Assembly: GCA_001785615.1 (NCBI GenBank)
Contig: MFUG01000003.1
Coordinates: 22,265 to 58,688, forward strand
Source of the DNA: Candidatus Nomurabacteria bacterium RIFCSPHIGHO2_02_FULL_42_19
GTDB taxonomy: Bacteria; Patescibacteriota; Minisyncoccia; Phycocordibacterales; UBA9973
Length of the DNA stretch: 36,424 bases
Direction of reading: 5' to 3'
Shown here: positions 1-36,424 of the stretch, piece after piece
Position numbering within the stretch: position 1 is the first letter of the stretch
Layout: every line of letters starts with the position of its first letter
Position numbers and translations under genes: made by a program
The notes under the pieces: model-generated
Databases searched by the model: none
The model's input: only the letters and a program-made list of their open reading frames with translations
What the model was told of the DNA's origin: nothing

Positions 1-40
1 CTTCGCACGGCACGCATTTTTTCTTAAGTAAATCATTCAT
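1..40 (-). CDS. 4a-hydroxytetrahydrobiopterin (pterin-4a-carbinolamine) dehydratase, N-terminal fragment running off the window
   Basis: Minus strand from 40: ATG AAT GAT TTA CTT AAG AAA AAA TGC GTG CCG TGC GAA = MNDLLKKKCVPCE, matching the N-terminal LxxKKCVPCEGG signature of this family. Confidence 0.7.
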   Translation of the reverse strand, partial: MNDLLKKKCVPCE

Positions 41-44
41 AAAA

Positions 45-650
45 TTATTCTAAATTAAGGGTATGCTTCATTTTATCACGTTTGGTCAAAAGATATTGTT
101 TGTTATACTTATTTGATTTTATTTGGATAGGGATATTTTCCAAAATTTCTATGCCGTAGTTGGTTAGGCCTTTTTGTTTGGCGGGATTATTGGTCAAAAG
201 CCGTATTTTGGAAATCCCCAAATTTTCTAAAATTTCCGCCCCGACTTTGTAATCCCGCTCGTCCATTTTGAACCCAAGTTCTAAATTGGCCTCTACTGTA
301 TCACTTCCATTTTCCTGTAATTTGTACGCTTTCAGCTTATTAACGAGGCCGATACCACGCCCTTCTTGGTTTAGATATACCAGCACGCCTTTACCTTCTT
401 TTTCAATCACCCCCATCGCTTCGGCCAATTGGGGCCCGCAATCGCACCGAAGGGACCCAAAAATATCTCCGGTCATACAAGAAGAATGTAAGCGCGTCAA
501 GATGGTTTCACCTTTTTTCCATTTTCCTTTTACTAAAGCCAGGTGTTTTTCGCCAGTGTCCATAACGCTATAAGCATATAAAATAAAATCGCCGTATTTG
601 GTCGGCAATTTGACTGCCACTTCTCTATTGATCAATTTTTTATTATTCAT
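45..650 (-). CDS. ribA: GTP cyclohydrolase II
   Basis: Zn-site LTRLHSSCMTGDIFGSLRCDCGPQL and YLNQEGRGIGL motifs. Confidence 0.96.
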   Translation of the reverse strand: MNNKKLINREVAVKLPTKYGDFILYAYSVMDTGEKHLALVKGKWKKGETILTRLHSSCMTGDIFGSLRCDCGPQLAEAMGVIEKEGKGVLVYLNQEGRGIGLVNKLKAYKLQENGSDTVEANLELGFKMDERDYKVGAEILENLGISKIRLLTNNPAKQKGLTNYGIEILENIPIQIKSNKYNKQYLLTKRDKMKHTLNLE

Positions 651-1122
651 TTAATAAACTAAGCTCAAGCGCCGCGAGGGCCGCTTCGCCCCCGATATGT
701 GTTCTCTCCCGGGCCTGTTTGATATTATTTACCGTCAACACCCCGAAACCGACGGGGATATTGTCTTCAATCATCACTTTTAGAATTCCCTCTTGCGCCA
801 TTTTACAAACATAGTCAAAATGCGGAGTATCTCCACGAATGACACAACCAAGCGCGATTAAAAAATCATACCCGCCCGAACGACCGCCTGGTCGGGCAGG
901 TTTTTTTGACTGGGCGAGCTTGTGCAGAGCAAAAGGAATTTCCATCGAGCCGGCAATTGAAACCACTTTTATATTTTGTTCAGCCACTTTGTTTTTTTTC
1001 AACATTACCAAAGCGGACTCCAAAAGCCCATCGGTGATTTCCTTGTTCCACCTGGCAGTCACAATGCCTACCTTTGCTTTACTTCCGTTAAAATATTCGT
1101 ACTTTTTATCTTTTATTTGCAT
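643..1122 (-). CDS. ribH: 6,7-dimethyl-8-ribityllumazine synthase, with in-frame insertion KPARPGGRSGG
   Basis: IALGCVIRGDTPHFDYVC motif; overlaps ribA and ribE. Confidence 0.95.
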   Translation of the reverse strand: MQIKDKKYEYFNGSKAKVGIVTARWNKEITDGLLESALVMLKKNKVAEQNIKVVSIAGSMEIPFALHKLAQSKKPARPGGRSGGYDFLIALGCVIRGDTPHFDYVCKMAQEGILKVMIEDNIPVGFGVLTVNNIKQARERTHIGGEAALAALELSLLNE

Positions 1123-1699
1123 ATTTAGCTAGAATATCAAATTCTAAATTTACCATATTCCCTTTTTTCTTGTATTTTAAATTGGTATGCGCCAAGGTAT
1201 ACGGAATAATTTTTACCAAAAAAGAATTGGGTAAAACTTTTGCCACGGTCAAACTTATGCCTTCCATGGCAACTGATCCCTTATAAACCAGAAATTTCAT
1301 TAATTTTTTATGGGGCACTTTGATTTGAAATACTGTTGAATTCCCCTCTTTTCTTACTCTAATAATTTCCCCTTTTTGATCAATATGCCCGAGCACTATA
1401 TGCCCGTCTAATTTATCGCCTAAACGCATCGCTTGCTCAATATTTACTGTATCACTTTTCTTTAAAAAACCTAAATTGGAAAGTTTTAAGCTTTCCGGCA
1501 TATATTCAAAAGAAATGCTCTTGCCAACCCCGCCCTTGGACGGGGCAAGTTTTTTAACCGTAGAACAAACGCCATTTACGGTAATACTTTCTCCTAATCT
1601 TACTTTTCCTAAATTATTAAAAATTTCAACCGAAAAATTGCCGTTTTTAGCATTTATCTTTTTTACTTTTGCTGTTTTGAAAATTATACCCGTGAACAT
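1106..1699 (-). CDS. ribE: Riboflavin synthase alpha chain
   Basis: MFTGII start, VNGVCSTV, VLGHIDQKGEI, two lumazine-binding repeats. Confidence 0.95.
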   Translation of the reverse strand: MFTGIIFKTAKVKKINAKNGNFSVEIFNNLGKVRLGESITVNGVCSTVKKLAPSKGGVGKSISFEYMPESLKLSNLGFLKKSDTVNIEQAMRLGDKLDGHIVLGHIDQKGEIIRVRKEGNSTVFQIKVPHKKLMKFLVYKGSVAMEGISLTVAKVLPNSFLVKIIPYTLAHTNLKYKKKGNMVNLEFDILAKYANKR

Positions 1700-2034
1700 T
1701 TTTTTAAGTCCTTTACTATCTGTTTAATCAGTTCTTTTTCATTCTCAAACTTTTTATAATCTCTTAAAAATTTTTTAATTTCTAAAGTTACCATTTTGCC
1801 GTAGGCATCCGCATCGTACCCAATTAAGTGCGCTTCCACCTTACCTCCCGAGTTGATAAGTATTCCCGCCCGATAACTTTTATTATCTAGAACAGCATTT
1901 CCCGCATACACTCCCACGGGGGGCAATTCTTGCACAGGGTTCTCCTGTGTAATTTCTAAGTTCACCGTCGGAAAGCCAAGCTTCCTGCCATACCCATCAC
2001 CCTTGATAACCTTGCCAGTAATTTTGTAATTCAT
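1684..2034 (-). CDS. Stand-alone riboflavin kinase domain (C-terminal part of RibF)
   Basis: GKVIKGDGYGRKLGFPTVNL and PPVGVYAGNAVL, flavokinase motifs; no FAD synthetase domain present. Confidence 0.88.
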   Translation of the reverse strand: MNYKITGKVIKGDGYGRKLGFPTVNLEITQENPVQELPPVGVYAGNAVLDNKSYRAGILINSGGKVEAHLIGYDADAYGKMVTLEIKKFLRDYKKFENEKELIKQIVKDLKKCSRV

Positions 2035-2726
2035 CTTAAACTATTAGGACGCTGGATAAGTAATTCTAACTGAGGATTTACCGATTTCAGATTTTCAATA
2101 ACCGAATTTGCAACATCGCGAGTGTCCATAAAATTATCGAAATCAGCATATTTATAATCACCAAAAATTTTAGTTTTCATACCACCCGGAAGCACTGACA
2201 AAATTAAAATATTTTTATCTTTATTTTCCTCTCGAATGCTATCCGTAAATCCGAGTACTGCCCGCTTGCTAGCTGCGTAAGTAGCAATACCCGGCTTAGC
2301 GCCGGCTCCGGCCCTGCTTGCAATATTTATAATTGTCCCTGAATTTATCTTTTTCATATGTCGCAAGGCAACTCTGGATCCATTCATTAACCCTATAACA
2401 TTTATCTCGAACATCTCTCGGACTTTTTGCATGTCGTTATTTTCAGCGTTTTCGTTAGTCAACCAGAGTCCTGCATTGTTTATCCAAATATCTAAGTGGT
2501 CGAATTCTTTAATAGTTTTCTCGGCCAATGCTTTCATCTCATCTTCACTGCGGACATCCGCGCGTACACCAAGCGCACCAATTTCTTGAGCGGTCTTTTG
2601 GAGCTCTGTTTCATTCAGGGCGCAGATAGAAACTTTTGAACCCTCTTTTATGAAGGCCTCCGCTAGCGCCCGGCCGAATCCCTTAGATCCACCAGTTATG
2701 ACTACAACTTTATCTTTAAGTTCCAT
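2031..2726 (-). CDS. Short-chain dehydrogenase/reductase (SDR)
   Basis: VVITGGSKGFGRA nucleotide-binding motif, NNAG, YAASKRAV catalytic motif. Confidence 0.93.
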   Translation of the reverse strand: MELKDKVVVITGGSKGFGRALAEAFIKEGSKVSICALNETELQKTAQEIGALGVRADVRSEDEMKALAEKTIKEFDHLDIWINNAGLWLTNENAENNDMQKVREMFEINVIGLMNGSRVALRHMKKINSGTIINIASRAGAGAKPGIATYAASKRAVLGFTDSIREENKDKNILILSVLPGGMKTKIFGDYKYADFDNFMDTRDVANSVIENLKSVNPQLELLIQRPNSLR

Positions 2727-2750
2727 ATAATTACTGAGTTAACTCATGAG

Positions 2751-4193
2751 TTATTTACTGAGTTTTATCCCAAGTTCCTTCAGTTGCTTCTCAGAAACTT
2801 CCGCTGGAGAACCCATCATCAAGTCCTTGCCTTCTCCAGTTTTCGGAAAAGCGATAACTTCGCGGATATTGACCTCTCCCTGAAGTAGCATGACAAGACG
2901 ATCTAGCCCCCAGGCAATACCGCCGTGGGGTGGAGCCCCTGTTTTAAAAGCATGGAGCATGTGTCCGAAATTTTTCTCAATATCTTCTATCTTGTGTCCA
3001 AGAATTTCAAAAACTTTTTGTAATGCTTCCGGCTCGTGATTTCTAATACTTCCACCACCTATTTCATATCCATTTAGAACCACATCATATTGAGATGTTA
3101 GGATGTTTCCAATATCTTTTTTATCCATTAAAAGAGGCATATGTTCACTTTTGGGACGAGAAAAAGGATTGTGCGTAAATGTCCACTCACCTTCTGCTTG
3201 TGAATTATCAGATTTGTCTGTTCTCTCAAAAAAAGGAAAATCAACTACCCAGCCAAAAGCGAGAGAATTCTTGTCGTTTTTATCTTTTCTAAAATCTGGT
3301 CTGTCAGTTCCATATTTTTCCATCGCTTCTTTGTGAGAGATCCTAGGAAAAGGAATTTCTTGTATTTTTTTCTCTGGGTACAAGGTCTGCACGATGTTTA
3401 TCAAGAGCTTTTCATTCAATTTTATTACATCTTCCCGCTCTACGAAACTCATCTCCAGGTCAAGCTGGGTAAATTCTGGTTGCCTATCCCCTCTGGTATC
3501 TTCATCCCGCATGCATTTGGCGATCTGAAAATATCGTTCAATTCCTCCGGCCATCAGAAGTTGCTTATATTGCTGGGGAGATTGAGGAAGAGCGTAAAAC
3601 TTCCCTTGCCACAGCCGGGAAGGCACAATATAATCACGCGCACCCTCTGGGGTTGATTTAGTGAGTATGGGCGTTTCAACTTCTACAAAATTTTCTTTAT
3701 CAAGAAAGTCGCGAATGAATTTTATTATTTTGTGACGCATGCGAATATTTTTCTGCATTCGCTCTGTGCGCAAGTCCAGATATTTATATTTCATCCGGGT
3801 GTCTTCGTTTATTCCGGAGGTGCTTTCGTTTATTTGAAAAGGAGTGGTCTCTGCTTTATTTAAAATTTCTATGCCAGTAATTTCAAGCTCCACTTCGCCA
3901 TTTAACACGCCTGCTTTTACATTTTTCTCTGGGCGCTTGTTTACTATTCCTACAATTTTTAATACCCATTCAGGTCTTATTTCTTTTGCCGTGTCCATAA
4001 AATTATGGCTGACAGTACTGCCTATTACCTCCGCCCTGCTAGGCAGTGCCACACACTGCACCTTGCCGGTCATGTCCCGCATATCAAAAAAAACCATTTT
4101 CCCCTGATCGCGCCTGACATCCACCCAGCCAGCAATGGTGACCTCTTTGCCAACATTATCTTTCAAATCTTTGATGTATATTCTGTCTTTCAT
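2751..4193 (-). CDS. aspS: Aspartyl-tRNA synthetase (class II), apparently lacking the GAD insertion domain
   Basis: GWVDVRRDQGKMVFFDMRD OB-fold, class II motifs, GGIAWGLDRLVMLL. Confidence 0.96.
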   Translation of the reverse strand: MKDRIYIKDLKDNVGKEVTIAGWVDVRRDQGKMVFFDMRDMTGKVQCVALPSRAEVIGSTVSHNFMDTAKEIRPEWVLKIVGIVNKRPEKNVKAGVLNGEVELEITGIEILNKAETTPFQINESTSGINEDTRMKYKYLDLRTERMQKNIRMRHKIIKFIRDFLDKENFVEVETPILTKSTPEGARDYIVPSRLWQGKFYALPQSPQQYKQLLMAGGIERYFQIAKCMRDEDTRGDRQPEFTQLDLEMSFVEREDVIKLNEKLLINIVQTLYPEKKIQEIPFPRISHKEAMEKYGTDRPDFRKDKNDKNSLAFGWVVDFPFFERTDKSDNSQAEGEWTFTHNPFSRPKSEHMPLLMDKKDIGNILTSQYDVVLNGYEIGGGSIRNHEPEALQKVFEILGHKIEDIEKNFGHMLHAFKTGAPPHGGIAWGLDRLVMLLQGEVNIREVIAFPKTGEGKDLMMGSPAEVSEKQLKELGIKLSK

Positions 4194-4259
4194 CCCGTTA
4201 GAAATTTTAATTAATTATGTAATAAGGTTAAACATGAATTCCGTTGAATTTCTAACGGG
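4194..4259 (-). repeat. Leader inverted repeat abutting the aspS start (CCCGTTAGAAATT / AATTTCTAACGGG)
   Basis: 13-bp perfect inverted repeat 4194-4206 / 4247-4259; a second, mutually exclusive pairing (gaattccgtt / aacgggattc) shares the distal arm. Confidence 0.75.
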
Positions 4260-4304
4260 ATTCATTTAAAAAGCATTTTAGCACATATTAAAATTAAAAA
4301 CAGT

Positions 4305-4332
4305 GGATGGGAGAGGTCTTCTTTCCCCATCC
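4305..4332 (-). terminator. Rho-independent terminator after the racemase gene
   Basis: Minus strand GGATGGG...CCCATCC followed by ACTGTTTTTAATTTT. Confidence 0.6.
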
Positions 4333-4398
4333 GCTACGGGTCGTCCTTTCCGCTAAAGTCTGCTCGCTACAACAACACACAATTCAAAAATTATAAGT

Positions 4399-5088
4399 TT
4401 ACTTTAGAATATATTTTATGGTCGCATCAGCCAAAATTTTCATGGTATCGTAAATTTTAATTTTATTATGTTGAGGCATTAACAACTGTAAATCAGTGCA
4501 CGCTAAGATAATATGCTCTGCTTTCCCCTTTGTAAAATCACCAATTACTTTTATCAATACTTTTTGATCATTATTATCGTATCTACTGGATACTAAATTA
4601 TAGATCAATCTCGCAATCTGAACTTGCTGGAAATCATTCGGAAGGATTTGTTTAATTCCGCTTTGTTTTAATGATTTTTCATACAATCTATTTCGTATCG
4701 TAATTGAAGTTCCTATTACTCCAACTTTTTTTATTTTCCTTTCTTTCAGAAACTTAGAAGTCTCTTCTAAGATACTTATGACTGGAATTTTTACTATTTT
4801 TCTTATATCTTCAATAAATAGATGCAAAGAATTGCATGGCAATACCAAGAAATCTGCTCCTGCTTGCTCTAAGCTCTTTGCCGCTTGGAGGAGATAAGGT
4901 AGACATTTTTCTTCCCCTACTCCTTCCATAATCGCATATCTCTCTATATCAAAAGGTAGTGGGACGCTATTTACCAATATTGGAGGGTAACTTGTTTGAT
5001 TTATTTTCTTACACGAGAAAATTAACTCTAAATAGAATTTAGATGTTGTTTCAGGTCCAAGACCACCAATTATACCTACAGTTTTCAT
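4399..5088 (-). CDS. Aspartate/glutamate racemase family protein (start revised to MKTVGIIGG)
   Basis: MKTVGIIGGLGPETT, LPCNSLH and ACTDLQLL motifs with both catalytic Cys. Confidence 0.9.
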   Translation of the reverse strand: MKTVGIIGGLGPETTSKFYLELIFSCKKINQTSYPPILVNSVPLPFDIERYAIMEGVGEEKCLPYLLQAAKSLEQAGADFLVLPCNSLHLFIEDIRKIVKIPVISILEETSKFLKERKIKKVGVIGTSITIRNRLYEKSLKQSGIKQILPNDFQQVQIARLIYNLVSSRYDNNDQKVLIKVIGDFTKGKAEHIILACTDLQLLMPQHNKIKIYDTMKILADATIKYILK

Positions 5089-5199
5089 AAATTTACATTT
5101 AAAATAATGACTTAATAACATTTGGTAGGCGCCACGTGCATGACACGTGACGCCCCCAAATTTGCTACGGTGAGCCAATCCGTTTTTCTTCTAGCCCGT

Positions 5200-5211
5200 C
5201 TACCACCACAT
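5200..5211 (-). other. Candidate minigene ATG-TGG-TGG-TAG (Met-Trp-Trp-stop)
   Basis: Minus strand AAAAGAGGTGATCTTCAT ATGTGGTGGTAG; strong SD (GAGGTGATC) 5 nt upstream of ATG. Confidence 0.45.
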
Positions 5212-5243
5212 ATGAAGATCACCTCTTTTCCTTTTAGTTGAGC

Positions 5244-5420
5244 TTACGGCCCTCCTCCCCATCCGCCCCAACGTGGAGGCGGTAAATGCTTATTAACTAG
5301 CTGTCGAAGATCAAGCAGTAATTGCTCGATCTCAAATGTTCTCTCTCCAATCCACGCATCCTCGATTTTTTTAAGTAACGCGAGAACCTCGGGAGTGAGC
5401 TTCCTAATTTCTTGCTTCAT
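5244..5420 (-). CDS. 58-aa small ORF ending ...PPPRWGGWGGGP-stop
   Basis: MKQEIRKLTPEVLALLKKIEDAWIGERTFEIEQLLLDLRQLVNKHLPPPRWGGWGGGP; GGAG SD 7 nt upstream; 59 codons intact. Confidence 0.65.
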   Translation of the reverse strand: MKQEIRKLTPEVLALLKKIEDAWIGERTFEIEQLLLDLRQLVNKHLPPPRWGGWGGGP

Positions 5421-5441
5421 AAGTGGACTCCAAAGAACAAA

Positions 5442-5465
5442 AAGTGGCGCTTCATTGCGCCACTT
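5442..5465 (-). terminator. Terminator-like hairpin in the leader of the 58-aa ORF
   Basis: Minus strand AAGTGGCGC-AATGAA-GCGCCACTT followed by TTTGTTCTTT. Confidence 0.7.
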
Positions 5466-5588
5466 GGTGGATTCCTTGTTTGGTTAAGTAGAAAAAGAAA
5501 TCAACAAAACGGCGCAAAAGCTAGAGTGCTCGCGCCCCACCAAGAATTTAACAATTTCTCTGTTTTATTATCTTGTCTTTTGTCTAAC

Positions 5589-5612
5589 ATCAGCATACTA
5601 GCATGCTAGTAT
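5589..5612. promoter_or_regulatory. Candidate TrpR operator 1
   Basis: 18-bp perfect palindrome ATACTAGCATGCTAGTAT (CTAG-N4-CTAG as in the E. coli trp operator); overlaps a minus-strand TATACT -10-like hexamer. Confidence 0.65.
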
Positions 5613-5644
5613 ATATAAAAAACAAAAGCAAGTGATGCTTTAGC

Positions 5645-5932
5645 TTATCTGTGGATAACTTTAAGGGCACGTCTAAATCCTCCTTCTTTTTTACGCATTT
5701 CGCGCGATCCACGAGTAATAGTTGCCACCCCTAAATGTAGGTCGTCTGCAATCGCCTGCTGGTGCTCCCCTTTTGCGAGACGCTTCACTATTTGCCAGCG
5801 GACACTTACATTTTCAAATTCCCTAGGAGTTAGTATGTCATGAACGAAGTCGGCCAAAAGCTGTTTGTCTTTTGTAATTTTGTACATTACTTCTATCAAC
5901 TCTTTTTTATATTGCTCTGAATTATTTTTCAT
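5645..5932 (-). CDS. trpR: Trp repressor family protein
   Basis: HTH segment HQQAIADDLHLGVATITRGSREM closely resembles TrpR (GAGIATITRGSN); adjacent to trpS. Confidence 0.85.
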   Translation of the reverse strand: MKNNSEQYKKELIEVMYKITKDKQLLADFVHDILTPREFENVSVRWQIVKRLAKGEHQQAIADDLHLGVATITRGSREMRKKEGGFRRALKVIHR

Positions 5933-5948
5933 TTTCTTTTTGTAGCAT

Positions 5949-5965
5949 CATGCTAGCATGCTGAT
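5949..5965. promoter_or_regulatory. Candidate TrpR operator 2 upstream of trpR
   Basis: Minus strand ATCAGCATGCTAGCATG matches 16/17 of operator 1 (ATCAGCATACTAGCATG at 5589-5605). Confidence 0.55.
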
Positions 5966-5983
5966 ATTGTATCATTAAAATTG

Positions 5984-6934
5984 TCAATAAACATTTACTC
6001 CGATTTTCTCCCGCACTTCAGCCATTTTGGCGGAGGCAACTTTTTTGGCTCTCTCCCCTCCCTCGGCGAGGATGGCGAGCGCGCCTTTTATATCTTTCTC
6101 AAAATTTTTCCTGCGTTCACGCATAGGAGCAATGAATTTTTCCAGGTCTTCAATTAGAAGCTCTTTTAATTCTTTATATTTGCCCGCCTTTTTTTCATAA
6201 ATTTTCTTAAGCTCACTTTCAGGCCGAAGAAGTTTGTGGATTGCATACACATTCTCGGGTCTCTCTCCGCTGGAATCCGTAACAATACTCATCACACATT
6301 TTTTAATTTCTTCATACTCAGCAAAAAGCGGAATAGTGTTGCCATAGCTCTTGCTCATTTTTCGGCCGTCCGTCCCGGGCACTACCGCTACTTCTTTCAT
6401 AATCAGCACCTCTGGAATTTTGAAGGTCTCACCGTATATCCGATTGAATTTCTCCGCTATGTCCCGAGAAATTTCTACATGTTGTTTCTGATCGGCGCCC
6501 ACTGGTACTACGTCTGGACTGTAAAGCAAAATATCGGTCGCCATCAGTACCGGGTAATTAAAAGTACCCACATCAATTTCTTTATTCTTCGCCTCCGCGT
6601 CTTTGAAAGCATGCGCCCGCATGAGATACGGCATGGTGACAATAGTATCAAAGATCCAAGTGAGCTCAGTATGTTCGGAAATATCACTTTGCTTAAAAAG
6701 TACTACTTTTTTGGGATCCAGTTCCACTGCAAGATAATCAAGAAGTAAGTTAATTATATTTTCTTTCATCTCTTTTGGATTTTGAAGAGAATGCAGAGCG
6801 TGATAATCGGCTATCATGATAAAGCAATCATATGTTTCAGATAAATCCACGAATTGCTTCATGGCCCCAAAATAGTTACCAATATGGGCTTTTCCAGAGG
6901 ACTGAATTCCAGACAGCAATACCTTCTTAGACAT
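5984..6934 (-). CDS. trpS: Tryptophanyl-tRNA synthetase
   Basis: SGIQSSGKAHIGNYFGA (HIGH), PVGADQKQHVEISRDIA, GRKMSKSYGNTI (KMSKS). Confidence 0.97.
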   Translation of the reverse strand: MSKKVLLSGIQSSGKAHIGNYFGAMKQFVDLSETYDCFIMIADYHALHSLQNPKEMKENIINLLLDYLAVELDPKKVVLFKQSDISEHTELTWIFDTIVTMPYLMRAHAFKDAEAKNKEIDVGTFNYPVLMATDILLYSPDVVPVGADQKQHVEISRDIAEKFNRIYGETFKIPEVLIMKEVAVVPGTDGRKMSKSYGNTIPLFAEYEEIKKCVMSIVTDSSGERPENVYAIHKLLRPESELKKIYEKKAGKYKELKELLIEDLEKFIAPMRERRKNFEKDIKGALAILAEGGERAKKVASAKMAEVREKIGVNVY

Positions 6935-7050
6935 AATTGAATATTATAGCATATTCCTGTCCGCCTTTGGCAGCTTTCCACATTTTAATAACATGCTTAC
7001 CCACTTTCCTACTTTGACTATTTTTCTCCCGTGCTAGAATGAAATTAATG

Positions 7051-7097
7051 GTCCGATCTCGAGTCCGACAGCGGTCGGACCCTCATCGGACTCCAAT
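7051..7097. repeat. GC-rich palindromic element in the dnaB upstream region
   Basis: gtccgatctcgagtccgacagcggtcggaccctcatcggactc: nested inverted repeats of GTCCGA/TCGGAC. Confidence 0.55.
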
Positions 7098-7117
7098 AAA
7101 GATCAGAGCCAAACAAT

Positions 7118-8515
7118 ATGAAAACATCAAAAATGAAAAGTGAAAATTTGCGCATACCGCCGCAGAGTATCCCGTCCGAACAGGCGGTGTTGGGTTCTAT
7201 TATGCTCCGCAAGGACGCGATGCACGAAGTGGAAGACATGATCAGTCCGGATTCTTTCTACGTGGAGAAACATAAAATGATTTTTCAGGCAATGCTTGAC
7301 CTCTCCGGAAAGAATGAACCAATAGATATGCTTTCTCTTTCCACTAAGCTCACCGAGAAAAAAATGCTGGAGCGAGTCGGTGGCAACCAATACCTGGCAG
7401 AAATAGTAAATACTGTCCCCTCTTCGGTAAACATAAAACACTATGCCGAAATAGTGCAAAAAAAATATGTGCTGCGGAGTTTGATAGAAGCGGCGGACTA
7501 CGTGTCCGAGCTCGCCTTCGAAGAGGGTGAAGACCATATGGATGATATCCTGGACATGGCCGAGAAAAAAATCTTCAGCGTAGTGTCTTCGCCAAAAAAT
7601 CAAAAATACACCAGCTTGAAAGAGGCCTTGCCGGAGGCCTACGAACGTCTGGAAAGATTGCATGAGAACAAAGGTATGCTCCGCGGATTGCCGACCGGGT
7701 TTCGGGACTTGGACAATATGCTTTCCGGTTTGCAAAAGTCCGACTTGGTAATCCTGGCGGCCAGACCCAGTATGGGTAAAACCACGCTCGCCCTTGACAT
7801 CGCCCGCATGACCGCCACCGTGCATGATAAGTCCGTCGTGGTATTTTCTCTGGAAATGTCCTCCCAGCAACTGGTGGACCGTATGCTCTCCGCGGAGTCG
7901 CGCGTGAATGCCTGGAACTTGCGCACCGGACGACTTTCCTCGGACCGAGAATTTTCCCACCTGCGCGACTCCTTGGATAAATTAGCCAAGGCCAAAATTT
8001 ATATTGATGACCAGCCGGGCAACTCTATCGTCCGCATGAAGGCATTATGTCGGCGACTAAAAATTGAAAAGGGCCTCGACCTTATCGTGGTTGATTATCT
8101 GCAACTTATGACTACCGCCAAAAATTACGACTCCATGGTCAGCCAGGTGACGGAAATTTCAAGGTCTCTCAAATCGCTCGCCAAGGAGCTCAACGTTCCC
8201 GTGCTCGCCCTCTCTCAGCTCTCCAGGGCGGTAGAGTCACGTGGCGGCAAACCGCGGCTCTCGGACTTGCGTGATTCCGGATCCATAGAGCAAGACGCGG
8301 ATGTGGTGATGTTCATTCACCGGGAAGATAAGGGCAAGGAAGAATCCGAAAAAACAAACATTGCGGAGATTTTGATTGAAAAACACCGCAACGGCCCGAC
8401 TGGCAAAATTGAACTTTTCTTTGATACCAAAAGTACTACTTTCTTGACACTAGAGAAAAGCAGTATGAGTGAATTCGCTCAGTCAAAAATAAGCGGAGAC
8501 CTGGATGAATTCTAA
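7118..8515 (+). CDS. dnaB: Replicative DNA helicase
   Basis: LILAARPSMGKTTLALDIA Walker A, VVDYLQLM, LSQLSRAVE. Confidence 0.97.
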   Translation: MKTSKMKSENLRIPPQSIPSEQAVLGSIMLRKDAMHEVEDMISPDSFYVEKHKMIFQAMLDLSGKNEPIDMLSLSTKLTEKKMLERVGGNQYLAEIVNTVPSSVNIKHYAEIVQKKYVLRSLIEAADYVSELAFEEGEDHMDDILDMAEKKIFSVVSSPKNQKYTSLKEALPEAYERLERLHENKGMLRGLPTGFRDLDNMLSGLQKSDLVILAARPSMGKTTLALDIARMTATVHDKSVVVFSLEMSSQQLVDRMLSAESRVNAWNLRTGRLSSDREFSHLRDSLDKLAKAKIYIDDQPGNSIVRMKALCRRLKIEKGLDLIVVDYLQLMTTAKNYDSMVSQVTEISRSLKSLAKELNVPVLALSQLSRAVESRGGKPRLSDLRDSGSIEQDADVVMFIHREDKGKEESEKTNIAEILIEKHRNGPTGKIELFFDTKSTTFLTLEKSSMSEFAQSKISGDLDEF

Positions 8516-8518
8516 TAT

Positions 8519-9136
8519 ATGGATTCGATAGAAAAATTGACTGAAATTTTTAAAGAATTTCCCGGCATTGGCGAACGGCAAGCCAGACGCTTCGTCTATT
8601 TCTTGATGGGCAGGAATGGAGGATATGTTGGAAACCTTTCTCAATTAATCACGGACTTGAAAAAAGAAACAGCACAGTGCAAAGAGTGTTTCCGGTTTTT
8701 CAATCTACGCTATAGCGTAGATAAAAAAAACTTATGCGAAATATGCGCTGACAAAAATACTGATCCGGCCCTACTGATGGTGGTAGAGAAGGATTCTGAT
8801 TTTGAGAGTGTAAAGAAAAGCCGGGTGTATCAGGGAAAATATTTTATTCTAGGCGGACTGGTGCCGATAGTGGAAAAAACTACCAAAAGCCGGGTGCGTA
8901 TTGAAGAATTAAAAGCGAAAGTAAAAAACAGTAAGGGATTAAAAGAAATAATTCTTGCCTTTTCCCTAAACCCACAAGGCGACCATACGGACCAATACGT
9001 TCGCGAACAAATAAAAGATATCGCCGAAAAATTCAGCATCAAAATTTCCTCTCTCGGCCGCGGCCTTTCCACCGGCACCGAACTTGAATATTCAGACAAT
9101 GACACTCTCCGAAATGCGTTAAAAAATAGACAATAG
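8519..9136 (+). CDS. recR: Recombination protein
   Basis: FPGIGERQARRFVYFL, CxxC zinc finger, Toprim-like VVEKDSD. Confidence 0.93.
   Translation: MDSIEKLTEIFKEFPGIGERQARRFVYFLMGRNGGYVGNLSQLITDLKKETAQCKECFRFFNLRYSVDKKNLCEICADKNTDPALLMVVEKDSDFESVKKSRVYQGKYFILGGLVPIVEKTTKSRVRIEELKAKVKNSKGLKEIILAFSLNPQGDHTDQYVREQIKDIAEKFSIKISSLGRGLSTGTELEYSDNDTLRNALKNRQ
8703..8722. repeat. ATCTACGCTATAGCGTAGAT palindrome inside recR
   Basis: 20-bp perfect palindrome identical to 22590-22609. Confidence 0.8.
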
Positions 9137-9166
9137 AAATACACAGGCGTTGCCTGTGTATTTCTA
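9134..9166. repeat. REP-like hairpin upstream of the RAYT
   Basis: 15-bp perfect stem TAGAAATACACAGGC / GCCTGTGTATTTCTA with GTT loop. Confidence 0.85.
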
Positions 9167-9183
9167 TATGGTATACTTTAGAT

Positions 9184-9816
9184 ATGTCTTTAAGGAAACA
9201 ATCTTTTGCTGTTGGTGAATTTTATCACTTATATAATCGTGGTACTGAAAAACGAAAAATATTTTCAGATAGGCGGGATTACAATTATCTTCTGTTTTTA
9301 ATGTATATCTGTAATACAAAGAAAAGTATTAAATTAAGAGATGTAAGTAAAAAATTTGATCGCGAAGAAACCATAGTCAATATTGGCGCATACTGTCTAA
9401 TGCCAAACCATTTTCATATACTTATTCACGAAAAAATAGAAGGTGGTATCTCTAAATATATGCTTAAATTAATGACTGGTTATTCAATGTATTTTAATAA
9501 AAAATATAAACGTACTGGAAAATTATATGAGGGCGTATTTAAATCCACTCACCTAAGCACAGATAGATATTTAAAATATATTTACTCTTATATTCATCTT
9601 AATCCCGCTAAACTAATAAGTAAAAACTGGAGAGAAAATAAAAACAGAAATACTGTAAATTTATTAAATTACGTTTTTTCTTATCCATATTCAAGCTTAA
9701 AAGAATATTTAGAAGAAAAATTTAGGGTTATAAATTCTACGCCATTTCCAACTTATTTCAAAAAACCTATGGACCACAAAAGAGAACTTTTTGAATGGCT
9801 TAATTATGAGGGTTAG
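9184..9816 (+). mobile_element. REP-associated tyrosine transposase (RAYT, Y1/IS200-like)
   Basis: FYHLYNRGTEKRKIF, YCLMPNHFHILI (HxH), YIYSYIHLNPAK; flanked by matching hairpins. Confidence 0.93.
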
Positions 9817-9823
9817 GAAATAC

Positions 9824-9850
9824 ATATACATAGGCGTTGCCTGTGTATAT
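9824..9850. repeat. REP-like hairpin downstream of the RAYT
   Basis: 12-bp stem around the same GGC-GTT-GCC tip as 9134-9166. Confidence 0.8.
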
Positions 9851-10353
9851 TACTTAGTAACGTAAAATTCTAAATCTTGAGTTAATTTAAAAACTAAATT
9901 TTTTGGCTCGGAGTCTGGATAATTATTTAAAAAGTCCCGAATCCAAAGAATGTATTGATTATTGTAAGGTTTCTTTGAGTTAGCTTTTCTCATCTCAATA
10001 AAGCTTCTTAAGTGATCTGTAAAATCAGCCAATTTAATTATTTTAGCTTCTTGGGAAATGGTCTTTAGCTTTTTATAATATTCTGTTTTCTGCTGTTCGT
10101 TGTAATTTTTAGGATGAGAAACTTCAACCACTAAATCTGCAACAGTTTTGGAGAAATTTTGCTCCAATTCTTCATAAGTTGTATCTGTGTCTTCTAAGGT
10201 ATCATGTAAAATAGCCGCAGTCAGAACCTCCAGGTCATCAACATGAAATTCATTTTGCAAAACTGCAAGCACGTTCAAAAAGTGATTTTTTATATTTGCT
10301 ACTTCAAACTTTTTAGTTGAGAATTTTATAGCTAAATCAAGTTGACTAACCAT
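9850..10353 (-). CDS. HD-domain phosphohydrolase (MESH1/SpoT-HD-like)
   Basis: AAILHDTLEDTDTTYEEL and IIKLADFTDHL motifs. Confidence 0.82.
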   Translation of the reverse strand: MVSQLDLAIKFSTKKFEVANIKNHFLNVLAVLQNEFHVDDLEVLTAAILHDTLEDTDTTYEELEQNFSKTVADLVVEVSHPKNYNEQQKTEYYKKLKTISQEAKIIKLADFTDHLRSFIEMRKANSKKPYNNQYILWIRDFLNNYPDSEPKNLVFKLTQDLEFYVTK

Positions 10354-10361
10354 TAGAAAAT

Positions 10362-10679
10362 TTATTTTATAGCAGTAATTTTTACTTTGAAGAATGGCTG
10401 GCGGTGGCCGGCTCGGCGCAGATAGCGGGACTTTTGTTTATATTTTATTACCATAATCTTGCGAGCGCGGCCGATTTCTACGATTTCCGCAGCTACTTTC
10501 GCTCCCACAATATAAGGCGTGCCGATAGTGGTGTCCTTCCCGTCATCCACGAGCAAAACCTTATCGAAAGAGATCTTATCCCCCTTTTTGTATTCCCCTA
10601 TGATTTTCTCAACAGAAAGAGTGGTCCCCTTGGAGACCTTGTACTGCTTCCCGCCTGTTTGGATTACTGCAAATTCCAT
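10362..10679 (-). CDS. rplU: 50S ribosomal protein L21 (start revised to MEFAVIQTGG)
   Basis: MEFAVIQTGGKQYKVSKG and RAGHRQPFFKVKI. Confidence 0.95.
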   Translation of the reverse strand: MEFAVIQTGGKQYKVSKGTTLSVEKIIGEYKKGDKISFDKVLLVDDGKDTTIGTPYIVGAKVAAEIVEIGRARKIMVIKYKQKSRYLRRAGHRQPFFKVKITAIK

Positions 10680-10778
10680 ATTTTGCATATTATATGAAAT
10701 TTCCGAAAAACGCAAGCAAAAGCAACCCTGAACCAAAGAGTACTTGGTACGGGGCAGGATTTTTGTTATAGTATATGG

Positions 10779-11813
10779 ATGCAGACGAAAATCATTGAGC
10801 GCTATTTTTTCTTCGGCCTCTTATTCGCCACACTCATTTTCACTTTTCTAATTTTTCGCCCTTTTTGGGTAGTGTTGGTGCTGGGTATTTCTTTTTCCAT
10901 AGTTCTATACCCCTTCTATGAGTGGTTGATAAAAAAGCGTTTGCCCCCTACTCTATCCGCCCTGATAACCGTATTTTTCTTCACTTTACTGCTTTGCGGT
11001 CCGCTTTTAGGTATTGGGGTTATGATTTTTAATCAAAGTCAAGAGGTCTATTATTCAGTGGTGAACGGTGGCGCCGCTAAACCATTTTTAGATAAATTAG
11101 ATAGTTCTATAAATCAATTTTTGCCTAGTGGGGCTGGCTTGGATGTGCACGAAAGGGTGACTGATTTTATTTCTTATGTGTCAAAAAATATAGCGAGCAT
11201 CTTCAGCGCCACTATTTCTGCTTTCTTTTCTTTTGCTCTAATGCTTTTAATTATTTTCTACTTCCTGAAGGATGGAGAGAGGTGGAGTAGGGCAATTATT
11301 GTGCTCTCCCCGCTCTCCGATAAAGACGATGAGAAAATAATAGAGCGACTAAAGCTGGCCGTAAATGGCGTCATCACTGGCAATCTTTTAATTGCCTTGG
11401 TGCAGGGAGTCCTGCTGGGACTCGGACTATGGATTTTTAGTGTTCCGAACGGAGCGCTCTGGGGAGTGGTAGCGGCAGTGACTTCCCTCTTACCTACTTT
11501 TGGCACTGCTTTCGTGTCCGTCCCGGCGATTCTCTTCCTCATTGCTATGGGAGATACGACTTCCGCCGTAGGCCTCTTTATTTGGGCAGTGGTGGTGGTT
11601 GGACTGGTAGATAATTTTTTAACTCCATTTTTAGTCGGCCGAAAGACAAATATCCCGGCGCTCCTTATTCTCTTTTCAGTTTTGGGAGGAATTTCGGTCT
11701 TGGGCCCGGTAGGGGTCCTGGTGGGACCGCTGACGATCTCCTTGCTTTATACTCTTATCTCAATTTATCGGAATGAATTCAAACAAAATGCAGAAGGCGA
11801 TACAGTTATATAA
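10779..11813 (+). CDS. AI-2E family transporter / PerM-like permease
   Basis: Multiple TM helices; LLGLGLWIFSVPNGALWGVVAAVTSLLPTFG, FLVGRKTNIPALLILFSVLGGI. Confidence 0.9.
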   Translation: MQTKIIERYFFFGLLFATLIFTFLIFRPFWVVLVLGISFSIVLYPFYEWLIKKRLPPTLSALITVFFFTLLLCGPLLGIGVMIFNQSQEVYYSVVNGGAAKPFLDKLDSSINQFLPSGAGLDVHERVTDFISYVSKNIASIFSATISAFFSFALMLLIIFYFLKDGERWSRAIIVLSPLSDKDDEKIIERLKLAVNGVITGNLLIALVQGVLLGLGLWIFSVPNGALWGVVAAVTSLLPTFGTAFVSVPAILFLIAMGDTTSAVGLFIWAVVVVGLVDNFLTPFLVGRKTNIPALLILFSVLGGISVLGPVGVLVGPLTISLLYTLISIYRNEFKQNAEGDTVI

Positions 11814-13173
11814 TACCCTCTCCCGAGAGAAGGAGGACTTTTCTCCAATTGATCCAAAGGAAGTCCGAATTTACACCTGCGGACCAACGGTCTACGACTA
11901 TACGCATATCGGGAACTATCGCGCTTATGTTTTCGCCGATGTTTTGAAAAGAATGCTTGAGTACAATGGACTAAAAGTAAATCATGTAATGAACTTAACC
12001 GACGTAGATGATAAAACTATCCGTAATTCTCAAAAGGAGGGTAAAACGTTAAAAGAGTTTACAGAATTTTACACCGAAAAATTTTTTGAAGACATAAAAT
12101 CACTTAATATCGTTCCGCCAACCAAATTTACCAAAGCCACTGACAATATTGAGGCCATGGTGGAGCTTATTAAAAAGCTCCTAAAAAATAATCTGGCTTA
12201 TAAAAGCGCAGACGGCAGTATTTATTTTGATATTAAAAAATTTAAAAATTACGGCCGTCTTTCCGATTTAGACCTGGAAGCGCAAAAAGAAAATGCCTCA
12301 GGAAGAATTAAGTCGGATGAATACGACAAGGACAACGTACAGGATTTCGCATTGTGGAAGGCCTGGGACCAGAAGGATGGTGATGTCTTTTGGGACCCCT
12401 CGACCTCCTTCGGGGCAAGCACTAAACTTGGTAAGGGCCGTCCGGGCTGGCACATTGAATGCTCGGCAATGAGCATGAAATTTTTAGGTGAGCAACTGGA
12501 TATTCATACTGGCGGAGTTGATTTAATATTTCCTCACCATGAAAATGAGATAGCCCAGTCCGAAGGCGCGACCGGAAAACAATTTGTGAAATATTGGCTG
12601 CATAACGAATGGGTTCTGGTGGACTCCAAAAAAATGGCAAAGTCGCTCAATAACTTTTACACCTTGCGAGACCTGATAAACAAGGGTATTAACCCGCTTG
12701 CCTACCGATTTTGGCTTTTAATGGCTCATTATAGAACGAGAATAAACTTCGTGCTCGGTGCCCTAGAAGGTGCCGAAACGGCCTTAAAACGCCTCTATGG
12801 GCTCTATATTGGCCTTGGTGGCGACATCGGAAAAATCGACAAAGAATACCAAAAAAAGTTCAAAGAACGCATCGGGGACGACCTGGATACCCCTCGAGCA
12901 TTGTCTCTCCTTTGGGACCTGATAAAAGACCCGGACGTCTCCGCCACTGATAAAAAAGCGACGATTTTGGACTTTGATAAAGTGCTCGGGCTTGATTTTG
13001 AAAATATTAAAGAGGAAGAAATTCCGGAAGAAGTAAAAAAGTTAGTGGAAGAGCGAGAAGAAGCTCGGCGAAATCAGGACTTCAAGAAATCAGATGTATT
13101 ACGAGATGAAATAAATACTCTCGGCTACGGAGTAAAAGACACCCCCGACGGTCAAAAAATTTCTAAGAATTAA
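11788..13173 (+). CDS. cysS: Cysteinyl-tRNA synthetase with in-frame insertion DPSTSFGASTKL
   Basis: YTCGPTVYDYTHIGNYRAYVFADVL, GRPGWHIECSAMS, KMAKSLNNF; ORF track opens at 11773, MQKAIQLYNT start preferred. Confidence 0.95.
   Translation: MQKAIQLYNTLSREKEDFSPIDPKEVRIYTCGPTVYDYTHIGNYRAYVFADVLKRMLEYNGLKVNHVMNLTDVDDKTIRNSQKEGKTLKEFTEFYTEKFFEDIKSLNIVPPTKFTKATDNIEAMVELIKKLLKNNLAYKSADGSIYFDIKKFKNYGRLSDLDLEAQKENASGRIKSDEYDKDNVQDFALWKAWDQKDGDVFWDPSTSFGASTKLGKGRPGWHIECSAMSMKFLGEQLDIHTGGVDLIFPHHENEIAQSEGATGKQFVKYWLHNEWVLVDSKKMAKSLNNFYTLRDLINKGINPLAYRFWLLMAHYRTRINFVLGALEGAETALKRLYGLYIGLGGDIGKIDKEYQKKFKERIGDDLDTPRALSLLWDLIKDPDVSATDKKATILDFDKVLGLDFENIKEEEIPEEVKKLVEEREEARRNQDFKKSDVLRDEINTLGYGVKDTPDGQKISKN
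12396..12420. repeat. In-frame palindromic element in cysS
   Basis: cccctcgacctccttcggggcaagc, related to the CCCTTCGACAAGCTCAGGGCAAG type in dnaK. Confidence 0.6.
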
Positions 13174-13265
13174 TCTATTTCCTTTTGACTTTTTACTAAA
13201 TCTATGGATTTTTGAAATAATGCTCGTAAGCTGGGTATATTTGTTGCTGATAATTTAGTACAATT

Positions 13266-13299
13266 TATCCACATCTACGCCATGGCGTAGATGTGGATA
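13266..13299. repeat. 34-bp perfect palindrome between cysS and metK
   Basis: tatccacatctacgccatggcgtagatgtggata; same core ATCTACGC..GCGTAGAT as 8703 and 22590. Confidence 0.85.
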
Positions 13300-13345
13300 T
13301 TGGGAGAGTTGAGATATTCTAATAATAGCTAAAAATTCATAAAAT

Positions 13346-14329
13346 TTAATTCTCCCACGGAAAGTCCGGCCGGCCGAAATGGCCCCATTTTGCAGTATCG
13401 GCAAATTTTACATTGTTTAAATTGAGTGTTTTTTTGATTCCTGCGGGACTTAAATCATATCCCTCGATTTTTATTTCTTTGCCATCAAGTACTGCTGTGG
13501 CCATCACCGGTTCGGGTTTGCCAATGGCATAGGCAAGTTTTATGAATACTTCTTTTGCTTTTTTATTTTTTACAAAATCAGCTGCAATCTTCCGCGCCAT
13601 GTAGGCCCCGCTTCTGTCCACTTTAGTATAATCCTTGCCCGAGAAAGAACCTCCGCCGATAGGTATTTCTGGGCCATAATTATCAACAACTATTTTTCTT
13701 CCAGAAAGACCTGTATCAGCATCAAAGCCGCCCAGCATCCACTCGCCCGCTGGATTGATTAAATATTCCTCCGCTTTAATTATATTTTTGACGAAGGGTA
13801 AAAGTTCGCTATTTTTTGAATTCTGGAAACTTACTACCACTGTTTTTATCCCGACGTTAGCAGTCGGGACTCCGACCCCTCCGGGCCTCGGAGCTTTCTC
13901 TTCAATTGTTACCTGCACTTTGCCATCATAAGGATATTTTTCATAAACTTTTTTGCATAAATTTCTGGCAAGTTCGTATTCCAGTGGCATCATATTCGGT
14001 GTTGCGTCTGTGGCATAACCTTTCATTACGCCTTGATCTCCCGCCCCGCCAGTATCAACCCCATGAGCGATGCTTTCACTCTGTTTTGATAATTTTACCG
14101 CAACCTGGAAATTCGCACCTACAATTTTTTTTACAATTGCTTCTATGTCCGGGGTACTTCTACTTGTCACTTCCCCATTTACAGTTATTAAGTTGTGCCC
14201 GCCCATGACCTCTACCGCTACACGGGACTTTTTATCGCCCGCTAAATATGCGTCCAAAATAGAGTCCGCGATAAAATCGCAAATCTTGTCCGGATGACCA
14301 GGACTACAGAACTCCGCCGTCTTAAGCAT
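13346..14329 (-). CDS. metK: S-adenosylmethionine synthetase with in-frame palindrome-encoded APRPGGVGVPTANVG
   Basis: EFCSPGHPDKICDFIADSILDAYL, GAGDQGVMKGYA, GGSFSGKDYTKVDRSGAYMARKIA. Confidence 0.95.
   Translation of the reverse strand: MLKTAEFCSPGHPDKICDFIADSILDAYLAGDKKSRVAVEVMGGHNLITVNGEVTSRSTPDIEAIVKKIVGANFQVAVKLSKQSESIAHGVDTGGAGDQGVMKGYATDATPNMMPLEYELARNLCKKVYEKYPYDGKVQVTIEEKAPRPGGVGVPTANVGIKTVVVSFQNSKNSELLPFVKNIIKAEEYLINPAGEWMLGGFDADTGLSGRKIVVDNYGPEIPIGGGSFSGKDYTKVDRSGAYMARKIAADFVKNKKAKEVFIKLAYAIGKPEPVMATAVLDGKEIKIEGYDLSPAGIKKTLNLNNVKFADTAKWGHFGRPDFPWEN
13850..13894. repeat. In-frame two-hairpin palindromic element in metK
   Basis: cccgacgttagcagtcgggactccgacccctccgggcctcggagc. Confidence 0.8.
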
Positions 14330-14558
14330 TTAATTTAATCCATTTAGCTCTGATAATTTTTGCTATTTCTTTCATTTCGTCTTTTGTAAAAATATCACTT
14401 TTAACAGTATTACAGATTCCGCTGAACGGAGCAAGCATCCAGATAAACCAGGACACTAAGTTGGGTCTGGTTTGTCTTCTAAACATATCTCGAACATAAA
14501 CATAGTAGCCAATAATATAAAATACGGCCCCTAGATAGATAATATTTTCGGGAAGCAT
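14322..14558 (-). CDS. Short membrane protein, possibly truncated
   Basis: MLPENIIYLGAVFYIIGYYVYVRDMFRRQTRPNLVSWFIWMLAPFSG; TM helices then abrupt polar tail. Confidence 0.55.
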   Translation of the reverse strand: MLPENIIYLGAVFYIIGYYVYVRDMFRRQTRPNLVSWFIWMLAPFSGICNTVKSDIFTKDEMKEIAKIIRAKWIKLNA

Positions 14559-14559
14559 A

Positions 14560-15678
14560 TTAGATTCCTTCTTTTTTGAGTTCCTCTATGGTTTCGCGGG
14601 CTTTGCGAGAAATTTTACTTGGAAGTTTTATATTTAGTTTAATAAGCAAATCCCCTCTTTTGGTTTTAGAAGTCGGCACGCCTTTCCCGCGCACCCGCAG
14701 TATCTCATTCATGGCGACCCCCTCGGGAATGGTCACTTCGATTGGACCATCCAAGGTTTCTATGGGGTACTTGGTGCCAAGAAGCGCATCCGAGAGTTTC
14801 AAATTCAAATTCATCACTAGGTCGTTACCGTCGCGCTTGAAGATGGCGTGCGGTGTTACGTTTATCTTTATGTAGAGATCGCCCGGAGTCCCTTTGGAAA
14901 TCGCTTCACCCATGCCTGACATCCGAATCATCTCTCCATCGCGAATCCCAACGGGAATAACGATAGAAATTTCCTCTTCCCGACGGAGCACTCCTTTGCC
15001 TTTGCATTTTTCGCAGAGTTCTTTCGGTGCTTCCCCCGCACCGTGACATTCTTCACAAACTTTAGTGCTAGAAATTGCTCCAAGGAAGGACCTCTTCGTC
15101 TCGCGAATTGTACCCTGCCCATTACAACGTTTGCAGGTTACCATGGTGAAACCAGCTTTCGCACCAGTGCCATTACAAGTCAAACAGTTAGATGTCTTGG
15201 TAATTAAAATTTTTCTATTCAAGCCGAAAATAGCATCAAGAAAGGAAATGGTAATTTCGGTAGAGATATCCCGTCCTCGGCGTGCTTGGGTCCGCCCTCC
15301 CCCCATTCCGCCAGTAAAAAAATCGCTAAAGATATCGTTTAAATTACCAAAATCAAAATTTATATTACCGTCTGCCTGTCCGCCTCTGGCGGAAAATCCG
15401 TCAGTAAAATTAGAAAAGTCAAAACCCTCAAAGCCGCTTGCGCTCTGTCCTCCATATCCGCCCATATTCTCATAAGTAGACCCGAATTGGTCATATTTTG
15501 AGCGCTTGCCGTCATCCGAGAGCACTTGATAGGCCTCGTTCACTTCCTTGAACCTCGTTTCATTGCCCTCCTTTTTATCAGGGTGATATTTGTGCGCCAG
15601 CTTATAAAAGGCCTTCTTTATTTCGTCCTTGGAAGCGCCTTTATTTACTCCTAATATATTGTAATAATCTTTTGACAT
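14560..15678 (-). CDS. dnaJ: Molecular chaperone DnaJ
   Basis: KDYYNILGVNKGASKDEIKKAFYKLAHKYHPDK, four CxxCxGxG-type motifs. Confidence 0.97.
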   Translation of the reverse strand: MSKDYYNILGVNKGASKDEIKKAFYKLAHKYHPDKKEGNETRFKEVNEAYQVLSDDGKRSKYDQFGSTYENMGGYGGQSASGFEGFDFSNFTDGFSARGGQADGNINFDFGNLNDIFSDFFTGGMGGGRTQARRGRDISTEITISFLDAIFGLNRKILITKTSNCLTCNGTGAKAGFTMVTCKRCNGQGTIRETKRSFLGAISSTKVCEECHGAGEAPKELCEKCKGKGVLRREEEISIVIPVGIRDGEMIRMSGMGEAISKGTPGDLYIKINVTPHAIFKRDGNDLVMNLNLKLSDALLGTKYPIETLDGPIEVTIPEGVAMNEILRVRGKGVPTSKTKRGDLLIKLNIKLPSKISRKARETIEELKKEGI

Positions 15679-15685
15679 AAATTAA

Positions 15686-15793
15686 AGGAATAGAATATTG
15701 TTATTTACGGGTCTTTCGCAGGGCGACGGCCCGAGAATGAGCAAATTTTCAGCAGAAAATTATGCGACCCGGAAATAATTGTATTCTATTCCT
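15686..15793 (+). repeat. Structured hairpin element upstream of dnaJ (copy 1)
   Basis: 28-bp imperfect arms 15686-15713 / 15766-15793 enclosing core gcagggcgacggcccgagaatgagcaaattttcagcagaaaattatgcg. Confidence 0.85.
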
Positions 15794-15795
15794 AA

Positions 15796-17331
15796 TCATA
15801 TCATGGGCTCGGCTTCTTGGGAAGTTTCTCCTTTTTTCCCGACGCTCTGATTACTATCAGAGATCGGGACTCCGACCCCTTCGGGCGTCGGAGCTTCTAC
15901 CTCTCCTTTTTCTTTGGCTTTTCTTTTTGCCCGGCCTTCAATAATCGCTTTCTCTTCCGCGCTCCTTATGATGGTCGCCTCTTCTTCCGCAATAAGTTTA
16001 GCCGCATCGTCTTTCGGGATTGAATATTTCCGACGAGAGGCCTCGATGATTTCTTTTTTATAGGAAAGATGCGTTGAGGGCAGAACCTTCAGTGTCTCCG
16101 CGGAAAAAGGGTCGTAGGATTCTCCATCTATGGTCATCTTGATATAGAATTCCGTGACCGCCAAATTAATCATATCTTTAACATCGAACAAGGGCGCGAA
16201 TTCCGGTTTTAATTTTACTGCATCTTCACCCCCCACCCGAAAAGTAATGATGCTTCCGGTATTTCCTAAGACCGCGTGCTGAACCTGCGGAATAAGCTGG
16301 CCGATATATTGGTGAGCGATGGTAAGGTTGAGCGCGTATTTGCGGGCTTCCGATAAAATATTTTCAAAGGTCTGGGTAACGATATTATGAAACTCGTCAA
16401 TGTAGAGATAGAAGTCCTTGCGCTCCGCTTCGGGAATCGCGGCCCGTTCCATTCCGGCTTGTTTTATTTTAGTCAAGAACATTGAGCCGAAGAAAGAAGA
16501 ATTTTCTTCTCCAATGCGTCCTTTGGAAAGGTTGATGAGGACAATTTTCTCTTCATTCATCAGTTTACTGATGTCTATTTTATTTTGCTTTTGGCCGAAG
16601 ATGTTGCGGAGCAAGGGGTCGGAGAGGAACTGTCCGAGTTTATTGACTAAAGGAATTATCGCGTCCGTGTCGAACTTTTCCGACCAGTCGGCGAATTCTA
16701 TAGCGAAGAATCTTTTCACCATGTCATCCGTAATATACTCCACCACTTTCTGCCGGTAATTTCTGTCCGTCAGCATTGAAATCATTCCACGCATGGTGGC
16801 GTGCGGATAGTCGAGGAGTGCCAAACAAGTAAAACGGAAAACGTGCTCCAAGCGCGGGGTCCAATTGGCTCCGAATTGCTTCTCTAAAACCTCAATTAAT
16901 CCCTGGGTCAGCTGAAACTTAAACAATGGATCAACGTTGGCCAGTGGATTGAAAGATGCGGGGAAATTAACGTCTGACGGGTCAATAATACAAACATCTT
17001 CAATGCGTTCTTTGGGAATAAAATCCAGGATCGCCTCCATCACATCGCCGTGCGGATCAATAAAACACAGGCCGTGGCCGTAGCTTATATCCTGCCGAAT
17101 TAAAAGCTCCAATAACTTTGATTTGCCGACGCCTGACTTCCCAACAATATAAAGATGTCGGCGACGATCTATCCGCTTGATGCCGAAAATAAATTTCTTT
17201 TCTTCCAGCGCCGCGACATAATTTGTCCGTCCGATGAAGGATGTTTCCGCTGGGTCTACCCGGCCAAAGACCGGCAACTCCGGCGGAGGCGGACCGTATT
17301 TTATTAGTTGCACTCTATTCGGCTTGGACAT
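15796..17331 (-). CDS. VirD4/TraD-like type IV secretion/conjugation ATPase
   Basis: HLYIVGKSGVGKSKLLE Walker A, CFIDPHGDVMEAIL, FYLYIDEFHNIVT Walker B, LNLTIAHQYIGQL. Confidence 0.88.
   Translation of the reverse strand: MSKPNRVQLIKYGPPPPELPVFGRVDPAETSFIGRTNYVAALEEKKFIFGIKRIDRRRHLYIVGKSGVGKSKLLELLIRQDISYGHGLCFIDPHGDVMEAILDFIPKERIEDVCIIDPSDVNFPASFNPLANVDPLFKFQLTQGLIEVLEKQFGANWTPRLEHVFRFTCLALLDYPHATMRGMISMLTDRNYRQKVVEYITDDMVKRFFAIEFADWSEKFDTDAIIPLVNKLGQFLSDPLLRNIFGQKQNKIDISKLMNEEKIVLINLSKGRIGEENSSFFGSMFLTKIKQAGMERAAIPEAERKDFYLYIDEFHNIVTQTFENILSEARKYALNLTIAHQYIGQLIPQVQHAVLGNTGSIITFRVGGEDAVKLKPEFAPLFDVKDMINLAVTEFYIKMTIDGESYDPFSAETLKVLPSTHLSYKKEIIEASRRKYSIPKDDAAKLIAEEEATIIRSAEEKAIIEGRAKRKAKEKGEVEAPTPEGVGVPISDSNQSVGKKGETSQEAEPMI
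15838..15896. repeat. In-frame two-hairpin palindromic element in the TraD-like gene (encodes APTPEGVGVPISDSNQSV)
   Basis: cccgacgctctgattactatcagagatcgggactccgaccccttcgggcgtcggagc. Confidence 0.8.
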
Positions 17332-17414
17332 AATATCCTAATATTATAGCATAATTTACCTCACCCGACCTTCGGCCACCCTCTCCTTACCAAGGAGAGG
17401 GGCTGGGGGTAAGA

Positions 17415-19196
17415 TCAGTAAACTTCCTGCTGATAACACTTCTCGCAGTAAACTATTTCCGGTCGGTCGGGGGCATAGCCGGTTTTGAACGTTTCCCCAC
17501 AAGGATATTCTTTATGGTTGTGAGAAACAGTATTTTTATATTTACCTGTTTCATCAGAAGTTCCAGCGCACATACAGGATCTATTATATAAAAATATTTT
17601 CAGGCGGTCGCTTATTCGGCGTTCGTGCCGACATTCGCTGCAGATTTTTGGTATTGGTAAATTTTCTTTTTTTAGAAAAATATATTCGTTCTGCATAATT
17701 CTATATGGATTTTTGCAATTTGCGCATTCTATAATCTCATCAGTGATTTTCTCGGTTATGTTATTTATAGCATCCGGAATATCAGCTGCTTGTACGGTTA
17801 TCTTGTATTCCCCGCGCGGAGCTTCGACCCAGCCAAAATTATTTTTAAGGGTCTCTCCTTTGGAAAGGGGAAAATGCTGGCTGGCAAGCGTATTATTGTA
17901 ACCGAACGGACACCATTCCAGTGGGAAAAATTCGCCATATTTATAAACAATGCCCCGCGAATCAATGTAAGGTATTTCCTCCATATATTTTTTTATTTTA
18001 GGCACCAATGCTTCGTATTCCTCCTTAGTGTATTGTTTGTTTAAAATGCAATACTGTTTTTTCTTGAGCCCAACACAACCAAAACAATCCGCAGAACTAA
18101 AAAGGTGCACACAGTACTCCAAGTTTCTGCAAGTAGGCCAGCAGTTGCGGGATAATTTTAAATTATAGGCATTGTTGCCACATTCTAGTGTTTCGTAACA
18201 AAGCTCTATATACTCGCCCCAATTTGTTACATCATAATTATCTTTGTTCCGCGGTACCTGCATATACTGGCAGTAGCGCATGTTTTCGCTTTCGCGCACA
18301 AGGTAGCTGTCTTTGACATTACGACAATTGGTAATATATGAGCCATAGGAATTATAATTTTTTATTCCCTGAATGCTCTTAACTGGAAAAGTATCCCAAA
18401 AGGCACGAGCTTTTGTCCGGGCCGCTATTACGCCCGAGACAGTATGTAGCTGCATTTTTTTCAATTCTTTTTCATATTCGTCCTTGGTATATTGCTTATT
18501 GAAAATACGATAGGAGGCATTCACCAAATTGGCACACCCAAAGCAATCGTTGCACCCCACGCACCCACGGCACAGCCATAAGTTTCGGGAATCTTCACAC
18601 CTTTGTGTAAAATAACACTGGTAACATTTAGTTAGCCAAAATGACTCGTAGCATCTTTCAGAGTGGGAAATGTGTGAATTATCAACGCAATCTTTGCAGG
18701 AATCTACCGCGTTGCCATACATGCAGTCTTCGGATTCGTTGGAATTACATAATAAGTAGCAATTTTTGAGGCGTGAAGCATTAAAAGAGTAGGGGCTCGC
18801 GATCATGCCGATAACATTGAAATTATACATCGGTACTTTCATTTCCAACTCGTGGAGTTGTTCTAGAAATGGTCTGGAGAAATCAATATCTTGCTCGTAT
18901 TCCATCGCATCCCAATTGTCCCCCAGCCAAGTATCTCGGCTAATTATTTTTCGACCGCTCTCTGTCGGGTAAGTTGAAAATATTTCTTTACTCGTAAAAG
19001 CATCGATTACCTTAAACAACTTGCGTTCGTTCCTAAAAGCTGTCCGCCTCTGCGCCCGGCACATCGGACAGAAGGTCGGCGGTGGCACCTGCATTTTTTT
19101 ATAGAAATTAAAATCTTCCGGTTCTATAGTGAAGTCTTTTTTACAGTTTTGACAGTTTTTTGTTTCTTGTTTCATGTTTCTTGTTTCTTGTTTCAT
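17415..19196 (-). CDS. Cys-rich multi-zinc-ribbon protein, paralog 1
   Basis: N-terminal CQNCKKDFTIEPEDFNFYKKMQVPPPTFCPMCRAQRR, repeated there-and-again at C-terminus CANCKNPYRIMQNEYIFLKKENLPIPKICSECRHERR; repeated NKQYTKEEYE units. Confidence 0.85.
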   Translation of the reverse strand: MKQETRNMKQETKNCQNCKKDFTIEPEDFNFYKKMQVPPPTFCPMCRAQRRTAFRNERKLFKVIDAFTSKEIFSTYPTESGRKIISRDTWLGDNWDAMEYEQDIDFSRPFLEQLHELEMKVPMYNFNVIGMIASPYSFNASRLKNCYLLCNSNESEDCMYGNAVDSCKDCVDNSHISHSERCYESFWLTKCYQCYFTQRCEDSRNLWLCRGCVGCNDCFGCANLVNASYRIFNKQYTKDEYEKELKKMQLHTVSGVIAARTKARAFWDTFPVKSIQGIKNYNSYGSYITNCRNVKDSYLVRESENMRYCQYMQVPRNKDNYDVTNWGEYIELCYETLECGNNAYNLKLSRNCWPTCRNLEYCVHLFSSADCFGCVGLKKKQYCILNKQYTKEEYEALVPKIKKYMEEIPYIDSRGIVYKYGEFFPLEWCPFGYNNTLASQHFPLSKGETLKNNFGWVEAPRGEYKITVQAADIPDAINNITEKITDEIIECANCKNPYRIMQNEYIFLKKENLPIPKICSECRHERRISDRLKIFLYNRSCMCAGTSDETGKYKNTVSHNHKEYPCGETFKTGYAPDRPEIVYCEKCYQQEVY

Positions 19197-19231
19197 GTTT
19201 CATGTTTCTTGTTTCATGTTTCATGTTTCAT
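19155..19231. repeat. Heptamer tandem array (GTTTCAT/GTTTCTT) over the start of Cys-rich paralog 1
   Basis: 11 consecutive 7-bp units on the + strand (minus strand ATGAAAC/AAGAAAC). Confidence 0.95.
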
Positions 19232-19235
19232 GTTT

Positions 19236-19508
19236 TTATTCTAATGTTCTAACGAACTTTAGAACTTGTAGTCCCCTTCTTGTAAGTCTATGTCTAACAG
19301 AATGAAAATCATTGCGTTTCATTATTAAACCAGCAACCGCCATTCTATTAATATGCACAGAAACATTTTTAAAATCTGATCTAATTTTTTCAGATATTTC
19401 TTGAAGTGATAATTCTGGCTCTTTTTGCAAAAGACCTAAAATTTGTATTCTACGGTAACTAGCAAATCCTTTTACTATTCTTTCTAATTCTCTGTTGGAC
19501 TTCTTCAT
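19236..19508 (-). CDS. Winged-helix (ArsR-like) transcriptional regulator
   Basis: ERIVKGFASYRRIQILGLLQKEPELSLQEISEKIRSDFKNVSVHINRMAVAGLI. Confidence 0.78.
   Translation of the reverse strand: MKKSNRELERIVKGFASYRRIQILGLLQKEPELSLQEISEKIRSDFKNVSVHINRMAVAGLIMKRNDFHSVRHRLTRRGLQVLKFVRTLE
19239..19264. promoter_or_regulatory. Candidate operator copy A (degenerate) for the wHTH regulator
   Basis: ttctaatgttctaacgaactttagaa; lies upstream of Cys-rich paralog 1. Confidence 0.4.
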
Positions 19509-19515
19509 ATTTATA

Positions 19516-19541
19516 TTCTAATATTCGTACGAACTTTAGAA
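19516..19541. promoter_or_regulatory. Candidate operator copy B for the wHTH regulator
   Basis: ttctaatattcgtacgaactttagaa: 26-bp palindrome with 2 mismatched pairs, immediately upstream of the wHTH start. Confidence 0.45.
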
Positions 19542-19542
19542 C

Positions 19543-21432
19543 TTATTCTAGGATCTTTTTCAAAACATCTTCCGGCACTTCTTTTACTTTTTGTTTTTCT
19601 GAAATCAGATCTTTTAACTTACCCATATTTTCCGGAGTGGCGGCGCGGTCTTTGGGAACTTCCGCTTTGACTTTACTTTTTAGATCGTTAAGAGAGATGG
19701 GTTCCGGCGCGGGAGGTACAACCTCGGCCACCGCCTTTGGCAGGGTCCCGCCGGAGGCGGTGATTTTGCTTAGAACTTCTCTTAGGGCAGGATTGTCCCC
19801 GCTCCGGCGGGCGGGCTTTTGGGTGGACTTAAAGACCCTTTTATTTTCTGCCGCTCGCACCACTCCATCCCCACTTGAGTCCTTCTGCGCAAATTCAATA
19901 CCGAGGTCCGCCAACGGTTTGAAAAATCTCGCCTCATCAAGTTTAATTTCCTTAGCCGAACCCTTCACTTTCAATTCTCCCGATTTAATTTTATCCATGC
20001 ACTCCTTGCAGTAAACGGCTCTCCCCGGTTCCGGCTTAAAAGGCACTGTTGTATTTTTACCACAGGCAGAACACACGGCTGGAAACTTTTCTACCGGGCC
20101 CGTATTGCTATCGTCCCCGAGCGACATTCCGCTCCAGTCGTTGATTTCTTTCTCCACCACCGCTTTCGGCCGGCAATACAGAGCGCGGGAGGACTGGATA
20201 ACTTCTTCTTCAACTTTTTTGTCGCCGCCCTTTACCATCTGAGGCAAGGTCTTGGCAGAGAAGGGCCGTGAAGTGACGCCGTCAATCATCAGTTTCATAT
20301 ACACTTTATAATTCGGCAAGTTCACGATATCCTGCGGAGTAAATTCCGGCTCAAATTCTTTTTCTAAAAATTCCGCATCGTCGGCTCCCACTCGGAAGAC
20401 GATCATGGTCCCCACGTTGCCAAACACCGCGTCACGCACGGCTGAACTTTTATCAGAAATAAGCTGGGCAGTGTACTGGTGCGCCACGGTTAGGTTCAGG
20501 CGATACTTGCGCGCCTCGGAGAGAATACCGGCGAAGGCGTCTGTTACGAAATTTTGAAACTCGTCTACAAAAAGGTAGAAGTCCTGCCTGGTTTCCTCCG
20601 GAATACGCACGCGCTCCATGGCCGCGAGCTGAATTTTAGTAATAATCATGCCGCCGAGCAGGCCGGAATTGTCCTCCCCGATGCGCCCCTTGGAAACATT
20701 CACCAGGAAAATTTTCCCCTCGTTCATCATGTCAAAGACATTGATAGTGCTCTTGGACTGTCCGACGACGTTCCGGATAATACTTGTGGAAAGAAACTGC
20801 CCGACTTTGTTTTGAATCGGCGCGATGGCTTCATTTCTGAATTTATCCTGCCAGGCCTCGTATTCGTGAACCCAGAAGGCCTTGATCACCGGATCTTTCA
20901 AGTTGGCAATTATTTTCTGGCGGTAATCCTTGTCCACCAGCATGCGCGGAATTCCTAAAAGTGTCGTGCCCGGAGTATCGAGCAAGGCCAAAATGCAATT
21001 ATTTAAAATATATTCCATCCGGGCGCTCCAAGCATTGGCCCAGATTTTCGTAAATATTCCCATGAGGCCTGAGGCCACCAAGTGCTTGTATCGCGGGTCT
21101 ACTAATTCCAAAACATTAAAACCAATATGATAGTCCGTATCCGCCGGATTGAAATAGACCACGTCCTTCATGCGGTGCGGTGGAATGGCGGAGAGGATCG
21201 CTTCCACGTTTTCCCCGTGCGGGTCAACCATGCAGACCCCATCGCCGTTCTGGATATTCTGAATAATCATGTTGAACATCAAGACCGATTTACCGGTACC
21301 GGACTTACCAAGCAGATAAACATGCTGGCGCCGGTCCTTGCGCTTGATGCCGAAAAGGGTGTTCTTGTCTCGGTAAGTCGAAATGCCAAGATAAGTAATC
21401 TCTTTATTAAAGGGTATTTGGGGAACTTCCAT
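19543..21432 (-). CDS. VirD4/TraD-like ATPase with C-terminal zinc ribbon
   Basis: HVYLLGKSGTGKSVLMFNM, CMVDPHGENVEAIL, FYLFVDEFQNFVT, CSACGKNTTVPFKPEPGRAVYCKEC. Confidence 0.88.
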   Translation of the reverse strand: MEVPQIPFNKEITYLGISTYRDKNTLFGIKRKDRRQHVYLLGKSGTGKSVLMFNMIIQNIQNGDGVCMVDPHGENVEAILSAIPPHRMKDVVYFNPADTDYHIGFNVLELVDPRYKHLVASGLMGIFTKIWANAWSARMEYILNNCILALLDTPGTTLLGIPRMLVDKDYRQKIIANLKDPVIKAFWVHEYEAWQDKFRNEAIAPIQNKVGQFLSTSIIRNVVGQSKSTINVFDMMNEGKIFLVNVSKGRIGEDNSGLLGGMIITKIQLAAMERVRIPEETRQDFYLFVDEFQNFVTDAFAGILSEARKYRLNLTVAHQYTAQLISDKSSAVRDAVFGNVGTMIVFRVGADDAEFLEKEFEPEFTPQDIVNLPNYKVYMKLMIDGVTSRPFSAKTLPQMVKGGDKKVEEEVIQSSRALYCRPKAVVEKEINDWSGMSLGDDSNTGPVEKFPAVCSACGKNTTVPFKPEPGRAVYCKECMDKIKSGELKVKGSAKEIKLDEARFFKPLADLGIEFAQKDSSGDGVVRAAENKRVFKSTQKPARRSGDNPALREVLSKITASGGTLPKAVAEVVPPAPEPISLNDLKSKVKAEVPKDRAATPENMGKLKDLISEKQKVKEVPEDVLKKILE

Positions 21433-21488
21433 TCTAATATTCTACAACAAAATAGCTATAAATAAAAGCCGCTTTCTGTTTTTCTAGA

Positions 21489-21689
21489 TTATTTTCCTCT
21501 GTTCGGCGGAGTAGCTATGCCTAGATCTCGGCAGATTTTTTTGGCCAAAAAACTATGAATTTCAACATGCCTCGGGATGGTGGAGCTCTTGTTGGTTTTC
21601 GGATTGTAGTAAACGGAATGCCTGGACCCTTCCCGCGCAAAGAAACAACCATTTCTTTCTAAATGTGCGAGTAGGAGAATCCGTTTCAT
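21489..21689 (-). CDS. HicA-like mRNA interferase toxin
   Basis: LERNGCFFAREGSRHSVYYNPKTNKSSTIPRHVEIHSFLAKKICRDLGI. Confidence 0.83.
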   Translation of the reverse strand: MKRILLLAHLERNGCFFAREGSRHSVYYNPKTNKSSTIPRHVEIHSFLAKKICRDLGIATPPNRGK

Positions 21690-21700
21690 GACTTTCTATA

Positions 21701-21928
21701 TTAAGCAGCTATTGAGAGAGACTCACGAACAACTTTATTTTTTCCAAAAGCGCTAAGTGTAAGCAAATGATTGGTCTCTAAAATTAAAGAGAGCGCCTCG
21801 CGAAGATTTTCTTTCGCTTCCCGTAAAGTTCTGCCTTGAGTATTGACTCCTGGAATTTCTTCAACCCAAGCCAAGTACCACGAACCGGACTTTTTATATA
21901 TAGCTGTAAATTGCTTCTGGCTTTTCAT
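21701..21928 (-). CDS. HicB-like antitoxin
   Basis: FTAIYKKSGSWYLAWVEEIPGVNTQGRTLREAKENLREALSLIL. Confidence 0.88.
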   Translation of the reverse strand: MKSQKQFTAIYKKSGSWYLAWVEEIPGVNTQGRTLREAKENLREALSLILETNHLLTLSAFGKNKVVRESLSIAA

Positions 21929-22089
21929 ATTCTGATTATAGCATAAATAAATCTATATGTTAATTATATCAGAAATTATCGAAAATTAAAGGGTAAAATT
22001 GAGGCAAGAAAAAAGATCTTGTAATTCAAGAGCTTTTTGACTATATTTCTCAAATCTTTTTTGTGATAAAATAAGTTGGGAGTGTAATC

Positions 22090-22278
22090 ATGAGTGAGAA
22101 ATCGTTCTTCGTCGTCATGACGCTAGGGATATTGGTGGCCGCGATCGCAAGTTTGTGGCTGGCGATGCATCCCGGAGAGCCACAGTGGCTCGAAGCTTGG
22201 CTTCTTCGGCATCCCAAGCTTTATAGCTTTCTCGAGCGACTCGAGAAGCGAATACCGAAGTGGATGGACAACATCTGA
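22090..22278 (+). CDS. Small single-TM protein
   Basis: MSEKSFFVVMTLGILVAAIASLWLAMHPGEPQWLEAWLL...; followed directly by a second small ORF with SD. Confidence 0.55.
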   Translation: MSEKSFFVVMTLGILVAAIASLWLAMHPGEPQWLEAWLLRHPKLYSFLERLEKRIPKWMDNI

Positions 22279-22290
22279 TGAGGAGGGACT

Positions 22291-22458
22291 ATGAGCAACC
22301 GAAAAAAGCGCAGGATGGGAAATTTGTCTCGCAGGGAGCGAGAACGTCGGCGCTTCGCACGGAGACTCAAGATCGGGTACAAGGCCACCAACAAGCAACT
22401 GCTAGCGGAAGTGAGGGAGTTCGAGCCGGTCGTCGCGGAAATTTTGAACAAGGAATAG
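22291..22458 (+). CDS. 55-aa strongly basic small protein
   Basis: SD GAGGAGGG just upstream; MSNRKKRRMGNLSRRERERRRFARRLKIGYKATNKQLLAEVREFEPVVAEILNKE. Confidence 0.6.
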   Translation: MSNRKKRRMGNLSRRERERRRFARRLKIGYKATNKQLLAEVREFEPVVAEILNKE

Positions 22459-22533
22459 CGCTTTGGTCAGCGCTAGCGCACGGGCAGGGTCTATCTTCGC
22501 GAGACCCTAGCCCGAGAACAAGAGTGAAAAGCA

Positions 22534-22567
22534 CCACCATGAAGCCACGCTTCGATGGTGGTTTTTT
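22534..22567 (+). terminator. Rho-independent terminator of the small-ORF operon
   Basis: ccaccatgaagccacgcttcgatggtgg followed by tttttt. Confidence 0.85.
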
Positions 22568-22589
22568 AATTTAGATACAAACATTTTTC

Positions 22590-22609
22590 ATCTACGCTAT
22601 AGCGTAGAT
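22590..22609. repeat. ATCTACGCTATAGCGTAGAT palindrome
   Basis: 20-bp perfect palindrome, identical to that inside recR. Confidence 0.85.
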
Positions 22610-22752
22610 TGATATTATAGCAAGAAATTGCGCAAGTCGCGCAAGAACGGTTCTTGCGCAATTAAAATTAAAAACCTTTGTATTCATTTTGGCTTTTTAG
22701 ACCTGTGGATAACTCCCCTTGCTTTTTAAAATGGTTATGCTACCCTAGGGGC

Positions 22753-22868
22753 ATAGATTATGTTCCCGTAAGACCACATAATCTACATGTTATAGTAGCA
22801 AGCTACTATAACATATCGAAAATATGCAGCTGAGTTTTCCTTCGGGAAGATTCGCTGCATTTTTTTTT
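22753..22868 (+). ncRNA. Candidate small RNA: two hairpins plus terminator with UUCG tetraloop
   Basis: Hairpins 22754-22785 and 22787-22814, terminator 22824-22868 (ATGCAGC..TTTTCC-TTCG-GGAAGA..GCTGCAT-T8); promoter-like TTGCTT-N16-TACCCT at 22719-22746. Confidence 0.5.
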
Positions 22869-23128
22869 ACAAAAATTTTTATACTTTATGCCGTTTCTAT
22901 ATACGCCATGGCTGATATTGCTTTTATGAGCAGAGAAATAAAGATTCACATCAACCTTCATTGTACTGCTCACCATTATAAATCCAGAGGAAATATAATG
23001 AGTGAGTGCTTTTCCCGCGATTGCGAGAAAATTGATATGAGAGTTCCATGAGTATACGTCCGGGAGCTCACAACTATGGGACAGCAAGTTTTTATTAAGA
23101 GTTTGCTCTCTTATGTTGCAGTGATAAT

Positions 23129-23278
23129 TTACTCTTCTTGCCGAAACTTGTGAGCAGCAGCAAGAACGACGAACCAAAGAAGGTTCGACACGATCCAACC
23201 CGGATGAATTCCGCTCAGGATCATTGTGGCCGTTGAAGGAGCCACAATAGCAAGAAAAATCACTGATCTCTTCTTCAT
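23129..23278 (-). CDS. Small membrane protein (start revised to MKKRSVIFLAIV)
   Basis: MKKRSVIFLAIVAPSTATMILSGIHPGWIVSNLLWFVVLAAAHKFRQEE, two hydrophobic segments. Confidence 0.5.
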   Translation of the reverse strand: MKKRSVIFLAIVAPSTATMILSGIHPGWIVSNLLWFVVLAAAHKFRQEE

Positions 23279-23382
23279 GTTATTCTTTCGACGTACAAAC
23301 TCAGCAGAACGTTCTGCAGAGGTTATCAGGGTTTCAATTCTGATAACAACACAAGTATAGCACATATGAAGCTAAAAGTCAA

Positions 23383-23415
23383 GCTAAAAGCCCTTATTTT
23401 ATAAGGGCTTTTAGC
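23383..23415 (-). terminator. Rho-independent terminator downstream of dnaK
   Basis: gctaaaagcccttat-ttt-ataagggcttttagc, 15-bp perfect stem. Confidence 0.8.
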
Positions 23416-23432
23416 GATAATATTTTATTCAA

Positions 23433-25349
23433 TTATGCCTTTGGTGCTTCGCCTTCGTTTTTTGGTTTCTCTTTGAATTCCGCGTCTTTGGGTTCTTGCC
23501 CTGAGCTTGTCGAAGGGTTGTCCTGCCCGCCTCCTGCGGATTCGGGTGAACTCTTTTGAATCGCCTCTCCTATTTTAGACATTTCGGTAGAAAGTTCTTC
23601 AGTCGCTTTCTTGATTGCTTCCACATCTGTACCGTCTTTTACCCCACGAAGAGCAGTTATTTTCATATTTACCGTATCTTTCAATTCTTGAGGAATTTTT
23701 GCTTCATTATCTTTTATTGCTTTCTCGGCAGTGTAAATTATCATCTCTCCAGTATTGCGCACATCCGCACTTTCCTTTTTCTTTTTATCTTCCTCTGCAT
23801 GAAGTTCCGCGTCCGCCTGCATCTTTTTAATTTCATCTTCTTTCAGGCCAGAACTTGCTTCTATTTTTATTGACTGCGTTTTGCCAGAGGTCTTATCCTT
23901 CGCGGTCACATTTAAGATTCCATTCGCATCCACATCAAAGGAAACTTCGATTTGCGGCATACCGCGAGGGGCGGGAGGAACACCGTCCAGAATAAATCTA
24001 CCCAGGGATTTATTGTCAGAGGCCATCGGGCGCTCGCCTTGAACTATGTGAATCTCCACCGAGGTTTGATTGTCTGCCGCGGTTGAGAATACTTGGGATT
24101 TGTGTGAAGGAATGGTTGTATTTCTTTCAATAAGCTTGGTGCCCACTCCACCGAGCGTTTCAATGCCAAGTGATAGGGGGATAACATCTAAAAGTAAAAC
24201 ATCGCGCACGTCGCCCTGGAGCACTCCTGCCTGCACTGCGGCGCCGAGAGCCACCACTTCATCCGGATTGATGGAAAGGTTCGGGGTTTTGCCGAAGATC
24301 TTTTTCACTTCTTCCACAATCTTGGGCATTCTTGTCTGCCCGCCCACCATGATGATTTCATTCATGTCTTCAATCTTGAATCCGGAGGCACTCATCGCGC
24401 GCTTGGTGATCTCGACCGAGCGAGAAACATATTCGTCCGCAATTGATTCCAGTTGGGCGCGAGTCATTTTAAGTAGCAAGTGTTGGGGGCCTTGTGCGGT
24501 AGAAGTAATGAAAGGAATATTTATTTCTGTTTCAACTGCGGTAGAGAGTTCAATCTTCGCTTTTTCCGCCGCTTCGTCTAGGCGCTGGAGTGCCAGCTTG
24601 TCAGTACGTACATCCACTCCAGAGGTCTTTTTAAATTCTTCCGCGATCCAGCCGATAATCTTGTGGTCAATGTCGCGGCCTCCTAGGTGGCTGTCCCCAT
24701 CGGTGGACTTCACTTCTATAACGTCGTCCCCTATTTCAAGTACCGATACGTCGAAAGTTCCGCCTCCGAAGTCGTAGACGACTATTTTTTCATTTTTCTT
24801 TTTATTAAATCCGTAAGCAAGCGCCGCCGCGGTGGGCTCGTTGATAATACGCTTTACATCGAGGCCGGCAATCTGCCCTGCATCCTTCGTTGCCTTTCTT
24901 TGCGCATCGTTGAAATACGCCGGCACAGTGATGACTGCTTCAGTAATCTTAACTCCGAGCTTCGCTTCCACGTCGGATTTTATTTTTGACAGAATCATGG
25001 CGGACACTTCTTCCGGACGCATCCATTTTTCTCCAATCTTCACTTCCACTCCGCCCGTAGCTCCCTTCTGAATTTTGAAAGATGCATTCTTCAAGTCCTT
25101 CTGCACTTCTGGATCGTCAAAGTTGTGGCCCATAAAACGCTTGATGCCGTAAACAGTGTTTTCTGGGTTGGTGACTGCCTGACGCTTGGCAAGGAGCCCT
25201 ACTAGTCGGTCGCCATTTTTAGCAACGGCTACCACTGAAGGTGTAGTTCTATTACCCTCCACATTTTCAATAATTTTCGGCTGTCCACCCTCTATAACTG
25301 CCACTGCCGAATTTGTTGTACCTAAGTCAATTCCTATAATTTTTGCCAT
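23433..25349 (-). CDS. dnaK: Molecular chaperone DnaK
   Basis: [45 protein letters not shown]-terminal [10 protein letters not shown] from repeat. Confidence 0.98.
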
Positions 25350-25382
25350 ATTTTTTATTCTATTAAAATTTATAATAAATTA

Positions 25383-25497
25383 AATGAAATAAATTAGTTG
25401 TTTGGAAAAGCCATACGTAGGCCGACGGGCCGAAGTCCTGAGCAAATTTTCAGCAGAAAATTATGCGTGCTTTTCCAAACAACTAATTTATTTTATT
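25383..25497 (+). repeat. Structured hairpin element upstream of dnaK (copy 2)
   Basis: 29-bp arms (one G-T pair) 25383-25411 / 25469-25497 enclosing a core sharing gagcaaattttcagcagaaaattatgcg with copy 1. Confidence 0.88.
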
Positions 25498-25580
25498 ATA
25501 TACCAAGTCAATTATTTTTGCAAGTTTTTCGTGGTCGCGAACTACTTGTCAAAAGGTAATATATATTATAATATAGGGGT

Positions 25581-26120
25581 ATGTCAAGCTATTCCAAAAG
25601 AATATTGAAAAAGTTGGCTGAAAAGTCCGCCTTGCCGGTAGAATTTTTAAAACCCAATGAGCCACAGGATGCCAAGATCTCCTATGCCATAACCCGTGCC
25701 CTGAAAAACCTGGTAGATAGTGGATTTGCTGAAATTCATAAATCGGAAAGGCAAAATTATGCTCGAATTACTCCGCGCGGCAAAACTAAATTAAATAGTT
25801 TGTTGCTGGAAGGCACTGACGCCTTGGTCCCCCAGACCTGGGACGAATTCTGGAGAATAATAATTCTGGATTTGCCGGAAGAAAGAAAGCGCGAACGCGA
25901 GAGTTTGCGCTACCTCCTGAAGAAAGCGAATTTTGTTTGTATAAAAAATACTGTCTGGATCTCCCCCCATCCGTACGAACACCTTTTCATGAATATTAAA
26001 AAGGACTTAGGGTTTTCTACCGAGCTCATGATCATCGTTACCGATAAATTAGACGAAGAAACGAATCACGCATTTCTGGAAGCAGCTCGCCCGTACCGAA
26101 CGGCACGTTCGGGCAGGTAA
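25581..26120 (+). CDS. PaaX-like regulator with Cas2-like C-terminal domain
   Basis: N-terminal winged helix; WRIIILDLPEERKRERESLRYLLKKANFVCIKNTVWISPHPYE; C-terminus created by palindrome (ARPYRTARSGR). Confidence 0.72.
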   Translation: MSSYSKRILKKLAEKSALPVEFLKPNEPQDAKISYAITRALKNLVDSGFAEIHKSERQNYARITPRGKTKLNSLLLEGTDALVPQTWDEFWRIIILDLPEERKRERESLRYLLKKANFVCIKNTVWISPHPYEHLFMNIKKDLGFSTELMIIVTDKLDEETNHAFLEAARPYRTARSGR

Positions 26121-26167
26121 ATAATTAAATTACCTAACTCTAGCGGTCGCAAAAGTTAAGTAATTTC

Positions 26168-26207
26168 TATGTTGTTAAATTAAGCATATGCTAATTTTAA
26201 CAACATA
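26168..26207. repeat. Long imperfect palindrome in the convergent intergenic region
   Basis: tatgttgttaaattaagcatatgctaattttaacaacata. Confidence 0.75.
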
Positions 26208-26262
26208 CCCCATCTTCTACTTTAGTTAACTAAAGTAATTTAGTTTGGCAAAGTAGCTGGAA

Positions 26263-27963
26263 TTAATAAACTTCCTTGTTATAACAGTTTTCGCAATACA
26301 CTTTTTCTACCCTATCCGGTGAATAAGTAGTTTCGTATTCAGTTGGGCAGCGACCAGAATGACCATGGCTAGATACATTACATTTACATCTGTCGTGCCA
26401 GAGCATGCGGGGCGGCCGAAGATCGAAGCGACGTTTATAGCGGCAGTTCGGGCACTTCCTGGGAAATGGCACCTTCTCTTTACGATAAAAAAGTAATTCG
26501 TTCTCCGTGATGTTGTAATTTTTCGAGCAGGTTGTGCAAGCAAAAATTTCTTTTAAATAACTATCTGGCACATCTTCAATCTTGTCCGGAATGTCCGAAC
26601 TCTTAATTGTCTCTTTGCCTTTTGTTCCCTGGACATTGTCTTCCCAATGCCAGCCCTTGGCTAGAATCTCCTCTTTTGAGAGCGGCACATAAAGATTGCC
26701 CTGAGTTTCATTGTAATATACTGGTGCTATCTCTGGTGGAAAAAATTCTCCATACTCCCCTGTTTTCCTCATGTGCTCAATAATCTTTTCTTTTAATTTT
26801 TGATAGTTTTCTTTACTGTACTTCTTATTGAAAATCATATACTCGCTCTTCTTGACTGACACACAGCCAAAAAGATTCTGGCTATTCTGGCAAGTATCAG
26901 AATACATTACACTCATATCGTCATAACAAAGGTGGCAGAATTGGCAATTTGAAACTCTGGTACAGCCCTGGCACTCATAACAAAGTTCAGTGTTCCAACC
27001 TACGTGATAAAGATCCATACAATTCTTAGTTTCAATACTTCCATAAATATATTTACAATCTTCACCTTTATTTACTTCGAAAGATTCTTTTACATTTTTA
27101 CAATCATATAGTAAACTGCCAACCGAATTTATATTGCGTTCACTCACCACATAGCGATGAATGGTTTCTCTTTCAATCATTTTTTTGAATTCCTTATTTA
27201 ATTTTTCTATGCTTTTAAAAGAAGAAAGGTTGAACTCTTTTACTTTCTTTAAATATTCTTCTCTGGTGTATTGCTTATTCTTAAACACGTAGCTTTTATT
27301 ACGCAAGTTAGAAGACATAAAACACTCATTGCATCCATGACAATCGTAACAATAGTAACAGGAGGAGCAATCCTTTAAGAAGATGCCATATTGGCACTCG
27401 TAAGAAGTACGAGAGTCGATGACTTCATATAAACGTTCCCCTTTTTCATTAACAAAACTGCAATCTATGCATTCACGAGATTTTTGAATCCATGTAGAAT
27501 AAAAAATATTTTCATTGCCGAAACAGGCAAAAGATAAATAAACATTTTTGTTATCGCCAGAGTGATTGGTATATTCGGAGTTTACGCTATTTTTATTCAA
27601 AAGCGCCATGCGCGGAACCTTTAGCTGAAGTTCATGGAATTGTTCGAAAAATGGTCTGGAAAAATCAAAATCACGGCTATATGAAGTAGTGTCCCAACCA
27701 TCTCCCCACCAGCATTCATTGCAATAAACCTTGTATGGTTTATTAGGCGAATAAATTGTCACCGTGCTCTTCTTGCATAGATCGCAATTCCTCCTGTAAA
27801 GTGTGCGTTCATTCCTCCACGCATAGCGTCTCTGTTGTCGGCACTCCGGGCACCACGTCGGTGGTGGGACTTTTATTTTTTCATAGAAGTTAAAATCCTC
27901 TTCTTCTATGGTAAAGCTTTTCTGACAGTTTTTACAATTTTTTGTTTCTGATTTCATAATCAT
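26263..27963 (-). CDS. Cys-rich multi-zinc-ribbon protein, paralog 2
   Basis: CKNCQKSFTIEEEDFNFYEKIKVPPPTWCPECRQQRR and C-terminal CTTCSKNYNITENELLFYRKEKVPFPRKCPNCRYKRR. Confidence 0.85.
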   Translation of the reverse strand: MIMKSETKNCKNCQKSFTIEEEDFNFYEKIKVPPPTWCPECRQQRRYAWRNERTLYRRNCDLCKKSTVTIYSPNKPYKVYCNECWWGDGWDTTSYSRDFDFSRPFFEQFHELQLKVPRMALLNKNSVNSEYTNHSGDNKNVYLSFACFGNENIFYSTWIQKSRECIDCSFVNEKGERLYEVIDSRTSYECQYGIFLKDCSSCYYCYDCHGCNECFMSSNLRNKSYVFKNKQYTREEYLKKVKEFNLSSFKSIEKLNKEFKKMIERETIHRYVVSERNINSVGSLLYDCKNVKESFEVNKGEDCKYIYGSIETKNCMDLYHVGWNTELCYECQGCTRVSNCQFCHLCYDDMSVMYSDTCQNSQNLFGCVSVKKSEYMIFNKKYSKENYQKLKEKIIEHMRKTGEYGEFFPPEIAPVYYNETQGNLYVPLSKEEILAKGWHWEDNVQGTKGKETIKSSDIPDKIEDVPDSYLKEIFACTTCSKNYNITENELLFYRKEKVPFPRKCPNCRYKRRFDLRPPRMLWHDRCKCNVSSHGHSGRCPTEYETTYSPDRVEKVYCENCYNKEVY

Positions 27964-28000
27964 ACATAACGCTTTATCGCGATCGCGAAATTATGTTATG
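27920..28000. repeat. 81-bp perfect direct repeat, copy 1 (leader plus 5' end of paralog 2)
   Basis: ttctgacag...gttatg identical to 29614-29694; contains TCGCGATCGCGA palindrome. Confidence 0.95.
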
Positions 28001-29657
28001 CTATATTTTGCTTATAACATTCTTCGCAGGCAATTTTTTGATACCCCCATTCCGGCGGATAATAAGCCATTATATCCTTTTCGCAGTAAAAACATTTATA
28101 AAGGTAGTTTCTGATGATAGACATTTTTTTAATTCTTTTTAGCATGCGTAAATCAAAATGAAGACGGGGCAGAGCAAAACCCTTTCTTTTGTGAAATTCG
28201 TATTCGGCCGGAGAAATATTAAATCTATATTTGCTTTCCGGGCAAATGAGAGCTTGGTTAGAAATATTTTTAGGTGTTTCTTCAATTCTATCAGGTAAAT
28301 CTAAAGATGAAATCCCGTCGGTGGAAGATAAATCTTCTTCTGACCAGTATCCTCCTTTACTTAAAATTTCCTCCTTTTTTAGGTCCGGAAAATAAATCAT
28401 TCCAGAAGAAAAATTATATTCACAAAGTCCCATAGAATAGGGTAAAAATTCTCCATATTCACCCTTCTCTTCCATGTTTTTAATGATTTGAGTTTTTAAT
28501 TTTTCATATTCGTTTTTAGAATATTGTTTGTTTAAAATACAATACTTTTTCTTCCGTAAACCAACGCAGCCAAAACAATATTCAACTTCAATACAATTAT
28601 CTAGATATTCGGAATAACGCCCGTCTGACCAGACGGAATGTTTTATCTCGAAACCGCCGAATACGCCGCTGTTATCCCCGGAAACCTCGGTATTCCAGGT
28701 AAAAGTTTGATCAATAGAATCCTTGGTGTTCATGCCCCGTAATTGATTTCTGCAATTCTGGGATTTCTCCCAAGAAAAAACGTTTACGCATTTGTCGCAG
28801 TCGTTCAAATAATTACCGACGGAATTTGTCGTTCTTATATTAAAATTTTCTCGATGGACAATTTCGTTTTTAAGTAGATCCCAAAATTCTTTTTTCAAAG
28901 CAAATAAATTTTTATGTGATCCAAAGTTAGTATTTTTTAATTTCTTCTCATATTCTTCTTTGGTGTGTGGCTTGTTGCGTATATAGTACCGCTTGTTCCG
29001 CAAATTCCAACTCATGAAACAGTTCTGACAGTTGCGGCAGTCGAAAAGAAAATACGAATCTATGCAGTCCCTAGAATTTTCCGAAAAATTTAAATTGAAT
29101 GAACTATGACAAAAAAGGCAATCGTAGGAGTTCTGTAGGTTAAAGGAATAAACGATATCGAAAGAGTCCTTGGTGTCTAAAACCCGGTAAAGGTAACTAC
29201 AATTCTCACATTTCAAAAGCGACCGGCAAAGATAGCAGTTTTTTGACTCCCAAACATCATCACACCAATCGCAATTTGTGCTATTTTCTCCTGTTTGGTG
29301 CGCACGTGGGACTTTTTCCTGTAATTCTTTTAATTGCTCAAAAAATGGATGATTTGGGTCATAATTTTGCCCATATTTCATTGGGTCCCAGCCATCTCCC
29401 CACCATTCATGCGATTTATAAATTGGATATCTGGATTTTTCCGGAAGAACAGTTATCAAGTTTTCTCCAGACAAATCTGACACGCCTTTTCTGAATTTTC
29501 CAAACACCGAAAAAGCCCAGTGCAACTTAATTCGACATTCAAAACATTTGTTGGGTACTTTCAAGCCAACCTTGTCGTATAAATCCAAATCACCTGAATC
29601 TATTTTAAATTCATTCTGACAGTTTTTACAATTTTTTGTTTCTGATTTCATAATCAT
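27996..29657 (-). CDS. Cys-rich multi-zinc-ribbon protein, paralog 3 (C-terminal ribbon degenerate)
   Basis: CKNCQNEFKIDSGDLDLYDKVGLKVPNKCFECR; CFGCVGLRKKKYCILNKQYSKNEYEKL; C-terminal CPESKYRFNI...LPRLHFDLR lost Cys. Confidence 0.85.
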   Translation of the reverse strand: MIMKSETKNCKNCQNEFKIDSGDLDLYDKVGLKVPNKCFECRIKLHWAFSVFGKFRKGVSDLSGENLITVLPEKSRYPIYKSHEWWGDGWDPMKYGQNYDPNHPFFEQLKELQEKVPRAHQTGENSTNCDWCDDVWESKNCYLCRSLLKCENCSYLYRVLDTKDSFDIVYSFNLQNSYDCLFCHSSFNLNFSENSRDCIDSYFLFDCRNCQNCFMSWNLRNKRYYIRNKPHTKEEYEKKLKNTNFGSHKNLFALKKEFWDLLKNEIVHRENFNIRTTNSVGNYLNDCDKCVNVFSWEKSQNCRNQLRGMNTKDSIDQTFTWNTEVSGDNSGVFGGFEIKHSVWSDGRYSEYLDNCIEVEYCFGCVGLRKKKYCILNKQYSKNEYEKLKTQIIKNMEEKGEYGEFLPYSMGLCEYNFSSGMIYFPDLKKEEILSKGGYWSEEDLSSTDGISSLDLPDRIEETPKNISNQALICPESKYRFNISPAEYEFHKRKGFALPRLHFDLRMLKRIKKMSIIRNYLYKCFYCEKDIMAYYPPEWGYQKIACEECYKQNIA

Positions 29658-29694
29658 ACATAACGCTTTATCGCGATCGCGAAATTATGTTATG
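29614..29694. repeat. 81-bp perfect direct repeat, copy 2 (leader plus 5' end of paralog 3)
   Basis: See 27920-28000. Confidence 0.95.
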
Positions 29695-30325
29695 TTGCGT
29701 TTGAGTCCTTATACTCATACACATTCACCCGCGCGGGGCGGATAACTCGCTCGCCTAGTTTGTAGCCCTTTTGAATTACGGCAGCCAGTTTGTGATTATT
29801 TTCTTTTTTATCGGTCACCACCACATCTATGGACTGATGCATGTTGGGATCAAAGTCCTCCCCCGCCTCGCCTATGGCTTTCACTCCATATTCTTCAAAA
29901 ATTCCACTCATCTGCGCGTAAATGTACTCTACACCTTTGCGCCAGCTTGGCTCCACCTTATCCCAGGCCTCACGATTAGCGAAGGCAATATTAAAACTAT
30001 CCATCACGGTCAAGAACCGCGCCAGAATCCGCTCGCGCATGGCCTCGGAAAATAGCGTTTTTCGGTTATCTTCTTCTTTTTTGTAATTAGCAAAGTCCGC
30101 TCGCTCCTTCTGCCAGCCAAGCAAATATTCTTCTTTTTCTTTCTTGGCCTGCTTTAAATCTGCCCTTAATTTCTTAAGGGTCTTCTTCAGGTCCTCTTCC
30201 CCGTCGTCGTTAAATTCAAATTCCACTATTTCCTCATCATCGTTCTCGACGCTCTCCGAGGTCGGGACTCCGATCCCTTCGGGCGTCGGAGCTTCCTTTT
30301 CTTTTTTCTCAGGTTCATCTGCCAT
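29690..30325 (-). CDS. grpE: Nucleotide exchange factor GrpE with in-frame APTPEGIGVPTSESV
   Basis: LGWQKERADFANYKKEEDN, GVKAIGEAGEDFDPNMHQSI, YKLGERVIRPARVNV. Confidence 0.95.
   Translation of the reverse strand: MADEPEKKEKEAPTPEGIGVPTSESVENDDEEIVEFEFNDDGEEDLKKTLKKLRADLKQAKKEKEEYLLGWQKERADFANYKKEEDNRKTLFSEAMRERILARFLTVMDSFNIAFANREAWDKVEPSWRKGVEYIYAQMSGIFEEYGVKAIGEAGEDFDPNMHQSIDVVVTDKKENNHKLAAVIQKGYKLGERVIRPARVNVYEYKDSNAT
30245..30294. repeat. In-frame palindromic element in grpE
   Basis: ctcgacgctctccgaggtcgggactccgatcccttcgggcgtcggagc. Confidence 0.8.
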
Positions 30326-30342
30326 ACGGGCATCTTAGCACA

Positions 30343-30372
30343 AAAAAATCCCTCTTGAAAGAGGGATTTTTT
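30343..30372. terminator. Bidirectional-looking Rho-independent terminator
   Basis: aaaaaatccctcttgaaagagggatttttt. Confidence 0.8.
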
Positions 30373-30490
30373 ATCGCTTAGAGCCACAACTCTCGTCCTC
30401 GCCGGCGCTCGGACTCGGTCGCAGCCCCCGCCTCGCTTTTGCTCACTACTGTTCGCAATATGGCTCTGGCCGAGCAAGCGTAAAGAAAAA

Positions 30491-30506
30491 GCCGGCGCAG
30501 GCCGGC
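30491..30506 (-). terminator. Rho-independent terminator downstream of rpsI
   Basis: Minus strand GCCGGCCTGCGCCGGC followed by TTTTTCTTT. Confidence 0.8.
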
Positions 30507-30512
30507 TGTTTT

Positions 30513-30947
30513 CTATCGCTTGCTCCACTGTGGGGCCTTGCGAGCTTTCTTCAGGCCGAATTTTCGGCGCTCTTTTGCCCTAGGATCACGTTTCAAATAT
30601 CCTAAGGTTTTTAATTTTGTACGAAATGCGGCATCAGAGAGAACAAGCGCGCGCGCAAGTCCGTGGCGGATGGCCTCGGCCTGGGAATGAGTTCCCCCGC
30701 CCTGTACATGCACCTCCACGCTCCATTTGATACTCGGCTTACCAGTAACTACACCTTTAATGATTGGATCTTGGATTAAGCGGCGTCCTTCTTCGGTTTT
30801 GAAATACTCTCGGCTATCTTTATCATTCACTAAAAAACCCGTCTTGCTGGCCTCGCGAATGCGCACTCGCGCAGTGGAGGTTTTCCTTCTACCTATCGCC
30901 TCGACATATGTTTCTTTTGATTTTCCTTTTTCTTGTTTGTCTGCCAT
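30513..30947 (-). CDS. rpsI: 30S ribosomal protein S9
   Basis: EAIGRRKTSTARVRI, QAEAIRHGLARAL, RKFGLKKARKAPQWSKR. Confidence 0.97.
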   Translation of the reverse strand: MADKQEKGKSKETYVEAIGRRKTSTARVRIREASKTGFLVNDKDSREYFKTEEGRRLIQDPIIKGVVTGKPSIKWSVEVHVQGGGTHSQAEAIRHGLARALVLSDAAFRTKLKTLGYLKRDPRAKERRKFGLKKARKAPQWSKR

Positions 30948-31013
30948 CCCATTATAAATTTTAATTAATAATTTTTATTTTTTATTTCCCGTTTGTTGAA
31001 TTTATAACGGGAC
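30948..31013 (-). repeat. Leader inverted repeat abutting the rpsI start, same architecture as at aspS
   Basis: cccattataaatt ... aatttataacggg plus internal cccgtt / aacggg. Confidence 0.7.
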
Positions 31014-31018
31014 AAGTA

Positions 31019-31393
31019 TTAGTCCTCAATTTTTAAATTCTTCATCATTTCTCGGCGCAATTTGTTTCCGGGAAGCATTTGGTAAGTGGCTAGGCGTATT
31101 AATTCTTTTAATCCCTTGGTGTCTCTGGTTTCGGTGCCGCTTAGAATCCGGAGCCCTCCGGGAATGCCCGAATATCTGGTGTGATAAATCTCGGCCAACT
31201 TTGCGGGAGTAATGCGGAGCTTTGAAGCGTTCACCACCCGGACTGGAGCGCCGGAATAAACGTTGCGCTCGAAGGTAACTCTATTTTTACCCAAGAGCGA
31301 AATAGCCGTCTCCGAAGCTACCCGGCCCAGCGTTCTACCGCTTGCGTCTATCGTCTTTTCTTTTATATTTGTATTTGTTTTTTCTGTTTTCAT
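31019..31393 (-). CDS. rplM: 50S ribosomal protein L13
   Basis: IDASGRTLGRVASETAISLLGK; YSGIPGGLR; LPGNKLRREMMKNL. Confidence 0.93.
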   Translation of the reverse strand: MKTEKTNTNIKEKTIDASGRTLGRVASETAISLLGKNRVTFERNVYSGAPVRVVNASKLRITPAKLAEIYHTRYSGIPGGLRILSGTETRDTKGLKELIRLATYQMLPGNKLRREMMKNLKIED

Positions 31394-31423
31394 GCGTTTT
31401 TTATACTAAACTATTTCCCAAAA

Positions 31424-31777
31424 TTATACAAACTCAATAATCGCCATCGGAGCGCTGTCTGACCGGCGAGCGCCTAATTTTATTATTCTGGTATAGCCAC
31501 CATTTCTATCTTTATATTTCGGGACAATTACTTCAAAAAGCTTTTTTACTTCTTTTTCCCTGTTGGCGAGCCGAGAAATAACTAATCTACGCGCAGACGG
31601 AGTATTCAACTTCGCATGGGTTATAAGCTTCTCAATAAAAGGGCGCAATTCTTTGGCCTTTGGGAGAGTTGTTTTTATTTTGCCACGCACAATAAAATTG
31701 AGCGCTAAAGAATTCATAAGCGCATTTCGCACTTTTCTCACTCTGCCGAATTTTCTTTTTGAATTACTGTGTCGCAT
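31424..31777 (-). CDS. rplQ: 50S ribosomal protein L17
   Basis: RKVRNALMNSLALNFIVRGKIKTTLPKAKELRPFIEKLIT; GGYTRIIKLGARRSDSAPMAIIEFV. Confidence 0.96.
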   Translation of the reverse strand: MRHSNSKRKFGRVRKVRNALMNSLALNFIVRGKIKTTLPKAKELRPFIEKLITHAKLNTPSARRLVISRLANREKEVKKLFEVIVPKYKDRNGGYTRIIKLGARRSDSAPMAIIEFV

Positions 31778-31783
31778 AAATTA

Positions 31784-31812
31784 GGTTCTAGTTTCTAGGG
31801 GCTAGGTTCTAG
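31784..31812. repeat. Short heptamer array (GGTTCTA/GTTTCTA/GGGGCTA) between rplQ and rpoA
   Basis: Four consecutive 7-bp units. Confidence 0.8.
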
Positions 31813-31815
31813 TAA

Positions 31816-32787
31816 TTACTCTTTCAAATTCAGGCCAAACTTGCCCAGAACTTTCTTAATCTCGGTTATGCCTTTCTCGCCGATACCTTCAACTTCTAAC
31901 AAGTCCTCGCGTTTCTTTCTGGCGAGTCCTCCTAGGGTACGAATGTTGGCGGCCGTAAGCGCATTTAAGGTCCTGGTAGATAAATCCAGGTTATCAATTC
32001 TTGTTTTTAAGACATCTGTAAAATCATCATCTTTTGACTCGCTCTCTTTTCCCGCCTTTGCCCCGACCGGGGTCGGGGCTTCGGTCGGGACTTCCGGTTC
32101 CTTAAAATCAACAACAGCTTTTAGTTGGTTAATCATTATGACAATTGACTCTGAAAGCGCTTCGCGAGGGGATAATGTCCCGTCTGTCTCAACGGCAATA
32201 CGCAGACGATTGTGATTGGTCTTGTCACCCACGCGCATATTTTCTACTTCATAGGAAACACGGCGAATCGGGGTAAAGATAGCATCCACGGCAATGGTGC
32301 CAATATCAACTTTTTCTTTTTGAATCACTTCCTTGGGAATAAAGCCAAGGCCTTTTTCAATTTTCATCTCAATATTCAAACTTACTTTACCCGTAATTTC
32401 AACCAGGTGTAAGTCCCCGTTCAAAATTTCTACTTGCCCGCCGGTTTTTATATCAGAGGCCAGGACTTCCTTCGGACCTTTGACGGAGAGAGTTACCGTC
32501 TGCGGCTCGTCGGAAGCCATTTTGAAACGAACTTTTTTTAAATTAAGAATTACCACAATTACGTCTTCTTTAATTCCATCCAAGGTAGAAAATTCATGCT
32601 GAATACCATCAATTTTAATAGAGGTAATACTAGCCCCCGGCAAAGAAGAAAGGATAATCCTCCTCAAGCTATTGCCTAAGGTATGGCCGTATCCGGGATA
32701 CAAGCCGTCTATTTCAAAGACCCCCTTGTTGCCATCTTCCAAAACAACACGGGGTTTAGAAGGCATAATTATTTTATATTCAGGCAT
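31816..32787 (-). CDS. rpoA: RNA polymerase alpha subunit (palindrome-derived linker APTPVGAKAG)
   Basis: EIDGLYPGYGHTLGNSLRRIILSSLPGASI; alpha-CTD NLDLSTRTLNALTAANIRTLGGL. Confidence 0.98.
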   Translation of the reverse strand: MPEYKIIMPSKPRVVLEDGNKGVFEIDGLYPGYGHTLGNSLRRIILSSLPGASITSIKIDGIQHEFSTLDGIKEDVIVVILNLKKVRFKMASDEPQTVTLSVKGPKEVLASDIKTGGQVEILNGDLHLVEITGKVSLNIEMKIEKGLGFIPKEVIQKEKVDIGTIAVDAIFTPIRRVSYEVENMRVGDKTNHNRLRIAVETDGTLSPREALSESIVIMINQLKAVVDFKEPEVPTEAPTPVGAKAGKESESKDDDFTDVLKTRIDNLDLSTRTLNALTAANIRTLGGLARKKREDLLEVEGIGEKGITEIKKVLGKFGLNLKE

Positions 32788-32832
32788 ATTTATCTAAATT
32801 TTTAATTAATAATTAATAATTTTCAATTGAAT

Positions 32833-33444
32833 CTAGCGACTATAAAATTCAAGCACGGAATTCAAATCAATAAAGGTCTCGGTTCGGAGTGGCTTGGCCA
32901 AAATTTTCCCCTCCATTTTACTCCAGTCAAAGGAAACCCATTTCGGGGCAACGTATTCTTTATTCTTTTCCACAATGCCCTCAAAAAGTTTTTTCCCTTT
33001 GGAGCCCTCACGAATCTTTATCAGGTCTCCCTGTTTAACTTCGTAAGATGGAATAGTTACTTTTTTATCGTTCACAATGAAGTGTCCGTGGGAAACCATC
33101 TGTCTCCCGGCGCGACGAGTGGGAGCTAAACCCATTCGATAGATTACGTTGTCCAGGCGGGACTCAAGTTCTTCATAAAATCTGTCTGCGATACCGGCGC
33201 CCTTCAAATGCGTAACTTTTGCAACATAGTTAGAAAGCTGTCGCTCGGTTATCCCGTAAGAAAAACGTATTTTTTGCTTTTCAATAAGTTGCGCGCCATA
33301 TTCGGTCTGCGCTTTCGGGCGGCGCATGGCGCCACCGGGACTGGCAAACTTGCCGGACGCAGTTGAGAATTTAACGGTCTGGCATTTATCGTACACTCCA
33401 GGACCTAGGCGTCTACAAATTTTGAATTTTGGTTTTGATATCAT
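32833..33444 (-). CDS. rpsD: 30S ribosomal protein S4
   Basis: KQKIRFSYGITERQLSNYV, RLDNVIYRMGLAPTRRAGRQMVSHGHFIVNDKKV. Confidence 0.97.
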   Translation of the reverse strand: MISKPKFKICRRLGPGVYDKCQTVKFSTASGKFASPGGAMRRPKAQTEYGAQLIEKQKIRFSYGITERQLSNYVAKVTHLKGAGIADRFYEELESRLDNVIYRMGLAPTRRAGRQMVSHGHFIVNDKKVTIPSYEVKQGDLIKIREGSKGKKLFEGIVEKNKEYVAPKWVSFDWSKMEGKILAKPLRTETFIDLNSVLEFYSR

Positions 33445-33461
33445 AAATTATTTCTTCTTTC

Positions 33462-33911
33462 TTAAACTCGACGTGGCTTTTTGGCCTTCGGTCCGTTATG
33501 GGGCACCGGTGTCGCGTCTTTAATGGAAGTAATTTCTATGCCGTGCGCCATGAAGGCCCGGATCGCCGGCTCCCGCCCGGAACCAACTCCTCGCACCACT
33601 GCATCGGCGTCTTTCACTCCAATGGCTACTGCTTTACTGCCAATGATGTCGCCCACTTTGGAGGCGGCAAAGGGGGTTCCCTTTTTTGCTCCCCTAAATC
33701 CGAGTGCTCCCGCTGAAGACCACAGAAGAGTATTACCTATCTTGTCGGCAAAAAGTACTTTAGTGTTATTGAAGGTGGCATCAACAAATACGATACCGGA
33801 AACTATTTTTCTTTTGGGCGCTTTTGGGGCAGCTGTTTTTACTTCACCCTCCACGACTGGAGTAGCTTTTTTTTTATCTTTTATCTCATCTATAATTTTT
33901 GTTTTTCCCAT
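33462..33911 (-). CDS. rpsK: 30S ribosomal protein S11
   Basis: VFVDATFNNTKVLFADKIGNTLLWSSAGALGFRGAKKGTPFAA, VRGVGSGREPAIRA, DATPVPHNGPKAKKPRRV. Confidence 0.97.
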   Translation of the reverse strand: MGKTKIIDEIKDKKKATPVVEGEVKTAAPKAPKRKIVSGIVFVDATFNNTKVLFADKIGNTLLWSSAGALGFRGAKKGTPFAASKVGDIIGSKAVAIGVKDADAVVRGVGSGREPAIRAFMAHGIEITSIKDATPVPHNGPKAKKPRRV

Positions 33912-33925
33912 ATGTTTATCTATTG

Positions 33926-34306
33926 CTATGTTTTAGTTTCTTTTCTTCTACCAGAGGCCATGGTCTTTCTCACATTCCCCCGCACCGTTCTTGAATTGGT
34001 TTTGGTTCTCTGACCTCGCACTGGCAGACGTTTCAGGTGCCTAATGCCTCGGTAACTTTTTATATCTTTCAGTCGTTTAATATTGGCGGCTACTTCCCTC
34101 TTTAAGTTCCCTTCTATTTTTATTTTCTCAATTATTACGCGAATTTTATTTTCCTCACCCTCCGTTAAGTCCTTGGCCTTCTTCCCACGGTCAATTCCAA
34201 CTTGATCTAAAATTTTTCGAGCAGTTGAAACACCGATACCATAGAGGCAAGTTAAACCAATTTCCAATCGTTTTTCGTTTGGTACTGTGATTCCAAGAAT
34301 TCTCAT
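33926..34306 (-). CDS. rpsM: 30S ribosomal protein S13
   Basis: MRILGITVPNEKRLEIGLTCLYGIG, SYRGIRHLKRLPVRGQRTKTNSRT. Confidence 0.97.
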   Translation of the reverse strand: MRILGITVPNEKRLEIGLTCLYGIGVSTARKILDQVGIDRGKKAKDLTEGEENKIRVIIEKIKIEGNLKREVAANIKRLKDIKSYRGIRHLKRLPVRGQRTKTNSRTVRGNVRKTMASGRRKETKT

Positions 34307-34308
34307 AA

Positions 34309-34419
34309 TTATTGCTTTTGTTTGTGCTTCGGATTAGAGCAAATCACGCGCAGGTGCCTAGCTCTTTTTACTATTTTACAGTTGTCGCATATTTTTCTGA
34401 TGGATGCTTTAATTTTCAT
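34309..34419 (-). CDS. rpmJ: 50S ribosomal protein L36 (not in the supplied ORF track)
   Basis: Manual translation: [36 protein letters not shown]. Confidence 0.95.
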
Positions 34420-34439
34420 AATTTTAACCAAACTAAGGC

Positions 34440-34466
34440 AAAAACAAGGGAAAAACCCTTATTTTT
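34440..34466. terminator. Terminator-like hairpin between infA and rpmJ
   Basis: aaaaacaagggaaaaacccttattttt. Confidence 0.6.
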
Positions 34467-34547
34467 CAACACTTATAGCTTTTTAGAAACCGTAATCTAA
34501 ACCGTGGATAATATGATACACTATTCCCAAAAAAATTACAAGCAAAA

Positions 34548-34781
34548 TTACAACCTTTTAATTATCCTACCTTTTCCACCATAGGGGTCCAGGACGACTT
34601 CCACTCCGTCTCCAATCAAAACTTTAATTCTATGCATTCGCATTTTGCCTCCTAGATAGGCGAGAATTTCTTTGGCCCCTTCGTTGCTATTTTCAATTTT
34701 TACTCGAAACAAAGTGGAGGGTAAGGCCTCAGTAACAACCCCCCTTACGGTTAAAACTTTTTCATTTTTTGAATCACTCAT
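34548..34781 (-). CDS. infA: Translation initiation factor IF-1
   Basis: VRGVVTEALPSTLFRVKIENSNEGAKEILAYLGGKMRMHRIKVLIGDGVEVVLDPY. Confidence 0.94.
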   Translation of the reverse strand: MSDSKNEKVLTVRGVVTEALPSTLFRVKIENSNEGAKEILAYLGGKMRMHRIKVLIGDGVEVVLDPYGGKGRIIKRL

Positions 34782-36099
34782 TTGGATAATTCACTATTAT
34801 TTTTATATCGTCTTGGTCGTCCGGAAAGGATCTCTTCCAGAGAGGGCGTAGAACTACATCGGCGGACAAAACGTTTGGATACTGCGACAATATCTGGTAA
34901 AAATCTTGCTTGCTTTTACCCGCTATGTCGCTCTTTAGTTTGTTGTCGTCAAATTTCCAAACAACTTTAGGTTTGCCGGCCAAATTAAAACTAATATTCT
35001 CTACGTCGTTGCCGGATATTCCTTCCCTATTCAAGAAAGTAAAAGTTAAATCCCGAATATTGGATATAAAGATATCGCTTTCATCGTAGTCGGCAATGGC
35101 GGCTTTGGCAATTTTTTTCGCTAATTCTTTTTCTTCAAATAAAAATCCGAAGAATGTGCCTTTAATGCTAACCGGTACCTGCTCTCCCCCTAAAGAGGAA
35201 TCAAAATTTTCCTCATCAATGTTCAGAAAAATTGCATCCTTAAACAAGACGAAACCCTCCGGAATAAGATCAGTTGCTTTCTTGAGAAGCTTCGCCTCTA
35301 GTAATGCTCGCATGTCATTGACTACAATTTCTTTCTTGGCCGAAGGAATAGCGCTGGTCTTGCCCTTAAACCCGCCGGTGATATTTCCTTTGGATCTAGC
35401 GTAAAACTTAGAATATTTTGGTGTTCCCTTGAAACCAAAAATTTGAAAATCAAGCGGATTGCTATTATATTCCTCGCCCGCTTCGGCCGCGTAGACGCCT
35501 ACTTCTACTGACCCCGGGGTAGTGCCCTTCAGGCCGGGAACAACTATTTGCTTTTCGGTTTTATAAAGTTTCCCGTTAGAGCCCTCTAGCCGTGTATTTA
35601 TATCAAGTCGCTGCGTGGCCGTACTATAATTATTGTAAATAACTACCGCGCCTTTAGCCGACACCGAAACATCTTGCACCGCCCCACCCTCTATCATTTT
35701 ACTCTCTTCGCCAGAAAGTACTATTAAGTCGAAAGATACACTCTCCCCCGTGCTAGTGTCCTTGGTGGCCGATATATTTTGATTAAATACTACGTCTTCT
35801 ATTTTAGGATTGACAGAGATGGATGCTTCGCTCAAGAAAAAAGAAACGGCAAAGAACAGAAACACCACGGAAGCAAAGGCTACCAGCCAAATAGAATACC
35901 GGGGCCTTCTGCCCGCCACTAGAGGAGTCAAGTCCGCCTGTCTGGTAACTTTACTCAAAACCACCGGAGACCAAACTTTTTCCTCTACGGTTTCCTGTTC
36001 TGGTTCGGCCCTTTCCGTCTTTACCGCTTCTTTATCAGAAATCTCTTTTCTGAGATCGGACTTCATTTTTATCATATCCTGAAAGAAATTTTTAGCCAT
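34774..36099 (-). CDS. Single-TM protein with baseplate-J-like extracellular domain (start revised to MAKNFF)
   Basis: TM at RYSIWLVAFASVVFLFFAVSFFL followed by repeated beta-rich region (IVVPGLKGTTPGSVEVGVYAAEAGEEYN). Confidence 0.55.
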   Translation of the reverse strand: MAKNFFQDMIKMKSDLRKEISDKEAVKTERAEPEQETVEEKVWSPVVLSKVTRQADLTPLVAGRRPRYSIWLVAFASVVFLFFAVSFFLSEASISVNPKIEDVVFNQNISATKDTSTGESVSFDLIVLSGEESKMIEGGAVQDVSVSAKGAVVIYNNYSTATQRLDINTRLEGSNGKLYKTEKQIVVPGLKGTTPGSVEVGVYAAEAGEEYNSNPLDFQIFGFKGTPKYSKFYARSKGNITGGFKGKTSAIPSAKKEIVVNDMRALLEAKLLKKATDLIPEGFVLFKDAIFLNIDEENFDSSLGGEQVPVSIKGTFFGFLFEEKELAKKIAKAAIADYDESDIFISNIRDLTFTFLNREGISGNDVENISFNLAGKPKVVWKFDDNKLKSDIAGKSKQDFYQILSQYPNVLSADVVLRPLWKRSFPDDQDDIKIIVNYPNE

Positions 36100-36109
36100 A
36101 TTATATATT

Positions 36110-36424
36110 CTAATTAAAAAAACGATTAATGTAAATGGCCTCCAGGGCCAGAAACGGATCCCGAGTGACACTGCCCTTAAAGGTTGCAATACCGCTTAGG
36201 GTTTCCGTACCGAGAAAAGTAACTTCAAATTTTGACTCGGTTAGAGTGTATTGATTAAATTGTTCGGTTTTAATAATCTCCGAGAAAAAATCATAAAATT
36301 CTTTATCGACGGCTAAAAAAATGTTCGCGGGAATAGAAATATCATTGGAAAGATTGGCCAAGGACTCCTGAAACTTCTGTAGCCAGGATTTTTTAAGCTC
36401 TGATAAAATTGGTTCAAGTTTTTT
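36110..36424 (-). CDS. C-terminal part of an unidentified protein continuing beyond the window
   Basis: Frame remains open to 36424 (...KKLEPILSELKKSWLQKFQESLANLSNDIS...). Confidence 0.6.
   Translation of the reverse strand, partial: KKLEPILSELKKSWLQKFQESLANLSNDISIPANIFLAVDKEFYDFFSEIIKTEQFNQYTLTESKFEVTFLGTETLSGIATFKGSVTRDPFLALEAIYINRFFN

Follow-up and report, generated by a model that had tools for sequence, protein, structure and literature searches.

The sequence that separates dnaJ from its upstream neighbour in Candidatus Nomurabacteria bacterium RIFCSPHIGHO2_02_FULL_42_19 appears to be a copy of a mobile DNA element of Paceibacteria, small and non-autonomous. We propose, with a probability of about 60%, that a two-hairpin core of ~62 nt is mobile and that each insertion has arms of its own, 18–30 bp long, made by snap-back copying. 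The hosts are ultra-small Patescibacteria, in which the element is found both between and inside essential genes with the reading frame unbroken. What is new with respect to known palindromes is the combination of a conserved core and arms specific to the locus. The coordinates below refer to the window, the whole stretch of 36,424 nt analysed (contig MFUG01000003.1, positions 22,265 to 58,688).

The element at dnaJ and its copy at dnaK

The complete element lies on the minus strand at 15686..15793, as judged from its inverted repeat and fold and from its absence in relatives (L408, L409, L411 and L417). The start codon of dnaJ (14560..15678, minus strand) is 7 nt past the element, and the stop codon of the upstream gene, which encodes a HerA/T4SS coupling-type ATPase (15796..17331, minus strand), is 2 nt from it; nearly all of the 117 nt between that stop and the dnaJ start is thus taken up by the element. 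The original prediction, made from the letters of the window, of two 28 nt arms was confirmed by inverted-repeat search and by own-locus versus cross-locus pairing: the 5′ arm (15766..15793, minus strand) and the 3′ arm (15686..15713, minus strand) are 86% complementary. The conserved core of 63 nt (15708..15770, minus strand) was the top copy of the genus scan with covariance model R1, at 83.9 bits. Its internal helices, read on the minus strand, on which dnaJ lies, were also as predicted. The P3 hairpin AATTTTC-TGCT-GAAAATT (15744..15761, minus strand) was paired in 99.8% of alignment cells, with 6/7 pairs covarying, and the P2 hairpin GGGC-CGTC-GCCC (15721..15732, minus strand) in 97.7%, with 4/4 pairs covarying. 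P1′, in which CGCA (15763..15766, minus strand) pairs with TGCG (15717..15720, minus strand) beside an AAAG bulge, was recovered in the covariation alignment with weaker support (80% of cells paired). The folding energy of the element was −27.2 kcal/mol as DNA and −42.6 kcal/mol as RNA, with a z-score of −8 in either case, and 0 of 200 shuffled sequences equalled it.

The predicted recurrence of the core at dnaK was borne out by a second copy in the window (25383..25497, minus strand), situated between a −10-like TATAAT (25495–25500) and the start of dnaK (23433..25349, minus strand). Its core (25407..25471, minus strand) scored 76.3 bits with the covariance model, and its inverted repeat of 29 nt (25383–25411/25469–25497) is 97% complementary, with an arm sequence unlike that of the dnaJ copy. 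Between the arms of either copy, read on the minus strand, come CATAATTTTCTGCTGAAAATTTGCTC and then a short GC hairpin whose loop is CGTC. The same genome carries 10 copies as detected by BLAST, and 12–14 with covariance model R1, so the dnaJ and dnaK copies are not a pair.

Other repeats were observed in the window. The repeat CGGGACTCCGACCCCTTCGGGCGTCGGAGC occurs at 13854–13912, 15854–15912 and 30252–30310, inside three open reading frames (SAM synthetase, the ATPase upstream of dnaJ and ORF 29690–30325), and is also present in relatives of the gene upstream of dnaJ. Another palindrome family, TCTACGCTATAGCGTAGAT, is found at 8700–8728, 22584–22612 and 13267–13292. At 25521–25550, beside a divergent PaaX-like gene, there is a motif, ACAAGTnnTTCGCGgtCGCGAA, that is conserved upstream of dnaK in the relatives examined and is possibly an operator.

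Distribution of the element

Copies were detected with covariance model R1 in 77 of 80 genomes of the genus, at 1–30 per genome, and with a covariance model in 22 of 294 genomes of a phylum-wide sample. The hundreds of copies recovered set aside the outcome in which the search would return two copies lacking covariation. Matches in a pattern scan of GTDB were titled Nomura-, Kaiser-, Yonath-, Zambryski-, Vogel-, Taylor-, Adler- and Wildermuthbacteria, the remaining titles being generic Parcubacteria/Patescibacteria and bins; nearly all are Parcubacteria/Paceibacteria groups. A scan of IMG/VR gave 0 exact matches to the core pattern, on which a reading as viral cargo was rejected. A match to Rfam had been named beforehand as a refutation; with Rfam 15 there was no covariance-model match above threshold, and no known RNA family fits. 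No described Patescibacteria palindrome resembling the element was found in the openly licensed literature.

Two sets of records call for care. L174 (JAMPXW010000005.1), titled Burkholderiales, has the element at the coordinates and with the score of genus genome G028, and its title is probably wrong. L095 (genome G070) and L099 (G030) match at 100% identity across the element and 1.2 kb of flanking sequence, although the genomes differ elsewhere (66–69% at iscS); this is probably binning contamination, and such identity makes the two unusable as an ortholog pair.

Structure and covariation of the core

The core consists of two hairpins with near-constant loops, TGCT and CGTC. Covariation was assessed over 15 pairs in an alignment of 87 distinct copies, in which 94.1% of pair cells held standard pairs and 12 of the 15 pairs had changed on both sides. 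The covariation score was 0.448, as against 0.123 after shuffling and at most 0.075 with partners slid, in an alignment that was fitted to the model and so leans towards it. Swaps in P2 and P3 can, however, be recognised by simple inspection of ten early copies of the alignment, the first ten, and the copies in TsaD include a variant in which the P3 stem has a wholly different sequence around an unchanged TGCT loop. Evolution of the core thus keeps its structure.

Changes in the core stems comprised 217 double-changed cells, 35 A.C and 10 G.T. In the outer arms, G.T (~18) and A.C (~20) were equally rare, so there is no G.U-wobble signature. An excess of A.C in the arms had suggested a minus-strand RNA; it stemmed from the semi-conserved inner arm (positions 10–17) and vanishes in the outer arms. 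The near-absence of G.T changes, together with the occurrence of both orientations in genes, favours an element acting at the level of DNA, and the structured RNA of the original prediction need not be RNA.

The strong covariation and fold, and the sense orientation of the element in several 5′ leaders (dnaJ, dnaK, yqeY and prfA), are what would be expected of a structured RNA that acts in cis, as a thermosensor or in the manner of a riboswitch, to control dnaJ, dnaK and other genes. We consider this most improbable, since the copies occur in both orientations, within coding genes, patchily at each locus and beside unrelated host genes, with almost no G.U pairs and with palindromes of other families at those sites. 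A heat-shock or other regulatory RNA was rejected for the copies at unrelated genes and in both orientations.

Copies inside genes

About one quarter of copies lie in frame within genes, in both orientations. Among 77 copies on long loci, tested for an open frame (≥150 aa) that stays open for ≥110 nt to either side, 22 were genic (15 sense, 7 antisense), two of which (L048 and L077) look spurious. The host genes, as identified with NCBIfam, were tsaD, dusB-like, pcrA, pheT, rsmE, iscS/nifS, fmt, mnmA and glmM. Frames of the Dus matches in the genus were open and free of stops; for TsaD, one genome (G061) carried a double insertion with a broken frame. Inverted pairs of elements ~50–60 nt apart were seen at L044, L060 and L081, two of them within tsaD, and the tsaD of L011 has a second, different palindromic in-frame insertion at residues ~92–121.

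Several unrelated palindromic families were observed at the same spots as the element: at dus (L103–L132), at tsaD (L248–L277), in the yqeY leader (L278–L307) and at L348–L356. Cores of these families, for example TCCGGATTACTCC...GGAACCTTCCCCG and CGCCCGAGGGTCCCA...AAGGGCGCAGGG, likewise have locus-specific arms, and a core within arms peculiar to its locus may be a general phenomenon.

The arms are specific to each locus

When the 5′ and 3′ flanks of 148 distinct copies were paired within and across loci, own-locus arms paired over a median of 23 bp (score 15.5) and cross-locus arms over ~0 bp (median score 0.5). The arms are therefore locus-specific and self-complementary around a conserved structured core, as had been predicted from the copies at dnaJ and dnaK. 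Nearly all copies stand in a long hairpin of this kind, which suggests an unusual mode of insertion. Arms are not always new, as some subfamilies have arm modules in common, e.g. AAACTCTTTCTTGGCATAC...GTACGCCTGCGACGAGTTT.

These data bear on a different explanation, in which the hairpin and its arms move as one unit. The arms would then drift, with complementarity maintained by quasi-palindrome correction (template switching) or by selection for a hairpin, and selection or gene conversion would keep the cores alike. The arms of orthologous copies at yqeY, iscS, pheT and dus have diverged and are still complementary, which indicates that co-evolution or correction by template switching also acts at a later stage, and in another palindromic family at yqeY an arm has undergone a double change from G:C to T:A (L279/L281). 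Within genome G022, however, an identical core of 64 nt is present in four copies with four unrelated pairs of arms. Likewise, in the ortholog pair L068/L069 the arms and core are 100% identical amid flanks that have diverged by 12–16% (84–88% identity), so the arms are not simply fast-evolving. Movement of the hairpin together with its arms is accordingly unlikely, with somewhat better than one chance in five left to it.

Empty sites

Relatives lacking the element were found at several loci. At dnaJ, the gap between the two genes is ~7–16 nt in four relatives (L408, L409, L411 and L417) and holds no hairpin. In nine relatives, a few bases separate the −10 box of yqeY from the start codon; in the filled ones, the element sits between the two. 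The spacer was short in empty orthologs at prs-aspS, recR-rplU and others, the hairpin of the element being absent at recR-rplU also, and at mreC-tgt the stop and start of empty relatives overlap or nearly touch. No direct target-site duplication was apparent at filled/empty pairs, in which the relatives are ~70–80% identical. The element is mobile, as the dispersed copies and empty sites demonstrate.

The original prediction placed the element within the loop of long hairpins, which describes its present state. As a history it fared less well: empty orthologous hairpins were sought, and none comparable was seen at dnaJ, yqeY, prs-aspS or mreC-tgt. Insertion of the core into pre-existing hairpins such as transcription terminators would account for the several copies that lie past stop codons with terminator-like arms (L342) and for the short native terminators of some empty orthologs (two at recR-rplU, L365 and L366), and copies with a common arm module suggest nesting. 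Against it, the four loci just named and most empties at the L341 locus lack a comparable hairpin and often the space to hold one, and many copies are in coding loops or between a −10 box and a start codon. The element thus did not land in hairpins already there, an origin that we rate as very improbable; the hairpin is either brought by the element or formed along with it.

Origin of the arms

In several cases an arm could be matched to its own flank. At mreC-tgt in G008, G030 and G064, the arm on the tgt side is the reverse complement of the stop region and/or tail of the same species' mreC; the opposite orientation of the G008 copy marks it as an independent insertion. Against this case, the native state of each tail was deduced from relatives of ~70% identity, and four filled species have tails of five residues, where the empties have mostly one to four. 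At prs-aspS, the native end of prs forms the end of one arm, and the opposite arm is its inverse. In the TsaD of the genome under study, the residues encoded by the 3′ arm align to solved TsaD proteins, and the 5′ arm, within a 28-residue insert relative to these proteins, is the inverse of the aligning codons. An inverse of the TATAAT box lies on the 3′ side at yqeY (L292) and at dnaK, and arm pairing reaches at least 6 columns into the stop and coding sequence at 34 of 117 gene ends near copies.

These matches fit inverted copying of the target flank, by which the arms are probably made anew at each insertion. The 28 nt arms at dnaJ cannot be traced to their flanks, given the ~7–16 nt in empty relatives; inverted copying leaves this locus unexplained, the native spacer being too short as a source unless it was formerly longer. 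That the element inserts its core only and builds the flanking hairpin as an inverted copy of the target flank, an inverted target duplication, is a tentative proposal to which we give slightly less than an even chance. To our knowledge, such a transposition signature is not known from described elements.

In the mechanism that we envisage, a single-stranded core would join the target strand at or beside a short T-tract. The A-rich 3′ end of the core would snap back on this tract and prime copying of the adjacent target strand by enzymes of the host or of other origin. The product would be target, core and inverted copy of target, that is, a long hairpin around the core. The TTTT/AAAA that is constant beside the core in the most recent subfamily could represent the T-tract pairing. 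Surviving insertions lie in intergenic gaps, between −10 box and start codon, just past stop codons and, in frame, in tolerant protein loops.

Search for a mobiliser

A RAYT-like Y1 transposase gene is present in the window (9184–9816, plus strand), flanked by palindromes of its own at 9120–9180 and 9820–9848 (TACACAGGC...GCCTGTGTA). Mobilisation of a REP-like element by RAYT, with this gene as the candidate, could draw on its presence in the window (NF047646, below cut-off) and on the occurrence of Y1 genes in 55 of the 80 genus genomes. Yet the 25 genomes without Y1 average 7.6 copies and include G022 with its identical recent cores, whereas G001 has 11 Y1 genes and zero copies. Y1 gene number and copy number are uncorrelated (Spearman 0.12, P = 0.27), which disfavours RAYT as the sole mobiliser and leaves a REP-like origin only a very slim chance. 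Comparison of Y1/RAYT gene number with copy number across the 80 genomes thus identified no dedicated transposase, and no parent transposon was found.

Comparison with known systems

CGTC- and GTAG-tagged REPs are short palindromes that also occur within genes, with the tag at one end of a short stem (8–9 bp for CGTC), and CGTC families lack an associated transposase gene (PMC3733652). In the present element, CGTC is instead the loop of P2, one of two inner hairpins within long arms, and is not an end tag. It differs also from RAYT-mobilised REPs, its copy number in the 80 genomes showing no association with Y1 genes.

Like MITEs, the element is small and non-autonomous and has inverted ends; unlike those of MITEs, these ends are mostly not common to copies, apart from the arm modules of some subfamilies. 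Quasi-palindrome template-switch mutation yields inverted copies of nearby sequence, and to that extent resembles what is seen here, but it is a mutation process without a conserved mobile core.

In function and habit we read the element as working like the palindromic elements of Rickettsia (RPE; also the WPE of Wolbachia). These are dispersed palindromes of ~100–150 bp, both intergenic and in frame in conserved protein genes, belonging to several unrelated families and described as families of repeat sequences with terminal inverted repeats (PMC10969869, PMC2229807, PMC3767692). The likeness, drawn from the published descriptions, lies in a palindrome of 108–115 bp forming a long hairpin and in the in-frame insertions in conserved protein genes. 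In-frame palindromic insertions resembling those of Rickettsia are widespread in the streamlined Patescibacteria genomes as well, in genes for tRNA modification, translation and repair; odd loops in Patescibacteria proteins and apparent 5′-leader RNA structures can be insertions of such elements. The present element differs from RPEs in its phylum, in genic copies that are read in both orientations, and in a conserved centre with locus-specific arms, which offer a handle on how such palindromes insert.

Follow-up and report, generated by a model that had tools for sequence, protein, structure and literature searches.

A hairpin upstream of dnaK in a Patescibacteria genome is probably a copy of a dispersed palindromic element with self-paired, site-specific arms

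The window analysed here, the whole stretch of 36,424 nucleotides from a Candidatus Nomurabacteria genome, carries dnaJ and dnaK on its minus strand, and upstream of each gene lies a palindromic element. The element at dnaK is antisense to that gene and is placed between the dnaK upstream region and the start codon. The features to which we refer below are the following:

23433..25349, minus strand: dnaK (HSP70), host neighbour
25383..25497, plus strand: whole palindromic element on the dnaK side (covariance model R1, 61.3 bits, E=1.6e-14)
25383..25411, plus strand: 5' arm of the dnaK element (outermost P1), of site-specific sequence, pairing with 25469-25497
25412..25467, plus strand: conserved core of the dnaK element, with bounds from covariance model R1
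25420..25431, plus strand: P2 hairpin of the dnaK element, GGCC-GACG-GGCC, with a conserved GACG loop and a conserved A ... GA on its flanks
25442..25466, plus strand: P3 hairpin of the dnaK element, GCAAATTTTC-AGCA-GAAAATTATGC, with a conserved AGCA loop and a bulged A25463
25469..25497, plus strand: 3' arm of the dnaK element, the reverse complement of the 5' arm
14560..15678, minus strand: dnaJ, host neighbour
15686..15793, plus strand: second copy, upstream of dnaJ, subtype B (80.3 bits with model R1; core 15713-15766)

The 29-bp inverted repeat that a preliminary description had recognised at dnaK is real, its arms (25383-25411 and 25469-25497) forming 28 Watson-Crick pairs and one G.T (G25386.T25494). 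The dnaJ copy has the same architecture, and it had been correctly described as having arms unrelated in sequence to those at dnaK and a flipped third pair in P2 (GGCC-GACG-GGCC at dnaK, GGGC-GACG-GCCC at dnaJ); the dnaK and dnaJ copies are of different subtypes. The positions given for the wobble pairs in both copies were also accurate, the transition-type mismatches in the dnaJ arms being 15698:15781 (T.G) and 15700:15779 (G.T) on the plus strand, and these arms hold in addition T.T and A.G mismatches that had not been listed. Folded as RNA, the dnaK element reaches -51.8 kcal/mol (z = -9.7 against shuffled sequence) and as plus-strand DNA -35.8 (z = -11.0), and RNA folding of the dnaJ copy gave z = -7.5 against shuffled sequence. 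A search of the locus against Rfam returned no family match, the hits being weak miRNA-hairpin look-alikes far below the gathering score; a twister-sister ribozyme, which the P2 motif had suggested, likewise had no Rfam match.

Patescibacteria form a large lineage in which genomes are very small, and further genomic copies, which the preliminary description had proposed to count, do exist in them. Using the covariance model we found 15 in the genome of origin (614 kb, 18 contigs) and between 1 and 43 in every one of the 60 sampled genomes of the genus, and in a sample of the phylum copies were present in 31 of 294 genomes, representing 24 of 251 genera. The exact P3 core was found in at least 116 stretches in a scan of species genomes, and among the matches listed the titles that name a lineage were those of Patescibacteria (Nomurabacteria, Kaiserbacteria, Zambryskibacteria, Taylorbacteria, Adlerbacteria, Vogelbacteria, Liptonbacteria, Wildermuthbacteria and others), some further matches listed being titled merely 'bacterium' or 'uncultured bacterium'. 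A match in a metagenome-assembled genome titled Burkholderiales (L354, JAMPXW010000005.1) has the same position as one on contig C5 of genus member G028, so that the title is probably a mislabelling. The exact core was absent from 2.9 million viral contigs. Our open-access literature search found no report of such elements in CPR/Patescibacteria, which is not proof that none has been published, and the palindromic family is apparently undescribed so far.

Each unit comprises a core of about 55 nt within inverted arms of about 15-30 nt, roughly 100-120 letters in total, and in the core P2 (GACG loop) and P3 (AGCA loop, bulged A) join at a three-way junction. This structure is conserved through compensatory changes among the further copies. 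In an alignment of 29 cores (A2), from which alone the covariance model was built, 95.3% of cells are paired under the drawn structure, double-sided changes occur at 15 of 17 pairs, and the covariation score of 0.621 drops to 0.199 on shuffling and to no more than 0.111 with partners slid. For the 91 distinct cores the corresponding values are 98.6% paired, 16 of 17 pairs changed on both sides, and a score of 0.688 (0.205 shuffled, at most 0.114 slid), in an alignment that was fitted to the model and therefore leans toward the model's structure. The stems vary while GACG, AGCA, A...GA and the bulged A, which are loop and internal-loop bases, stay mostly constant, and the entire P3 stem can be replaced with its loop kept, as in GCTCCGCG-AGCA-CGCGGAG. 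The core pairs are nearly all Watson-Crick, and the scarcity of wobble intermediates among them favours templated change.

The 178 unique copies analysed come mostly from the genus, and about 100 of them lie inside open frames resembling conserved genes, whose products, identified by eye from conserved motifs, include TsaD, UvrD, Fmt, IleS, Tgt, MnmA, RecG and peptide deformylase. Orientation relative to the host genes is mixed, with insertions in coding sequence on both strands. In the GC subtype all 26 sense copies are in phase 0 and 28 of the 29 antisense copies in phase 1, although alternative frames are open in 28-45 of 57 copies. Between anchors in uvrD there are 13-16 residues in uninterrupted genes (10 genomes; one 11) and typically 45 in interrupted ones, and in fmt mostly 15-19 as against 39-42 amino acids, which amounts to net gains of about 87-96 nt in uvrD and about 72 nt in fmt. 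The genomes compared are different species, with proteins often 60-80% identical, and at this distance they reveal neither exact empty sites nor target duplications. Since the frame is kept, with one frame for each orientation, the in-gene inserts appear from their sequences to be tolerated as an extra loop peptide, and peptides like VSQADGPRGSAPRARGDSDP or SLSPRARGALPLGSSACETP in Patescibacteria proteomes are likely to be element insertions and not domains.

The wobble pairs of the two copies had been said to be G-U on the plus strand, where the minus strand would have A-C, and this preference extends to the further copies as a strong bias, not as an absolute rule. In 114 copies with unrelated arms, the transition-type mismatches on the plus strand comprise 104 G.U and 29 A.C, or 72:16 once copies sharing any 11-mer of arm are removed (P = 1e-9), and a second set drawn from other families on named contigs gave 32:13 (P = 0.007); the bias is absent from the subfamily with conserved, AAACTCGTCGCAGGCGTACTTTTTAGAAAGC-like arms (30:27). 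By context the ratio is 41:6 for copies antisense in coding sequence, 37:9 for non-coding copies and 26:14 for sense copies. Host mRNA structure is not supported as the source, given that antisense copies show the strongest bias, and because sense and antisense copies lean the same way, transcription-linked mutation is not supported as the cause either. The same lean in both orientations therefore points to a role of the plus-strand fold for the element, whether in ssDNA or in an RNA of the element's own, in support of the form proposed in the preliminary description. This asymmetry favours selection on one strand, and template switching alone does not predict it.

The most interesting property of the element is that its arms co-evolve. 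The inner ~15 nt follow the consensus of the subtype, the sequence further out being mostly free, and in genome G071 two copies (L190 and L191) have a common core, similar inner ~15 nt and unrelated outer arms that are each self-paired. In 138 of 178 copies self-pairing lies above the 99th percentile of a control in which arms were combined across copies, in a set whose copies and orthologues lack statistical independence. The pairing of free arms has its most frequent endpoint, reached in 48 of 114 copies, at 29-31 nt from the core; with several of these copies orthologous, this is not a measured arm length. Eight tsaD copies occupying one position give a gap-free alignment of 120 columns; among these orthologues 20 of 30 arm pairs vary, 11 of them including compensatory double changes. 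Because orthologous tsaD copies carry such paired double changes, the arms co-evolve after insertion, and they are rewritten in situ while staying paired. At the dnaK site, the arms are bulged in the G065 and G077 orthologues and nearly perfect in the genome of origin. Template switching is known to create and maintain hairpins (PMC8794818) and to homogenise the arms of inverted repeats in coding DNA (PMC8604942). It is not fully separable here from selection on pairing, which could yield the same arm pattern.

The element also appears to behave as a mobile insertion, one of the two options previously raised for its presence at two heat-shock genes, as judged from cores that recur at unrelated sites and from filled and empty orthologues. 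In genome G154 near-identical cores occupy unrelated sites, and family f86 (G154 and G351) is a more classical MITE-like form, with near-identical copies that share their arms, are bounded by AGCGAGG ... CCGAGCG and have unrelated outer flanks. Terminal inverted repeats are mostly not shared among copies; they are shared in the conserved-arm subfamily and in family f86. The suggested association with the Y1 transposase did not hold, as 16 of 60 genomes in which no Y1 was detectable still have 2-23 copies. Across the 60 genus genomes the rank correlation between Y1 and copy number was 0.13 (P = 0.33), and 30 Y1 loci held no element where ~1.5 were expected by density. Nor was any transposase or autonomous partner found in this search, the scope of which was Y1 transposases. 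The Y1 gene of the window (9184-9816) is flanked by its own unrelated palindrome, ACACAGGCGTTGCCTGTGT, and not by a dnaK-type element; the palindromes at 9136-9168 and 9817-9852, with ACACAGGCGTTGCCTGTGT / ATAGGCGTTGCCTGTGTAT, are probably the recognition hairpins of this transposase.

We also observed a distant subtype whose arms frequently resemble GGATTCGA/TGACCGAATCC. At each of the following loci it shares its strand with an adjacent tRNA or tmRNA gene: L434, L436, L438, L439, L441-L443, L445, L446, L010, L011, L017, L215/L024, L241. In several of them (L434, L436, L438 and L215) the core is followed by a second tRNA 3' end. Near the distant copies the Rfam matches were only to tRNA and tmRNA genes. 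A speculative option, to which we give about one chance in five, is that the element is a protein-free mobile structure that spreads by way of a folded plus-strand RNA or ssDNA intermediate, possibly linked to tRNA or tmRNA transcripts, with arms rewritten by templated copying once inserted; if true, this would add a new way in which elements move and protein loops arise in tiny genomes.

Somewhat less probable still is that the host retains the element at particular genes as a functional structured RNA or a cis-regulatory signal, for example in heat shock or mRNA stability. The RNA-like covariation with conserved loops, the plus-strand wobble bias and the position of the distant subtype on the strand of nearby tRNA or tmRNA genes (ARAGORN) are compatible with it. 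However, orientation to the host genes is mixed, coding sequence on either strand included, the wobble bias peaks where the plus strand is not mRNA, and the host sites are unrelated genes. Heat-shock regulation in particular, the other option raised initially, is not supported as a general role: the element was found upstream of dnaJ in none of 29 relatives and, by the model, upstream of dnaK in 2 of 29 (in G007, L523, a possible diverged remnant at dnaK was seen by eye only), and the neighbours of further copies, proposed earlier as a check, include many unrelated genes and are not confined to heat-shock genes. The element would enter the leader of dnaK and might conceivably affect the regulation of this gene, and presence in every genus genome could also fit some host function. 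Upstream of dnaK we noted a further inverted repeat, CAAGTTTTTCGTGGTCGCGAACTACTTG (25521-25548), of which relatives keep CAAGTATTTCGTGACCACGAAATACTTG beside TTGACA/TATAAT-like boxes; on its letters it is possibly a heat-shock operator unlike CIRCE.

The origin of the paired arms could be considered in two other ways. Insertion might itself duplicate the target flank in inverted form, a new transposition signature after which the arms stay fixed. This would be consistent with the unrelated outer arms of copies with the same core, and with the fmt plus copies, in which the 3' arm encodes the conserved host residues (P)DL(F), with the 5' arm inversely complementary to it; we consider it unlikely, at roughly one chance in ten, as the net gains in uvrD and fmt are too small for a core and an entire new arm, and the arms co-evolve in orthologues. 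Least plausible of all is that insertion hits pre-existing inverted repeats (hairpin loops), which would give paired arms with no later change, since, although core-less tsaD alleles sometimes have plain hairpins (L069 has arms similar to those of the filled L054) and the distant subtype has tRNA T-arm-like arms (GGATTCGA/TCGAATCC), orthologous arms change in pairs following insertion and uninterrupted sites barely stand out in inverted-repeat content from the remainder of the gene (mean percentile within the own gene 0.58 in uvrD, 0.48 in fmt and 0.67 in tsaD, five sequences).

The dnaK hairpin is thus probably, with roughly two chances in three by our estimate, a copy of a non-autonomous palindromic (MITE/RPE-like) element of Patescibacteria, the arms of which are kept paired by template switching, by selection or by both. 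We hypothesise that such an element would move as a folded plus strand, either ssDNA or RNA, recognised by some enzyme, and that this recognition would keep the loops constant and lead that strand to carry G-U in preference to A-C. Once the element is in place, template switching during replication at the quasi-palindrome could copy one arm into the other, giving rise to long, nearly perfect, site-specific arms, with selection purging disruptive versions. The dnaK copy would then be an insertion that the genome of origin shares with two related species and in which it has since been perfected.

Among known systems, the Rickettsia palindromic elements (RPE), nearly half of which lie in frame within genes, are also dispersed, hairpin-forming repeats of about 100-150 bp, found between genes and in frame in conserved protein genes; they too have no known transposase, and they have also been reported in RNA genes (PMC2229807, PMC10969869). 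The element described here likewise has a preferred frame in conserved protein genes. It belongs to an unrelated phylum, the likeness noted here being one of features, and it differs in its covarying three-way-junction core, fixed loops, free but paired arms and plus-strand wobble bias. REP sequences (the RAYT-associated GTAG class and the CGTC-tagged class) are likewise small palindromes with intragenic copies, including in UvrD-type helicases, and the CGTC class has no dedicated transposase (PMC3733652). However, REPs are hairpins of 20-40 bp with a terminal GTAG or CGTC tag, whereas the present element has two hairpins in long arms and, unlike the REP/RAYT system, is not associated with a Y1/RAYT gene (0 in 30 Y1 loci). 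The coding palindromes of nematomorph mitochondria and repeats maintained by template switching resemble it in their long, near-perfect inverted repeats in translated genes and in arm homogenisation (PMC6649704, PMC8604942, PMC8794818), but they form no dispersed family with a conserved core.

On this analysis the element would best be filed as a protein-coding palindromic element, in an apparently undescribed form, which would extend such elements to Patescibacteria, where they are common in essential genes. Its orthologous copies are a natural record of paired arm change inside coding DNA, and template switching and compensatory selection are therefore directly testable against each other.

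Other repeats were seen at some of the same sites. In the genome of origin, the tsaD and mnmA loci (L003 and L005) carry a different second in-frame repeat, with the peptide FAQSLGPSLRSATPSQKH. The tsaD loop of relatives also holds other hairpin families, of the IPLLRGG type in L043, L059 and L063, and plain perfect hairpins in L042, L067 and L069. The tsaD alleles L054 (G015) and L069 (G010) have similar arms with and without the core (AGGACCTTGCTTTTG... and AGGACTTTGCT-TTTAC-AGCAAAGTCCT, respectively), a candidate case of core gain or loss.
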